54,845 nt of DNA from Gemmatimonadaceae bacterium. GTDB taxonomy: Bacteria; Gemmatimonadota; Gemmatimonadetes; Gemmatimonadales; Gemmatimonadaceae. The translations under genes were made by a program, and so were the position numbers. The notes under the pieces are model-generated. The model made no database searches and was not told where the DNA came from. It was given only the letters and a program-made list of their open reading frames with translations. Numbering within the stretch: position 1 is the first letter of the stretch; each line of letters starts with the position of its first letter. The stretch is from the NCBI GenBank assembly GCA_025931335.1, contig JAICNG010000014.1, positions 1 through 54,845 of the forward strand. Reading direction: 5' to 3'. This document shows positions 1 to 54,845 of this stretch, in pieces.

Positions 1-45
1 GCGCGTCAGCGCACGGATATATTCACCAGCGACGGTTGCCTTTGT

Positions 46-57
46 GGGGGGGGGGGG
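46..57. repeat. Homopolymer of 12 G
   Basis: Twelve consecutive G residues lie about 50 bases upstream of the leu promoter -35 hexamer. Such tracts are prone to slippage and can act as phase-variable spacers; they are also a common place for sequencing or assembly length errors. An AT-rich stretch at about 58-82, which could serve as an UP element, separates it from the promoter. Confidence 0.9.
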
Positions 58-105
58 TTGGTTAAATTTCAACAAAATTCACCCAACGCCTGGTGGGCCT
101 ATCGC

Positions 106-133
106 TTGACAGGCAGTACGACGCGCCTAGATT
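106..133 (+). promoter_or_regulatory. Sigma-70-like promoter of the leu leader and leuCDB
   Basis: A perfect -35 hexamer TTGACA at 106-111 is followed by a 16-base spacer and a -10 hexamer TAGATT at 128-133 (4 of 6 consensus bases). The expected start of transcription is near 140, only about 3 bases before the leader ATG at 143. The leader ORF would then be translated from a nearly leaderless end, which agrees with the lack of a Shine-Dalgarno sequence there. The same -10 hexamer is used by the second promoter of this cluster at 3490-3495. Confidence 0.7.
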
Positions 134-142
134 GCCACGCTT

Positions 143-217
143 ATGCCGTCGCTTCCGCTCATCGCGCTCCTTCTTCCGGCTCTCCGAGCGAGAGGCGGCG
201 CGCGGGCACACGCATAG
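143..217 (+). CDS. leuL: Leucine-rich leader peptide of the leu attenuator (24 aa)
   Basis: This short ORF runs from ATG 143 to TAG 215-217. Its first half is [14 protein letters not shown]: six Leu and one Ile in the first 14 codons, with Leu codons at 152-154, 158-160, 167-175 and 182-184. The second half is Arg/Gly/Ala/His and carries no branched-chain codons. It lies just after the promoter and before a terminator hairpin, with leuC following. That is the layout of a ribosome-mediated attenuator in which stalling at Leu codons signals low charged tRNA-Leu. There is no Shine-Dalgarno sequence, and start by a leaderless route is likely because the predicted transcript begins about 3 bases upstream. 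The peptide itself is not expected to have a function. Confidence 0.82.
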
Positions 218-275
218 GAATCGGGCAAGACTCTCGCAGCGCGCGGCCTCTCGAAACTCGAGAGGCCTTTTTGTT
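190..275 (+). terminator. leu attenuator: antiterminator and intrinsic terminator
   Basis: The terminator stem pairs 245-253 with 259-267 (9 bp, 5-base loop) and is followed by TTTTTGTT. A competing antiterminator pairs GAGAGGC at 190-196 with GCCTCTC at 246-252. After a 2-base bulge it continues with 199-203 against 241-245, giving 12 pairs in total. The upstream arm lies inside the leader ORF just beyond the Leu codons. A third small hairpin, CTCTC 180-184 with GAGAG 190-194, would sequester that arm unless a ribosome covers it. A ribosome stalled at 167-184 would mask 180-184 and favour the antiterminator. Pairings were read by eye; energies were not calculated. Confidence 0.8.
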
Positions 276-302
276 GCCCCGCCACCGAGGCACCGCATCA
301 TC

Positions 303-1724
303 GTGAAAGGCCGCCCGCGAACACTGGTCGACAAGATCTGGGATGATCACGTGGTTCGCCCCGAGGCCGAGGGCGTTCCCGTCGTGCTCTACGTCGATTT
401 GCATCTGGTCCACGAGGTGACATCGCCGCAGGCGTTCGCCGAGCTGCGAGCGCGCGGGCTCGGCGTGCGCCGCCCCGACCTGACGCTCGCGACGATGGAT
501 CACTCGACACCGACAACGCCACGACGGTCCGCCGCTCTTCCGGTCGTGGACACGCAGGCGGTGGCGCAACTCGCGCAGCTCGCCCGCAACTGCGACGACT
601 TCGGGATCCTTCTGTTCGAGCTCGGCAGCGAACGGCAAGGGATTGTCCACGTGATCGGCCCCGAGCAAGGACTCACGCAGCCCGGGATGACCATCGTGTG
701 TGGCGACAGCCATACCAGCACGCACGGTGCATTCGGGGCGCTCGCGTTCGGCATCGGCACGTCCGAGGTCGCGCACGTGCTGGCCACGCAGTCGCTGCTC
801 CAGAGCAAGCCGAAGAGCATGGAGGTGCGGATCGACGGCCAGCTCCCGCGAGGCGTGACCGCCAAGGACGTCATCCTCGCGTTGATCGCGCGGATCGGTA
901 TCGGCGGTGGCACAGGACACACCTTCGAGTACAGCGGCTCCGCCATCCGCGCGCTCGGCATGGAAGAGCGCATGACAATCTGCAACATGTCGATCGAGGC
1001 TGGCGCGCGGGCGGGACTCATCGCGCCTGACGAGACGACGTACGAGTACCTCGCCGGTCGCCCGTTCGCGCCGGCCGGCAGTGCGTGGGACGACGCCGTC
1101 GGTGCGTGGCGGCAACTGCCAAGCGATGACGATGCGGTGTACGACCGGCGCGTGCAGCTGGATGCGGCGCAGCTCGCGCCGATGATCACGTACGGAACGA
1201 ATCCGGCGATGGCCATTGCGATCGACGAGCGTGTTCCCGATCCCGCGGAGACGCGCGATGCGAGTCGACGTGCCGAGCTCGAGAAAGCACTCCGCTACAT
1301 GGCACTCGAGCCCGGCCAGCCGCTGCTTGGCCGGCCGGTCGACGTGGTGTTCATTGGGAGCTGCACCAACTCGCGCATCTCGGACCTCCGTCTCGCCGCC
1401 GGCATCGTGCGCGGCCGGCGCGTCGCTCCCGGCGTGCGCATGCTCGTCGTACCCGGCTCGCAGCAGGTGAAACGACAGGCCGAGTCGGAGGGATTGCACC
1501 GGGTGTTCACCGAGGCAGGGGCCGAGTGGCGCGAAGCGGGATGCTCGATGTGCATCGCGATGAACGGCGATCAGCTCGCGCCCGGACAGAGCGCGGTGAG
1601 CACGAGCAACCGCAACTTCGAAGGGCGCCAGGGGAAAGGCGGGCGGACATTCCTGGCGAGTCCGCTCACCGCGGCGGCGACCGCCGTGACAGGCGTCATC
1701 ACCGACGCCCGCACTCTCGTGTGA
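303..1724 (+). CDS. leuC: 3-isopropylmalate dehydratase large subunit
   Basis: LeuC with LeuD isomerises 2-isopropylmalate to 3-isopropylmalate in leucine synthesis in the cytoplasm. From the GTG at 303 the protein has 473 residues, the usual length of bacterial LeuC, and begins with the family-typical [12 protein letters not shown]. The [4Fe-4S] ligands are visible as Cys354 in IGSCTN and Cys414/Cys417 in GCSMC. An in-frame ATG at 93 is rejected because it would place the leader and terminator inside the gene. The start is preceded by GAGG about 10 bases upstream. It is the first structural gene after the leu attenuator, and leuD follows after 14 bases. Confidence 0.95.
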
Positions 1725-1738
1725 GGCTGGTCGACACC

Positions 1739-2344
1739 ATGGATCCGTTCACGACGCTCACCGCGACATGCGTGGTCTTACCGGCCGACAACGTCGACAC
1801 TGATCAGATCATCCCGGCGCGCTTTCTCAAGACGACGGAGCGGCGCGGGCTCGGCGCACACCTTTTTGCCGATTGGCGCTACGACGAGAACGGTGAGCCG
1901 CGCGCCGACTTCATCCTCAATCGGCCGGAGGCGCGTACCGCCGAGATACTGGTCGCGGGGCGCAACTTTGGCTGCGGCTCGTCGCGCGAGCACGCACCGT
2001 GGGCGCTCATGGATTTTGGCTTTCGCGCGGTCGTCAGCACCGAGTTCGCGGACATCTTCCGCAACAACGCGCTGAAGATCGGGCTGCTCCCGGTGACGCT
2101 CACACCGGCAATGCACGAGCGACTCGTCGCGCTCGTGACCGCCGCTCCGGGGACGCGCCTAACGCTCGATCTCTCGGCGCAGACCGCGACGCTTCCCATC
2201 GGCGTCACCGAGCGCTTCCCGATCGACGCGTTCGCGAAGCACTGCCTGCTGCATGGCGTCGACCAGCTTGGGTTCCTGCTCCAGGCCGAGGCGGCCATCT
2301 CCGACTACGAGCGCTCGCATCGGAGTCGCGTATGCACTCGCTGA
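1739..2344 (+). CDS. leuD: 3-isopropylmalate dehydratase small subunit
   Basis: LeuD is the swivel-domain partner of LeuC. The 201-residue product is full length, carries the N-terminal [12 protein letters not shown] motif and the [15 protein letters not shown] motif of the substrate-binding loop. ATG 1739 is chosen because it puts the conserved start in place; a GTG at 1721 that overlaps the leuC stop as GTGA is an in-frame alternative. Its last 13 bases overlap the start of leuB, so the two are likely translationally coupled. Confidence 0.94.
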
Positions 2345-3492
2345 CCGTCGCCGTTCTCCCGGGCGATGGCATCGGTCCCGAGGTCGTCGCGGAGGGGACG
2401 CGCGTGCTCCGTGCGGTGGCTGAGACATGGGGACACGAGGTCGCGCTCCGTGAGGGGCTGATCGGCGGCTGCGCCATCGATGCGCACCGCACCGCCTTGC
2501 CGGACGAAACGCTGCGCCTGTGTCGTGAGGCGGACGCGGTTCTCCTGGGTGCCGTCGGCGGACCCCGGTGGGACGATCCGGCCGCGCCGGTGCGACCGGA
2601 GCAGGGACTGCTCGGGCTGCGTCAATCGCTCGGGGTGTATGCGAACTTGCGACCGGTCGCCGTACACCCGCGGCTCGCCGCTGCCTCTCCCTTGCGCCCG
2701 GAACGGTTGCGCAACGTTGACTTCGTGGTCGTGCGCGAGCTGACGGGCGGCATCTACTTCGGCGAGAAACGCCGCGAGCGGCTCGATGGCGGCGACGAGC
2801 GCGCCACCGACACGTGCACCTACACGACGCGGGAGATCGAGCGAGTGGTGCGCGCCGCGGCGGAGCTGGCGCGCACACGACGCGGAAAGCTCACGTCGGT
2901 CGACAAGGCGAACGTGCTCGAGACTTCGCGCTTATGGCGGCGCACGACGACGCGCGTCGCGCGCGATGAGTTCCCGGATCTCGCACTGGAGCATCTGCTC
3001 GTCGACGCGTGCGCGATGCACCTGCTGCGCCGCCCCGCGGACTTCGACGTCATCGTCACCGAGAACATGTTCGGGGACATCCTCACCGACGAAGCGGCGA
3101 TGCTCGCCGGCTCGCTCGGCGTGCTCCCATCGGCGTCACTCGGCGAGGCGCGGGCGGTAAGAAACGGAATGCGTCGCGGACTCTATGAGCCGATCCACGG
3201 CTCGGCACCCGACATCGCGGGACGCGGGATCGCCAATCCGATCGGGACGATACTCAGCGTTGCGCTCATGCTGAGACACTCGTTCGGTCTGGAGAAAGAA
3301 GGACATGCCGTGGAAGCGGCGGTCGCGGCGGCGCTCGATGAGGGCTGCGTGAGCGCCGACATCGCCCTTCCGGGAGAGCGATGTTGGTCGACTGAGGAAA
3401 TCGGCCGGACGATCGCTGACAGGGTCGCGAACCTGGCGACGCAAGCCGGTCGTCTGAAGCTCTCTCTTGACTCAACGACGGGGCGTCTGTAG
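2332..3492 (+). CDS. leuB: 3-isopropylmalate dehydrogenase
   Basis: LeuB oxidises and decarboxylates 3-isopropylmalate to 2-ketoisocaproate with NAD. The 386-residue product opens with the beta-strand [13 protein letters not shown]. It carries [11 protein letters not shown] and the catalytic segment [35 protein letters not shown] (given here as landmarks VDACAMHLL and [15 protein letters not shown]). It is slightly longer than the usual 355-365 residues. The start codon lies 13 bases inside leuD. Its 3' end also contains the promoter of the ilv transcript: the stop codon TAG forms the first three bases of that promoter's -10 hexamer. Confidence 0.95.
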
Positions 3493-3495
3493 ATT
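3467..3495 (+). promoter_or_regulatory. Sigma-70-like promoter of the ilv leader, inside leuB
   Basis: TTGACT at 3467-3472 is followed by a 17-base spacer and TAGATT at 3490-3495. The -10 hexamer overlaps the leuB stop codon at 3490-3492. Transcription would begin near 3502, about 28 bases before the ilv leader ATG. The -10 sequence is identical to that of the leu promoter at 128-133, which supports both assignments. Confidence 0.65.
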
Positions 3496-3529
3496 CGCCC
3501 TCCACTCACCTGGAACCAACCAAATCGTC

Positions 3530-3634
3530 ATGCGCTCCGGCAGCCAGCTCCTCCTTAGCCTCGTCGTTTCCCTGCTCCTTATCGGCGCGGGGCTTACAAG
3601 TTTTTGGGAGGCGGGCCGGCTGATCGCAGTGTAG
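3530..3634 (+). CDS. ilvL: Branched-chain-rich leader peptide of the ilv attenuator (34 aa)
   Basis: The ORF runs from ATG 3530 to TAG 3632-3634. Fourteen of its 34 residues are Leu, Val or Ile, and residues 7-18 read LLLSLVVSLLLI. All three branched-chain amino acids are represented, as expected of a multivalent ilv leader, whereas the leader before leuC holds Leu and a single Ile codon. It lies between a promoter and a strong terminator, just upstream of ilvD. No clear Shine-Dalgarno sequence is seen. A hydrophobic peptide of this kind could also be mistaken for a signal sequence or membrane microprotein, but its place between promoter and attenuator makes the leader reading much stronger. 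Confidence 0.85.
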   Translation: MRSGSQLLLSLVVSLLLIGAGLTSFWEAGRLIAV

Positions 3635-3728
3635 TCTGACACCACGCCCCTTCCCACCACGGGAAGGGGCGTTCGGTCGAAACGAAGGGCCCCTCCCGAA
3701 TCCGGGAAGGGGCCTTTCGTTCGTTTTG
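3606..3728 (+). terminator. ilv attenuator: antiterminator, pause hairpin and terminator
   Basis: The terminator is a long stem pairing 3681-3698 with 3703-3721 (18 pairs including one G-U, one bulged A, 4-base loop) followed by TCGTTTTG. An antiterminator can form between GGGAG 3606-3610 and CTCCC 3693-3697, then after a 2-base bulge 3613-3617 with 3688-3692. The upstream arm is again inside the leader ORF just after the control codons, as in the leu attenuator. A separate perfect 12-bp hairpin at 3644-3655/3661-3672 lies between; its right arm could also pair with 3689-3697, giving a second antitermination route. Confidence 0.78.
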
Positions 3729-3760
3729 TCATCCCCCTGTGCCCCCGCGAGGACAACTGA

Positions 3761-5515
3761 GTGCGTTCCGACACGATCAAGCGCGGCTTCGACCGCGCGC
3801 CGCATCGCAGCCTGCTGCGCGCGACGGGCCAAATCCGCGACGCACGCGACTTCGAGAAACCGTTCGTCGCCGTGTGCAATTCGTACGTGGACATCGTCCC
3901 GGGCCATGTTCATCTGCAGGAATTCGGACGCGTGGTGAAGGAAGCCATTCGTGAGGCGGGCGGGATTCCGTTCGAGTTCAACACGATCGGTGTCGATGAT
4001 GGGATCGTGATGGGGCACGAGGGAATGCGCTACTCGCTCCCGTCGCGTGAGCTCATCGCCGATTCGGTGGAGACGATGGCGCAGGCGCACTGCTTCGACG
4101 CCATGATCTGCATCCCGAACTGCGACAAGATCACACCTGGGATGCTGATGGGCGCAGCACGGGTGAATCTCCCGACGATCTTCGTCTCCGGTGGCCCGAT
4201 GCGGGCCGGCGTCGATCGCGCTGGGCGCAAGGTCGACCTGATCTCCGTCTTCGAAGGGGTGGGCGCCCATGCGGCGGGCGCGATCGACGATGCACGACTC
4301 GAGGAGCTCGAAGTCAGCGGCTGCCCGACCTGCGGAAGCTGCAGCGGGATGTTCACCGCGAACTCGATGAACTGCCTGTGCGAGGCGCTGGGCGTTGCGC
4401 TCCCAGGCAACGGAACCGTGCTCGCCGTCTCCCCGGAGCGACATGCCCTCGCGCGCGCAGCCGCCGTTGGGCTCCTGCGTCTTGTGGACGCGAACGTGCG
4501 ATTCCTCGACATCGTCACGCCGAAGTCCATCGACAACGCGATCGCACTCGATGTCGCGATGGGGGGATCGACCAATACAGTGTTGCACGTCTTGGCGCTC
4601 GCCCGCGAGGCTGGACTCGACTATCCCATCGAGCGCTTCAACGAGATCGCCGAGCGCGTGCCGCATCTGGCGAAGGTTTCACCGGCGTGGGATGGAGATC
4701 GCCAATGGCACATCGAGGACGTCCACGCCGCGGGCGGCGTCCCCGCCATCCTCCAGGAGCTCTCGGGCGAGCCGGGTGCGTTGGCGCTGGACGCGCGCAC
4801 GGTCACCGGCGCGACACTGGGTGAGAACCTGCGTGGCGTGCGCAATCTCGACCCGCGCTGCATTCGGCCGCTCGCCCGCCCGCACACGGCGCGCGGCGCG
4901 CTCGCCGTGCTCTTCGGCAACCTCGCACCCGAGGGCTCGGTCATCAAAGTCGGCGCTGTGGAGCAGCACGAACAGCGTTTCGAGGGACCTGCCCGCGTCT
5001 TCGAGGGCGAGGAGGCGGCCATCACCGCAGTGCGCGACGGTCGCCTCCAGGCTGGCGATGTGGTGGTCGTGCGCCACGAAGGACCACGAGGCGGTCCCGG
5101 CATGCGCGAGATGCTCAGCCTCACGAGTATGCTCAAGGGCATGCCGCTCGGCGCCTCGGTGGCGCTGCTGACGGACGGGCGCTTCTCGGGCGGCACGCGG
5201 GGGTTGTGCATTGGGCACGTCTCGCCGGAGGCCGCCGAGGGCGGGCCGATCGCGCTCGTTAGGGACGGCGACATCGTGCGGATCGACCTCGGGGCGCGCA
5301 CGCTCGACGTCGCGCTCACACCCGACGAGCTGGCTGAGCGTTCATCCGACTGGCGACCGCCCGCGCCCAAATACCGGCGTGGTTGGCTCGCGCGCTACGC
5401 TGCCCTGGTCACGAACGCCAGTCGCGGCGCGGTGCTCGAGCCACCGGAGGAGGCCAGACGCACGGCGCGCCCTGCCCAGAAGGCCCCCGCGCAGCAGGCC
5501 ATGGTGACCGCATGA
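3761..5515 (+). CDS. ilvD: Dihydroxy-acid dehydratase
   Basis: IlvD dehydrates the dihydroxy acids to 2-ketoisovalerate and 2-keto-3-methylvalerate, the precursors of valine and isoleucine; the former also feeds leucine and pantothenate. The 584-residue protein starts at a GTG with GAGG upstream. Fe-S/active-site landmarks are [10 protein letters not shown] with Cys121 and [18 protein letters not shown] with Cys188, Cys191 and Cys194. The C-terminal part contains the family segment [21 protein letters not shown]. The extreme C-terminus is a short Ala/Pro-rich extension. Its stop overlaps the ilvB start as ATGA, so translation is coupled. Confidence 0.95.
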
Positions 5516-7230
5516 GCGCCGAACGCACGGGCGCGCAGATCATGTGCGAGGCGCTCATCCGCGAGGGCGTCGACGTGATGTTCGGTATTCCTGGCGGCGC
5601 GATCATGCCGTTTTACCACGCGATGTGGGAATATCGCGATCGGCTCCGACACGTTCTGTGCCGCCACGAGCAAGGGGCTGGCCACGCGGCGGAAGGATAC
5701 GCGCGTGCGACCGGACGTCCTGGCGTGTGCGTCGCCACGAGCGGCCCGGGCGCCACGAACCTCGTGACGCCGATCGCCAACGCCTGGATGGACAGCACTC
5801 CGCTCGTCGCGATCACGGGACAGGTCTCGAGTCTGGTGCTCGGAAAGGACGCGTTCCAGGAGACCGACATCACGGGCATAACGATGCCCATCACCAAGCA
5901 CAACTATCTCGTCAAGCGCGCCGAGGAACTGCCGTACGTCTTCAGGGAGGCGTTCCATCTCGCACGGACCGGGCGCCCCGGGCCAGTGCTGATCGACGTC
6001 ACCAAGGACGCGCAGCAAACGCGCACGGTTCCCGAGTGGGAGGTGACGCTCGATCTCCCCGGATACTGTCCGCCGACCGTGCCCGATCGGACGGCCCTCC
6101 GCGCCGCCGCCACGCTGCTGGCACGGGCCAGGAAGCCGCTGATCATGGCCGGCCACGGGGTGATCATCGCCGGCGCGACGGAGGAGCTACGGGCGCTCGC
6201 GGAACGGACGGGAATTCCGGTGATCACCACACTCCACGGAATCGGCGCATTTCCCCAGCATCATCCGCTCAGCCTCGGGATGCCGGGCATGCACGGGTGG
6301 GTACACGTCAACCGTGCCATCCAGGAGTGTGACGTCCTGCTCAACGTCGGCGCGCGCTTCGACGATCGCGTGACGGGGAAGGCGTCGACGTTCGCGCCGC
6401 ACGCGCGAGTCATCCACATCGACATCGCGCCGTGTGAGATCGGCAAGAACGTGAAGGTGATGGTGCCAATCATCGGCGACGCACGCGAGGCGTTGCGAGG
6501 GATGCTCGACGAGATGCCCGCCAGAGACGCCGACGGCTGGCTGGCGCACATCCGCTCGATGCAGGCGGTTCACCAGTGCCGCCAGGCGTACCTGCGCCGG
6601 CCGGACACCGACGAGCTCATGCCGCACGACGTCTACGCGGCGCTGAACCGGGCGCTCACTGATCGCGGCGGCTACCGTGTGGTCACCGACGTCGGCCAGC
6701 ACCAGATGTGGGCGGCGCAACTCCTCGACTGGCGGCGGCCTCGGACGCACATAACGAGTGGCGGCGCGGGGACCATGGGCTTCGCCGTGCCGGCCGCGAT
6801 GGGCGTCGCGATCGCCCATCCGCACGAGACCGTATGGGCAATCGTCGGCGACGGCGGATTCCAGATGACGAACCAGGAATTGGCGACGATCGCGCAGGAG
6901 CGAATTCCGAACGTGAAGGTCGCGATCATCAACAACGGCTACCTGGGTATGGTGCGGCAGTGGCAGGAGCTGTTCGAGGGTCGGCGCTACAGCGGCACCC
7001 CGCTGTCGGGACCGGGGTTCGCGCGGCTGGCGGAAGCGTACGACCTGCGCGCGTTCACGGTGGAGCGCGCCGACGAGGTGGACGACGCGATCGCCGCCGC
7101 GTGGGACCACCAGGGCTCGACGGTAGTCGACTTTCGCGTCGAGCGGGAAGCGAACGTGTTCCCCATCGTCCCGCAGGGGCGAAGCATCGGCGAGATGATC
7201 ACCGAGGCTCCGCAGGCGGTGGGAGCGTGA
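5512..7230 (+). CDS. ilvB: Acetolactate synthase large (catalytic) subunit
   Basis: The thiamine-diphosphate enzyme condenses pyruvate with pyruvate or 2-ketobutyrate as the first common step. The 572-residue protein shows the N-terminal [13 protein letters not shown] segment, the catalytic Glu region [20 protein letters not shown], and the C-terminal ThDP/Mg motif [17 protein letters not shown]. The FAD-binding middle domain is present ([21 protein letters not shown] and [13 protein letters not shown]). It begins at ATG 5512 within the ilvD stop and ends as GTGA into the regulatory subunit. It therefore sits in a run of coupled genes that should keep subunit ratios fixed. Confidence 0.96.
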
Positions 7231-7757
7231 GCGCGGGCCGCACCGTCGTCGCGCTCGTGCAGAGCCGCCCGGGCGCTCTGAGCCGCGTGGTCGGGCTCCT
7301 CCGGGGGCGCAACGCCGAGATCCGGAGCCTGACCATTGGGGACAGCGAGGGGTCCGGCGTCAGTCGCCTAACGGTCGTCATCGATGTCGCCGACGCCGAG
7401 CATGTCGTGAAACAACTCAACCGTCTCATCGAAGTGCTGGAGGTCAAGGACGTGACACACACCGCCATTGTCGAGCGCGAGACTGCGCTGATGAAGATCG
7501 ATGCCCCGGAGCCCCAACGGGAGGAAGTCCACGCGGTGGCCGAGCGCTTTGGCGCGCGCGTCATCGAGAGCGGCCGCGACACGGTCATCGTCGAGGTGAC
7601 CGACACGCCCGACCGATTGGCCGCGCTCATTCACAGTGTGCGTCGTTTCGGAGTGCGCGAGATCATGCGATCCGGCCGTCTCGCGATGACGCTCGGCGCT
7701 GATCCACGGATGGAGGCTCCGCTTCACTGGCAGGCGCAAGCCGACGGCACGGCCTGA
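7227..7757 (+). CDS. ilvN: Acetolactate synthase small (regulatory) subunit
   Basis: This subunit activates IlvB and usually confers valine feedback inhibition. The 176-residue protein begins at GTG 7227 overlapping the ilvB stop. Residues from about 5 to 75 form an ACT domain ([28 protein letters not shown], given as [12 protein letters not shown] and [11 protein letters not shown]), and the C-terminal half matches the ALS_ss_C domain. It is the long, IlvH-like form. It lies directly between the catalytic subunit and ilvC. Confidence 0.93.
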
Positions 7758-7770
7758 CCCCGAGACGACG

Positions 7771-8793
7771 ATGCCACGACTCTTTTACGACACCGACGCC
7801 GCCATCGAGCGGCTCCAGAACCGGCCGATCGCGATCATCGGCTACGGCAGCCAGGGACACGCGCACGCGCTCAATCTGCGGGACAGTGGGCTCGACGTAC
7901 GTGTCGGCCTCCGCGCGGGATCGGCCAGCCACGCGCGCGCGGCCGCCGCCGGACTGCGCGTCCGCGCCGTGGCGGACGCGGTTGACGAGGCGGATCTCAT
8001 CATGCTGCTCACGCCTGATACTGGGCAAGCGGCGCTCTACTGTGCCGAGGTCCTCCCGCACCTTGCCGCCGGCAAGACGCTGATGTTCGCGCATGGGTTC
8101 AACATCCGCTACGGCCGGATCACACCGCCCGGGCGGGTCGACGTGAGCATGGTCGCGCCGAAGGCGCCAGGACATCGCGTCCGCGAGGTGTTCAGCGAGG
8201 GAGGCGGTGTGCCGGCGCTCGTGGCGGTTCACCAGGATGCCTCGGGGCATGCGCTCGATGACGCACTCGCCTATGCGAAGGCCATCGGCTGCACTCGCGC
8301 GGGCGTGCTCCTGACCACGTTTGCCGAGGAGACCGAGACCGATCTGTTCGGCGAGCAGGCGGTGCTGTGTGGCGGCGTGTCAGCGCTCGTGAAGGCCGGT
8401 TTCGAGACCCTCGTCGAGGCTGGGTATCAGCCGGAAGTCGCCTACTTCGAATGCATGCACGAGTTGAAGCTCATCGTCGACCTTCTGTACCAGGGTGGGC
8501 TCAACTACATGCGCTACTCGGTTTCGGATACCGCCGAGTATGGCGACTACGTCGCCGGTCCGCGGATCGTCGATGAGCGCGCACGGGCGACGATGCGCGA
8601 GTTGCTGGCGGACATCCGCGATGGCTCCTTCGCCCGCCGGTGGATCGAGGAGACCGACAGCGGTGGTGCGACCTTCACGCGCCGCCGCCAGCAGGAGACG
8701 GTGCACGAGATCGAGCGTGTGGGCCGCGAGCTTCGACGGATGATGCCGTTCGTCGCGCCGAAGGAAGTCGTGCCGGGGGAGGTGGTGGTATGA
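7771..8793 (+). CDS. ilvC: Ketol-acid reductoisomerase, class I
   Basis: IlvC isomerises and reduces 2-acetolactate and 2-aceto-2-hydroxybutyrate with NADPH and Mg2+. At 340 residues it is a short class I enzyme. The Rossmann motif [17 protein letters not shown] is near residue 25, and the metal-site segment [13 protein letters not shown] near residue 190. It begins 13 bases after ilvN and shares ATGA with leuA. Confidence 0.95.
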
Positions 8794-10037
8794 CGGGAGA
8801 TCCGTACGTCCGCATCTTCGACACGACGTTGCGCGATGGCGAGCAGGCTCCCGGTTGCACGATGACCCGCGACGAGAAGCTCGCGGTGGCGCGGCAGCTC
8901 GCGCTGCTCCATGTCGATGTGATCGAGGCTGGCTTCCCCGCTGCGTCGCCAGGCGATTGGGAGGCGGTTCACGCCGTCGCGCAGGACATCGGCACGCACA
9001 ACGGGCCGACGATCTGCGCCCTCGCCCGCGCCAACGAGCGCGACATCGACCGGTGCTTCAGCGCGATCCAGCCTGCGGCGAAGCGTCGCATTCACACCTT
9101 CATCGCGACCTCGGACGTGCACCTGGAGCACAAGCTGCGCATGAGCCGGGCGCGGGTGACGGAAGTCGTGGCCGCCATGGTGAGGTACGCGCGCGCACGC
9201 TGTGAGGAGGTCGAGTTCTCCCCCGAGGATGCGGGCCGCTCCGATCCCGTCTTCCTGCGCGAGATCGTCGGGATCGCGATCGAGTGCGGGGCGACGATCC
9301 TCAACATCCCGGACACGGTCGGCTACACGACCCCTGACGAGTACGCCGCGATGATCGCCGGCATTCGGCGCTCCGTTCCCGGCGTGGAGAACGTGGTCCT
9401 CTCGACGCACTGTCACGATGACCTTGGGCTGGCAGTGGCGAACTCGCTTGCCGGCGTCCGCGCGGGGGCGCGACAGGTGGAGTGCACGATCAACGGGATC
9501 GGAGAGCGGGCGGGGAACGCGTCACTCGAGGAAGTGGTGATGGCGCTGTGTGCGCGGCGCCAGCTCTTCGGCGTCGAGACGGGCATCGACACGCGCGAGA
9601 TCATGCGGACGTCACGTCTCGTGTCCGCCTGCACGGGGATTGCTGTCCCCCCGAACAAGGCCATCGTCGGTGGCAACGCCTTCGCGCACGAGGCCGGGAT
9701 CCATCAGGACGGTGTACTCAAGAATCCGCTCACGTACGAGATCATGCGTGGCGAAACTGTCGGCTGGGACGGGAGCACGCTCGTCCTTGGGAAGCACTCC
9801 GGGCGACACGCGGTGCGGTGTCGTCTCGAAGCGCTTGGCCATCAGTGCGACGATGCCGCGCTCGACCTCGTCTTCACTCGCTTCAAGGAAGTGGCGGATG
9901 GGAAGAAGGTGGTGAATGACGCGGATCTGACGGCGCTGCTCTCCGGCCTCGGCCATGAAGCGCCGAGCATCACGCCCGTGCCGGCGTCGAGGGCGAGGCT
10001 TCGGCATCTGACACCTCGTACGACATCCGCGCTGTGA
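8790..10037 (+). CDS. leuA: 2-isopropylmalate synthase lacking the C-terminal regulatory domain
   Basis: LeuA condenses 2-ketoisovalerate with acetyl-CoA, the committed step to leucine. The catalytic TIM barrel is intact: [16 protein letters not shown] near residue 9, [18 protein letters not shown] near residue 205 and [15 protein letters not shown] near residue 295. The protein stops at 415 residues, after subdomain II ([12 protein letters not shown]). Common LeuA is 500-550 residues, with a C-terminal domain that binds leucine. No remnant of that domain is visible in the 90 bases downstream. A homocitrate or citramalate synthase is possible for this superfamily, but the leu/ilv operon context favours LeuA. 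It is the last gene of the cluster. Confidence 0.9.
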
Positions 10038-10077
10038 GCCGTTCGTTCCAGGGGGCTTACGAGTGAGGGTGACTCTG

Positions 10078-10231
10078 TTGGCCGCAGATGAAGGCAAATG
10101 ACGCAGATAGCTCACGCCGTGCGGAGACCTACATGCCAGGTGACGTACCCAACGTCTTTGGTGTTGTAACGCGCAAGGAGGAAATATCGCGCAAAGAACG
10201 ATCTGCGTCATTTGCGTTCATCTGCGGCCAA
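10078..10231. repeat. 31-bp near-perfect inverted repeat with 92-base core
   Basis: The left arm 10078-10108 and right arm 10201-10231 match as reverse complements at 30 of 31 positions (core GCAGATGAA...GACGCAGAT). The core contains GCGCAAGGAGGAAATATCGC-like sequence and no recognisable gene. The element spans the convergent leuA/pheA gap, and the right arm and core are read as the last 33 codons of pheA. No transposase is present, so this is a small non-autonomous or dispersed intergenic repeat. Confidence 0.8.
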
Positions 10232-11058
10232 CCAGCGCCGTGCGGTAGAGTGTAGCTGCCCACCACGCGACAGGACTTTGCAATGCCGCGAACCGCGTCC
10301 AGCGCCTGCGTCATGGCAGGCTCACCCGCCGCGTGCTCGATCTCGACGATGAATCGGTAGCTCCACGGCTCTCCCGTCGGGCGCGACTCCAGTTTACTCA
10401 GGTTGAGGGCGTGCTCGGCGAACGGACCCAGGAGCCGATGCAGTGCGCCAGGCGTGTTGGCGACGGTGACAAGAAGGATGGTTCGTGCCGCGGTCCCATC
10501 CGCGAGTGCCGCGGCGCTGCGGCTGATCGCCACGAACCGCGTCTGGTTATCCGGGCGATCCTCGACGTCCGCCTCGAGGATCTCGAGGCCATAGTGGGCC
10601 GCGGCGATGCGGCTCGCGAGAGCGGCGCGCCGCGGGTCACAGGCGCGCGCGACCTCCATCGCTGAGCCCGCCGTATCGTACGTCGCGCGCGGCTCGAGGT
10701 AGGGATGGCGTGCAAAGAATCCTCCACACTGTGCCAGTGCGACGGGGTGACTCTCTACCCAACGGATCGCGGCCAGCGATGTCCCGGGAGGCGCGAGCAC
10801 GCAGTGGTGGATTCCGATGATCGTCTCCCCGGTGGCGACGACCTGCTCGCAGGCGGCGAGGGCGTCGTAGCTCGCCACGACGCTGCCGGCCAGCGTGTTC
10901 TCGACCGCGAGGAGTCCGGCACCGACCTCGCCACGCTCGATCGCCCGGGCCACGTCGATACACTCGCGCATGGGGACCGGGGTGGCGTTGGGCCACAGCC
11001 TAACTACTGCTTCCTCGCTGTAGGCGCCCGGCGCGCCCTGGTACGCTACGCGGAGCAT
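10129..11058 (-). CDS. pheA: Prephenate dehydratase with ACT domain
   Basis: PheA converts prephenate to phenylpyruvate for phenylalanine synthesis. The 309-residue protein begins [15 protein letters not shown] after the start, has the catalytic TRF motif in NQTRFVAI, and a C-terminal ACT domain with the phenylalanine-binding PGAL and ESRP motifs. It is monofunctional, with no chorismate mutase part. The start at 11058 lies 13 bases inside aroF, so the two are coupled. The conserved fold ends near GSYTLP. The last 33 residues, beginning [10 protein letters not shown], are encoded by an inverted repeat element, so the original C-terminus seems to have been replaced or extended. Confidence 0.93.
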
Positions 11059-11918
11059 GGCATCGCACCACGGGCGGGCGCCACCGAGCGCGTGCTCCAG
11101 GGCGCGTCGCGGCCGACTGCACGAGCCACGGGAGCGAGGCGGCGCATCAGGTCCTCGAAACCGTCGAGCGTCAGCGACTGCTCGCCGTCCGACCAGGCGG
11201 CGGCTGGATCGGGATGCACTTCGACGATGATTCCATCGGCGCCGGCCGCGACGGCAGCAAGCGCAAGCGGCGCGACGAGCGCGGCACGTCCACCCGCGTG
11301 ACTCGGATCGACGATCACCGGGAGGTGGGTCTCGGCCTTGAGCACCGGGACGGCCGACACGTCCAGCGTATTGCGCGTGGCCGTCTCGAACGTTCGGATG
11401 CCGCGCTCGCAGAGCACGACGTTCAGATTCCCTCGCGACATCAGGTGCTCGGCCGCGAACAGGAGCTCCGATACCGATGCCGACTGTCCGCGTTTGAGGA
11501 GCACGGGCATGCGCGTGCACCCGACCTCGGCCAGCAGGGCAAAGTTCTGCATGTTCCGCGCGCCGATCTGGAGCATGTCCGCATGCGCCGCCACGAGCTC
11601 GACGTGGCGCGTGTCGAGCACTTCGGTGACCACGGGCAGTCCGGTCGCCGCGCGGGCGATAACGAGGAGCTCGAGCGCTTCGGTTCCGAGGCCTTGAAAG
11701 CTGTAGGGTGAGGTGCGTGGCTTGAACGCGCCTCCGCGCAGCATCACCGCGCCGGCGCCTTTGACCGCCCGCGCGGTCTCCAGCAGCATTTGCGGCCCTT
11801 CCACCGAGCAGGGCCCGGCGATCACGGTGAGCTCGACGTCACCGATTCGAACACCGTCGGCGACGTCGATGACGGTGCGCGCGGACGCGGCGGCTCGTGC
11901 GCGGAGATTGGTCAACAT
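11046..11918 (-). CDS. aroF: 3-deoxy-7-phosphoheptulonate (DAHP) synthase, type I-beta
   Basis: This enzyme condenses phosphoenolpyruvate with erythrose 4-phosphate, the first step to aromatic amino acids. The 290-residue protein shows [10 protein letters not shown] near residue 32, [17 protein letters not shown], the KRG segment LLKRGQSAS and PSHAGG near residue 215, as in the KdsA-like I-beta class. Only about 30 residues precede the barrel. The ferredoxin-like regulatory domain of the Thermotoga type and the chorismate mutase domain of the Bacillus type are therefore both absent. It is the first structural gene after the aromatic attenuator and overlaps pheA. Confidence 0.93.
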
Positions 11919-11937
11919 GGTCCGGAGAGATGGGGTG

Positions 11938-11973
11938 AAAAAAAAGAGCGGCCCCCGTAGCTACGGGGGCCGC
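11938..11973 (-). terminator. Aromatic attenuator terminator before aroF
   Basis: On the minus strand a perfect 26-base palindrome (11948-11973, up to 13 pairs) is followed by eight U residues (A run at 11938-11945), 20 bases before the aroF start. A competing antiterminator can form when GGGGGCC at 12031-12025, inside the leader ORF, pairs with GGCCCCC at 11971-11965, the left side of the terminator stem. Its location between a promoter and aroF, together with an aromatic-rich leader ORF, marks it as an attenuator and not the end of thrC transcription. Confidence 0.85.
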
Positions 11974-11998
11974 CGGTCGTCGTCGTCTCGCCGCCAGA

Positions 11999-12094
11999 CT
12001 ATAGGCGTGCGTACGCGCAACCATGGCCCCCAGGGGGGTAGCCACGGAAATACGTAAACGCGAACCAGGAGTTGTGGCGGACGGAGAGGACCAT
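11999..12094 (-). CDS. Aromatic-rich leader peptide of the aroF-pheA attenuator (31 aa)
   Basis: The ORF starts at ATG 12094 and stops at TAG 12001-11999. Residues 10-19 read WFAFTYFRGY: one Trp, three Phe and two Tyr in ten codons, and a further Tyr lies at residue 28. Seven of 31 residues are aromatic, very unlike the surrounding Ala/Arg/Gly-biased sequence. It lies about 22 bases after a predicted transcription start and just before the terminator. By family precedent (pheA and trp leaders) stalling at these codons would report scarcity of charged tRNA-Phe, -Tyr or -Trp. No Shine-Dalgarno sequence is evident. The ORF begins in the middle of an otherwise non-coding gap. Confidence 0.83.
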   Translation of the reverse strand: MVLSVRHNSWFAFTYFRGYPPGGHGCAYARL

Positions 12095-12122
12095 TGGAAG
12101 ATTCGGGTGCGGTGCGTTCGTG

Positions 12123-12151
12123 GATATAATGCTTAGTTGAGGACGCGTCAA
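12123..12151 (-). promoter_or_regulatory. Sigma-70-like promoter of aroF-pheA
   Basis: Reading the minus strand, TTGACG at 12151-12146 is followed by a 17-base spacer and TATATC at 12128-12123. Transcription would begin near 12116, about 22 bases before the leader ATG. The promoter lies just beyond the thrC stop codon, so aroF-pheA has its own start even though thrC points the same way. Confidence 0.65.
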
Positions 12152-12164
12152 GAAGCGGAAGGTA

Positions 12165-13427
12165 TCATGGCGCCCCGCCGCGCGAGCCGACTAGCGCCGC
12201 GACTTCCTTTACGCGCGCCGCGATCACCGGCGCCTCGGCCAGAACGTCGCGGACCGCCTCGGTGGTCTTGAGCCCGTGGCCGGTGATGCACAGCACCACC
12301 TCATCGTTAGGTCCGAAATGGCCGCGCGTCGCCAGCGCCAGCGCCGCGGCGACCGTCACGCCGCCGGCGGTTTCGGCGAAGATCCCGGTCGTTTCGGCGA
12401 GGATCCGGATTCCCTCCACGAGCTCCTCGTCAGTCACGGCCTCCGCCCATCCGCCCGAGTCCGTGATCGCCTTCGCAGCGAACGGGCCGTCGGCCGGATT
12501 GCCGATGGCGATCGATCGCGCGATCGTCGCGGGCACCTCGGGGACGATTCCGCCCTCGCCACGCTCGATGAGGCGCACGATGGGAGCGCATCCTGCTGCT
12601 TGCGCCCCGTAGAGGCGTGGATCGTCTCCCTCGACCAGTCCCGCCTCACGGAACTCGCGGAAGCCCTTGCGCAGCTTCGTCACGAGCGAGCCGCCCGCCA
12701 TCGGCGCAACCACGGCCGTCGGCAAGCGCCACCCGAGCTGCTCGGTGATCTCGAACGCCATCGTCTTGGAGCCCTCGCCGTAGTAACCGCGCAAGTTGAC
12801 GTTGACGATACCCCAGCCGAATCGGTCGGCGAGCTGCGCGCAGAGTCGGTTCACATCGTCGTAGTGACCGCGAATGCGGACGAGGTGGGGAGCGTATACC
12901 GCCGTGGCGAGAATCTTTTCCGGCTCCAGATCCTCGGGCACGAAGATCCACGCCTCGAGGCCCGCTCGCACAGCCTGAGCGGCGACGGCGTTGGCCAGGT
13001 TTCCCGTCGACGCGCAGCCGAGCGTGCCGAGCCCGAACGCGTGCGCGGCATTGATGGCGATCGCGACGACGCGGTCCTTGAAGGAGAGACTCGGGTGCGA
13101 GACCGTGTCGTTCTTGATCCAGGCGCGCGCGACGCCGAGGCGGTGCGCGAGGCGGGGGGCCTCGACCAGTGGCGTGAATCCGGTGTCGAGCGAGTGGACT
13201 GGCGCCCCCTCGAACGGCAGCCATTCGCGGTAGCGCCAAAGTGACGGCTCGCGTGCCTTGATCGTAGCGCGGTCAGGAAGCAGGCGGGCCGCGGGATACA
13301 GCGGCTCGAGCGGCCCAAGGCACCGCTCGCAGATCGCGACCGGAGCCGCCTCCGCTTCCGTGCCGCAGATGCGGCACCGCTGCGGGAGCGCGCGAACGCT
13401 TGCGGCGGAGAGTGTCGATACGGCCAT
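12165..13427 (-). CDS. thrC: Threonine synthase with N-terminal zinc-ribbon-like segment
   Basis: ThrC is a pyridoxal-phosphate enzyme that converts O-phosphohomoserine to threonine. The 420-residue protein has two CxxC pairs near the N-terminus (CRICG and CERC), the PLP-lysine motif LSFKDRV near residue 120, and the phosphate/cofactor loop ASTGNLANAV. Its start overlaps the stop of the preceding gene by one base (TGATG). It is the last gene of a coupled operon with a homoserine kinase, a sulfur carrier and a carrier-activating enzyme. This context resembles that of PLP enzymes that use a protein thiocarboxylate as sulfur donor, so a second, sulfur-transferring activity is possible but unproven. 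Confidence 0.9.
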   Translation of the reverse strand: MAVSTLSAASVRALPQRCRICGTEAEAAPVAICERCLGPLEPLYPAARLLPDRATIKAREPSLWRYREWLPFEGAPVHSLDTGFTPLVEAPRLAHRLGVARAWIKNDTVSHPSLSFKDRVVAIAINAAHAFGLGTLGCASTGNLANAVAAQAVRAGLEAWIFVPEDLEPEKILATAVYAPHLVRIRGHYDDVNRLCAQLADRFGWGIVNVNLRGYYGEGSKTMAFEITEQLGWRLPTAVVAPMAGGSLVTKLRKGFREFREAGLVEGDDPRLYGAQAAGCAPIVRLIERGEGGIVPEVPATIARSIAIGNPADGPFAAKAITDSGGWAEAVTDEELVEGIRILAETTGIFAETAGGVTVAAALALATRGHFGPNDEVVLCITGHGLKTTEAVRDVLAEAPVIAARVKEVAALVGSRGGAP

Positions 13428-14626
13428 CAGTACCTCGGCGTCGAAGGGTCCACCTCCTGACTCCAGCGCGTGATGCCCCCGGCGAGACTCCAGACGCGCG
13501 CGAATCCCGCCGCCCGAAGCTGCCGCGCGGCCGTGGCACTGCGGACGCCACCCTTGCAGTGGATGACGATCTCCCGCGCCGGGTCGAGCGTGGCGAGTGC
13601 GTTCTCTACGGCGGCCAGCGGAATCAGCTGGGCCCCCGGAATGCGGGCGATCTCCCACTCGTGAGGCTCGCGAACATCGATGAGGTCGAAGTCATCGCCG
13701 CGGCTCAGCCGATCGGCCAGCTCGGTCGGCGTGATCTCGGGCACGGCGTCAGCGAGCTGCTCGGCGCCGGCAGTACGCGCGCCGCAAAACGCGTCGTAGT
13801 CGATGAGCTCGCGAATCTCGCGCGTGCCGCAGGCGGGACACGCCGGATGTCGACGCAGGCGTACCGTGCGGAACCGCGTGGCGAGGGCGTCGATGAGAAG
13901 CAGGCGGCCGGCGAGGGGCTCGCCGATTCCCAGCAGCAGCTTGATGGTCTCAGTCGCCTGAATCGTTCCGACGAGCCCCGGCAGGACGCCGAGCACGCCG
14001 CCTTCCGCGCAGCTTGGAACCAGACCGGGCGGCGGCGGCTCGGGGAAGAGGCAGCGATAGCATGGACCGTCGGCGGTCGCGAACACCGATGCCTGTCCCT
14101 CGAAGCGGAAGATCGAGCCGTAGACGTTCGGCTTGCCGAGGAGTACGCACGCGTCGTTCGTGAGGTAGCGCGTGGCGAAGTTGTCAGTGCCGTCGACGAT
14201 CACGTCGTAGTCACGCAGAATCTCGAGCGCGTTCTGGCTCGTCAGGCGCGTGTCGAATCCCTCCACCCCGACGTGTGGGTTGACGTCACGGAGCCGGTCT
14301 GTCGCCGACGCGAGCTTCGAGCGTCCGACATCCTTCGTGCCATGCAGAATCTGTCGCTGGAGGTTCGTGACGTCGACGACGTCGAAGTCGACGAGCCCCA
14401 GCGTGCCGACGCCGGCGGCGGCGAGATAGAGCGCCGCGGGCGACCCGAGGCCCCCGGCGCCGATCAGGAGCACGCGGGCATGCTTCAATCGACGCTGGCC
14501 CGTGACGCCAATATCGGGGATGAGCAGATGCCGGCTGTAGCGGAGTGTCTCGTCGGCGTCGAGCGTTGGCAGATCTGCCGCGGGCGGCGCGTCCACGGCG
14601 TACGGCGAGAGGAGAGCCTGAGCCAT
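13427..14626 (-). CDS. moeZ: MoeB/ThiF-family sulfur-carrier adenylyltransferase with C-terminal rhodanese domain
   Basis: This enzyme type adenylates the C-terminal Gly-Gly of a ubiquitin-like sulfur carrier and loads sulfur through its rhodanese domain. The 399-residue protein has the nucleotide-binding loop GAGGLGSPAALYLAAAG near residue 50, zinc-ligand pairs CYRC and CPAC, and a rhodanese domain from about 290 to the end with the active-site loop HCKGGVRSATA. ATG 14626 is chosen because a purine-rich GGGAGGTTGAGG precedes it. It follows the sulfur-carrier ORF by 4 bases and overlaps thrC by one base. The domain order is that of MoeZ/MOCS3. Confidence 0.92.
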   Translation of the reverse strand: MAQALLSPYAVDAPPAADLPTLDADETLRYSRHLLIPDIGVTGQRRLKHARVLLIGAGGLGSPAALYLAAAGVGTLGLVDFDVVDVTNLQRQILHGTKDVGRSKLASATDRLRDVNPHVGVEGFDTRLTSQNALEILRDYDVIVDGTDNFATRYLTNDACVLLGKPNVYGSIFRFEGQASVFATADGPCYRCLFPEPPPPGLVPSCAEGGVLGVLPGLVGTIQATETIKLLLGIGEPLAGRLLLIDALATRFRTVRLRRHPACPACGTREIRELIDYDAFCGARTAGAEQLADAVPEITPTELADRLSRGDDFDLIDVREPHEWEIARIPGAQLIPLAAVENALATLDPAREIVIHCKGGVRSATAARQLRAAGFARVWSLAGGITRWSQEVDPSTPRY

Positions 14627-14630
14627 GACC

Positions 14631-14903
14631 TCAACCTCCCGCGATGGCAGGCACGATCGTGAGCTCGTCGCCGTCGGCAAGCGGTGCGTCGAATCCGCCC
14701 TGGAAGCGAATATCCTCGTCGTTCAGATAGAACGTGACGTAAGGATACGGATTCCCTGCTTCGTCGCGCAGCCTCGGAGCGAGGGCAGGATACCGTCCCG
14801 CGACGTTGGCAACGGCTTCGCCCACCGTTGCGCCGCGCGTTTCGATAGCCTGGCGGTCGGCGAGCTTCGCGAGAACGGTGGGGAGATGAAGGGTGACGGG
14901 CAT
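14631..14903 (-). CDS. MoaD/ThiS-like sulfur carrier from an internal start (90 aa)
   Basis: Within the 3' part of the homoserine-kinase ORF an ATG at 14903 is preceded by GGAGG with a 6-base gap, the best Shine-Dalgarno site in this operon. From it a 90-residue ubiquitin-like protein would be made. It has the segment YVTFYLNDEDIRFQGG typical of longer MoaD/CysO-like carriers and ends in IVPAIAGG. The terminal Gly-Gly is the site of adenylation and thiocarboxylation. The same residues also form the end of the fusion, because no stop codon separates them. Both forms may exist: a free carrier and a ThrB-linked one. Confidence 0.8.
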   Translation of the reverse strand: MPVTLHLPTVLAKLADRQAIETRGATVGEAVANVAGRYPALAPRLRDEAGNPYPYVTFYLNDEDIRFQGGFDAPLADGDELTIVPAIAGG

Positions 14904-15896
14904 TGCGTTCCTCCGAATCGGTGAAGAGGTGTTGTGCTCGACGAATTGCGGCCGCTCGGCGGCCACTCGGACGCGGTATCCGCGAGCCGGCGTGTTGCTC
15001 TCGAACGCGTCCGACTTCACGCCGAGCTGCGACCATGCCGCGCACATGGCGCGAGAGACGACCGCCGCATCCGGTTGCCGTGCGATGGCGACGATAGATG
15101 CGCCCGATCCGCTGAGCGTCGCTCCGAACGCGCCGGCGTTGCGGGCCGCAGCGACTACCGCGTCGAAGCCCGGCACGAGGTGACGGCGGTAGGGGACGTG
15201 CAGGACGTCATCGAGCGCAGCGGCGAGCAGCGTCGCGTCGCCAGTCGCCAGGCCGTGCACGAGTGCCGCGCCCAGCGCTGCCGCGCGGGCCGCCACATCG
15301 TGAGGTACCGCCCGCGGGAGTACGGCGCGAGCGTGCACCGTTTCGACCATCAGCTCCGGGACCGCCAGCACGAGCGCGACGTCGGGCGCGACGGAGAGTG
15401 CGCGAACCGCCGGCGCGCAGCGGTCGCTGGAAAGTGGCGGCGCGATCGCCAGTGTGGCCCCGCCGAAGATCGCGGGAGCCACGTTGTCGGGATGTCCCTC
15501 GATGTCGGACGCGATCGCCGCGAGGGTGACGTCATCGAGACCGAGCTCGAGTAGCACGTTGGCGGCGATCGCACCGGCGACCGTTGCCGCCGCCGATGAG
15601 CCGAGGCCGCGTGCGACAGGAATCGTCGACGTTGCGAGTACGGCCAGTCCGCGAGGAGCGGCACGCCCTGCATGTGCGCACGCGGCACGAAGGCCGATGA
15701 TGATGCGGTCCTCGGCCGCTGCTACGCCGAGATCGGCCAGCGTGCCCGCGCGCGTGATGCGCGCCTCGACATGCGATGCGGGATCGAAGCCGATCGTGAC
15801 CGAGAGCCACCGATCCACGGCGACGCCGACGCAGTCGAACCCGCCGCCGAGGTTCGATGTCGATGCGGGAACGTGGACGTGGGCGCGGCGCGTCAC
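14631..15896 (-). CDS. thrB: Homoserine kinase fused in frame to a MoaD/ThiS-like sulfur carrier
   Basis: Residues 1 to about 312 are a GHMP-family homoserine kinase, which makes O-phosphohomoserine. It has STSNLGGGFDCVGVAVD at the N-terminus, the ATP loop PVARGLGSSAAATVAG near residue 95, and GATLSGSGASIVAIA near residue 275. After a linker of about 20 residues the frame continues without a stop into a sulfur carrier (residues 332-421) ending Gly-Gly. Normal ThrB is about 300-320 residues. The fusion may be real, or a stop codon may have been lost by mutation or sequencing error, since the carrier keeps its own ribosome-binding site. The GTG start overlaps the panB stop. Confidence 0.85.
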   Translation of the reverse strand: MTRRAHVHVPASTSNLGGGFDCVGVAVDRWLSVTIGFDPASHVEARITRAGTLADLGVAAAEDRIIIGLRAACAHAGRAAPRGLAVLATSTIPVARGLGSSAAATVAGAIAANVLLELGLDDVTLAAIASDIEGHPDNVAPAIFGGATLAIAPPLSSDRCAPAVRALSVAPDVALVLAVPELMVETVHARAVLPRAVPHDVAARAAALGAALVHGLATGDATLLAAALDDVLHVPYRRHLVPGFDAVVAAARNAGAFGATLSGSGASIVAIARQPDAAVVSRAMCAAWSQLGVKSDAFESNTPARGYRVRVAAERPQFVEHNTSSPIRRNAMPVTLHLPTVLAKLADRQAIETRGATVGEAVANVAGRYPALAPRLRDEAGNPYPYVTFYLNDEDIRFQGGFDAPLADGDELTIVPAIAGG

Positions 15897-16786
15897 GCGA
15901 TGGCCTCGACTGGTCGCTCCGCTGGAACCCCGCGGGCGTGCCGGATCTCTGCCTCATCACCGGCATCGATCGGATAGCAATGCTCCGCGGCGGGGAACCG
16001 GCCCGCCCGGACGTCGTCGCCGTACGCTCGTAAGGCGGCGGTGATCACGGCATCGACGTCTGCGTACCGTCGGACGAAGCGCGGGCGAATGTCGCCAACG
16101 AAGCTGCCGAGGATGTCGTGCGAGATGACGAGCTGGCCATCGACGTGTGGTCCGGCGCCAATCCCGTACACGAGCACGTCGAGGCGCTCGCGCACGTAGG
16201 CGGCCGCTTCGGCTGGAATCGCCTCGAGCAGGATGCCGAACACCCCCGCCTCCTGAAGCGCGAGCGCGTCGTCCAGCAATCGCTTCACGGCGCTCAGTGT
16301 CTTTCCCTGCACACGGTATCCACCGAGCTGCCCGAGGGATTGCGGTGTGAGCCCGAGGTGTCCCATCACGGCGATTCCGGCGTCGGTCATGGCACGGACG
16401 CGGTTGGCGACGCGGGCACCGCCCTCGCACTTCACGGCGTCGCACCCGGCGGCGATGAAGGCCCCGGCGCTCCGCACGGCATCGGCGTCGGACACCTGGT
16501 ACGACAGGAACGGCAGATCGCCGACGATGAAAGCACTCGGCGCCCCGCGACAGACCGCGCGCGCAAAGACGAGCATCTCATCGAGCGTGATTGCCACCGT
16601 CGTCGCGTGGCCCAGCATCGTCATGGCGGCCGAATCGCCGACGAGCAGGAAATCGACACCCGCACGATCGGCGAATGCGGCGGTCGGATAATCATACGCC
16701 GTCACGCAGACCGCCGACTGCCCGCGCGCCCGCAGCGCTTCGAGCGTCGTAAGCGTGACTTTCCGTCTCGGTCCATTCTGAGTCAC
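15893..16786 (-). CDS. panB: 3-methyl-2-oxobutanoate hydroxymethyltransferase
   Basis: PanB transfers a methylene group from 5,10-methylene-THF to 2-ketoisovalerate to make ketopantoate for coenzyme A. The 297-residue protein shows the metal-binding Asp in LLVGDSAAMTMLGH near residue 48, VKCEGG near 115, GHLGLTPQSLGQLGGYRVQG near 140 and the catalytic Glu segment LLEAIPAE. The GTG start shares GTGA with the aminotransferase stop, and its own stop overlaps thrB in the same way. Its substrate is made by the ilv operon of this window. Confidence 0.95.
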   Translation of the reverse strand: MTQNGPRRKVTLTTLEALRARGQSAVCVTAYDYPTAAFADRAGVDFLLVGDSAAMTMLGHATTVAITLDEMLVFARAVCRGAPSAFIVGDLPFLSYQVSDADAVRSAGAFIAAGCDAVKCEGGARVANRVRAMTDAGIAVMGHLGLTPQSLGQLGGYRVQGKTLSAVKRLLDDALALQEAGVFGILLEAIPAEAAAYVRERLDVLVYGIGAGPHVDGQLVISHDILGSFVGDIRPRFVRRYADVDAVITAALRAYGDDVRAGRFPAAEHCYPIDAGDEAEIRHARGVPAERPVEAIA

Positions 16787-18027
16787 GAGTGATCCTCCGG
16801 GTAGGCGCCGATCCTGCCGGCAAACGCGCGGATGCGATGCGCCCCGCGCGCGAGCTCATGGTCGGCCCCGGCGAACGAGAGGCGCAGATAGCCGGCTCCG
16901 CGATCGCCGAAGGCGGTGCCAGGAATCGTCGCGACACCGTCTTCCTCGAGCAGCCTGGCCGCAAGCGCTTCCGTCGTCAGGTTCGTGCGCGCGAGCACGC
17001 CCCGCACGTCGGCGTAGAGATAGAACGCCCCAGCCGGGGCGGGGCAGATAACTCCGGCAACGTCGCCCAGCGCCCCGAGCAACAGCCCGCGACGACGGCG
17101 CAGGGTCGTGACGAGGTCGCCAACGCAGTCTTGGGGCCCGGTCAGCGCGGCGACGCCCGCGCATTGCACGAACGGCGGCACGCAGCTGTACGCGTTGACC
17201 GCGAGTGCCGTCACCCGTTCGGCCAACGCGGGCGGAAGCACAGCGAAGCCCAGCCGCCACCCCGTCATCGCGTACGTCTTGGAGAAGCTGTCGATGAGGA
17301 CCGTCTGCCGCGCGACCTCCGGGATCGCCGCGATGCTCGGGGCCACGGGAAGGCCCGGGTCATACACCAGCCGGCCGTACACCTCATCAGAGAGCACGAG
17401 CAGATCGTGCTGTGCCGCAATCTCAGCGATGCGGCAGAGAAGCTCGGGCGCGATCGATCCGCCGGTGGGATTGTGCGGTGCGTTCAGGATGAGTCCCCGC
17501 GTACGCGGCGTGATGCGCCTGGCGAGCTCTTCGGGGTCGGGCGCGAAGTCGGCTGCCGCGTCGAGCCCGTACGCGACGGCGATTCCGCCGGCGAAGCGGA
17601 CGAGCGACCGGTAGGCCGGAAACCCAGGGTCCGGGACGAGGACCTCGTCGCCCGGCTCGAATGCGCAGAGGATCACGCAGCACAGCGCCGCCTTCGCGCC
17701 GGGCGTGACCACCACCTGCTCCGGGGTCACAACCACGCCGCGGTCGCGCAGCGACGCCGCGATGGCGTCGCGCAACACGGGGATGCCGGCCGGCGGTGCA
17801 TATCGAGTGTCGCGCGCGCGCAGGGCGCGAACGGCGGCCTCGACGATATGCGACGGCGTGTCGAAGTCGGGCTCGCCAATGGCGAGGGACGCGATGTCGC
17901 GCCCGGTCTGCTCGAGTGCCCGTACCCGCGCGAGCACCTCGAACGCGCCCTCGAGCTCCAGCGCCCACGTATGCGCTGCGGGCAAGACCGGCTGCCCCGG
18001 AATTGTGCCTGTCGAGTGGTTGGACAT
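16783..18027 (-). CDS. Class I/II PLP-dependent aminotransferase (aspartate aminotransferase-like)
   Basis: The 414-residue protein is a fold-type I aminotransferase. It has the substrate segment LAIGEPDFDTP, LNAPHNPTGG near residue 190, the DEVYGRLVYD strand and the PLP-lysine motif SFSKTYAMTGWRLGF. It most resembles aspartate aminotransferases of subgroup I-gamma. That role would suit an aspartate-family operon with thrB and thrC, but substrate cannot be read from sequence. The ATG at 18027 is preferred. An in-frame ATG at 18126 would add 33 poorly conserved residues and be translated through a terminator hairpin. It is the first gene of the panB-thrB-moeZ-thrC operon. Confidence 0.88.
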   Translation of the reverse strand: MSNHSTGTIPGQPVLPAAHTWALELEGAFEVLARVRALEQTGRDIASLAIGEPDFDTPSHIVEAAVRALRARDTRYAPPAGIPVLRDAIAASLRDRGVVVTPEQVVVTPGAKAALCCVILCAFEPGDEVLVPDPGFPAYRSLVRFAGGIAVAYGLDAAADFAPDPEELARRITPRTRGLILNAPHNPTGGSIAPELLCRIAEIAAQHDLLVLSDEVYGRLVYDPGLPVAPSIAAIPEVARQTVLIDSFSKTYAMTGWRLGFAVLPPALAERVTALAVNAYSCVPPFVQCAGVAALTGPQDCVGDLVTTLRRRRGLLLGALGDVAGVICPAPAGAFYLYADVRGVLARTNLTTEALAARLLEEDGVATIPGTAFGDRGAGYLRLSFAGADHELARGAHRIRAFAGRIGAYPEDHS

Positions 18028-18031
18028 CCCG

Positions 18032-18066
18032 AAAACAAAAAGGCCCGGACGGATGTGCCGCCGGGC
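18032..18066 (-). terminator. Intrinsic terminator just before the aminotransferase start (possible attenuator)
   Basis: On the minus strand GCCCGG (18066-18061) pairs with CCGGGC (18048-18043). Three inner pairs, a 1-base bulge and a 5-base loop complete the stem, and CTTTTTGTTTT follows. It ends only 5 bases before ATG 18027. No gene lies upstream on this strand, so it would act on the operon's own leader. No convincing amino-acid-biased, stop-terminated leader peptide was found. The candidates are an in-frame extension from ATG 18126, and a short ORF starting GTG near 18117 that ends before the hairpin. Confidence 0.65.
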
Positions 18067-18139
18067 GTCGCGTTTTAGCACCTTGTTTAACGTGGCGGCA
18101 ATAGGCGGCAACTCACCACGAAGCATCGATTATGGCCCA

Positions 18140-18168
18140 AGGGTACGCCGAGTCGCAGGCGATGTCAA
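18140..18168 (-). promoter_or_regulatory. Candidate sigma-70 promoter of the aminotransferase-thrC operon
   Basis: On the minus strand a perfect TTGACA at 18168-18163 is followed by 17 bases and the weak -10 TACCCT at 18145-18140. The start of transcription would fall near 18133, giving a leader of about 105 bases that contains the terminator hairpin at 18032-18066. Confidence 0.5.
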
Positions 18169-18456
18169 GTCGTCCTCAGCTGGCAAACGTCCGTGGGGCA
18201 TCGAGTTCTCCACCTGCGAGATGGGGCGCAGCTCCAGCGGCAGCCCTCCGCGAAGAAACACGACACCCCCCCTTCGAGGCGCCCGGTGACGGTCACTTCG
18301 CCCGCCTTTCGGGTGACGGCGCGCACAGTCGGCGAGGATTCGGAGACGGTTGGCCAACCTCGGTCGTCGAGGGAGAGAAGCGTTCTCCTCTCTCGCGCCT
18401 CCCTGGGCCATCGTTAGGCTCCGGGCGGCGCGCGCCCCCTTGCTGAGGCACTCTCC
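18169..18456. other. Divergent intergenic region
   Basis: The gap between the minus-strand operon promoter and the plus-strand membrane protein gene holds no convincing gene. It contains a perfect 12-base palindrome GGTTGGCCAACC at 18350-18361, which could be an operator, and a small hairpin around 18370-18395 before the plus-strand start. One copy of the octamer CGTTAGGC lies at 18412-18419. Confidence 0.5.
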
Positions 18457-19749
18457 ATGTTCGACGCGATCGTGGAGCTCGTTCCCGCCGAATGGCGCGC
18501 GACGGTCACCGTGCTGCTGTCGCCGCTGCGCTGGATTCCCGAGCTACAGGCCACGCTGCTCCGCCCCTCGATGATCGGCGATAGCGTCGCCGGCATTGTG
18601 CTCGTGAGCGCCACGCTCCTCCTCCCCGCGCTACTGGTCATCGTGGGGTTGTGGTGCACGATGCTCTCCCTCTATACGCTGCCCTTCCGCTCCGGTCGAG
18701 GGAGCTACATCACGGCGCTCCTCCTCGCCTGGTGGGACGCGGGACGGTGCATCTGGCTCTTCTGGATGGGCTTCGTGCGAGTCGGCGTCGCGCTGGTGGG
18801 ATGGGTCATCGGCGTGTTGCGCTTCACCTGGCTCTTCCTGAAGAACCTCGTCGTCGGCATGGTGCGCTCGCCGTTCTCCCTGCTCGACTGGAGCACGCGA
18901 CGCTACTTCCAGCCCGGCGTACCGTGGGTCGCGTTCCTCGTCCTGCTCCTCTGGACGGGCGTGGAAGCCACGATCTTCACCTTCACGCTGAATCCCACGC
19001 TCGTCGAGGTCTTCGCGGGCCTCACCGGGTTCGAGCCGAATCCGCGCGTCATGGTACCGTTGCTCTGGATCTTCCTCTTCATGCTCGTCGCCGGGAGCTT
19101 CGCCTGTATGCAGGTGCTCGCGTCGGCCGTTCGGCAGAAGAAGGTGAGCGACATCGTCCAGATGGTCATCGTCGAGAGCGCGGTCATGTTCTTCGAGGTG
19201 ATCTTCCTCTATCGCGAGATGATCGACGCCATCACGCCCTGGATCGCGCAGCAGACGGGCGGTGAGGTGCGTCTCGGGCTCGCGGCCACGCTGGCGCTCG
19301 CCTCCTTCGGCTGGATGGGCGTGCGCGGCATGTCGTGGTTCCTCTTTGGTCGCTTCGGGACGCCGGCGCTGCTGGCGGTGATCGCGCGTCAGACGATCAC
19401 GCACGATGCGACGACGCCGGCCGTGCCGCCGCCGATTCAGCCGGCCATGTGGAAGGCACCCGTCGAGGCGCTGAAGGCCGAGACGGCGTGGTTCCACGCC
19501 GAAGCGAAGCGGATGCTGGAGCTGTTGTCGCTGCCCGTGCTCCAGCTGCTCGCCGGCGCGGTGAACTTCGCCGTGATGATCGTGCAATCCCACGGCGTGT
19601 TCTCGCTGCCCTTCAAGACATTGGAAGACATGCTGGCGGCGACCCACCTCGCGCGCACGCATGCGCCGCACGCGGCAGTCGAGCGGCCGGCCCGGCGCGC
19701 TGGCGGCATCCCGACGCCGCGCGACCCGATGCCGGGGGTGGCGTCATGA
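18457..19749 (+). CDS. Multi-pass membrane protein of unknown function
   Basis: I do not recognise the family. The 430-residue product has a hydrophobic N-terminal two-thirds with about eight candidate membrane segments, for example around residues 45-75, 85-135, 155-180 and 195-225. Aromatic-rich stretches such as TWLFLKNLVVGMV lie between them. A more hydrophilic tail of about 120 residues is rich in Pro, Ala and Arg. Its stop codon overlaps the start of a VWA-domain lipoprotein (ATGA), so the two are translated together and probably act together at the cell envelope. Confidence 0.8.
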   Translation: MFDAIVELVPAEWRATVTVLLSPLRWIPELQATLLRPSMIGDSVAGIVLVSATLLLPALLVIVGLWCTMLSLYTLPFRSGRGSYITALLLAWWDAGRCIWLFWMGFVRVGVALVGWVIGVLRFTWLFLKNLVVGMVRSPFSLLDWSTRRYFQPGVPWVAFLVLLLWTGVEATIFTFTLNPTLVEVFAGLTGFEPNPRVMVPLLWIFLFMLVAGSFACMQVLASAVRQKKVSDIVQMVIVESAVMFFEVIFLYREMIDAITPWIAQQTGGEVRLGLAATLALASFGWMGVRGMSWFLFGRFGTPALLAVIARQTITHDATTPAVPPPIQPAMWKAPVEALKAETAWFHAEAKRMLELLSLPVLQLLAGAVNFAVMIVQSHGVFSLPFKTLEDMLAATHLARTHAPHAAVERPARRAGGIPTPRDPMPGVAS

Positions 19750-20522
19750 TCCGCGCGCGGCATTTGGCCGTGCGCCGGCTGGCGCAAGGAGTGGCGCTCG
19801 CGGCGCTCGTCGCGTGCGCGCCGGCAAGCGGTGATGAGCGGACAGCGCGTTCGACACTGGTCATCGGCATCGACGTCAGCGGCTCGTTCCGCCGCGGCGG
19901 GCGATACGACAGCTCGATCGAGTTCGCCGCCAACTATCTGTACGGTCATCTCCATGGCCTGGGCGGTCTCAAGAAGCCGACGAACGTCTTCGTGGGATCG
20001 ATCGGCGGAGAGCAGCCCGGCGAGACCAAGTCGTTTCAACCGATCCACACGTTCCAGGGGATGAGCGTGGCGGAGATCGCGTCGTATCTCAGACGCGAGT
20101 ATCCCTCGCGCGATGGGCTCACGGACTTCAATCCATTCTTCACGCGTGTGGCCACGCTGCTCAAGCGCCAGGGACTGGTGCTCTCGCCGCTCAACGTGGT
20201 GCTCTTCACCGACGGGTTGCCCGACCTGCACAGGGACAAGCGCGACAGCCTCTCGATGTACACGAAGATCAACATGAGCGAGCTCGAGTACATCTCGAAG
20301 AGCGTGACGATCCGCGTGCTGTATCCCGCGCCGACGGTCGCCGTGCACTGGGAGAAGCGCGTTCCCCGGCGCCGCGTGCGCATGTGGACGGTGGACGACG
20401 AGGTGATGGCGACCTGGCGGCGCCACTATCGCCAGGGTGCGCCCCCGGAGGCGCAGGACACGTTGTGGAAGTGGATCAATGACAACGTGGACTTTCGGGT
20501 TCGGAGTGTCGGGGTATTGTAG
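19746..20522 (+). CDS. VWA-domain lipoprotein of unknown function
   Basis: The 258-residue product begins with an Arg-rich n-region, a hydrophobic core and a lipobox LVAC with Cys24 as the predicted lipidation site. The mature part is a von Willebrand factor A-like domain with the MIDAS motif DVSGS starting at Asp43 and the strand VVLFTDGLPD near residue 155, so a divalent metal site is probably intact. VWA domains mediate protein contacts. The obvious partner is the membrane protein encoded directly upstream with a 4-base overlap. An inverted repeat that forms a terminator follows. Confidence 0.82.
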   Translation: MIRARHLAVRRLAQGVALAALVACAPASGDERTARSTLVIGIDVSGSFRRGGRYDSSIEFAANYLYGHLHGLGGLKKPTNVFVGSIGGEQPGETKSFQPIHTFQGMSVAEIASYLRREYPSRDGLTDFNPFFTRVATLLKRQGLVLSPLNVVLFTDGLPDLHRDKRDSLSMYTKINMSELEYISKSVTIRVLYPAPTVAVHWEKRVPRRRVRMWTVDDEVMATWRRHYRQGAPPEAQDTLWKWINDNVDFRVRSVGVL

Positions 20523-20523
20523 A

Positions 20524-20603
20524 GTGGGTCAGGGGTCACGGGCCCACGGGCCAACGCCTCGCTGCGGAGCAACGCAGCGAGGCGTTTTCCTTCCCTGACC
20601 CAC
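20524..20603. terminator. Bidirectional terminator within a larger inverted repeat
   Basis: A 14-bp stem pairs 20553-20566 with 20573-20586 (6-base loop) and ends in TTTTCC. The mirrored strand reads AACGCC with fewer U residues. An outer inverted repeat GTGGGTCAGGG (20524-20534) pairs with CCCTGACCCAC (20593-20603), and GGCCC/GGGGCC-rich sequence continues to about 20634. The element occupies the whole gap between the convergent VWA and antiporter genes. Confidence 0.8.
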
Positions 20604-20636
20604 CCCGTGGCCCCTGGCCCCTGGCCCATGACCCCG

Positions 20637-22742
20637 CTACTCGGTGCTTGATCCCTGAGCGGCCGAGTTAGTGCTCCCGGCGATGAGCGCTCGCGCGCTC
20701 TCGACGGCCTCGTGGGATCCAACCACCGCGAGTATGTCACCTTCGTGAAGTGTCTCCTGCCCGGAGGGCATGAGCACTTGTCGATCACCGCGCACGATGG
20801 CCAGTACGGTCGCGCCGGTGAGCCCACGAAGGTTGACGCCGGCGAGTGTCTGTCCTTCGAGGGCGCTCCCCGGCTCGACCCGTAGCGACACGGGGTCGCC
20901 GAGTCCCGGGAGAATCTTCCCCACGCTGTCGAGCGAGGGGGCCGCTCGCTCGCCGGCCGTGCCGGTCTTCTCGGCGGCCATCTGCTGGGCCAGCACGGCG
21001 ACGATCACCTCGGCGCCTGCGCGCGCGTGGCCGTGCAGATCGGCCGCGGTTCGCCAGAAGGTGATCCCGAGGACGAGGAGGAGTACTCCCACACCGACCG
21101 CGACGACGAACGTCGACCCAATGCGGGGGAGAAAGGGCTGCGTCACGGCCACGACGAAAACCACCGCCACGATAACGACCGCGAGCTGGAGCGTGACGAT
21201 CAGCGCTCGGCGCGGGGCGGCGGCAAAATCGACCCCCTTTTCGACGGGGGGCAGCGCCTCGTGCGCGAGCATGTTCCCGAGTTGACGAGCCGTGCGGAAG
21301 AACCCGACGAGGAGCGGGAGCGCGATGGTGGTGATGCCGGCGACGACGATGACACGCGCCGCCATGGTCGAGAGTCCGGAGGAGGCGGCAAGCAGGTCAG
21401 TGAACCTGCGCGTCTCGAGCGCGGCACCGATCAGCACGAGCGCGATGACGACTACGTCGAGGAGGAGGACCCCCAGCAACCGTCGCAGGCGAGGGCGTTC
21501 CGAGCGCGCCCGCGACTCGCGGATGCGCTCCATCCACGAGCCGTACAGAGTGACGAAGGTCTGAATGGGACGAGGAAGCTTGCTGTCGACGAAGACGGCT
21601 GTCGACGGCGCGGCGCGAATGAGCCACGGCGTGATGAGCGTCGTGATCGCCGACACCGCGACCGCAATCGGATACAGGAAGCTGCGCGTCGCGCCGGTCG
21701 CGAGGCCGACTCCGGCAATGATGAACGAGAACTCACCGATCTGCGCCAGGCTCATCCCCGTCTGGAGGGACGTGCGCGTGCTGTAGCCGGTGAAGAACGC
21801 ACTGATTGTCACGCCAAACACTTTCCCCACGATTACGGCGATGGTGAACGCCACCACGGGCAGCCAATACTGGGCGACCAGCTTTGGGTCGATCAGCATG
21901 CCGACAGCGACGAAGAAGATGGCGGCGAACACATCGCGCACGGGCTCGATGAGATGGGCGACCCGCTTCTCCTCACCCGACTCTCCCACGAGCGAGCCGG
22001 CGATGAAGGCGCCGAGCGCGACGGAATATCCGAACGCCTGAGCCAGCAAGGCGGCCGCGAAGCAGATGCCCATGCTGGCGATGAGCGTGGTCTCGGGGCG
22101 GGCCATGCGAACGACCGCGCGGACGGCGCGAGGAATGAGCAGAAGGCCAACACCGATCAACCCGGCGAGGAAGATTCCCAGCCGCATTCCGGTGGTGGCC
22201 AGGCTTTCGGCCGACAGCTCCGAGCCCGCCGAGAGGGCAGTGAGAATCGTGATGAGGAAGATGCCAATGAGATCCTCGATGATCAGCACACCCAGCACGA
22301 GCTGGGTGAACTTTCCAGTAACCCCCTGCTCCTGGAACGCCTTGGCGATGATCGTCGTGCTCGAGATGGCGATGATGGCGCCGGCGTAGAGGCTCTCCAT
22401 CGTCGTCCACCCGAACGCACGGGCGAGCGAGTATCCGATCCAGACCATGAGACTGCTCTGGACGACGGCGACGATTCCGGCACGTGGCCCCACGCGAATC
22501 AGCTTGCGCAGGCTGAACTCGAGGCCGAGCGAGAAGAGCAGGAGGATGACGCCCGTTTCCGCGAGTGCCTGCACCGTCGCGACGTCTGCCACGACCGGGA
22601 TCGGGACGTGCGGGCCGACGATCATCCCAGCGAACAGGTAGCCGAACACCACTGGCTGCCGCAGGCGCTGGAAGATGACCGTCGTCAGCCCGGCTGCGGA
22701 AAGGACGACGGCGAGCGTCCTCAGGAAATCGTGGGCGTCCAT
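20637..22742 (-). CDS. Kef-type cation/proton antiporter with C-terminal RCK_C domain
   Basis: The protein is a monovalent cation:proton antiporter of the CPA2 family, with FGYLFAGMIVGPHVPIP and LLLFSLGLEFSLRKL near the N-terminus and about twelve membrane segments over residues 1-430. A second hydrophobic region of roughly four segments occupies about 440-610. This is followed by a TrkA-C/RCK_C domain (VEPGSALEGQTLAG to the end). No NAD-binding TrkA-N domain is present, unlike KefB/KefC. ATG 22742 gives 701 residues; ATG 22763 is an alternative start. Neither has a clear Shine-Dalgarno site. The ion specificity cannot be read. Confidence 0.88.
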   Translation of the reverse strand: MDAHDFLRTLAVVLSAAGLTTVIFQRLRQPVVFGYLFAGMIVGPHVPIPVVADVATVQALAETGVILLLFSLGLEFSLRKLIRVGPRAGIVAVVQSSLMVWIGYSLARAFGWTTMESLYAGAIIAISSTTIIAKAFQEQGVTGKFTQLVLGVLIIEDLIGIFLITILTALSAGSELSAESLATTGMRLGIFLAGLIGVGLLLIPRAVRAVVRMARPETTLIASMGICFAAALLAQAFGYSVALGAFIAGSLVGESGEEKRVAHLIEPVRDVFAAIFFVAVGMLIDPKLVAQYWLPVVAFTIAVIVGKVFGVTISAFFTGYSTRTSLQTGMSLAQIGEFSFIIAGVGLATGATRSFLYPIAVAVSAITTLITPWLIRAAPSTAVFVDSKLPRPIQTFVTLYGSWMERIRESRARSERPRLRRLLGVLLLDVVVIALVLIGAALETRRFTDLLAASSGLSTMAARVIVVAGITTIALPLLVGFFRTARQLGNMLAHEALPPVEKGVDFAAAPRRALIVTLQLAVVIVAVVFVVAVTQPFLPRIGSTFVVAVGVGVLLLVLGITFWRTAADLHGHARAGAEVIVAVLAQQMAAEKTGTAGERAAPSLDSVGKILPGLGDPVSLRVEPGSALEGQTLAGVNLRGLTGATVLAIVRGDRQVLMPSGQETLHEGDILAVVGSHEAVESARALIAGSTNSAAQGSSTE

Positions 22743-22869
22743 TGGGCGAAGGTACACGCCCATCGTGCACAACGCACGCACCGCGGGAGACGCACTACGA
22801 AGGGCGTGGACGCGAGCGACGGCGCACGCCGACCGAGGTCGGCGTGCGCCGTCCGACACTGCATGTGCC

Positions 22870-23865
22870 CTACCGCTCGGGAGGTGTCTCGGTCACGGGT
22901 GCGGGAATCACCACGTCCGTGATCGCCACGCGCTCGGTCTTCCAGGTCTCCACTTCGCGGACGAAATCTTCCGCGAGCAGGGCGAGGTCGATCGGCGTCG
23001 CGAGTGGATCATCGCTTCGGTCGCCAATACGGGCGAGACTGGCGGATGCTTTCGCATATCCGGGATCGATCGACACCGCGGCGCGATACGACTCCGCGGC
23101 GGCGACGAAGTGTCCGGTCCGCTCGAGCGCCATGCCGAAGTTGTTGCGGAACACGGCGACGGTGGAGTCGAGCTGCACGGCCCGCGCGAGGGGACGCAGC
23201 GCCTCCTCGAACCGACCCAGCTCGATCAGCACGAGACCCAGATTGTTCATCGCCCACACGTCGTGCGCCTCGAGCGCCAGCGCGGAGCGATACGATTCGA
23301 TCGCTTCCTCAGACTCGCCGAGCGCCGACCGCACGCGGCCCATGAGCCGATGCACTTCGCCCGACGCGGAGTCGAGCTGGAGCGCCGCGAGCACACGCTC
23401 GGAAGCCTCGCGGGGCTCCTTCATCTCCAGCAACACCCGCGTGAGGTTGAGCAGGCTCTTCACGTGCGATGGGTCGAGCTCGATGGCGCGCTCGAAGCTC
23501 TCGCGGGCCCGGGGTAGCTGGCCGGCTTTCCACGCCGACAGCCCGAGCATGTAGTGGCCCCACGGGTTCCGCGGACGACGGGTGACGTACGACGCGAACA
23601 TCTCCGTCGCTTCGCCGTAGCGTCGTGAGGTGAACGTGGATTCCGCCTCCTCGTACGTGACATTCTCGTAGCTCGGTGTCGTCGCCTGAACGGGCGCCTC
23701 GACGACCGGGTCGTTGACGACCACCGGCTCATTGGTCGCGGTTGTGGTACGCTGTTCCGGCTCGCTTCGATCGCACGCGAAGATGGTGAGCACGGCCAGC
23801 GCGGTGAGCGCGAGCGGCAGGTAATTCCGGCGGGGCTGCTCGGCGAAGTGAATGGGGCGATGCAT
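22870..23865 (-). CDS. TPR-repeat lipoprotein
   Basis: The 331-residue product has a signal peptide ending in IFAC, with Cys31 as the likely lipidation site, then a Thr/Val/Pro-rich linker. From about residue 70 to 285 at least six tetratricopeptide repeats follow (for example GHYMLGLSAWKAGQLPRARE and AMNNLGLVLIELGRFEEALR). The start is supported by AAGGAGAG seven bases upstream. TPR lipoproteins serve as scaffolds for envelope complexes, but no partner is identifiable here. Confidence 0.85.
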   Translation of the reverse strand: MHRPIHFAEQPRRNYLPLALTALAVLTIFACDRSEPEQRTTTATNEPVVVNDPVVEAPVQATTPSYENVTYEEAESTFTSRRYGEATEMFASYVTRRPRNPWGHYMLGLSAWKAGQLPRARESFERAIELDPSHVKSLLNLTRVLLEMKEPREASERVLAALQLDSASGEVHRLMGRVRSALGESEEAIESYRSALALEAHDVWAMNNLGLVLIELGRFEEALRPLARAVQLDSTVAVFRNNFGMALERTGHFVAAAESYRAAVSIDPGYAKASASLARIGDRSDDPLATPIDLALLAEDFVREVETWKTERVAITDVVIPAPVTETPPER

Positions 23866-24082
23866 GGTTCTCTCCTTGTGGTGGTGCGCCCTGGGCGCGT
23901 TTCGTGTTGCCAGCGTGCCCGCTCGTTAGGGCAACCGGGCGACCAGGGGAGGAGAGGGGATTGCGGATCGCGGAAGTGGTTGTAGGAGTTGGCGTTGGGA
24001 TTGGAGCGGCTTTCGCTGGATGGGGCGGCTGTGTTCGCGCGGACACGGTCACGGGGTGGCGACTGTGGTCGGCGGGACACGG

Positions 24083-24397
24083 CTCGAGGTGCTCGAGGTG
24101 CTCGAGGTGCTCACCCGGGGAGGCTCTTCGGTGATTTCCGAGATGGCTGACACTGGCTTCTGCCCGCCAGCGGCCACGGACTGCCGGAACTGCCGAATGA
24201 CTCGAATGGCGCGAATAGCGCACTGCGCCGTAGCGCGCTCCACGCGCGGACGAGCTCCCACAGTTTCTTTTGTTACCACCTCCGGGGAGCCAGATTCGCG
24301 CGCGCATTCGCGCCCTTCGCGTCATTCGAGTCATTCGGCAGTTCCGGCTGTCCGTCGCCGAGCCACCGCGATGCCTCGAGCACGTCGAGCACCTCGA
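24083..24397. repeat. Composite inverted-repeat element between two minus-strand genes
   Basis: This gene-free gap of about 530 bases (23866-24397) is dominated by a repeat element. Three tandem copies of CTCGAGGTG lie at 24083-24109, and their complement CTCGAGCACGTCGAGCACC lies at 24375-24393. Inside them, arms at about 24180-24220 and 24311-24351 match as reverse complements at about 37 of 41 positions (core GGAACTGCCGAATGACTCG). The element abuts the stop codon of the response-regulator gene (24398-24400). Similar CTCGAGCAC repeats occur at 38698-38785. No transposase or ORF with coding character is present. The rest, 23866-24082, holds the upstream region of the TPR gene. Confidence 0.78.
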
Positions 24398-25759
24398 CTA
24401 GGACTCCCGCTTCAGCCCGTGCCGGCGCATGATCTTCAACAGGCTCGCATGGTCGGCGAGACCGAGGGAGCGCGCGGTGCGCGTCACGTGCCAATCGTGG
24501 CGCTGGAGTGCGGCGACGACGATCTGGCGCTCGGCTTCCGCTTTCAGCTCGATGAACGTGCTCGACGCAGGATCGGGCGCAACGCGCGAATCGGAGCCGT
24601 GCACCTCTGCCGGCAGGTGCTCCTCGCCGATTGCATCGTCATCGCATGCGATCACCATGCGCTCGATCACGTTGCGAAGCTCGCGCACGTTGTTGCGCTT
24701 CCAATCGCAGGAGGAGAGGCGCTCCACCGCGGCGGCGGAAATCACCTTCCGGCGAATGCCGAATCGCTCGCACGTCGTGCGCACGAGATGATCGACGAGC
24801 TGCGGGATGTCCGACCGTCGCTCGCGAAGCGGAGGAACGCGCAGCGCGTGCACATCGAGGCGAAAGAGGAGGTCTTCCCGGAATCGGCGCTCGGCGACCT
24901 CCGTGTCGAGCTCGCGGTTGGTCGCGGCGATGATGCGAGCGGCGAACGGGATGGGACGTGAGGCGCCCACACGAACGATCTGCCGCTCCTCGAGAGCGCG
25001 CAGCAGCTTCGCCTGCGCCGCGAGCGGAAGCTCGCCAATCTCGTCGAGAAAGAGTGTCCCCTTGCCCGCGGCCTCGAACGCGCCCTTGCGAGTGGCGTGC
25101 GCGCCGGTGAACGCCCCTCGCTCGTGGCCGAACAGCTCGCTCTCGACGAGCTGCTCGGGGATCGCGGCGCAGTTCAGCGCCACGAACGGCTCGCGCTCCC
25201 TGCCACTCAGGCGGTGGACATCGCGCGCGACCAGCTCCTTGCCTGATCCGCTCTCGCCGATGATGAGTACCGTCGAAGGGATCGGTGCCACGCGGGCAAG
25301 GCTCTCCTTGAGCCGACGCATCGCCGGGCTATCGCCCAGCAGCGCGGAATCCTCGGCCGCGTAGGTGCGGAGCGTGGCGACCTCGGCCAACAAGAGGCGT
25401 CGCTCGATCGCGCTCTCGACCTCGCGCGCCACGCGCTCGACCGTCTCGCCCTTGTCGATGAACCCATACGCGCCGGCCCGCATGGCCTGCACGCAGCGAT
25501 CGTAATTGCCCGTCCCCGTGTACACGACGACGGGGACATCCAGACCGCGCTCGCGCATGGCGCGCAACACGCCGAACCCATCACGTCCGGGCATCTCGAG
25601 ATCGAGGATGACGCAGTCCACCGGCTCGCGAGCCAGCATCTCGAGCGCGGCATCTCCGTCGGTCGCCACGAGGGTCTCCATGCTCGTCAGGCGGCGAAGG
25701 TCGTACGCGAATTGATCGGCGAGCGCGCGAACATCGTCGACGATGAGAAGCGTGTTCAT
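24398..25759 (-). CDS. NtrC-family sigma-54-dependent response regulator
   Basis: The 453-residue protein has three parts. The receiver domain (1 to about 120) has Asp8/Asp9, phosphoacceptor Asp53 and the conserved Lys in FIDKGE. The AAA+ domain has Walker A GESGSGKE, the sigma-54 contact loop GAFTGA and Walker B GTLFLDEIGELP. The C-terminus is a Fis-type helix-turn-helix (RTARSLGLADHASLLKIMRRHGL). All features needed to remodel sigma-54 polymerase are intact. It overlaps the histidine kinase gene as ATGA, which identifies its cognate kinase. Its targets are not known; a sigma-54-like promoter occurs before aceB at 44345-44360. Confidence 0.94.
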   Translation of the reverse strand: MNTLLIVDDVRALADQFAYDLRRLTSMETLVATDGDAALEMLAREPVDCVILDLEMPGRDGFGVLRAMRERGLDVPVVVYTGTGNYDRCVQAMRAGAYGFIDKGETVERVAREVESAIERRLLLAEVATLRTYAAEDSALLGDSPAMRRLKESLARVAPIPSTVLIIGESGSGKELVARDVHRLSGREREPFVALNCAAIPEQLVESELFGHERGAFTGAHATRKGAFEAAGKGTLFLDEIGELPLAAQAKLLRALEERQIVRVGASRPIPFAARIIAATNRELDTEVAERRFREDLLFRLDVHALRVPPLRERRSDIPQLVDHLVRTTCERFGIRRKVISAAAVERLSSCDWKRNNVRELRNVIERMVIACDDDAIGEEHLPAEVHGSDSRVAPDPASSTFIELKAEAERQIVVAALQRHDWHVTRTARSLGLADHASLLKIMRRHGLKRES

Positions 25760-27435
25760 GCCATGGCCCTCGTGCGGTGCAGGGGTGTCGGGTGTGCCGG
25801 CAGCTCGACGATGGCCGTGGTTCCGCGCCGGGGCGCCGTATCGATGTGAAGCGCGCCCCCGTGGTCGGCGACGAGACGTCGCACGACCGACAGGCCGAGC
25901 CCGGTGCCTTGAGGTTTCGTTGTGTAAAACCCCGCGAGCGCGCGTGTGACCTCGTCCTGCGTCATTCCCCGCCCGGTGTCGGCGACGGTCACGCGTACCA
26001 CGTGATCGGTGCAGTCCGTCGAGAGAGTGACGGAGCCGCCATCGGCGGAGAGACTCTGCACTCCGTTCGCGACGAGATTGTCGAAGATACGGCGCAAGGC
26101 GACCGGATCGCCGAACACCTGCGGCGCGTCCGATTGCAGTCGCAGGTGCAGCGGGACGGCGTACGCGTCGCGAGCTGCGGTCGCGACCTCGCGCAGCACG
26201 GCGTTCACATCCACCGGGCGCCGTTCCGTGCGCGGAGTGAGGCGGGCCCATCGCGTGGCGAGGTCGTCGAGATACGTGACGCTCGACTCGAGCGTGGCGC
26301 GTCGCTCACCGAACACCGTCGCGAGCTCGCCGGGTGCATGCTGCTGGACCTGGGACAAATGGCGCACCACGTTCCGGATGGGGACGAGCCCATTCTTCAT
26401 GTCGTGATTCACCTGTCGCGCCATGTCGCCCACGGTCGCGCGCCGCTCCGCATCGCGCAGACGGGCCGCCCCCGCGCGAAGGCGGCGCGTCATGGCCGCG
26501 AAGCGACGCGCCAGGGTGCCGAGCTCGTCATTGCGGGCGCTGACGGAATCGACGTCAGGCGTATGGAAATCGATCGAGAGTGCCGCGCGAGCCAGGGTCG
26601 CCATCGGGCGGCTCAGCGCCGCCGCGAGCCAGGCGATGAGGACGCCGCCAGCGAGCGCGGCGAGGACAACCGACGCGGCGATCCAGCGATCGACATCGCG
26701 CCGAAGCGTCTGAAGCTCATTCCCTCGTTGCGTGATCGCGAGATACGTGGTCGTGGGCGCGCTCGACGCGTCGTCGACGAATACGAGCGGAAGCGTCTCG
26801 ACCGCACCCGATTCCCGCGCGGCCACAGTGCCCAGGGCGAGTGAGACATCGAGCTCCCCATCGCGACCGAGGCGCGCGAAGAAGGCGGAATCGATCGCGG
26901 TGCCGCCAATCAGAATGAACTCTCGGCCACCGACTCTGGCCCGCACGGTCCGGGCGAGCGCGAGAAAGGAGCCTGCGACCGTCTTCACACGCACGAGTGC
27001 CTGCCCCCCTGGGGCCGCCGCAATGCGTGCGGGCAGCGCCGTGTCGAGGCGCCCAAACTCATTCCGGAAGTGACCGGAGCTGACGATGCGTCCCGAGTCG
27101 TCGTAGACGCGCAGCACCGAAAGCCCCGCGATCTCCATCGCGCCCTCGGCCCAATCGAGCACGTACCGCCGATGCGCGCCATCGCCGCGAACCGCGCCAA
27201 GCCGAAAGCGATTGTCGGATGACAGATCCGCTTCGAGAATCTCGAGTCGCGCGGCGATCGACGCGCTCTCGCGCGCGAGGTCTTGCCGCACGATGTCCAC
27301 GAGCGTTCTCACGCGGCGCTCGTGCTGGGCCGTGAGCCGGTGCGTGACTTCGCGTCGCACACCGTGCGCGAGCACGGCGAGAGGAATGATCGCCGCCACG
27401 ACGAACGCGATGGAGATGCGAGCGCGAAACGTCAT
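25756..27435 (-). CDS. Membrane sensor histidine kinase
   Basis: The 559-residue protein has a transmembrane segment at about 8-28, a periplasmic sensor region to about 240, a second membrane segment near 250-270, a HAMP-like linker, then the kinase. The H-box is VNHDMKNGL with the phosphorylated His, the N-box is DNLVANGVQSL, the G1 box DTGRGMT, the F-box FYTTK and the G2 box GTGLGLSVV. The start overlaps the stop of the upstream lipoprotein gene (ATGA), and the stop overlaps the regulator start. The signal it senses is unknown; the coupled lipoprotein may deliver it. Confidence 0.93.
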   Translation of the reverse strand: MTFRARISIAFVVAAIIPLAVLAHGVRREVTHRLTAQHERRVRTLVDIVRQDLARESASIAARLEILEADLSSDNRFRLGAVRGDGAHRRYVLDWAEGAMEIAGLSVLRVYDDSGRIVSSGHFRNEFGRLDTALPARIAAAPGGQALVRVKTVAGSFLALARTVRARVGGREFILIGGTAIDSAFFARLGRDGELDVSLALGTVAARESGAVETLPLVFVDDASSAPTTTYLAITQRGNELQTLRRDVDRWIAASVVLAALAGGVLIAWLAAALSRPMATLARAALSIDFHTPDVDSVSARNDELGTLARRFAAMTRRLRAGAARLRDAERRATVGDMARQVNHDMKNGLVPIRNVVRHLSQVQQHAPGELATVFGERRATLESSVTYLDDLATRWARLTPRTERRPVDVNAVLREVATAARDAYAVPLHLRLQSDAPQVFGDPVALRRIFDNLVANGVQSLSADGGSVTLSTDCTDHVVRVTVADTGRGMTQDEVTRALAGFYTTKPQGTGLGLSVVRRLVADHGGALHIDTAPRRGTTAIVELPAHPTPLHRTRAMA

Positions 27436-28307
27436 GGCCGCGGCCCCCGCGGTGCAATGGCGTAGGCTCGCGTGTCGATCAACGGACGGAGTGAATGCGA
27501 GCCCACCCACGACGCCTTCGCGGCGATCGCGGCAATCGCGTCGCAGCGGGACGCTCGCGCGACCGAGATGACGTACCCCAGGTCCTCGCCGGCGATGAGC
27601 GCGCTGTCGAGCGCCGAGGCGCTCCTCCCGACGGCGGCGACCTCGCGGTCCTCCGTGAGCGCGACGATGCGCGCCGCGAGCTCCTGCGCGGTGCGGTCGC
27701 CGATGGCGTAGAGAATGCGCCGCGATCGCGTGGGAGCAGCGTGCGGAGGCGTGCCACTCCGGACGGACTCGCATTCCCATGACTCCGCCGCGCGCGCATC
27801 GACCCGCACGGCATCGGGGCCGGTTCCCGCGCCTAACGCGGCGACGGGCGCCGACGAGAGGACCACGTAGGTCCGGTCCCACGGCAACGGCGTGACCTCC
27901 AGATCCGGTCGGGCGGATGCGTAGGCCACGAGATCGAGGTCCTCCGTCGCAAGCACGGCGTACCCGGCGTCGACAGCGTTACGCGCGCCCTCGCTATCGA
28001 GCCGGCGCACCGAGGCGCCCGTGGGGGTGAGGGCGATGCGCACGGCCCAGCGATCGGATGATCCCGTCCCCCACGGACGGAGCCACTCGGCCGCCAGGGC
28101 TTGAGCGCACGTGGCGGGCGGTACGTCGAGCGCGCGAAAGTGGAGTGTGGCCGTGTCGGCGAGTGTCGACGGAGATTCCGCGAGCGCGCACGTGGCCTTG
28201 CCGAGGCTGGGCCCCGGGGACGGGCGTGCTCCACCGCCGCACGCGCCGATCGCGCACAGGGCCCCTGCCCAGACCAGCGTTCTGCCCACCCCCCGACCGC
28301 GACGCAT
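27432..28307 (-). CDS. Lipoprotein resembling a periplasmic substrate-binding protein
   Basis: The 291-residue product has an Arg-rich n-region and a hydrophobic core ending IGAC, a probable lipobox. The mature part (WLRPWGTGSSDRWAVRI, DAGYAVLATEDLDLVAYA, TYVVLSS, GEDLGYVISVARA) has alternating strand/helix character that suggests a PstS-like or other binding-protein fold. That is a judgement from pattern and not a firm family match. It is encoded first in a coupled operon with the histidine kinase and the sigma-54 activator, so it is a good candidate for their ligand-sensing component. ATG 28307 is chosen; a GTG two codons upstream is possible. Confidence 0.75.
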   Translation of the reverse strand: MRRGRGVGRTLVWAGALCAIGACGGGARPSPGPSLGKATCALAESPSTLADTATLHFRALDVPPATCAQALAAEWLRPWGTGSSDRWAVRIALTPTGASVRRLDSEGARNAVDAGYAVLATEDLDLVAYASARPDLEVTPLPWDRTYVVLSSAPVAALGAGTGPDAVRVDARAAESWECESVRSGTPPHAAPTRSRRILYAIGDRTAQELAARIVALTEDREVAAVGRSASALDSALIAGEDLGYVISVARASRCDAIAAIAAKASWVGSHSLRPLIDTRAYAIAPRGPRP

Positions 28308-28394
28308 GGCCACCCGGGATCACGACGGAAAATGCGGAAAGGTCTTTTCCCCTGTATTTGTTACCCCAACGCGTGTTCCCCCCATTAAGACGGG

Positions 28395-28418
28395 ATTAAC
28401 ATGGCATGAGCTGTTAAT
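28395..28418. promoter_or_regulatory. AT-rich dyad, candidate operator
   Basis: ATTAACA at 28395-28401 and TGTTAAT at 28412-28418 form a perfect 7-bp inverted repeat with a 10-base spacer (one helical turn between half-sites). It lies in the divergent region between the sensor operon and a small plus-strand gene and stands out in GC-rich DNA. The region 28308-28496 shows no gene. Confidence 0.5.
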
Positions 28419-28496
28419 GACCTGACGGCACCCCTAGCATCGGGCGCGGGGATCGCGCATTGATAACGGCTTCCGCACGGGCCCGAGGTGGCGAGA

Positions 28497-28835
28497 ATGC
28501 CAGACGCGACCAGACGGTGGATGCGAAGCGAGGAATATCAGCGATACGTGGACATTGCCGCGGGCGCACGGTCCGCGGCGGAGTTGGCCAGGCTGAGAGC
28601 GGAGCTCCGCGCCAACTGGCCAGAGGACGCCACCGCGCAGCTCCTGTCGGAGGTGCTCTACGACCAGGAGCAGTCGTTCGACGACCACGATGGCGCGCGC
28701 GCACAGGCATCGGCGGTGTGGCACGACGATCCAACGCTGTTTCAGCCGCGCCGCACACGGCGCATTTCGGCGGAGATTCCCGCCGTGCCGCCCGAGACGC
28801 CCGCGCCGCCGGACGGCCGAGCGCCTAACGCCTGA
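28497..28835 (+). CDS. Hypothetical protein (112 aa)
   Basis: The family is not recognised. The product is acidic to neutral, predicted mostly helical for the first 80 residues (SEEYQRYVDIAAGARSAAEL, LRAELRANWPEDATAQLLSE), and ends in a Pro-rich tail. ATG 28497 has GAGG nine bases upstream; an in-frame GTG at 28488 is also possible. It is divergent from the sensor operon and has no signal peptide or membrane segment. Confidence 0.6.
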   Translation: MPDATRRWMRSEEYQRYVDIAAGARSAAELARLRAELRANWPEDATAQLLSEVLYDQEQSFDDHDGARAQASAVWHDDPTLFQPRRTRRISAEIPAVPPETPAPPDGRAPNA

Positions 28836-28838
28836 CGG

Positions 28839-29378
28839 TCAGCGCGGCGGCTCGCTGCGGGGATCGGACCGCCGCGCATCGAGGCGGCGGGTAGGCGCCT
28901 CCAGCGCCAGTCCAAGCAGATCCTGGAGCTTCGCGTCCGACATGCTGCGCCAGTCGGCTGGGTAGTGCGGAAGCCGCTTCCGCAGGTTCTCGTCGAGCGT
29001 CTCGAAAGCCAGCCACCCGTGCTCGAACTCTCCCAGGTTCGACTCCCGTTTCGAGCCGCGGGAGCGGGTGGGCGTCACAGCCCACACCCGCCACGCCCTG
29101 CCGTCGTGATCGGTGAACTCGCGAATGGTCTCGCCCGCCGTCGCGCTGTCGGTCGCCGCCCGTTCGTTTCGTCGCTTGCGAAGGGACACCACGTCCTTCG
29201 CGGCGCGCGCCGCGGCGAGGAGCGAGTCGCTCAATTTCGCCAGCTCGGCGGTGGATTCATCCGACACTTCCCGCGTGTCGGGAGCGCACGCCTCCTGGAG
29301 CTTCTCGGCGAGCTCCGCTTCAGTGTGCTGGAGGGCGACGACGACGGGATCCGACTGCGGCGACGGAGGCGTGGTCAT
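28839..29378 (-). CDS. Hypothetical protein with a WRVW-containing domain shared with its neighbour (179 aa)
   Basis: The N-terminal 85 residues are helical and rich in Ala, Glu and Ser. The C-terminal part carries a domain with the pattern REFTDHDGRAWRVWAVTP, then GWLAFE, then LPHYPADW and a final helix LQDLLGLA. The same pattern makes up the next minus-strand gene (REFTDEKGSRWRVW, GWLAFE, PARWEG, LGHLLEQA), so the two genes are paralogues. The domain looks like a small beta sheet plus helix; I do not know its function. It is encoded 75 bases downstream of the paralogue. Confidence 0.65.
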   Translation of the reverse strand: MTTPPSPQSDPVVVALQHTEAELAEKLQEACAPDTREVSDESTAELAKLSDSLLAAARAAKDVVSLRKRRNERAATDSATAGETIREFTDHDGRAWRVWAVTPTRSRGSKRESNLGEFEHGWLAFETLDENLRKRLPHYPADWRSMSDAKLQDLLGLALEAPTRRLDARRSDPRSEPPR

Positions 29379-29453
29379 GCGATGGGCTCATGCGCAAGAC
29401 GTTGGGTAGCGGCGATATATGGGATCCCTCCGCGCAACCCTCGTGCCTTGCCC

Positions 29454-29753
29454 TCAAGCACCATCACTCGGGGGCTGAGCGTCTCGCCGACGCCATGACT
29501 CATTGTCCCCCAACAGGGGGCGTGCCTGCTCGAGGAGGTGCCCCAACTCCGCCTCGGTCGCGCCCTCCCAGCGGGCAGGAATGGGAGCGAGGCGCCGCTT
29601 CTCGCCCCCGCCTACAGGCTCGAACGCGAGCCACCCGTTGATGACGCTCTGAAGGTGATCTTCCGCGCGCGTGGCCGAGTGCATGCTCTCGGGACGAATG
29701 TCCCACACCCGCCAGCGACTTCCCTTCTCGTCCGTGAACTCTCGCAGCGCCAT
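29454..29753 (-). CDS. Hypothetical small protein, paralogue of the 28839-29378 product (99 aa)
   Basis: From ATG 29753 the protein is almost only the shared domain: LREFTDEKGSRWRVWDIRP at the N-terminus, INGWLAFEP in the middle, and PARWEGATEAELGHLLEQA near the end. An in-frame start at 29789 would add 12 residues. No signal peptide is present, so it is probably cytoplasmic. Function is unknown. The proximity of two copies suggests duplication followed by addition of an N-terminal helical region in the other copy. Confidence 0.65.
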   Translation of the reverse strand: MALREFTDEKGSRWRVWDIRPESMHSATRAEDHLQSVINGWLAFEPVGGGEKRRLAPIPARWEGATEAELGHLLEQARPLLGDNESWRRRDAQPPSDGA

Positions 29754-29801
29754 GCGCCGCGCCGGTGCACGACGTGTACCCTCGTGCACGGAAGGGTCAG
29801 A

Positions 29802-31001
29802 TCATCTCGATGTGAGCACCCGGAATGGGACCACGCGCTCCGCCTCGTCCCATTGGAGGCGCAGCAAGTTGACGCCGCCGTCCGTCTCGGCCTTGATCGT
29901 GAACGTCTCGACCGGTGTCGCCAGCGGTCGCGCCGAAAGGCGCACGCGGCCCAGATCCTTCGCCGGATCGTGCGCGGTGCCCGTCTGGCCGGTCTCGCGG
30001 TTGATGATCAGCCAGCCCCCATCACGCTCGGGGACGGAGAAGAGCGTGTAGCGGCCGGCTGGAACGGCGAGGGTGTCGGCTCCCGTGCCGAAGACGAGAT
30101 CGCGATCGGTCTCGAAATGCGTGGCCTCGTTGGCGCCGGTGCGCCACACGGTCCCGAAGGGGACCAGCGCGCCCCAGATCGCGCGCCCTCGCTTCGACGG
30201 GGTGCCATGATCGAGGGAGATTGTCGCCCCCGCGACGACGCCGCTGGTCCGCGCGCGACCGGACAGCGCGCCGAAGCTTCGGCCGGCAGCATCCTGAGAC
30301 GTCCACCGGCGCACGACGTCGTCGATCGGCATCCACGGCCGGCGTTCAACAAGGAGCTTGCGGGTCGTCGCGCCCGCGTCGAGCGCGATGAGTCGACCGG
30401 AGGCATCGACGCGAAGCCGCATCGTTCCGCGGGACGGGTGCGTGATCGTCATGCTGTCGGTGCCCACGCGGCCGAGGGCGAAGGTAGAGACTCGCGACCC
30501 GGTGAGCAGAGGCTGTGGTGATTCGCCGACCCCGCTGGCCCTGAATCGCATGAGCGCGATCTCGTACGGCCAGTGCACCATGTCGATGAATGGCAGCACC
30601 TTGGGATCGGCACGCACCGTGCGCGTACGTCGCTGGTCGCCGGCGGTGGTCTCAATGCGCAGCGAGTCGCCCGCGCGCGTCACGATCTCGCGACGGGCGG
30701 GAGTGGCGCCCCCTCCGGTCGTGTCGAACGTCGTCGCCTCCATTCGCTCGAGCATCCCCGACGGCGACAGCTCCAGCACATACACGGTTCGCGACGTCCG
30801 AGGCACGCGCATCGCGACTTCGGCTTCCACGCGCCGCGGCGAGCGGACGACGCGCTCGACGACGAGCGTATCCGCGCCGAGGCGGGTGACGAAGGCGGCG
30901 CTGTCGAGCGCGGCCTTCGTGCCCTGCGCAAAGACGGCCGATGGAGCGGTGGCGGCGAGTATGCCAGCGAACACCAGAGTGGCACGACCCAATACGAACA
31001 T
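29802..31001 (-). CDS. Secreted DUF2911-domain protein
   Basis: The 399-residue product has a cleavable signal peptide ending near AVFAQ (residue 26). The C-terminal third matches the DUF2911 pattern: RAIWGALVPFGTVWRTGANEAT, then LAVPAGRYTLFSVP and WLIINRETGQTG. The middle part is beta-rich and not recognised. DUF2911 proteins are common secreted proteins of unknown function in environmental bacteria. The start has GAGGTAGGAA directly upstream. Confidence 0.85.
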   Translation of the reverse strand: MFVLGRATLVFAGILAATAPSAVFAQGTKAALDSAAFVTRLGADTLVVERVVRSPRRVEAEVAMRVPRTSRTVYVLELSPSGMLERMEATTFDTTGGGATPARREIVTRAGDSLRIETTAGDQRRTRTVRADPKVLPFIDMVHWPYEIALMRFRASGVGESPQPLLTGSRVSTFALGRVGTDSMTITHPSRGTMRLRVDASGRLIALDAGATTRKLLVERRPWMPIDDVVRRWTSQDAAGRSFGALSGRARTSGVVAGATISLDHGTPSKRGRAIWGALVPFGTVWRTGANEATHFETDRDLVFGTGADTLAVPAGRYTLFSVPERDGGWLIINRETGQTGTAHDPAKDLGRVRLSARPLATPVETFTIKAETDGGVNLLRLQWDEAERVVPFRVLTSR

Positions 31002-31128
31002 TTCCTACCTCACTCGTCCTGGTCCATGTAAGGAAACTGTATCTCCTACGCACACAGGGAGAAATGCGCTGGCTGCGCCGGGGGGCAGCGTTACCATCGT
31101 CCCACCCCCCACCCAGGGAGCAGGTTCC

Positions 31129-31890
31129 ATGCGCTTGCGCGGTTCGATCAGGGTCGTTGCCGCGCTCGCCGGCGCGCTCATTGGCCTGACCTGCTCCAGC
31201 GCGCCGGCGGGTCCCACCGTGCCGCCATTCATTGGGGACGGGCGGCGCGTCCTCTTCATCGGCAACAGTCTCACGTACTGGAACGATCTCCCGCTCATTG
31301 CGCAGTCGCTCGCCGATTCGGCCGGCGGCGCTTCGCTGGCGGTGATGGTCGTGGCGTTTCCCGATTTCAGTCTCGACGATCACCGGGCGGAGGGGACCGC
31401 GCAACGCGCGATCGCGCGCGGCGAGTGGGAGGTGGTGGTGTTGCAGCAGGGTCCATCGTCCCTGCCGGAGAATCGGGCGCAGCTGCGCGCGGCGGTCGGC
31501 GCGCTGAACGACGAGATCCGCGCCGTGGGCGCGATTCCGGCGCTGTACTCGGTGTGGCCGTCGGATGCGCGGCGCGCCGACTTCGACCGGGCGATCGAGT
31601 CGTACACGCTCGCCGCGCAGGACGTGAATGGAATGCTCTTCCCTGTCGCCGCGGCCTGGCTTGCGGCGTGGCGACGGGATCCAACACTCGCGCTGTACTC
31701 ACCGGATGGCCTGCACCCGTCGGCCGCCGGCTCGTATCTCGCGGCGCTCGTTATGTACGGCGTGCTGTACGAGCGGTCCCCGGTGGGGCTCCCGGCGCGC
31801 GTGCGGCTCGCCTCGGGGGCCCAAATCGACGTGACGCCGGAGGTTGCGGCGGTGCTTCAGGCTGCGGCGGCGGAGGTTCTCGATCGCTGA
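31129..31890 (+). CDS. SGNH/GDSL-like hydrolase lipoprotein
   Basis: The 253-residue product has a signal sequence with lipobox GLTC, placing it on the outside of the membrane. The mature part follows the SGNH fold: block I is FIGNSLTYWNDLP, with Ser in a GNSL variant of GDSL, and block V is SPDGLHPSAAGSYLAAL with the catalytic Asp and His. The substrate is unknown; members act on acylated polysaccharides or lipids. ATG 31129 was chosen because it opens the signal peptide. Confidence 0.85.
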   Translation: MRLRGSIRVVAALAGALIGLTCSSAPAGPTVPPFIGDGRRVLFIGNSLTYWNDLPLIAQSLADSAGGASLAVMVVAFPDFSLDDHRAEGTAQRAIARGEWEVVVLQQGPSSLPENRAQLRAAVGALNDEIRAVGAIPALYSVWPSDARRADFDRAIESYTLAAQDVNGMLFPVAAAWLAAWRRDPTLALYSPDGLHPSAAGSYLAALVMYGVLYERSPVGLPARVRLASGAQIDVTPEVAAVLQAAAAEVLDR

Positions 31891-31943
31891 GCGGCTCCGC
31901 CGCGCACTGGACGAAGACTCCGCGAGGCGCTAGTCTCGCGCCC

Positions 31944-32869
31944 ATGACTCTCGCCCGCACGCTGCTCCTTCGCGCGTCCCGGAGTGAATGGCTTGCCGGC
32001 CAGTTCAGGAAGCACGAGTTCACTCGGCGTGCGGTGAAGAGCTTTCTGCCGGGCGAGGAGCTCGGTGCCGCGCTCGACGCGGCCGCCGGCCTGGCGACGG
32101 AGGGGCTTGGCTCCGTCATTACCAACCTGGGCGAGCGCGTGACGACCCGTGGGGAGGCCGCCGCGGTTCGCGAGCACTACCTCGGTGCGCTCGATGCGAT
32201 CCAGGCACGTGCGCTCCCCACGCAGCTGTCGGTGAAGCTGACGCATCTCGGCCTCGATGCGGGGCGCGACGCCTGCGCGTCCGACGTGGCGAAGCTCGCC
32301 GCGCACGCCGCGACGGTCGGTTCGTTCGTGTGGATCGACATGGAGGAATCGCACTACGTCGATGCGACGCTGGGGATTTTCCGGGAGATCCGCGCGTCGC
32401 ACGCCAACGTCGGCTTGTGCCTCCAGGCGTATCTGCACCGCAGTCCGATGGACATCGAGACGCTCCTTGCCCTCCAACCGTCGATTCGTCTGGTCAAGGG
32501 CGCCTATCGAGAGCCGGCCGCACGTGCGCTGACGCGCCGTCACGACATCGATGCGGCGTACCTGTCGATGGGGCGGCGACTTCTGGATCAGGCGGCGCGC
32601 GGTGCGGGAATGCCCGTCTTCGGCACGCACGACACGCGGTTGATCGAGGCGCTGCGCATGCACGCGAGTGGGCGACGTCTGCCTCCCCACGCGTACGAGG
32701 TGCACATGCTGTATGGCATCGCGACGGCGACGCAGCGCGCTCTGGCGACGGCAGGGACGCGGGTGCGCACGCTCATCAGCTACGGGACGCACTGGTTCCC
32801 CTGGTACATGCGGCGGCTCGCCGAGCGCCCCGCGAACATGTGGTTCGTCGTCCAGAACGTCTTCCGCCA

Positions 32870-32873
<4 letters not shown>
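31944..32873 (+). CDS. Monofunctional proline dehydrogenase
   Basis: This FAD enzyme oxidises proline to pyrroline-5-carboxylate. The 309-residue protein carries the PRODH barrel signatures: SVKLTHLGLD near residue 95, FVWIDMEESHYVD near 130, RLVKGAYREPA near 185 with the FAD/substrate Arg, and FGTHDTRLIEA near 230. It is the short monofunctional type, without the P5C dehydrogenase domain of PutA. Its stop overlaps the nhaA start (ATGA), an unusual pairing that may link proline catabolism with pH or sodium homeostasis. Confidence 0.92.
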
Positions 32874-34197
<1,324 letters not shown>

Positions 34198-34204
<7 letters not shown>

Positions 34205-34274
34205 GGAATGAGGACCGAGGAGTGAGGAAATCCATGATCGGGATTCCCTCACTCCTCAGTCCTCACCTCATTTG
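34198..34274. repeat. Inverted repeat carrying the stop codons of two convergent genes
   Basis: The left arm (34198-34228) and right arm (34246-34274, other strand) both begin CAAATGAGG and continue with GAGGAC-GAGGAGTGAGG-like sequence. The nhaA stop TGA is in the left arm and the stop of the convergent lipoprotein gene is in the right arm, so both proteins end in Lys-stop encoded by the repeat. It could act as a bidirectional terminator but lacks a long T run. Confidence 0.8.
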
Positions 34275-35110
34275 ATTCTCAGAATCACCCACGAGGGCGT
34301 CGGAACACGATCCTCGAGGGCCGGATGAAAGCGGTAGCGCGCCAGCTCCGCGACGAGGCGCGCGCGATCGACCCCCCTCGCCGCCACGCGCGAAATCTCG
34401 GCGTGCGCGATGGCGCCGGTGGTGTCGATCAGCACGCGCAGCGTCAACACCTCGTCGCCGATGGCGGTGACGTCGGGCGCGATGGCCGCGGAGTCGACCG
34501 TTAGGCGCGCGGTGTCTCGGACCGGGACACCGGCGACCACTCGCTCGACGGTCGAGCGAGGCGTGCCGGCGGGCGCGGGAACGCCGCGGACGATCCAATC
34601 GGGCGCGGGGAAGGCGTCCGGCTCCCGCTCATCGATCGTGGCAACGTTGGCGAAGGCGAGCGGCTCGATGCGTGCGAGCACCGGCGGACACACTTCCCTT
34701 CGCCCGAGCGCGAGCGATGCCGACTCGCCGGTCGAGGCATGCAGACGTGCGCCCCAGCCCTCGTCGCTGCGCGGAACCCGCAGATGCGCCTCGATGATCC
34801 CCCGAATCGAATCGGCCGTGCTCACCGGCATGCGCCGGTCGATCACGCGAGCGCGCTCCGTGCGGCCGGACGCATCGAACGAGAGGGCAATGAGGACGCT
34901 GCCTTCTGGCCGAGTGCGCAGCACCGCCGCAACCGCGGCCGAGTCGAGCATGGCCGACAGAGCGGGCAACTCGCGCGGCTGAAACGCGTCGGAGTAGCAC
35001 GCCTGCCCCTGCGGCGGTCGCCATCGCCCGAAGGCGATCGGAACGGTGCCCGGGTTCGACGTGGCCTGCGCGCACGCGGCGAGGCCGATGAGGATCGGCC
35101 CCATGCGCAC
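34268..35110 (-). CDS. Putative lipoprotein of unknown function
   Basis: The product, about 280 residues, begins with a short hydrophobic leader ILIGLAAC with a probable lipobox. A GTG start at 35110 supplies the basic residue expected before it, and ATG 35104 is the alternative. The C-terminal 80 residues (VLTLRVLIDTTGAIAHAEIS, ARLVAELARYRFHPALEDRVP) resemble the TonB C-terminal-like repeats found in lipoproteins of this kind, and a similar segment occurs near residue 75 (VLIALSFDASGRTERARV). Function is unknown. Its stop codon is inside an inverted repeat. Confidence 0.65.
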   Translation of the reverse strand: MRMGPILIGLAACAQATSNPGTVPIAFGRWRPPQGQACYSDAFQPRELPALSAMLDSAAVAAVLRTRPEGSVLIALSFDASGRTERARVIDRRMPVSTADSIRGIIEAHLRVPRSDEGWGARLHASTGESASLALGRREVCPPVLARIEPLAFANVATIDEREPDAFPAPDWIVRGVPAPAGTPRSTVERVVAGVPVRDTARLTVDSAAIAPDVTAIGDEVLTLRVLIDTTGAIAHAEISRVAARGVDRARLVAELARYRFHPALEDRVPTPSWVILRIK

Positions 35111-35313
35111 GATGCGCGCGGCTGGGAGGAAGGAAGGTGGCAAAGACGGAAGTGTGTCCCCGATGGCCAATGTGTGGGGCGCGCAGAGGATGTCAACGTG
35201 ACTCGCGACCCCCCGATGTGAACATTGCGCAAACATGTTGACGAGGTCCGGCATAACGATCATCGTCCGGTCCCGTCGTCGTCCGCAACGCAACGCCGAG
35301 CACCGCGCCGTCC

Positions 35314-36615
35314 GTGTCGGTACCTGCCCTCGTCGACCACCTCTTTCGACACGAAGCCGCGAGGATGACGGCGACGCTGGCGCGCATCCTGGGCCCCGGC
35401 CGCATCGAGCTGATCGAAGATGTCGTCCAGGAAGCGCTGCTGGCCGCGCTTGGCCGGTGGCCGCGCGACGGCATCCCCGGCAATCCGACCGCCTGGCTCG
35501 TGCAGGTGGCGAAGCATCGCGCGCTCGACGTCCTGCGACGGGAGCGCCTTCTGGAGGACCGCGAGAGCCGCGTTCGCGAGGCGATCGCGCAGTGGGGCCA
35601 CGGTGACGCCACCCTCGTCGCAGACGATCCCGTGATCGTCGACGATCAGCTTCGCATGATCTTCATCTGCTGCCATCCGGCAATCCCGGCCGACTCCCGT
35701 GTCACGCTCACACTCAAGTTGGCCGGCGGCTTCGGCGCCTCGGAGATCGCTCGTGCGTTCCTGGCCGAGGAGACGGCGATACACCAGCGGCTGGTGCGGG
35801 CGAAGCGCAGGATCCGCGAAGCGGGGCTGGCGTTCGAGATGCCCGAGGGCGCCGAGATCTCAGAGCGTCTCGACTCGGTGCTCGACGTGCTGTACGCAAT
35901 GTTCACCGAAGGGCATACGGCCCACGCGGGCGACGAGCTAGTGCGTCGTGACATCGGCGAGGAGGCGATGCGCCTAGGCGCCCTGCTGCTTCGCCACCCC
36001 GCGCTAGCCCGGCCGGCCGTTCACGCTCTGATGGCGCTCTTCCACCTGCACGCGGCTCGCTTTGAGACACGGGTGGATTCGGAGGGTGAGCTCCTGTTGC
36101 TGGCCGAACAGGACCGCACGCGGTGGGATCGGGCGCACATCGCGGCCGGGGTGCGCCACCTGGAGCGGGCCGCGAGCGGGGATGTCGTGACGCGCTACCA
36201 CCTGGAGGCGGAGCTGGCGGCTTGTCACACCCTCGCTCCCAGCTGGGAGGAGACGAGCTGGGTGCGGATCGTCGGGCTGTACGACGCGATGCTTGACTCC
36301 TTCCAGTCGCCAGTAGTGGCGCTCAACAGAGCCATAGCTGTCGCTGAAGTGTCTGGATCGGAGTCCGGATTGAGAGCTTTAGAAGCACTCAGCGGCCAAA
36401 GCGTCCTCAGTCGATACCCGCCCTACGAGGCCGCCGTCGGCGAAATGCTACGGCGGCTGGGTCGCCACCAGGAGGCCCGCATCCACTTCGCCAGCGCCGC
36501 CGAACGGGCCGGCTCGGCTCCCGTCCGCCGATTCCTCGAGCGCCGCATCCGCGAGTGCTCGGCCGTTTGCGAGGGGAATGTCGAAAACCGGGAAGCGCCC
36601 CCGTCTAGAGCCTGA
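35314..36615 (+). CDS. ECF sigma factor with C-terminal extension (ECF42-like)
   Basis: Region 2 of sigma-70 is seen at about residues 10-75 (ELIEDVVQEALLAALGRWP, KHRALDVLRRE) and region 4 near 130-170 (KLAGGFGASEIARAFL, HQRLVRAKRRIREAG). A helical extension of about 240 residues follows, including SVLDVLYAMFTEGH and a TPR-like end. This build, together with a DGPF/YCII-type protein gene 17 bases downstream, is typical of the ECF42 group, which has no classical anti-sigma factor. The GTG start is used because it precedes the conserved region. The 433-residue length fits the group. Confidence 0.9.
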   Translation: MSVPALVDHLFRHEAARMTATLARILGPGRIELIEDVVQEALLAALGRWPRDGIPGNPTAWLVQVAKHRALDVLRRERLLEDRESRVREAIAQWGHGDATLVADDPVIVDDQLRMIFICCHPAIPADSRVTLTLKLAGGFGASEIARAFLAEETAIHQRLVRAKRRIREAGLAFEMPEGAEISERLDSVLDVLYAMFTEGHTAHAGDELVRRDIGEEAMRLGALLLRHPALARPAVHALMALFHLHAARFETRVDSEGELLLLAEQDRTRWDRAHIAAGVRHLERAASGDVVTRYHLEAELAACHTLAPSWEETSWVRIVGLYDAMLDSFQSPVVALNRAIAVAEVSGSESGLRALEALSGQSVLSRYPPYEAAVGEMLRRLGRHQEARIHFASAAERAGSAPVRRFLERRIRECSAVCEGNVENREAPPSRA

Positions 36616-36632
36616 ACCCACAAGGAGCATCA

Positions 36633-36977
36633 ATGTCCAAGTTCATGCTGATCCTGTATGACCGTCCGGCCGACTTCGCGGACGTCACCCCCGAGCAGAT
36701 GCAGCGCGTCATCGAGGAGTACAACGCCTGGGGACAGGGCCTCGCCGAGCGCGGCCAGCTCGGGCCGTCGATGAAGTTGAAGGATGAGGGCGGAAAACAG
36801 ATCGCCGGTCGCGGGTCGACGGTGGTTCGCGACGGCCCGTACGCCGAGGCGTCCGAAGTGATCGGCGGCTTCTACACGATCGAGGCGAGGAACTACGACG
36901 ACGCGGTGTCGATCGCGAGCGGATGCCCGCACGTGAAGTACTCGGGGCGGATCGAGGTCCGCGAGGTCGAGTTCTGA
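36633..36977 (+). CDS. YCII-related DGPF-domain protein
   Basis: The 114-residue protein opens with FMLILYDRPADF and has the family motif region VVRDGPYAEASEVIGGFYTI, with Tyr in place of the Phe of DGPF. The fold is a ferredoxin-like alpha/beta barrel related to YCII. It is encoded just after the ECF sigma factor with AAGGAGC upstream, a conserved pairing. Its biochemical role in sigma regulation is not established. Confidence 0.9.
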   Translation: MSKFMLILYDRPADFADVTPEQMQRVIEEYNAWGQGLAERGQLGPSMKLKDEGGKQIAGRGSTVVRDGPYAEASEVIGGFYTIEARNYDDAVSIASGCPHVKYSGRIEVREVEF

Positions 36978-36978
36978 C

Positions 36979-38694
36979 CTAGCGACCCGCAAGAATGAGG
37001 TCCCGCGCGGCGCTCGCCGTGGCGCCGCCGGGACCGGTGACGGTGACCGTGATGCGCCACGTACCGGCCGGGCGATCGCCGAGATCGAGGGTGATGCCGG
37101 CGGTCGCCATTCGGCCTGTGGGCGCGTCCGTCTCCCATTCCATTTGCACCGTCTGCGGCTCGTCGCGCAGCCCGAGCTTCTCGGCCAGCCGGCGGGCGCG
37201 AGAGGCACGCACGCGCGAAACCCGCACCGTCACGCGCGGGGCGGCCAGATCTCCCAGACCGTAAACCTCCCAGTACAACGTCAACTGGCGGTCCGCGTCG
37301 AGCTTCCCGTCGGGAAGCAGCCGCTCGACCGCCTCACCGAGCGTCCGAGGGCGTTCGCCCGGCTCGAGCAGGAGCACGTCGGACACGGCGATGCCATTCG
37401 TCAGGCGGAGTGCGCGCACGCCCTCCCGCGCACGAGCAGCGGCCCGCGACTTCCCGGCGAAGAGCTCCAGGCTGGCGAGGTGGTCCTCGTTCGGCACGGT
37501 GAGCATGACCGCACCGCGCGCCATCGCGCTGTCGGCCCGCGCGAGCCCCGGAGTGTCCCCATCCCCGCGCGAAACCACCAACGCCACGCGGCCGGCGTCA
37601 TCGTTGAATAGCGTGTCATCGCGGGCGTTCCACGCGCCGAGGACGAGCAGGGAGTCGCCGCGGCGAAAGCGCACGATCTGATGGCGCAGCGGGCGCATCG
37701 GCGCGGCGAATGGGTGCGCGTAGTGCGTGGGTGCGCGCGGTCGCCTCAGGCGCCAGCTCGCGTCGCGGGCGTCATAGGGTGCCTCGAGCGCCGTGGCGTC
37801 GGGAAAGAAATCATAGGCCGGCTTCGGCTCGTGACCGGTGAGCGCGGCCGAATAGCCCGGCTGCGTGGGCGAACGCTCGCGTGCGCGGTCGCGCGACCAG
37901 GCTATCGGCCACGCGTACCTGACGATGATCTCGCGCATATCCGATCCCCAGTTGAACGGGTGCGTCGCCCGCCACCGGTCGTGCAGGACGGTGAAGGCAT
38001 GTCGCGCGAGGTGCTCGCTGCGGAGCTCATTGCCCTCGACGGAGTGAAACGGATCGGCAAGCCACCAGAGACGCGCATCGAAGGCCGCGCGGTTCTCGCA
38101 GGGGGCGCGCCTGGCGAGCCGTCTCGCATCTCCGTCGAGCAGCACACTCACGTCGGTCCAGCGGCAGCGAGTGGAGTCCGGCATCGCCGAGAGGGCGCGG
38201 TCGAAGGCGCGCTCGGCATGGAGGAAGTCATGCGCGGCGTGCAGAGCGAGGCCCAGCAGCGCATCGCACCACCACGGCATCTCGTCGTCCCGGCAGCCGC
38301 GTGCTGCGGCCACAGCCATGGTGGTGTCGCCGCTCTCGATCGCGTACCAGACGAGCCGTCCGCGCACCCAGGCGTCCCCGGGCATCTCCCGCGCCGCGGA
38401 ATCGAGCGTGCGCACCAGCGACCGTCGCGCTTCGGCGATTTCCTGCGGCTCGGGCGGTGGCGGCTCGAGATCATCCGCTTCCCCAGCGGCGTAGCGGTAT
38501 CGGCCGATGATGACGTCGCTCGGGCCGCTACCTGACGAGGGGGCGTCGGGGAGGAGGCGCAGACGTCGCTGCTCGAAGCTCCGCGCCACGCGCTCCGCGC
38601 TCCGTCGTGTGGCGGTCGACTCCGATCCGGCCACTGGCGTGTCGCCTTGCGGGTGCGGGGCGATGAGTGTGGCGACGAGAACAGCGAACAGCAT
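36979..38694 (-). CDS. Secreted protein of unknown function with TPR-like N-terminal half
   Basis: The 571-residue product starts with a short hydrophobic leader (LFAVLVATLIAP). Residues about 80-200 have helical repeats resembling tetratricopeptides (RGRLVWYAIESGDTTMAVAA, ALLGLALHAAHDFLHAERAF). The middle holds a Trp/Tyr/Arg-rich region, and the end is predominantly beta, including LDLGDRPAGTWRITVTVTGP. It resembles large secreted Gemmatimonadota-type hypothetical proteins, but no firm family is assigned. It converges on the DGPF gene with a 1-base gap. Confidence 0.7.
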   Translation of the reverse strand: MLFAVLVATLIAPHPQGDTPVAGSESTATRRSAERVARSFEQRRLRLLPDAPSSGSGPSDVIIGRYRYAAGEADDLEPPPPEPQEIAEARRSLVRTLDSAAREMPGDAWVRGRLVWYAIESGDTTMAVAAARGCRDDEMPWWCDALLGLALHAAHDFLHAERAFDRALSAMPDSTRCRWTDVSVLLDGDARRLARRAPCENRAAFDARLWWLADPFHSVEGNELRSEHLARHAFTVLHDRWRATHPFNWGSDMREIIVRYAWPIAWSRDRARERSPTQPGYSAALTGHEPKPAYDFFPDATALEAPYDARDASWRLRRPRAPTHYAHPFAAPMRPLRHQIVRFRRGDSLLVLGAWNARDDTLFNDDAGRVALVVSRGDGDTPGLARADSAMARGAVMLTVPNEDHLASLELFAGKSRAAARAREGVRALRLTNGIAVSDVLLLEPGERPRTLGEAVERLLPDGKLDADRQLTLYWEVYGLGDLAAPRVTVRVSRVRASRARRLAEKLGLRDEPQTVQMEWETDAPTGRMATAGITLDLGDRPAGTWRITVTVTGPGGATASAARDLILAGR

Positions 38695-38697
38695 ACG

Positions 38698-38785
38698 TGC
38701 TCAAGGTGCTCGATGTGCTCGAGGTGCTCAAGGGACCCCCTCGAGCACTTCGAGCACATCGAGGACCTCGAGCACCTCGTTTTTT
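38698..38785. repeat. Imperfect inverted repeat of CTCGAGCAC units with T run
   Basis: Arms 38698-38736 and 38737-38775 match as reverse complements at about 34 of 39 positions, with the unit GTGCTCGAGG repeated in each. Six T residues follow at 38780-38785, so on the plus strand it could terminate transcription antisense to its neighbours. It abuts the stop codon of the DUF4097-type gene at 38784-38786. It is related in sequence to the element at 24083-24397. Confidence 0.8.
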
Positions 38786-39584
38786 ACGGCCTCTTGATCG
38801 TCAGCGGTCCATTCTGCGTCCGCGCGCGAATCAGCGGGCCGCCGTCGCCAAGGGTCGTCGTTATGCGCTTTTCCAGCGCGCGACCCATCACGGTGATCGG
38901 GAAGCCGATCGACATCGGGCCATTCGTCGTGCCCGTCTCGAGCTGGGCGTTGTACCCCTCCGGCACGTACAGCACCATCGGCCCGTTCTGCGTCTCGGCA
39001 TCGAGGCCGGCACCTTGCCACCGCGTGCCGCCGAGCGTTACGGAAATGGGGCCGTTCTGCGTGCGCGCCCGCACGTCGCCGGCGAGCTCGCGAAGCGCGA
39101 TCGGGCCATTCACGGCGCGCACGTCGATGTTTCCTTCCACCCCCCTGATGCCGATCGGTCCATTGTGCGTTTGGGCGCGCACATCGGTTCGGCGCGGGAC
39201 GTAGACGACGAAGCTGACGTTCCAGTTGGCATTCCGCTCCAGCGACGGTCCACTCGCGCGGATGGTCCCGGGCTCGGTGGTGACGCGCACCTGCTCGGCA
39301 ATCTCGCGGGCCTCGTTCTCGGTGCGGGCCACGGCGCGAATGCGCGCCTGAACGTGAACGCTGTCGCGATCCCACCCGCGGATCGTGACCCCGCCATTCT
39401 GATTCGGCTCGGCGGCGAGGAGCCCCCCCGCGGCCTGGCGATACCCGGAGCTCCTGATCTCACAATGCGGAACGCGGCGACTGCTCTCGTAGTCACGACA
39501 GTCCTCGAGCCAGTCCTCCTCGTTCTGCTGCCCCAGCAGTGCCGGCGCCGTCGCCAGCATCAATGCCAAAAACACCACTTTCAT
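38784..39584 (-). CDS. Secreted DUF4097-like beta-repeat protein with NGP motifs
   Basis: The start at 39584 has GGAGG five bases upstream, and the 266-residue product opens with a signal peptide ending near LLGQQ. From about residue 135 a beta-helix-like repeat is visible in which NGP recurs six times (THNGPI, VNGPI, TQNGPI, TQNGPM, TTNGPM, TQNGPL), mostly at 17-25-residue intervals. This is the DUF4097/adhesin-like pattern. Related proteins are found in the envelope; the function is unknown. Confidence 0.85.
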   Translation of the reverse strand: MKVVFLALMLATAPALLGQQNEEDWLEDCRDYESSRRVPHCEIRSSGYRQAAGGLLAAEPNQNGGVTIRGWDRDSVHVQARIRAVARTENEAREIAEQVRVTTEPGTIRASGPSLERNANWNVSFVVYVPRRTDVRAQTHNGPIGIRGVEGNIDVRAVNGPIALRELAGDVRARTQNGPISVTLGGTRWQGAGLDAETQNGPMVLYVPEGYNAQLETGTTNGPMSIGFPITVMGRALEKRITTTLGDGGPLIRARTQNGPLTIKRP

Positions 39585-39755
39585 CGTATCCTCCATGGTC
39601 GCCGGGTCAGACACCCGAAGGAGGCCCAGGGTTGGAAGGCCAGGCAAGGCCGGCGGCGAGGGGCTCGTGCGAGGGGGAAGGCGTGGCATTCCGCCCGGAT
39701 CGATCGTCCTGTATCCTGAAGGCTACCCACCGCATAACGACCTCTGGAGCTGCCC

Positions 39756-40646
39756 ATGTCTGTCGTCGTCAGCTGCCGCTGCCGAAACACCTACACGCTC
39801 AAGGACGAGTACGCCGGACAGCTCGTCGAGTGCCCGCAGTGCGGCGCGATCAACAAGGCGAGTGAGAGCACGCTGACGCCGAAGTCCCAGGCGGACGAGA
39901 CGTTCAACCGCGATGTCTTCCTGCTTCGCCAGAAGCACCTGGCCATCAACCAGAAGTATCAGGTCTCCGACGAGCAAGGCAATGCCATCCTCTACGTCGA
40001 GCGGCCAACCTATTTCTGGCGGACCCTGTTCGCCGTCGCCATCGCCTGGGTGGTCATGATGGCCGTCTATGTCCTCGGCATTGGCGCGGCCGCTGCCGCC
40101 GGTCAGGAAGGCGGAGCGGGAGCATTTCTGGGGGTGCTGGTCATTCTCGCGGCTCCGGTCGCCTTCGTGGTGGTCGCCATGGCCCTCTCGAAGCGGCGCC
40201 ACGTGACCTTCTACCGCGATGAGTCGAAGACGCAGAAGATGTTCGACGTGCTGCAGGACAAGAAGGTTCAGTTTCCGATGCGGACGTACACCGTGCGCGA
40301 TGCGTCGGGGAAACCGCTCGCCTCGTTCAAGAAGAACTATCTGTACAACATCTTCCGCAAACGCTGGGAGATGCGCTCGGTGAACGGGACGGTGATGTGC
40401 GTCGCGAAGGAGGATTCGATCATCCTCTCGTTACTGCGACGCGTGCTCGGCCCACTGTTCGGCCTCCTGCGCACGAACTTCCTCATCACCCGCGGCGAGA
40501 CCGACATGGTCATCGGCGAGTTCAAGCGGAAGTTCACGATCCTCGACCGGTACGTGCTCGATTTGTCGCCTGACCGTCGTCGGGACCTCGACCGCCGCCT
40601 CGGCCTGGCCCTGGGAGTGATGCTCGACACCGGCGAGCGTCGGTAG
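39756..40646 (+). CDS. Zinc-ribbon membrane protein with scramblase/LURP1-like domain
   Basis: The 296-residue protein has an N-terminal zinc ribbon (Cys7, Cys9, Cys26, Cys29). Then comes a short segment FLLRQKHLAINQKYQVSDEQ that matches the start of phospholipid-scramblase/LOR-like (tubby-type) domains, interrupted by two membrane segments at about 85-145. The LOR pattern resumes after them (VRDASGKPLASFKKN, FKRKFTILDRYVLDLS). The domain is thus split by the hydrophobic insert. A rhomboid protease gene follows after 2 bases, indicating a shared transcript. Function is unknown. Confidence 0.75.
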   Translation: MSVVVSCRCRNTYTLKDEYAGQLVECPQCGAINKASESTLTPKSQADETFNRDVFLLRQKHLAINQKYQVSDEQGNAILYVERPTYFWRTLFAVAIAWVVMMAVYVLGIGAAAAAGQEGGAGAFLGVLVILAAPVAFVVVAMALSKRRHVTFYRDESKTQKMFDVLQDKKVQFPMRTYTVRDASGKPLASFKKNYLYNIFRKRWEMRSVNGTVMCVAKEDSIILSLLRRVLGPLFGLLRTNFLITRGETDMVIGEFKRKFTILDRYVLDLSPDRRRDLDRRLGLALGVMLDTGERR

Positions 40647-40648
40647 CG

Positions 40649-41353
40649 GTGAGCGGGGTGGAGGGCCTCCCGCCCGCGGAGAAGCCGATTCGTATCACCG
40701 CGGACATGCTCGAGCCTCCGCGCCGTGTGGACACGCGCGTCGACTTCGAGCGGGGGATGAGCTACGCGCCGCCGGCGACGCTGCTGCTGATCGTCGCGCT
40801 CGGCGCCATCTTCGCGTGGCAGCTCTCGACCGGGGCGCTGCTGAGTCGCGAGGGGATCGTCGCCGCCGGTGCGCTCGTGCGCGACGAGGTCGCCCGTGGC
40901 GAGTGGTGGCGCATTCTGTCGGCGACCGTGCTCCACGGGAATCTCGAGCACCTCGTGGGCAACGCGATCTCCCTCTACATCCTGGGAATGGCGTGCGAGC
41001 ACGGCTACGGCACCCGTCGGATGCTGGGGATCTACGTCACCGCCGGCATCGCGGGCTCGCTGTGCAGCGTGGCGCTGAGTCCCGGCCCGTCGGTGGGTGC
41101 GTCGGGCGCGATCTTCGGGCTCATGGGGGCGGTGATGGTGCTCTTCTGGAAGCATCATCAGGAGCTGTTGGTCCGCGACAAGCGCATCGGCGTCGTCATC
41201 GCGGCCTGGGCGGTGTTCACCGTCGCCACCGGCTTGATGACTCCGATGATCGACAACGCCGCTCACGTGGGCGGATTGTTAGGCGGGATGGCGGCGGCGT
41301 GGGGGGTGCGCCCGCGCATCCTCGAGCGGCGCGTCGTCTACCTCGGTCGATAG
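40649..41353 (+). CDS. Rhomboid family intramembrane serine protease
   Basis: The 234-residue protein has HGNLEHLVGNAISLY (the conserved HxxxxHxxxN helix), the catalytic serine in GASGAIFGLMGA, and the catalytic histidine in NAAHVGGLLGG, so the Ser-His dyad is intact. About six membrane segments follow a 40-residue cytoplasmic N-terminus. The GTG start lies 2 bases after the zinc-ribbon/LOR gene stop. Its substrate may be the neighbouring membrane protein, but that is a guess from context. Confidence 0.92.
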   Translation: MSGVEGLPPAEKPIRITADMLEPPRRVDTRVDFERGMSYAPPATLLLIVALGAIFAWQLSTGALLSREGIVAAGALVRDEVARGEWWRILSATVLHGNLEHLVGNAISLYILGMACEHGYGTRRMLGIYVTAGIAGSLCSVALSPGPSVGASGAIFGLMGAVMVLFWKHHQELLVRDKRIGVVIAAWAVFTVATGLMTPMIDNAAHVGGLLGGMAAAWGVRPRILERRVVYLGR

Positions 41354-41366
41354 CAGCCCGTCCGCG

Positions 41367-44132
41367 TCACCCGGTATTTCGGAGTCCCTGCGCGACGCCG
41401 TTCAGCGTCGTTCCGAGGGCATCGTCGAGCTTCCTGGCGCCGTCGTCCCCCTCGCATCGGGCTCGCTTGCACCGCAGCAACGAGATCTGAAGGAGCGAGA
41501 GCGGATCGACGTAGGGGTTACGGAGCGCGATCGATGAGCGCAGGACGTCGTTGTCCATGAGCAGCTCGGGCGCCTGACGGATGGTCAGCACCGCGCTGAC
41601 CGTGCGCTGGAACTCCTCGGAGAGGCGATCGAGCAGGGCGACGTCCCCCCCCAAATGCGTCACGTAGGCGCGGGCGATCTCGAGGTCGGTCTTCGCGCAG
41701 ACCATCTCCACCTTGCCGAGGAAATCGTCGAAGAACGGCCACACCTTCGCCATGCGCCGCAGCGTTTCGAGCGTGCGCGGCTCGGCGATGGCCCGCTCGA
41801 GCGCCGTGCCGACGCCCAGCCATGCGGGCAGCATGAGACGGATCTGCGTCCATCCGAACATCCACGGGATGGCGCGGATGGACTCCATGCCCTGGGCCGA
41901 TCCTTCGCGATATACCGGACGCGACCCGAACTGCACGTGCGCCAGCTCCTTCACCGGCGTCGTCTGTAGCAGCATCTGGAATACCGCGGGATCGTCGTGG
42001 ACGAGCGTGCGGTACACCGGAAGCGCCTCGCCGGACAGCCGATCCATGATCTCGCGGAACCGTGCTTCCTCGCCAGGCGCGAGATCCGTGCGCCAGTCCG
42101 CGAAGGTGTGCATCAACGTGCCGGCGACGGTCACTTCCAGCGAGCGTTCGGCGATCGGCAGCAAGCCGAACTGCTGGGAGATGATCTCCCCCTGCTCGGT
42201 GATCTTGATGCGGCCGCGGACGGTGCCGGGCGGAAGCGCGGCCAGCGCCCTCCACACCGGCGATCCGCCGCCGCGACCGACGGTGCCGCCACGTCCGTGA
42301 AAGAGCGTGAGCTCGATGCCTGACGAGTCGGCCAGCTCGGCCAGCGCCTCCTGCGCGCGATAGAGTGCCCACGAGGCGGGCAGCAGACCGGCGTCCTTCG
42401 CGGAGTCGGAATAGCCGATCATGATCTCCTGATGTCGCCCGCGCGCCTCGAGCTGCCGGCGGTAGACTCGGTCATCGAGTAATTCCCGTACGACGCCCGG
42501 CGCCCGGTCGAGGTCGTCCAGCGTCTCGAATAGCGGCACCACGTCGATCGCCGAGTGTGGCGCCTGGTCCGCCAGGTCCACGAGCCCCGCCTCGCGGGCG
42601 AGCAAGAGTACGCGCAGGAGATCCTCGGTGCCCTGCGCCATCGAGATGATGTAGGTGCGCGCGGCGGCCTGTCCGAGCTCCTGCTGGATCTGCCGCATGA
42701 CGTGAAAGACGTCGAGCGTCCGCTTCGTGTCGGCATCGAGGGGAACGTGCGCACCGACCAGCGGGCGTCGACCGGTCAGCTCGCTCCGCAGGAGATCGAG
42801 CGTGGGCTCGCCGAGGCCCACGCTGGCGGCGATCGCCGCGACCGCCTTGGCGTGGACGTCGGCGTGATCGCGCACGTCGAGGAGGAACCCGTGGAGTCCG
42901 TGCGCCTGAACGCGCGCCAGCAGCGGATCGAGCTGCGCTTCTCTCGCGCGGGCGGCGCCCGCCTCGTCGAGCGCCGATCTCACGAGCAACAGATCGCGCT
43001 CGAGCGGCTCGGCGCTGGCGTACGCCGCCGGCTCGGAGGTGATGGTGCCGGCGTCGCGCGCCGCGATGAGGCGCCGCGTCGCTTCCAGGCGCGCGGCAAC
43101 GAACGACAGCTTGAGCCGCAGCGGCTCGTGCTTGTTGCGCCGGCGGTTCGCGCGCCAGACCTCGGGCAGCTCCTCCCGGTCGCGCTCGAGCGACTCGACG
43201 AGCGCCTTTGGGGCCGGGGCGAGCAGATCGGACAGGGAGAGTCGCTCGACCAATCCCTCGACGTCTGCCCGATACGCGGCGAGGATCGCGTACGCCGAGC
43301 GGCGCGCGGCGGCGATCGTGACGTCGGGGGTGACGTAGGGATTGCCATCCCGATCCCCTCCCACCCACGAGCCGAAGCGAATCGGCACGAACTCCTCGAG
43401 CTGTTGCCCGAACTCTTCAATGAACGCTCGCAACGTCTCCTGTCGTACGCGGGATGCGGCCGCGACGAGTCGATCCTCGAGATACCAGAGAGCGTTGCCC
43501 ACCTCGTCCATCACGGAAGGGCGGTCCCGCTGCACCTCCGTGGTGAGCCAAAGGAGCTCCACCTCGGCCTCGATTTCCTCCACGATCTCCCGTTGACGCC
43601 AGTCCGGGGCGCGATCGTGCGCGAGCAGCAGGTCGCCAACGCGCGCCTGGAGCGCGAGCAGCGTGCGACGCGTGGATTCGGTCGGATGCGCGGTCAGCAC
43701 GGGCCGTACGTCGAGCGCGCGCATCGCGTGCGCCACCTCGGCGGCGGTTCGTCCTTCGGCGCGCAGTCGCTGCATCACCCATCGCGACGATCCCGGTTGT
43801 GGCTCGGCGATCTCCTGCTCGAGGTGCGCATCGCGGCGCCGCACGCGGTGCACCTGCTCGGCGGTGTTGATGAGCAGGAAGAAGAGTGTGAACGCGCGCG
43901 CGACCGTCGCGGCGCGGTCGAGCGGAAGCGCGTCGACCCGCTCGAGCAGGTCGTCGAGCGAGGACGCATTGGGCTCCTCGCGCCGGCGCGCGCGGCACGC
44001 ACGGCGCAAGCCCTCCACGGCCTGAAACGCGTCGTTCCCCTCCAGACGGCGGATGACGGCGCCGAGCGTGGAGGCGAGCAGCCGGACGTCATCGTGGAGC
44101 GGGAGGTCTTCGGGGCGCGTGTCGGGGGACAT
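41367..44132 (-). CDS. ppc: Phosphoenolpyruvate carboxylase
   Basis: PEPC adds bicarbonate to PEP to replenish oxaloacetate. The 921-residue protein shows VLTAHPTESTRRTLLAL with the catalytic His, GGDRDGNPYVTPDVT, IGYSDSAKDAGLLPASW and the glycine loop FHGRGGTVGRGGG, all diagnostic. ATG 44132 is preferred over an upstream ATG at 44255, which would add a low-complexity leader. It is divergent from aceB-aceA; both routes feed the C4-acid pool. Confidence 0.95.
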   Translation of the reverse strand: MSPDTRPEDLPLHDDVRLLASTLGAVIRRLEGNDAFQAVEGLRRACRARRREEPNASSLDDLLERVDALPLDRAATVARAFTLFFLLINTAEQVHRVRRRDAHLEQEIAEPQPGSSRWVMQRLRAEGRTAAEVAHAMRALDVRPVLTAHPTESTRRTLLALQARVGDLLLAHDRAPDWRQREIVEEIEAEVELLWLTTEVQRDRPSVMDEVGNALWYLEDRLVAAASRVRQETLRAFIEEFGQQLEEFVPIRFGSWVGGDRDGNPYVTPDVTIAAARRSAYAILAAYRADVEGLVERLSLSDLLAPAPKALVESLERDREELPEVWRANRRRNKHEPLRLKLSFVAARLEATRRLIAARDAGTITSEPAAYASAEPLERDLLLVRSALDEAGAARAREAQLDPLLARVQAHGLHGFLLDVRDHADVHAKAVAAIAASVGLGEPTLDLLRSELTGRRPLVGAHVPLDADTKRTLDVFHVMRQIQQELGQAAARTYIISMAQGTEDLLRVLLLAREAGLVDLADQAPHSAIDVVPLFETLDDLDRAPGVVRELLDDRVYRRQLEARGRHQEIMIGYSDSAKDAGLLPASWALYRAQEALAELADSSGIELTLFHGRGGTVGRGGGSPVWRALAALPPGTVRGRIKITEQGEIISQQFGLLPIAERSLEVTVAGTLMHTFADWRTDLAPGEEARFREIMDRLSGEALPVYRTLVHDDPAVFQMLLQTTPVKELAHVQFGSRPVYREGSAQGMESIRAIPWMFGWTQIRLMLPAWLGVGTALERAIAEPRTLETLRRMAKVWPFFDDFLGKVEMVCAKTDLEIARAYVTHLGGDVALLDRLSEEFQRTVSAVLTIRQAPELLMDNDVLRSSIALRNPYVDPLSLLQISLLRCKRARCEGDDGARKLDDALGTTLNGVAQGLRNTG

Positions 44133-44138
44133 GGGGAC

Positions 44139-44167
44139 GATTGCGGACGGCGGATTGCGGATTGCGG
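44139..44167. repeat. Short tandem ATTGCGG repeat
   Basis: Three ATTGCGG heptamers (44140, 44154 and 44161) occur in phase with an ACGGCGG heptamer between the first two, just upstream of the ppc start. No function is evident. The rest of the 280-base divergent region up to 44412 holds a candidate sigma-54 promoter and no gene. Confidence 0.6.
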
Positions 44168-44344
44168 ACTGCCATCCGCGACTCCGACCTGCTGGAATCC
44201 TACCTTCGGCGGGACCACGGCAGCAACGTCGCGCGGGATCGAGTGTCGCATGCATACGACAGCCGATGGCGTGCGGTGAACCGTGCCGAGGCGGTGTGGG
44301 CGTGCATAACCGCTGCGCATCGGTCGCGGTTCGGGGTTTTCACC

Positions 44345-44360
44345 TGGCGCATGGTTTGCC
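44345..44360 (+). promoter_or_regulatory. Candidate sigma-54 (-24/-12) promoter of aceBA
   Basis: TGGCGC-ATGGT-TTGC at 44345-44359 matches the -24/-12 consensus TGGCAC-N5-TTGC at 9 of 10 fixed positions with exact spacing, counted from GG (-24) to GC (-12). Transcription would begin near 44371 and leave a 42-base leader before aceB, which has its own ribosome site (GAGGATACAG-ATG). The AT-rich TCTAAT at 44396-44401 is a rival -10 but lacks a matching -35. Confidence 0.5.
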
Positions 44361-44412
44361 CTTCAGCGGGCACCCCCCGGAGTTGGTCCGTCACATCTAA
44401 TCGAGGATACAG

Positions 44413-46041
44413 ATGACGGCTCGCGCATTGGAGCGCGTGCAGGTAACGGGCGGGCATCAGCCCGACTCCGACCGGGTCCTCAGCGAGGACGCGCTGGCGT
44501 TCGTCGCGCGCCTCCACCGGGAGTTCAATCCCGCACGTGAGGAGCTGCTTCTGGCACGAGCCGACCGGCAGCGGGAGCTCGACGGCGGCACATCACCGGA
44601 CTTTCTCGCCGACACCGCGCGCGTGCGCGACAGCGAGTGGCGTGTGGCGCTCGCGCCGCGCGATCTCGAGGATCGGCGAGTGGAGATCACGGGGCCGGTG
44701 GAGCGCAAGATGATGATCAACGCGCTCAACTCGGGCGCGAGCTGCTTCATGGCCGATTTCGAGGATGCGCTCGCTCCGACGTGGGAGAACGTCGTCGCCG
44801 GACAGGGCAACCTGATCGACGCCGTGCGACGCACGCTGTCCTTCGCCAGCCCCGAGGGGAAGGCATACGCGCTCAACGAGTCGATCGCGACGCTGCTCGT
44901 ACGGCCACGGGGGTGGCATCTCCTCGAGCGCCACGTCACGGTCGACGGGCAGGCGATCTCCGCGTCGTTGTTCGATTTCGGGCTCTATCTCTTTCACAAC
45001 GCGCGCCCGCTGCTCGAGCGGGGGACGGGGCCGTACTTCTACCTCCCGAAGGTGGAGTCGCACCGGGAAGCGCGCCTCTGGAACGCGGTGTTCGTCGCGG
45101 CGCAGGAGTGGTTAGGCATCCCGCGCGGGACCATTCGCGCGACTGTGCTCATCGAGACGATTCTCGCCGCGCTCGAGATGGACGAGATCCTCTACGAATT
45201 GCGCGAGCACGCGGCGGGACTCAACGCCGGCCGCTGGGATTACATCTTCTCCGCGATCAAGAAGTTCCGCCTGCGGTCCGAGACGATGCTCCCCGATCGC
45301 GGGCAGGTCACGATGACAGTGCCCTTCATGCGCGCGTACACCGAGCTGTTGGTGAAGACTTGCCATCGCCGGGGCGCGCACGCCATGGGCGGAATGGCCG
45401 CCTTCGTCCCGAGTCGTCGTGACGCGAAGGTCAACGAGACCGCGCTGGCGAAGGTCCGCGAGGACAAGCTGCGGGAGTCGGGCGACGGCTTCGACGGCAC
45501 CTGGGTGGCGCACCCCGATCTCGTTCCCGTCGCGAAGGCCGTGTTCGACGGGGTGCTTGGGGCGAGGCCGAATCAGAAGGACCGCCAGCGTCCCGAGGTG
45601 TCGGTGTCCGCCGAGCAGATCCTCGATGTCCGCGTGCCTGGCGGAACGGTCTCGGCGAGTGGGGTGAAGGGCAACGTCAGCGTCGCTCTTCAGTACCTGG
45701 AATCGTGGATGCGCGGCTCTGGTGCCGTCGCGATCTACAATCTCATGGAAGACACCGCGACGGCGGAGATCTCGCGCGCGCAGCTGTGGCAGTGGCTGCG
45801 ACATGGCGCCGACGTCGATGGTGAGCGGTTCACGAGGGCGATGTACGAGCGGGTGCGCGATGCAGAGATCGCCGCGCTGTCCGCGGCAGGGGGACACACG
45901 CGGTTGCGGGACGCAGCGACGTTGCTCGATGAGCTCGTGCTCGGAGACGACTTCGCGGAGTTCCTCACACTTCCTGGCGAGCGCTATCTGGAGGACGGTG
46001 CCTCCGGCACCTCGCGGGACACGGCTGGAGGGGCATCATGA
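44413..46041 (+). CDS. aceB: Malate synthase A
   Basis: This enzyme condenses glyoxylate with acetyl-CoA in the glyoxylate shunt. The 542-residue length and the motifs [52 protein letters not shown] and [12 protein letters not shown] identify the A-type enzyme. The start is set by GAGGATACAG just upstream. The stop overlaps aceA as ATGA, so both shunt enzymes are coupled. Confidence 0.95.
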
Positions 46042-47330
46042 CGTCGATTGACTTTGCGCGACAGGTGCGGGAGCTGGAGGAGGCGTGGGGGGAGGAGGCG
46101 CGCTGGTCTGGTATTCGACGCGAATACCCGGCCGAGGATGTCGTGATGCTCCGTGGGTCTGTCCGCGTGGAGCAGACGATCGCGAAGCTCGCCGCGACCC
46201 GCTTGTGGAAGCTGCTGCACTCCGAGGAGCTGGTGCGCACGTTCGGCGCGCTCACCGGCACGCAGGCGGTGCAGATGGTGCGCGCCGGGCTTCAGGCGAT
46301 CTACCTCTCGGGGTGGCAGGTGGCCGCCGACGGGAATCTCGCCGGGCAGACGTATCCCGATCAGAGCATCTACCCGGTGAACAGCGTGCCCGCGCTCGTC
46401 AGGCGGCTGAACAACGCGTTGATGCGCGCCGACCAGATCGACTGGAGCGAAGGAAAAACGGACACGTCGTGGATGGTGCCGATCGTCGCCGATGCCGAAG
46501 CGGGCTTCGGCGGCCCCGTGCACGCGTTCGAGCTCATGAAAGCGATGATCGAGGCCGGAGCCGGGGGCGTCCACTTCGAGGACCAGCTCGCGGCGGAGAA
46601 GAAATGTGGCCACATGGGCGGGAAGGTTCTCGTCCCCACGTCGCAGTTCATTCGCACGCTCGTTTCGGCGCGCCTGGCGGCCGACGTCATGGGCGTGCCG
46701 ACGCTGATCATCGCGCGCACGGACGCGCTGTCGGCGACGCTGCTGACGTCCGACGTGGACGAGCGCGACCGCGCGTTCGTGACCGGCAATCGCACGCGGG
46801 AAGGGTATCACATCGTGCGGGGAGGCCTCGGCTCGGCCATCGCGCGTGGGCTCGCGTACGCGCCATACGCCGATCTCATCTGGTGCGAGACGTCGACGCC
46901 CGACCTCGACGAGGCGAAGCGGTTCGCCGAGGGAATCCACGCCGAGTTTCCGGGGAAGATGCTCGCGTACAACTGCTCGCCGTCGTTCAACTGGACGCGG
47001 AACCTCGATGCGGCGACGATCGCGAAGTTCCAGCGCGAGCTGTCGGCGATGGGGTACAAGTTCCAGTTCATCACGCTCGCCGGGTGGCACCTCATCAACC
47101 TGCACACCTTCGAGCTGGCGCGCGCCTACGCCGAGGAAGGCATGCCGGCGTACGTCCGCGTGCAGCAGGAGGAGTTCGCTCGTGAGACGGACGGCTACAC
47201 GGCGACGAAGCACCAGCGTGAGGCGGGAACCGGCTACTTCGATCGCGTTCTGATGACGGTGACGCGGGGTGAGGCGTCGACGGGGGCGCTGGCCGGGTCC
47301 ACGGAGGCCGAGCAGTTCCACGCGGCGTAG
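46038..47330 (+). CDS. aceA: Isocitrate lyase
   Basis: Isocitrate lyase splits isocitrate into succinate and glyoxylate. The 430-residue protein has [25 protein letters not shown] with the metal-binding Asp, and the catalytic loop [14 protein letters not shown] with its Cys. It is the short (aceA-type) enzyme. It is co-translated with aceB, together enabling growth on acetate or fatty acids. A large inverted repeat follows the stop. Confidence 0.96.
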
Positions 47331-47335
47331 GGTGA

Positions 47336-47443
47336 AGCCGGGCCCAGGGCCAGGGGCCAAGGGCCACGGATTGGGCCAGGGATTCCGGTAATCCCTTGAC
47401 CCAACCCCGGGTCCCTGGCGCCTGGCCCTGGGCCCTGGGTCAC
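47336..47443. repeat. Nested inverted repeat after aceA
   Basis: An outer repeat of GGGCCCAGGGCCAGGGGCC type at 47341-47360 matches the opposite strand of 47418-47440, and an inner one pairs TTGGGCCAGGGATT (about 47370-47383) with AATCCCTTGACCCAA (about 47390-47404). The aceA stop lies just upstream. The stop codon of the convergent small gene (47440-47442) falls in the right arm. It may serve as a terminator. Its GGCCC/CAGGG style is shared with the element at 20524-20634. Confidence 0.75.
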
Positions 47444-47832
47444 CGCTGGTCGGAGCTCGTTTTCGGAGCCCCGCCGGCTCCGCCGTAGCCACTGACGTGC
47501 TGCTGCTCGGAGCCTTCCATCGGCTCGGACCCTGAACGGTCCGAGGTGCCAGGTGCGGAGCCCGACGAGGTCTCGCGCGAGCCGGTCCGCGCCGCCGTGG
47601 TGCTGGTGCGCGAACGCTCGCTCCGGCGCGAGGACGCCCCGTGAATGCCCTCGGTCGCCTCCGATCCGGCGCCGGTGCTACGGCGCTGACCTTCTTCTAA
47701 ACCGGACTCGCTCCCGTCGAGGATGCCCCCCTCGAGGCCCTCTTTCACCGGCCGCGTGCTCGGCCCGGGGGCCGGGGTCGATCCGCGAGACGACCCCCCG
47801 CCGGCCGGTCCTTTCTTGCGTCCTGCTGCCAT
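47440..47832 (-). CDS. Low-complexity, probably disordered protein (130 aa)
   Basis: The product is rich in Ser, Gly, Arg, Glu and Thr with almost no aromatic or long hydrophobic runs (landmarks RKKGPAGGGSSRGS and GSRETSSGSAPGTSDRSGSE). It has no recognisable domain. Support for a real gene comes from GGGGGAGG directly before its ATG and a full-length frame. It could be a stress or DNA-associated disordered protein, but nothing in the sequence shows a function. Confidence 0.6.
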   Translation of the reverse strand: MAAGRKKGPAGGGSSRGSTPAPGPSTRPVKEGLEGGILDGSESGLEEGQRRSTGAGSEATEGIHGASSRRSERSRTSTTAARTGSRETSSGSAPGTSDRSGSEPMEGSEQQHVSGYGGAGGAPKTSSDQR

Positions 47833-48100
47833 GACCTCCCCCGCGTTAGGCGACCCTCGCGCGCCCGCGTCGCGCGGGTGAGGAGGGCCTGCAAGGACGT
47901 GACAGGCAACGCATGTGCCATGGGCTAAATCACTTGCTCCACAGGGAGTTGCGGGCCCCAGCGGCCCCTCCGACGACCGAAACGGTGGGTGCGCCCACTC
48001 GTCCTAGTTTCGGGACCCTGGCCTCCATCCCGTCGCGCTTGCACCCACCCCATCTCCGGTCTCGTCCGACCGCACACGCTACGTGCCCCAGGAAGGGGCC
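47833..48100. other. Divergent region before the HEAT/HD-GYP/GGDEF operon
   Basis: No gene is evident. The region contains one CGTTAGGC octamer (47844-47851), a short GC-rich hairpin CGCGCGCCCGCGTCGCGCGGG near 47858-47878 (imperfect), and a GGGGCC-type palindrome near 47952-47970. No promoter of convincing quality was found. Confidence 0.4.
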
Positions 48101-50206
48101 GTGACGCACGCCCACGCGACCGCCTCCGGCGAAAGCGCAGCGCTGTCGCGCGATCTCGCCGACTTCCTCATCGAGCTTTCGATCGCGCTTCACAAAAACG
48201 CGATCTATCCGCCCGGCCACCCCTTGCTCGGTGGGGCCGTCGACGCGCTCGCGCTGCGGCTCATTCGCCTGCTCCAGGAGCGCGAATCGCTCTCGCTCGG
48301 CGTCGCGCGGCACCAGCTGGTGATCGAAGGCGTCGTCACGGCGGCCAGCAACTCGCTCTTGCGCGACCTCGCGCAGCGCCTCCATCGACACCACCTCGGC
48401 GCCGTAAAGTTCCTGCGTGGCGTCGCGCGCGACGAGGTCGCCGATCTGCTGAGGACGATTGCCGCCGACGCGGAGCGCAGCGTCACCCCGTTAGGCCTTC
48501 GCGCCCCCGAGGAGCTCCGCCGGTGGGCGCACATCCGCGCGTTCCCGCTGACTTACGATCAGCTCGAGCTGGCGAGCGACGGGCAGTCGGGACACGCCGG
48601 GAACGGCGGCGGAGAGGGCGAGAGCGAGGGGGGAGCGCGGGCCGCGCAGCTCTGGGTCGGACTCGCGCGCGCGGCGATGGTCATCGACTCGGCGGCCCAG
48701 GCCACGGGTGAGGTTCCGTCGACGGATCCGGTCGTCGTCGCGAAGGCGATCGACGAGCACCGCCGCGAGGTCGCGTACGACCAGGTCATCGTCGGCTACC
48801 TGCTGCAGATCGCCGAGGAGCTCAAGCGCAAGGGCGGGGCGGAATCGCTCGCGCTTCAGAAGCGCATCTCGACGATGGTCAGCTCGATGAATCCCTCCAC
48901 GCTCCGGCGGTTGCTCGAGATGGGCGGCGACCTGTCGCAGCGGCGGCGCTTCATGCTCGACGCCGCGCAGGGCATGGCGGTCGAGGCTGTGATGGAGCTC
49001 GTCCAGGCCGCCGCCGAAACTTCACAGCAGACGATCTCGCACTCGCTCGTTCGTCTACTCACCAAGCTCGCCACGCACGCCGAGCAGGGTGCGGCCGCCG
49101 AGCTGCGCGAGGGCGCGGAGAGCGAGCTGCGCGATCACGTACAGCGCCTGATCAGCGACTGGACGCTCGACGACCCCAACCCCGGCAACTATCGGGTGGT
49201 GCTCGAGCACATGGCGAAGGCATCGCCGCTATTCACCAGCGACCCGGCGACGAATGGCCTCGAGCCGGAACGCATCATTCAGATGAGCCTGGAGCTCGAT
49301 TCGTTAGGTGAGCCGGTGACTCGAGCCGTCGACGCCATGATCGGGCGGGGGGAGCTGCTGCGCCTGTTCACGCTGGTCGCCAACGCCCCGGAGCGCAGTC
49401 GTGCGGCGGCGGCGCTGTGGCGGCAGCTGGCGTCTCCCGACCAGCTCCGCGCCGCGCTCCGTGAGGCGCCGATCGATTTCAGCCTGGTGGACCAGCTCGT
49501 CCCCCGCCTGAAGCTCGCGGCGGCGGACCCGCTGATCGACGCCCTCGAGGCGTCGCCGTCGCGCGCGATCCGCCGCAAGCTGCTCGATCTGATTACTCAG
49601 CTGGGCCCCGAAGCGGCCACCGTCATCGCCGCGCGCCTGCCTGACGAGCGGTGGTTCGTGGTGCGGAACATGTTGATGCTCCTGGCGGATCTCGGGGACC
49701 AGAACGTCGAGATCGGCACGACCTATGCGCGGCACCCCGATGCACGCGTTCGTCGTGAGGCGATCCGCGTTCTCGTCGGAACGCCGGCCACGCGCGAGCG
49801 CGCCATCTGCGCAGGCCTCGAGGACGCCGATGAGCGCGTGCTTCGCGTGACGCTCCAGGCGGCCTCGGGGCAGTGCCCGCTCTCCGCGGTCGCCATTTTG
49901 CAACGACGTGTCACGGACGGCACGCTCGACGCCGAGCTGAGCTCGCTGGCGATCGCCGTGATCGCCTCGGTGCGAACCACGGAGGTGCTGGAGTGGCTCA
50001 TGGAGCGCGCGGCAGGCTCATCCCGGCCGAGGCTCTTCAGGCGGCCCCGGCTCGCGCCGAAATCACCGATCATGCTCGCCGCACTCAATGGCCTCGCGCT
50101 GCATTGGGCGAGAGGCCGTGGCGTGGGCGCCGTCCTCGCGCTCGCCCTCGGCTCGAGCGACGTCGAGATCCGGAATACCGTGATCGCGGCGGGGCATCGG
50201 TCATGA
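48101..50206 (+). CDS. HEAT-like repeat protein sharing an N-terminal domain with the next HD-GYP protein
   Basis: The start GTG 48101 has AGGAAGG upstream (GTG 48083 is an alternative) and gives about 701 residues. The first 110 residues contain LIELSIALHKNAIYPPGHPLL and GVARDEVADLLRTIA, which align with the N-terminus of the HD-GYP protein encoded next. The rest is helical with HEAT-like repeats (RKLLDLITQLGPEAATVIAA, RWFVVRNMLMLLADLGDQNV, PDARVRREAIRVLVGT). The gene overlaps the next by 4 bases. It is probably a scaffold in a c-di-GMP signalling module. Confidence 0.8.
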   Translation: MTHAHATASGESAALSRDLADFLIELSIALHKNAIYPPGHPLLGGAVDALALRLIRLLQERESLSLGVARHQLVIEGVVTAASNSLLRDLAQRLHRHHLGAVKFLRGVARDEVADLLRTIAADAERSVTPLGLRAPEELRRWAHIRAFPLTYDQLELASDGQSGHAGNGGGEGESEGGARAAQLWVGLARAAMVIDSAAQATGEVPSTDPVVVAKAIDEHRREVAYDQVIVGYLLQIAEELKRKGGAESLALQKRISTMVSSMNPSTLRRLLEMGGDLSQRRRFMLDAAQGMAVEAVMELVQAAAETSQQTISHSLVRLLTKLATHAEQGAAAELREGAESELRDHVQRLISDWTLDDPNPGNYRVVLEHMAKASPLFTSDPATNGLEPERIIQMSLELDSLGEPVTRAVDAMIGRGELLRLFTLVANAPERSRAAAALWRQLASPDQLRAALREAPIDFSLVDQLVPRLKLAAADPLIDALEASPSRAIRRKLLDLITQLGPEAATVIAARLPDERWFVVRNMLMLLADLGDQNVEIGTTYARHPDARVRREAIRVLVGTPATRERAICAGLEDADERVLRVTLQAASGQCPLSAVAILQRRVTDGTLDAELSSLAIAVIASVRTTEVLEWLMERAAGSSRPRLFRRPRLAPKSPIMLAALNGLALHWARGRGVGAVLALALGSSDVEIRNTVIAAGHRS

Positions 50207-51435
50207 GCGAGCCCTCGCGCTTTCTCTCGGCGTTCGCCCATGCGCTGTCGACGATGGCGCTGTATGGCGATGGCCACCCCGCGCGCGAGAAAGCCATCGA
50301 CAACGCCTTCGAGCATCTCGAAGCGCTTCAGCGGCACGATCCGTCGGCGCGCTTCTCCTTCCTCGGTGCCGAAGTGATTTACGGGGAGCGCGCACTCCGG
50401 GAGCTCCGCGAGTGGGAATGGGGAGGCCGCCTCGCGGCCGCCGGCATCCAGCGCATCGAGTTGCAGCCGGGTGTCACGCGCGATGAATATGAGACATTCC
50501 TCGGCGATGTAATGGCACGCCTCACGCTCGCGGAGGTCGACACGACCGAGCAGCGCCAGACGCGGCCGTCCCGGATCCGTTTCGGCGCCGTCGGCGTGCG
50601 CGGCACCACCGGTCTCAAGGCGGCCGGCGGCGACGCGCTGCCGACGGCGACGATCACGTACACGCTTGGCGAGGAAGCCGACGCCGTCCGATGGCTGCAC
50701 AACGAGGTCGAGCAGCGTGGCGAGCTGCCACTCGTCGAAGCGGAGGCGGTGGTGCGGTCGCTGTCGGTCGCCATGCATGGCGAGAGCCAGGTCGTCATCC
50801 CGCTGCTCGAGCTCAAGGAGTTCGATCAGTACACCACGACGCACTCGATGAACGTCTCCGTGCTCGCGATGGCGCTCGCCGAGTCGATGGGGCTGGGCAA
50901 GCGAGACGTCCGCGCCTACGGCGTCGCCGGTCTGCTCCACGATCTCGGGAAAGTGCGTATCCCGCGTGAGATCCTCGTGAAGCCGGGTCGCCTGACGACC
51001 GAGGAGCGCGCGATCATGAATCGGCACCCGGCGGATGGCGCGCGCATCATCTTCGCCAGCGACAAGCAGCTGGATCTCGCGGCCGTGGTCGCCTACGAAC
51101 ACCACATCATGCTCAACGGAGGCGGGTATCCCTGCCTCCACTATGGCCGCGACTGCCACCGGGCGAGCCGCCTCGTACACGTCTGCGATGTGTACGACGC
51201 CCTGCGAACGACACGACCCTATCGCGATGCCTGGGAATCGGAGCGGGCGCTCGAGTACATCGAGTCGCGCGCCGGCAGCGAGTTCGACCCCGACGTCGCG
51301 CGCGCATTCTGCTCGATGATGCGGCAGCTCGACCGCAGGCTCGTCGTCGTCGATGAGAAGACGCCCCTGCGACAGCCGGCGGAGCCGACGTTGGCCGCGA
51401 CGCCGGCGGGGACGAGCGGAGGAGCGACGGAATGA
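50203..51435 (+). CDS. HD-GYP domain protein, predicted c-di-GMP phosphodiesterase
   Basis: HD-GYP enzymes hydrolyse cyclic di-GMP. The 410-residue protein has an N-terminal domain (about 1-130, ALSTMALYGDGHPAREKAID) related to that of the upstream protein. The HD-GYP domain follows at about 205-380: THSMNVSVLAMALAE, LLHDLGKVRIPREIL, NRHPADGARI, YEHH, NGGGYP and HVCDVYDALRTTRPYR. The metal ligands and the GYP loop look complete, although the usual HHExxDG is replaced by HHIMLNG. It overlaps both neighbours, HEAT-like upstream and GGDEF downstream, by 4 bases. Confidence 0.92.
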   Translation: MSEPSRFLSAFAHALSTMALYGDGHPAREKAIDNAFEHLEALQRHDPSARFSFLGAEVIYGERALRELREWEWGGRLAAAGIQRIELQPGVTRDEYETFLGDVMARLTLAEVDTTEQRQTRPSRIRFGAVGVRGTTGLKAAGGDALPTATITYTLGEEADAVRWLHNEVEQRGELPLVEAEAVVRSLSVAMHGESQVVIPLLELKEFDQYTTTHSMNVSVLAMALAESMGLGKRDVRAYGVAGLLHDLGKVRIPREILVKPGRLTTEERAIMNRHPADGARIIFASDKQLDLAAVVAYEHHIMLNGGGYPCLHYGRDCHRASRLVHVCDVYDALRTTRPYRDAWESERALEYIESRAGSEFDPDVARAFCSMMRQLDRRLVVVDEKTPLRQPAEPTLAATPAGTSGGATE

Positions 51436-52310
51436 CCCGGCGCCCACAGCCGCCGAGCCTCGCCGATGGCGACACGTTGCGTGAGTTCGTGCACCACGTG
51501 CGTGTGGGGATGTACATCACGACCCCCGAAGGCGAGTTCCTCGACGCCAATCCCGCGCTGCTCGAGATCCTGGGCGTCGAGTCGATCGACGCGCTGAAGG
51601 CCCGGCCCGTGGATGAGTTTCTTACCGATCCGGCGCAACGGCGGCGCGTGCTCGAAGCCGTCGATCGTGAGGGCCATGCGCAGGAGGTCGAGCTCGATCT
51701 CCGCCGGGCGGACGGTACGATCCTCACCGTGCTCGACAGCAGCTACGCGGCCAGAGATCCTCGGACGGGCGAGGTCCGCTACTACGGCGTCCTCGTCGAC
51801 ATCACGGAGCGCAAGCGAGCGGCCGATGATCTCGTGCAGCAGAGCCTGCGCGACCCCCTCACCGGGTGCTACAACCGGCGGTACTTGTCGACGCTCGAGC
51901 GGCGTGCCAGTGCCCGGCCGGGGGAATCCTGGGGATGCATCATCATCGACATCGATCACTTCAAGCAGTTCAACGATCGGTTCGGCCATCAGGCCGGCGA
52001 CCGCGCGCTCGTGAAAATGGCGCGCTTCCTCATGCGTCACGTTCGAGCCGAGGACGCCGTGGTGCGCCTGGGCGGCGATGAGTTCGTCATCCTGCTGGCC
52101 GATGCCGACGGGGAGCGAGTACAGCAGGTGGTCGGTCGCCTGCAGCGCTCCGCGCTCCGCTCTGCACCGGTCGAGTTTTCACTGGGCTGGGCGGTGCGCT
52201 ACCCACGCGAGAATCTCACGAAAGTGCTGGGGCGCGCGGACAAAAATCTCCTCGCCGTGCGCGTCGTGGCGAGGTCGGGAGGCGAGCAGAGGCGAGGGGA
52301 GGCGAGTTAG
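51432..52310 (+). CDS. PAS-GGDEF diguanylate cyclase
   Basis: The 292-residue protein has a PAS sensor domain at about 15-130 (HHVRVGMYITTPEGEFLDANPALL, ending VDITERKRA) and a GGDEF domain at about 138-285. The DPLTGCYNRRYL substrate segment, DIDHFKQFNDRFGHQAGD and an intact LGGDEF active site suggest active c-di-GMP synthesis. No membrane segment is seen. It follows the HD-GYP gene with ATGA overlap, so enzymes for making and degrading c-di-GMP are made together. Confidence 0.93.
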   Translation: MTRRPQPPSLADGDTLREFVHHVRVGMYITTPEGEFLDANPALLEILGVESIDALKARPVDEFLTDPAQRRRVLEAVDREGHAQEVELDLRRADGTILTVLDSSYAARDPRTGEVRYYGVLVDITERKRAADDLVQQSLRDPLTGCYNRRYLSTLERRASARPGESWGCIIIDIDHFKQFNDRFGHQAGDRALVKMARFLMRHVRAEDAVVRLGGDEFVILLADADGERVQQVVGRLQRSALRSAPVEFSLGWAVRYPRENLTKVLGRADKNLLAVRVVARSGGEQRRGEAS

Positions 52311-52389
52311 CCGCTTTCGCGCCGCGCCCGCGGAGTGAATACTGGAGCGCAGTCTATCCGTCAGGCCACCGTCCTTCTGGAGGTATCCG

Positions 52390-52860
52390 ATGGCGTGGAC
52401 ACGCGGCGCCTGGGCGCTCCCCCTCAGGCTCATCTTTGGCTTCGGGATGATGTTCCACAGCTTCCCCAAGCTGTTCTCCACGGAAGGGCACGCGAACTTC
52501 GTCGGCACGCTCTCCGGCCTTGGCATACCGGCCCCCGCCGCCACCTCGTGGATCTTCGGGCTCGTCGAGTTCGTCGGCGGGTTCATGCTCCTCATCGGGG
52601 CGTTCGTCACGATCGTTTCCCTGGTGCTCATCGTCGATCTCCTCCTCTTCGCGGTGCTCATGCACGGGCAGTATGGGTTCAACTTCATGAACATCACGGG
52701 GATCACAGAATCCGGCGCGCTCGTGTTCGGAATGCCGGGGTATGAGGTGAACCTCCTGTACATCGCCGCCCTGCTCGCGCTTGCGATCGGCGGTGCCGGG
52801 TCCTATTCGGTGGATGAGCGGCGAGGCGTCGGTCGAATCGGGGAGCCGGCGGCGGCGTAA
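52390..52860 (+). CDS. DoxX family membrane protein
   Basis: The 156-residue protein has four membrane segments with the DoxX pattern PLRLIFGFGMMFHSFPKLF and LVEFVGGFMLLIGAFVTI. DoxX proteins are four-helix membrane proteins linked to quinone-dependent oxidoreductases or redox stress. The start has CTGGAGG upstream. No partner oxidoreductase is adjacent. Confidence 0.85.
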   Translation: MAWTRGAWALPLRLIFGFGMMFHSFPKLFSTEGHANFVGTLSGLGIPAPAATSWIFGLVEFVGGFMLLIGAFVTIVSLVLIVDLLLFAVLMHGQYGFNFMNITGITESGALVFGMPGYEVNLLYIAALLALAIGGAGSYSVDERRGVGRIGEPAAA

Positions 52861-52926
52861 ACAACTCGGGGTGTGCAAGTCGGCGGTCCGTCGACGTCTC
52901 CCTAGCAACATCAGACGGAAGCCGCC

Positions 52927-54845
52927 ATGCGTCTCGTTCTTCTTGCTCTCGCGCTCCTGCTGTCCCCGGTGCCTGCCCTGGCCCAGGGACGGATCATTCC
53001 ACGCCCCTGCCTCCCGGCCCCGTGTCCGGATTGCCGCGGCTGTCCTCCCTGTCCGGGCCGGGACTGCCGGCGTGTGCCTGTCGCGCACATCGAGCGACGG
53101 GCAAGCAACGTCGACGTCGAGCTGCGCGACGGCGTGCTGCATTACGAGGTGGAAGAGACGTTCATCAATCGCGGTGGTGCGGTCGGTGAAGCGGACTATC
53201 TCTTTCCCCTTCCGAAGAACGCCGCGTTCGAGGGACTGAAGCTCGAGATCAATGGCGAGCTCGTCGCCGGCGAGACGCTCGGTGCCGATGAAGCGCGCCG
53301 CATCTATGAGGACATCGTCAGGCGCAGCCGTGACCCGGCGCTCGTCGAGTGGATGGGTCATGGGTTGCTTCGCACCCGCATCTTCCCGATCGCCGCCGGT
53401 GAAACGCGCCGCATCGTCGTGCGCTTCCACGCGGTGGCCGAGCGTGAGGGCGACGCGCACCGCGTGGATTATTTCCGCGGAGGCCGTTCAGGACCGGTCG
53501 CGGACGTCGCGTCCAACGGTGACGACCCGGAGGGCAGGCTTCGCTTTCGCTTGAGCTATCCCCGCGCGAGCTACGGCCGTCCGTATTCGCCGACGCACGA
53601 CGTCCGCGTCACGGACGATCGTGAGATGGGACACGTCGAGCTGTCAGGCGGCACGCGCGAGATGACGCTGCTGCTCCCGCTGCGCCGCGGAACGCGCGCC
53701 GCGATCGGCGTTCTCTCCCACGCTCCGGGTCGTGAAGCGGGCTTCGCGCTACTGACGCTCTCCCCGCCGTCCGTTGCGCCTCGCCAAACACCGCGCGATG
53801 TCACGCTGGTGCTCGACGTGTCCGGCTCGATGAGTGGCAAGAAGATCGAGCAGGCGCGCGAGGCCGGAAAACAGCTCCTGGCGACACTGTCTCCTCGCGA
53901 CCGGTTCCGGCTGATCGACTTCGCGAGCGACGTGCGCACGTTCCGCGACGAGCCCCTCTTCGCGACGCGCGACAACATCGACGCCGCGGAGCGGTATCTC
54001 GATCGACTGCGCGCGGAAGGATCGACGAACATCTCCGGTGCACTGGAAGAGGCGCTTTCCGTTCCGGCAAGCAACGGCCGGCTGCCACTGGTGCTGTTCG
54101 TGACCGACGGCGAGCCGACGGTGGGCGAGCGTAATCCCGAGAAGATCGCCGAGCAGGCGGCCAACGAGCGCGGACGGCGCCGCATCTTCACCTTCGGCGT
54201 GGGTGCGGACCTCAACGTCGCGCTGCTCGAGCGTCTCGCGATCGAAGGGCGCGGCACCGCACACTTCGTGCGGCCGAACGAGTCGGTGGAGCGCGCGGTC
54301 AGCGTCGTCGCCTCGCGCCTCACGAGTCCCGTGGCGACCGATCTTCGCGTTCGGGTCGAGGGCGCGCGTTTGTCCAGGATGCACCCCGCCGGCCCCTACG
54401 ACCTGTTCGCGGGGCAGGACCTGGTCGTCCTCGCCCGGTACGAAGGAAGTGGAACGATTCTCATCCGCTTCGAGGGTGAATCGGCGAACGGCCGGGTGTC
54501 GTGGACGACGGAAGCGGAGCTGCCCGAGCGCGATCGCGACAATGCATTCGTCGCGCGCCTGTGGGCGACGCAACGCGTGGGATACCTGAGCGCGGAACGG
54601 CGGCGCAATGGTCCCTCGCCGGAGATCGACGACGAGATCCGCTCACTGGGAGAGAAGTACGGCATCCCCACCGAGCTCACGTCCTACCTCGTGCTCGAGC
54701 CCGGGCAGGTGGCCAACCGCCGTCGCGTCGACTCGGCGCGCGACCTCGGCTCGGCCCGAGGTGTCGCGGCTGCCCCTCGCGTGCAGGCGTTCGAGGAGGC
54801 GAAGGCGGCGTCGGCCATGCGGAGCGCGCGGACGCTCGCGGAAGC
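52927..54845 (+). CDS. Secreted VIT-VWA domain protein with Cys-rich N-terminus (3' truncated by the window)
   Basis: The frame is open for 639 codons to the window edge. A signal peptide ends near ALAQ (residue 20). The mature N-terminus has six cysteines (28, 33, 36, 39, 42, 47) in a Pro-rich stretch. Then a VIT domain (VNRGG-like FINRGGAVGEADYLFPLP, RTRIFPIAAGETRRIVV) and a VWA domain with MIDAS DVSGSMSG near residue 299 and FVTDGEPTVGE follow. Such proteins resemble inter-alpha-trypsin-inhibitor heavy chains of bacteria. The C-terminal part lies outside the window. Confidence 0.9.
   Translation, partial: MRLVLLALALLLSPVPALAQGRIIPRPCLPAPCPDCRGCPPCPGRDCRRVPVAHIERRASNVDVELRDGVLHYEVEETFINRGGAVGEADYLFPLPKNAAFEGLKLEINGELVAGETLGADEARRIYEDIVRRSRDPALVEWMGHGLLRTRIFPIAAGETRRIVVRFHAVAEREGDAHRVDYFRGGRSGPVADVASNGDDPEGRLRFRLSYPRASYGRPYSPTHDVRVTDDREMGHVELSGGTREMTLLLPLRRGTRAAIGVLSHAPGREAGFALLTLSPPSVAPRQTPRDVTLVLDVSGSMSGKKIEQAREAGKQLLATLSPRDRFRLIDFASDVRTFRDEPLFATRDNIDAAERYLDRLRAEGSTNISGALEEALSVPASNGRLPLVLFVTDGEPTVGERNPEKIAEQAANERGRRRIFTFGVGADLNVALLERLAIEGRGTAHFVRPNESVERAVSVVASRLTSPVATDLRVRVEGARLSRMHPAGPYDLFAGQDLVVLARYEGSGTILIRFEGESANGRVSWTTEAELPERDRDNAFVARLWATQRVGYLSAERRRNGPSPEIDDEIRSLGEKYGIPTELTSYLVLEPGQVANRRRVDSARDLGSARGVAAAPRVQAFEEAKAASAMRSARTLAE

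Follow-up and report, generated by a model that had tools for sequence, protein, structure and literature searches.

A short open reading frame (ORF) rich in aromatic codons precedes the aroF and pheA genes of a Gemmatimonadaceae bacterium, and the anatomy of the region together with comparative evidence gives us high confidence that these genes are governed by classical ribosome-mediated transcription attenuation of the trp/phe type. The leader very probably turns aroF on only under aromatic amino acid shortage. Conservation, covariation between the paired arms and the geometry of stalling all favour the original prediction, attenuation of aroF-pheA by a leader mixing Trp, Phe and Tyr codons. 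This mechanism fits the elements read in the sequence and their conservation, as well as the alternative pairing, which covaries, and the position of the stall relative to the pairing arm; from these we infer termination, ribosome stalling and a response to amino acids in vivo.

The leader region and the genes downstream

The window (the whole stretch of DNA analysed, 54,845 nucleotides) belongs to a Gemmatimonadaceae MAG of 3.7 Mb. Reading the minus strand from thrC to aroF reveals, in this order, a promoter, a 31-codon ORF, and a terminator followed by T8. The coordinates originally given proved correct when the sequence was read again.

Near 12165, minus strand: stop codon of thrC, the upstream neighbour.
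12151-12123, minus strand: putative sigma70-type promoter (-35 TTGACG at 12151-12146, 17-nt spacer, -10 TATATC at 12128-12123), from sequence reading and scoring.
12094-11999, minus strand: leader ORF of 31 codons, MVLSVRHNSWFAFTYFRGYPPGGHGCAYARL (ATG at 12094-12092, stop codon ending at 11999), read directly; leaders of relatives lie at the same place.
12038-12067, minus strand: putative regulatory codons W10 F11 A F13 T Y15 F16 R G Y19, from the sequence and the stall model.
12032-12025, minus strand, within the ORF: antiterminator arm (region 2), UGGGGGCC, from the fold, covariation and the synonymous-recoding null.
11963-11974, minus strand: left arm of the terminator (region 3), common to the antiterminator and the terminator, from the terminator scan and the fold.
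11947-11958, minus strand: right arm of the terminator (region 4), from the terminator scan and the fold.
11938-11945, minus strand: U8 tract, where the attenuated transcript is predicted to end, from the sequence and the terminator scan.
11046-11918, minus strand: aroF, DAHP synthase of 290 aa (ATG at 11918; PF00793, 1.4e-80; type I, AroF/PRK08673 family).
10129-11058, minus strand: pheA, prephenate dehydratase with an ACT domain (PF00800, 1.5e-50; PF01842).

The ORF carries WFAFTYFRGY at residues 10-19, as had been described, and thus places six aromatic codons within ten ahead of aroF-pheA, in keeping with the product of the operon. The Phe and Tyr codons of the leaders favour the rarer TTT and TAT (0.55 and 0.42, versus 0.14 and 0.14 in aroF). 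The start of pheA overlaps the end of aroF, indicating that the two genes are probably cotranscribed. The match of AroF to PRK08673 begins only at model position 72. The protein thus lacks an N-terminal domain, some 72 residues long, which is retained in the longer form of most relatives. Attenuation might substitute for allosteric control where the N-terminal domain of AroF is missing. The genome also holds another copy of DAHP synthase (54% identical), upstream of which no such leader is present.

At seven other loci (L006, L014, L020-L023 and L034), aroF apparently also encodes a protein without the N-terminal domain, as judged from the closeness of the terminator to the catalytic domain; pheA lies downstream of aroF in the window and at all of these loci.

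Terminator and antiterminator in the window

The terminator had been described as a perfect 13-bp stem with eight U. The U8 tract is present, but the perfect repeat of 13 bp (GCGGCCCCCGTAG/CTACGGGGGCCGC) is a palindrome without a loop, and the RNA folds as 12 pairs closed by a 4-nt loop. This stem-loop (11974-11947, followed by T8 at 11945-11938) has a stability of -26.6 kcal/mol, which was equalled by none of 200 shuffled sequences. It lies between the leader and the first gene, and a strict scan of the window detected only two further strong intrinsic terminators.

An arm within the ORF (12031-12025, GGGGGCC) had been proposed to pair with the left side of the terminator. This arm is present, it repeats the right arm of the terminator, and the corresponding antiterminator fold was found, with pairing of 12032-12025 to 11971-11964. 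Without the right arm of the terminator, the segment folds at -44.6 kcal/mol in a structure that includes the antiterminator (z -3.5; 0/200 shuffles). A 1:2 (pause) hairpin at 12045-12020 (-12.1 kcal/mol) is unsupported in the window since it is no better than shuffled sequences (z -0.15). A conserved 1:2 hairpin, visible by eye in several relatives, was dropped as a candidate because the window copy does not rise above shuffles; such a hairpin is usual in E. coli attenuators and is not treated here as essential.

T-boxes and proteins are generally known to regulate aromatic genes in other phyla, and a ligand-binding riboswitch or an RNA-binding protein, instead of the ribosome, might control this terminator. 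We consider this extremely unlikely because the competing arm sits within a conserved aromatic ORF and because no Rfam family matched the window at gathering score, the sub-threshold matches all being to unrelated families.

Conservation of the leader and predicted leaderless translation

The original prediction had suggested a search for similar ORFs upstream of aroF in related genomes. Upstream regions of AroF relatives were gathered from the family, the order and the class, and scanned with a strict detector requiring a short ORF rich in aromatic codons whose end lies 8-75 nt upstream of an intrinsic terminator. Such a leader and terminator were found at 62 of the 132 AroF loci, which include paralogues without a leader, versus none of 396 shuffles and none of 132 reverse complements. 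A relaxed search combined with inspection brought the collection to about 88 leaders in all, in families f1, f2, f3, f5, f7 and f8 of the class; the leader is missing in some relatives. The leader ORF and its aromatic codons, on whose conservation the prediction had been staked, are both conserved. The peptide sequence is variable outside the aromatic run, and Arg-rich tails are repeated in many leader peptides. The same switch, tuned to differing aromatic amino acids, thus appears to recur across the bacterial class.

In a collection of named genomes, an ORF and a terminator were detected upstream of aroF in 12 of 80 cases (two Gemmatimonadaceae, one weak) and in none of 240 shuffles. These cases include about nine loci outside the Gemmatimonadota with an aromatic-rich short ORF followed by a terminator (L062, L081, L082, L090, L092, L094, L101, L107 and L110), in records of Acidobacteriota, Clostridia, Fusobacteria and Chloroflexi. 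This distribution suggests that the leader design may extend beyond one phylum.

The putative promoter of the window, located upstream from a leader ORF that is conserved in relatives, was passed over by a strict consensus scan, its -10 hexamer ending in C. From the position of this promoter, transcription is expected to start near 12116. The -10 hexamer lies 28 nt before the start codon, leaving a predicted 5' untranslated region of about 21 nt, and no Shine-Dalgarno sequence was found ahead of the ORF. The relatives are arranged differently: a -35/-10 pair ending 5-9 nt before the start codon was detected for 71 of 88 leaders versus 4 of 1760 shuffles, so that transcription is predicted to begin at or near the start codon. 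The leader mRNA of relatives is therefore predicted to be usually leaderless, the window copy, with its gap of 28 nt, being an exception.

Covariation of the alternative pairing

Comparison of 58 leaders revealed covariation in the 2:3 pairing at positions 4 (GC 33, AT 19, GT 6), 6 (GC 28, CG 18) and 7 (GC 35, AT 15), with changes on both sides. When position 4 of the left arm is a U, A-U pairs are frequent in the antiterminator although the terminator retains G-U, indicating that the antiterminator is maintained independently of the terminator. Covariation thus supports an antiterminator that is mutually exclusive with the terminator.

The pairing is also stronger than expected from the peptide alone. 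A contrast between cognate and noncognate pairing was weak, the arms of relatives being alike, and was replaced by a null in which the peptide was kept and the codons were recoded synonymously. For 61 leaders, the mean was -18.7 versus -14.8 kcal/mol for the recoded sequences (Fisher p 7e-18, a value that overstates the evidence because the leaders are related and kinship was left uncorrected). For the window leader alone, the difference was weak (p 0.15).

These results bear on two other explanations. The hairpin follows thrC, which is also on the minus strand, and could be merely its 3' terminator, the ORF being a chance frame. The likelihood of this explanation is close to nil: a promoter separates thrC from the leader, the leader recurs before aroF whatever the upstream gene and never among the 396 shuffles, and the antiterminator pairing covaries. 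This candidate was ruled out on conservation and covariation. The leader might also yield a stable peptide acting in trans, alongside or in place of attenuation, as described for peTrpL of Sinorhizobium meliloti (PMC7298713), and the recurrent Arg-rich tails would agree with such a role. We regard this as very unlikely since the peptide varies freely outside its aromatic stretch and base pairing constrains the coding arm more than the peptide requires. Ribosome-mediated attenuation remains our preferred explanation of the leader.

Position of the stalled ribosome

Among the leaders, a median of 9 nt (interquartile range 7-11) separates the last aromatic codon from the start of the antiterminator arm. 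Stalling was modeled by masking the RNA to 12 nt beyond the first base of the A-site codon, a simple masking that includes no kinetics. In the window, the modeled probability of the antiterminator was about 0.7 for A-site codons 1-17; it fell to 0.58 at codon 18 and 0.30 at Y19, did not exceed 0.05 over codons 20-23, and was 0.07 with the stop codon in the A site. According to this simple model, a stall would free the antiterminator arm and completed translation would not. Since Y19 is only marginally placed for a productive stall, the codons from W10 to F16 should carry most of the sensing. For all leaders, the modeled probability was 0.77 at aromatic codons versus 0.39 three or more codons further on. 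It was still 0.40 at the stop codon in relatives, partly owing to spurious pairings, and the model also allows antitermination from stalls ahead of the aromatic codons.

The switch would operate as follows. RNA polymerase would start near 12116, and a trailing ribosome would translate the 31-codon leader. If tRNA charged with Phe, Tyr or Trp were scarce, the ribosome would stall at codons 10-16, leaving the GGGGGCC arm free to pair with the left arm of the terminator. Formation of the antiterminator would block the terminator, and aroF-pheA would be transcribed. When aromatic amino acids are ample, the ribosome would cover the arm and reach the stop codon, the terminator would form, and transcription would end near 11938.

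Codon content and operon partner

The aromatic run of the leaders preceding aroF-tyrA (n = 27, one Pfam-typed as aroF-aroQ-tyrA and the others assigned by similarity) consists of Tyr (0.78), Phe (0.21) and Trp (0.01), with Tyr as the sole aromatic residue in ten of them. Before aroF-pheA (n = 10), the composition is Phe 0.48, Tyr 0.38 and Trp 0.15. At least one Trp is present in 8 of the 10 pheA-linked leaders, and all three residues in 7 of the 10, versus Trp in 2 of the 27 tyrA-linked leaders. Two leaders, containing WWRWR and WWWPW, precede aroF-trpE according to Pfam and NCBIfam; by eye, the next ORFs look like trpG, plus trpD at one of these loci. Leaders at the remaining aroF loci are of mixed aromatic content.

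The difference in codon content between tyrA- and pheA-linked leaders was associated with a permutation p of at most 0.0003, relatedness being ignored. On the AroF tree, five changes of partner provided at most four independent contrasts (one on strongly supported branches); most of these pointed the expected way, but without reaching significance. The pattern linked to the partner is thus strong, with limited independent support because the tree allows at most four tyrA/pheA contrasts. The codon content of the leader appears to track the operon partner (Tyr-rich with tyrA, a Phe-richer mixture with pheA, Trp with trpE), through few independent evolutionary events.

It is plausible that the window copy senses the overall aromatic supply through three inputs. 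Alternatively, the attenuator may sense a single amino acid, probably Phe, the other aromatic codons being passengers. The aroR leader of Corynebacterium glutamicum provides a precedent, since its Phe-Tyr-Phe codons respond to Phe and not to Tyr (PMC11802643). In addition, the downstream pheA gene makes Phe, the commonest aromatic residue in pheA-linked leaders. We consider sensing of Phe alone possible but doubtful for two reasons. Trp is kept before pheA, together with all three residues in most leaders, and is nearly missing before tyrA, so that the aromatic mixture looks selected. W10 and Y15 also both fall inside the permissive window of the stall model. We regard three-input sensing by the window copy as likely.

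Other features of the window and of the aroF loci

A Leu-rich leader occupies positions 143-267 of the plus strand, upstream from a leuC-leuD-leuB-ilvD-ilvB-ilvN-ilvC-leuA cluster, with a promoter (TTGACA-16-TAGATT) and a terminator at 245-267. Within its ORF, CGAGAGGC repeats the right arm of the terminator, a design similar to that of the aroF leader. On the minus strand, a single ORF at 14631-15896 combines a GHMP kinase (thrB-like) and a ThiS domain, as a fusion or as two overlapping genes, and adjoins a ThiF-rhodanese ORF at 13427-14680. At loci L147, L159, L161, L170, L182, L193 and L194, aroF adjoins a gene on the opposite strand resembling, by eye, one for an acetylornithine aminotransferase-type enzyme, and genes resembling argininosuccinate synthase or lyase lie near aroF at many loci of family f7.

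Discussion

We tentatively propose a joint reading in which an attenuator of modular design, leaderless in most cases, would control the first shikimate gene of Gemmatimonadota, its codon set being retuned upon a change in the partner of aroF: Tyr alone or mostly before tyrA, all three residues with a Phe bias before pheA, and Trp before trpE. The window would hold the three-input version, with an acquired 5' untranslated region and a DAHP synthase lacking the N-terminal domain, for which attenuation may replace allosteric control.

These observations extend ribosome-mediated attenuation at the entry step of the shikimate pathway to the Gemmatimonadota. They also provide a natural series of one switch reading Tyr, Trp or a mixture, in which the weighing of several amino acids by a multivalent leader can be studied, and open the question of the evolution of regulatory codons under operon rearrangement. 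The predicted Tyr-only leaders would be unusual: our literature search, which covered few subscription papers, found no described leader of this form. It also found no report of a leader peptide or of attenuation for the Gemmatimonadota. As far as searched, the novelty resides in the phylum, the three-way codon mixture, the class-wide leaderless form and the link between codon content and operon partner.

The leaders of ilvGMEDA and thrABC are multivalent, several amino acids being sensed by one leader. They resemble the window leader in this respect but respond to branched-chain amino acids or to Thr and Ile, not to three aromatic residues.

The mechanism itself is known, and aroF leaders have already been described or proposed in Corynebacterium and Acholeplasma. 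The aroR leader upstream from aroF in C. glutamicum, with Phe-Tyr-Phe codons, acts by attenuation based on ribosome stalling (PMC4046766, PMC11802643; Neshat 2014 via PMC11802643). Like the window leader, it is an aromatic-codon leader peptide preceding a DAHP synthase gene. It differs in belonging to an actinobacterium, in its Phe-Tyr-Phe composition, with no Trp reported, and in the lack of effect of Tyr availability (PMC11802643). The uORFC-13-1 motif of Acholeplasma comprises a predicted uORF followed directly by an intrinsic terminator and aroF (PMC8632094). It shares with the window the combination of a uORF and an intrinsic terminator before aroF, but has been reported only from Acholeplasma and environmental sequences, and sensing of Phe only was proposed (PMC8632094). 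Putative attenuators have also been listed before tyrA-containing operons, some of which are led by DAHP synthase genes (PMC1173090), and a survey of Actinobacteria found Phe and Tyr operons to be without conserved RNA structures (PMC1262725). The polycysteine leaderless short ORFs of mycobacteria, an amino-acid-responsive attenuator (Canestrari 2020, cited in PMC9031893), share the leaderless short-ORF form with most relatives of the window leader. They involve cysteine, not aromatic residues, and are described in that review as affecting translation of downstream genes (PMC9031893); the window copy itself is predicted not to be leaderless. Finally, the trp and pheA attenuators of E. coli, which are generally known and reviewed in PMC11802643, have in common with the window a leader ORF, regulatory codons, and an antiterminator competing with an intrinsic terminator. 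They each sense one amino acid and precede another downstream gene, whereas the antiterminator arm of the window lies within the leader ORF.
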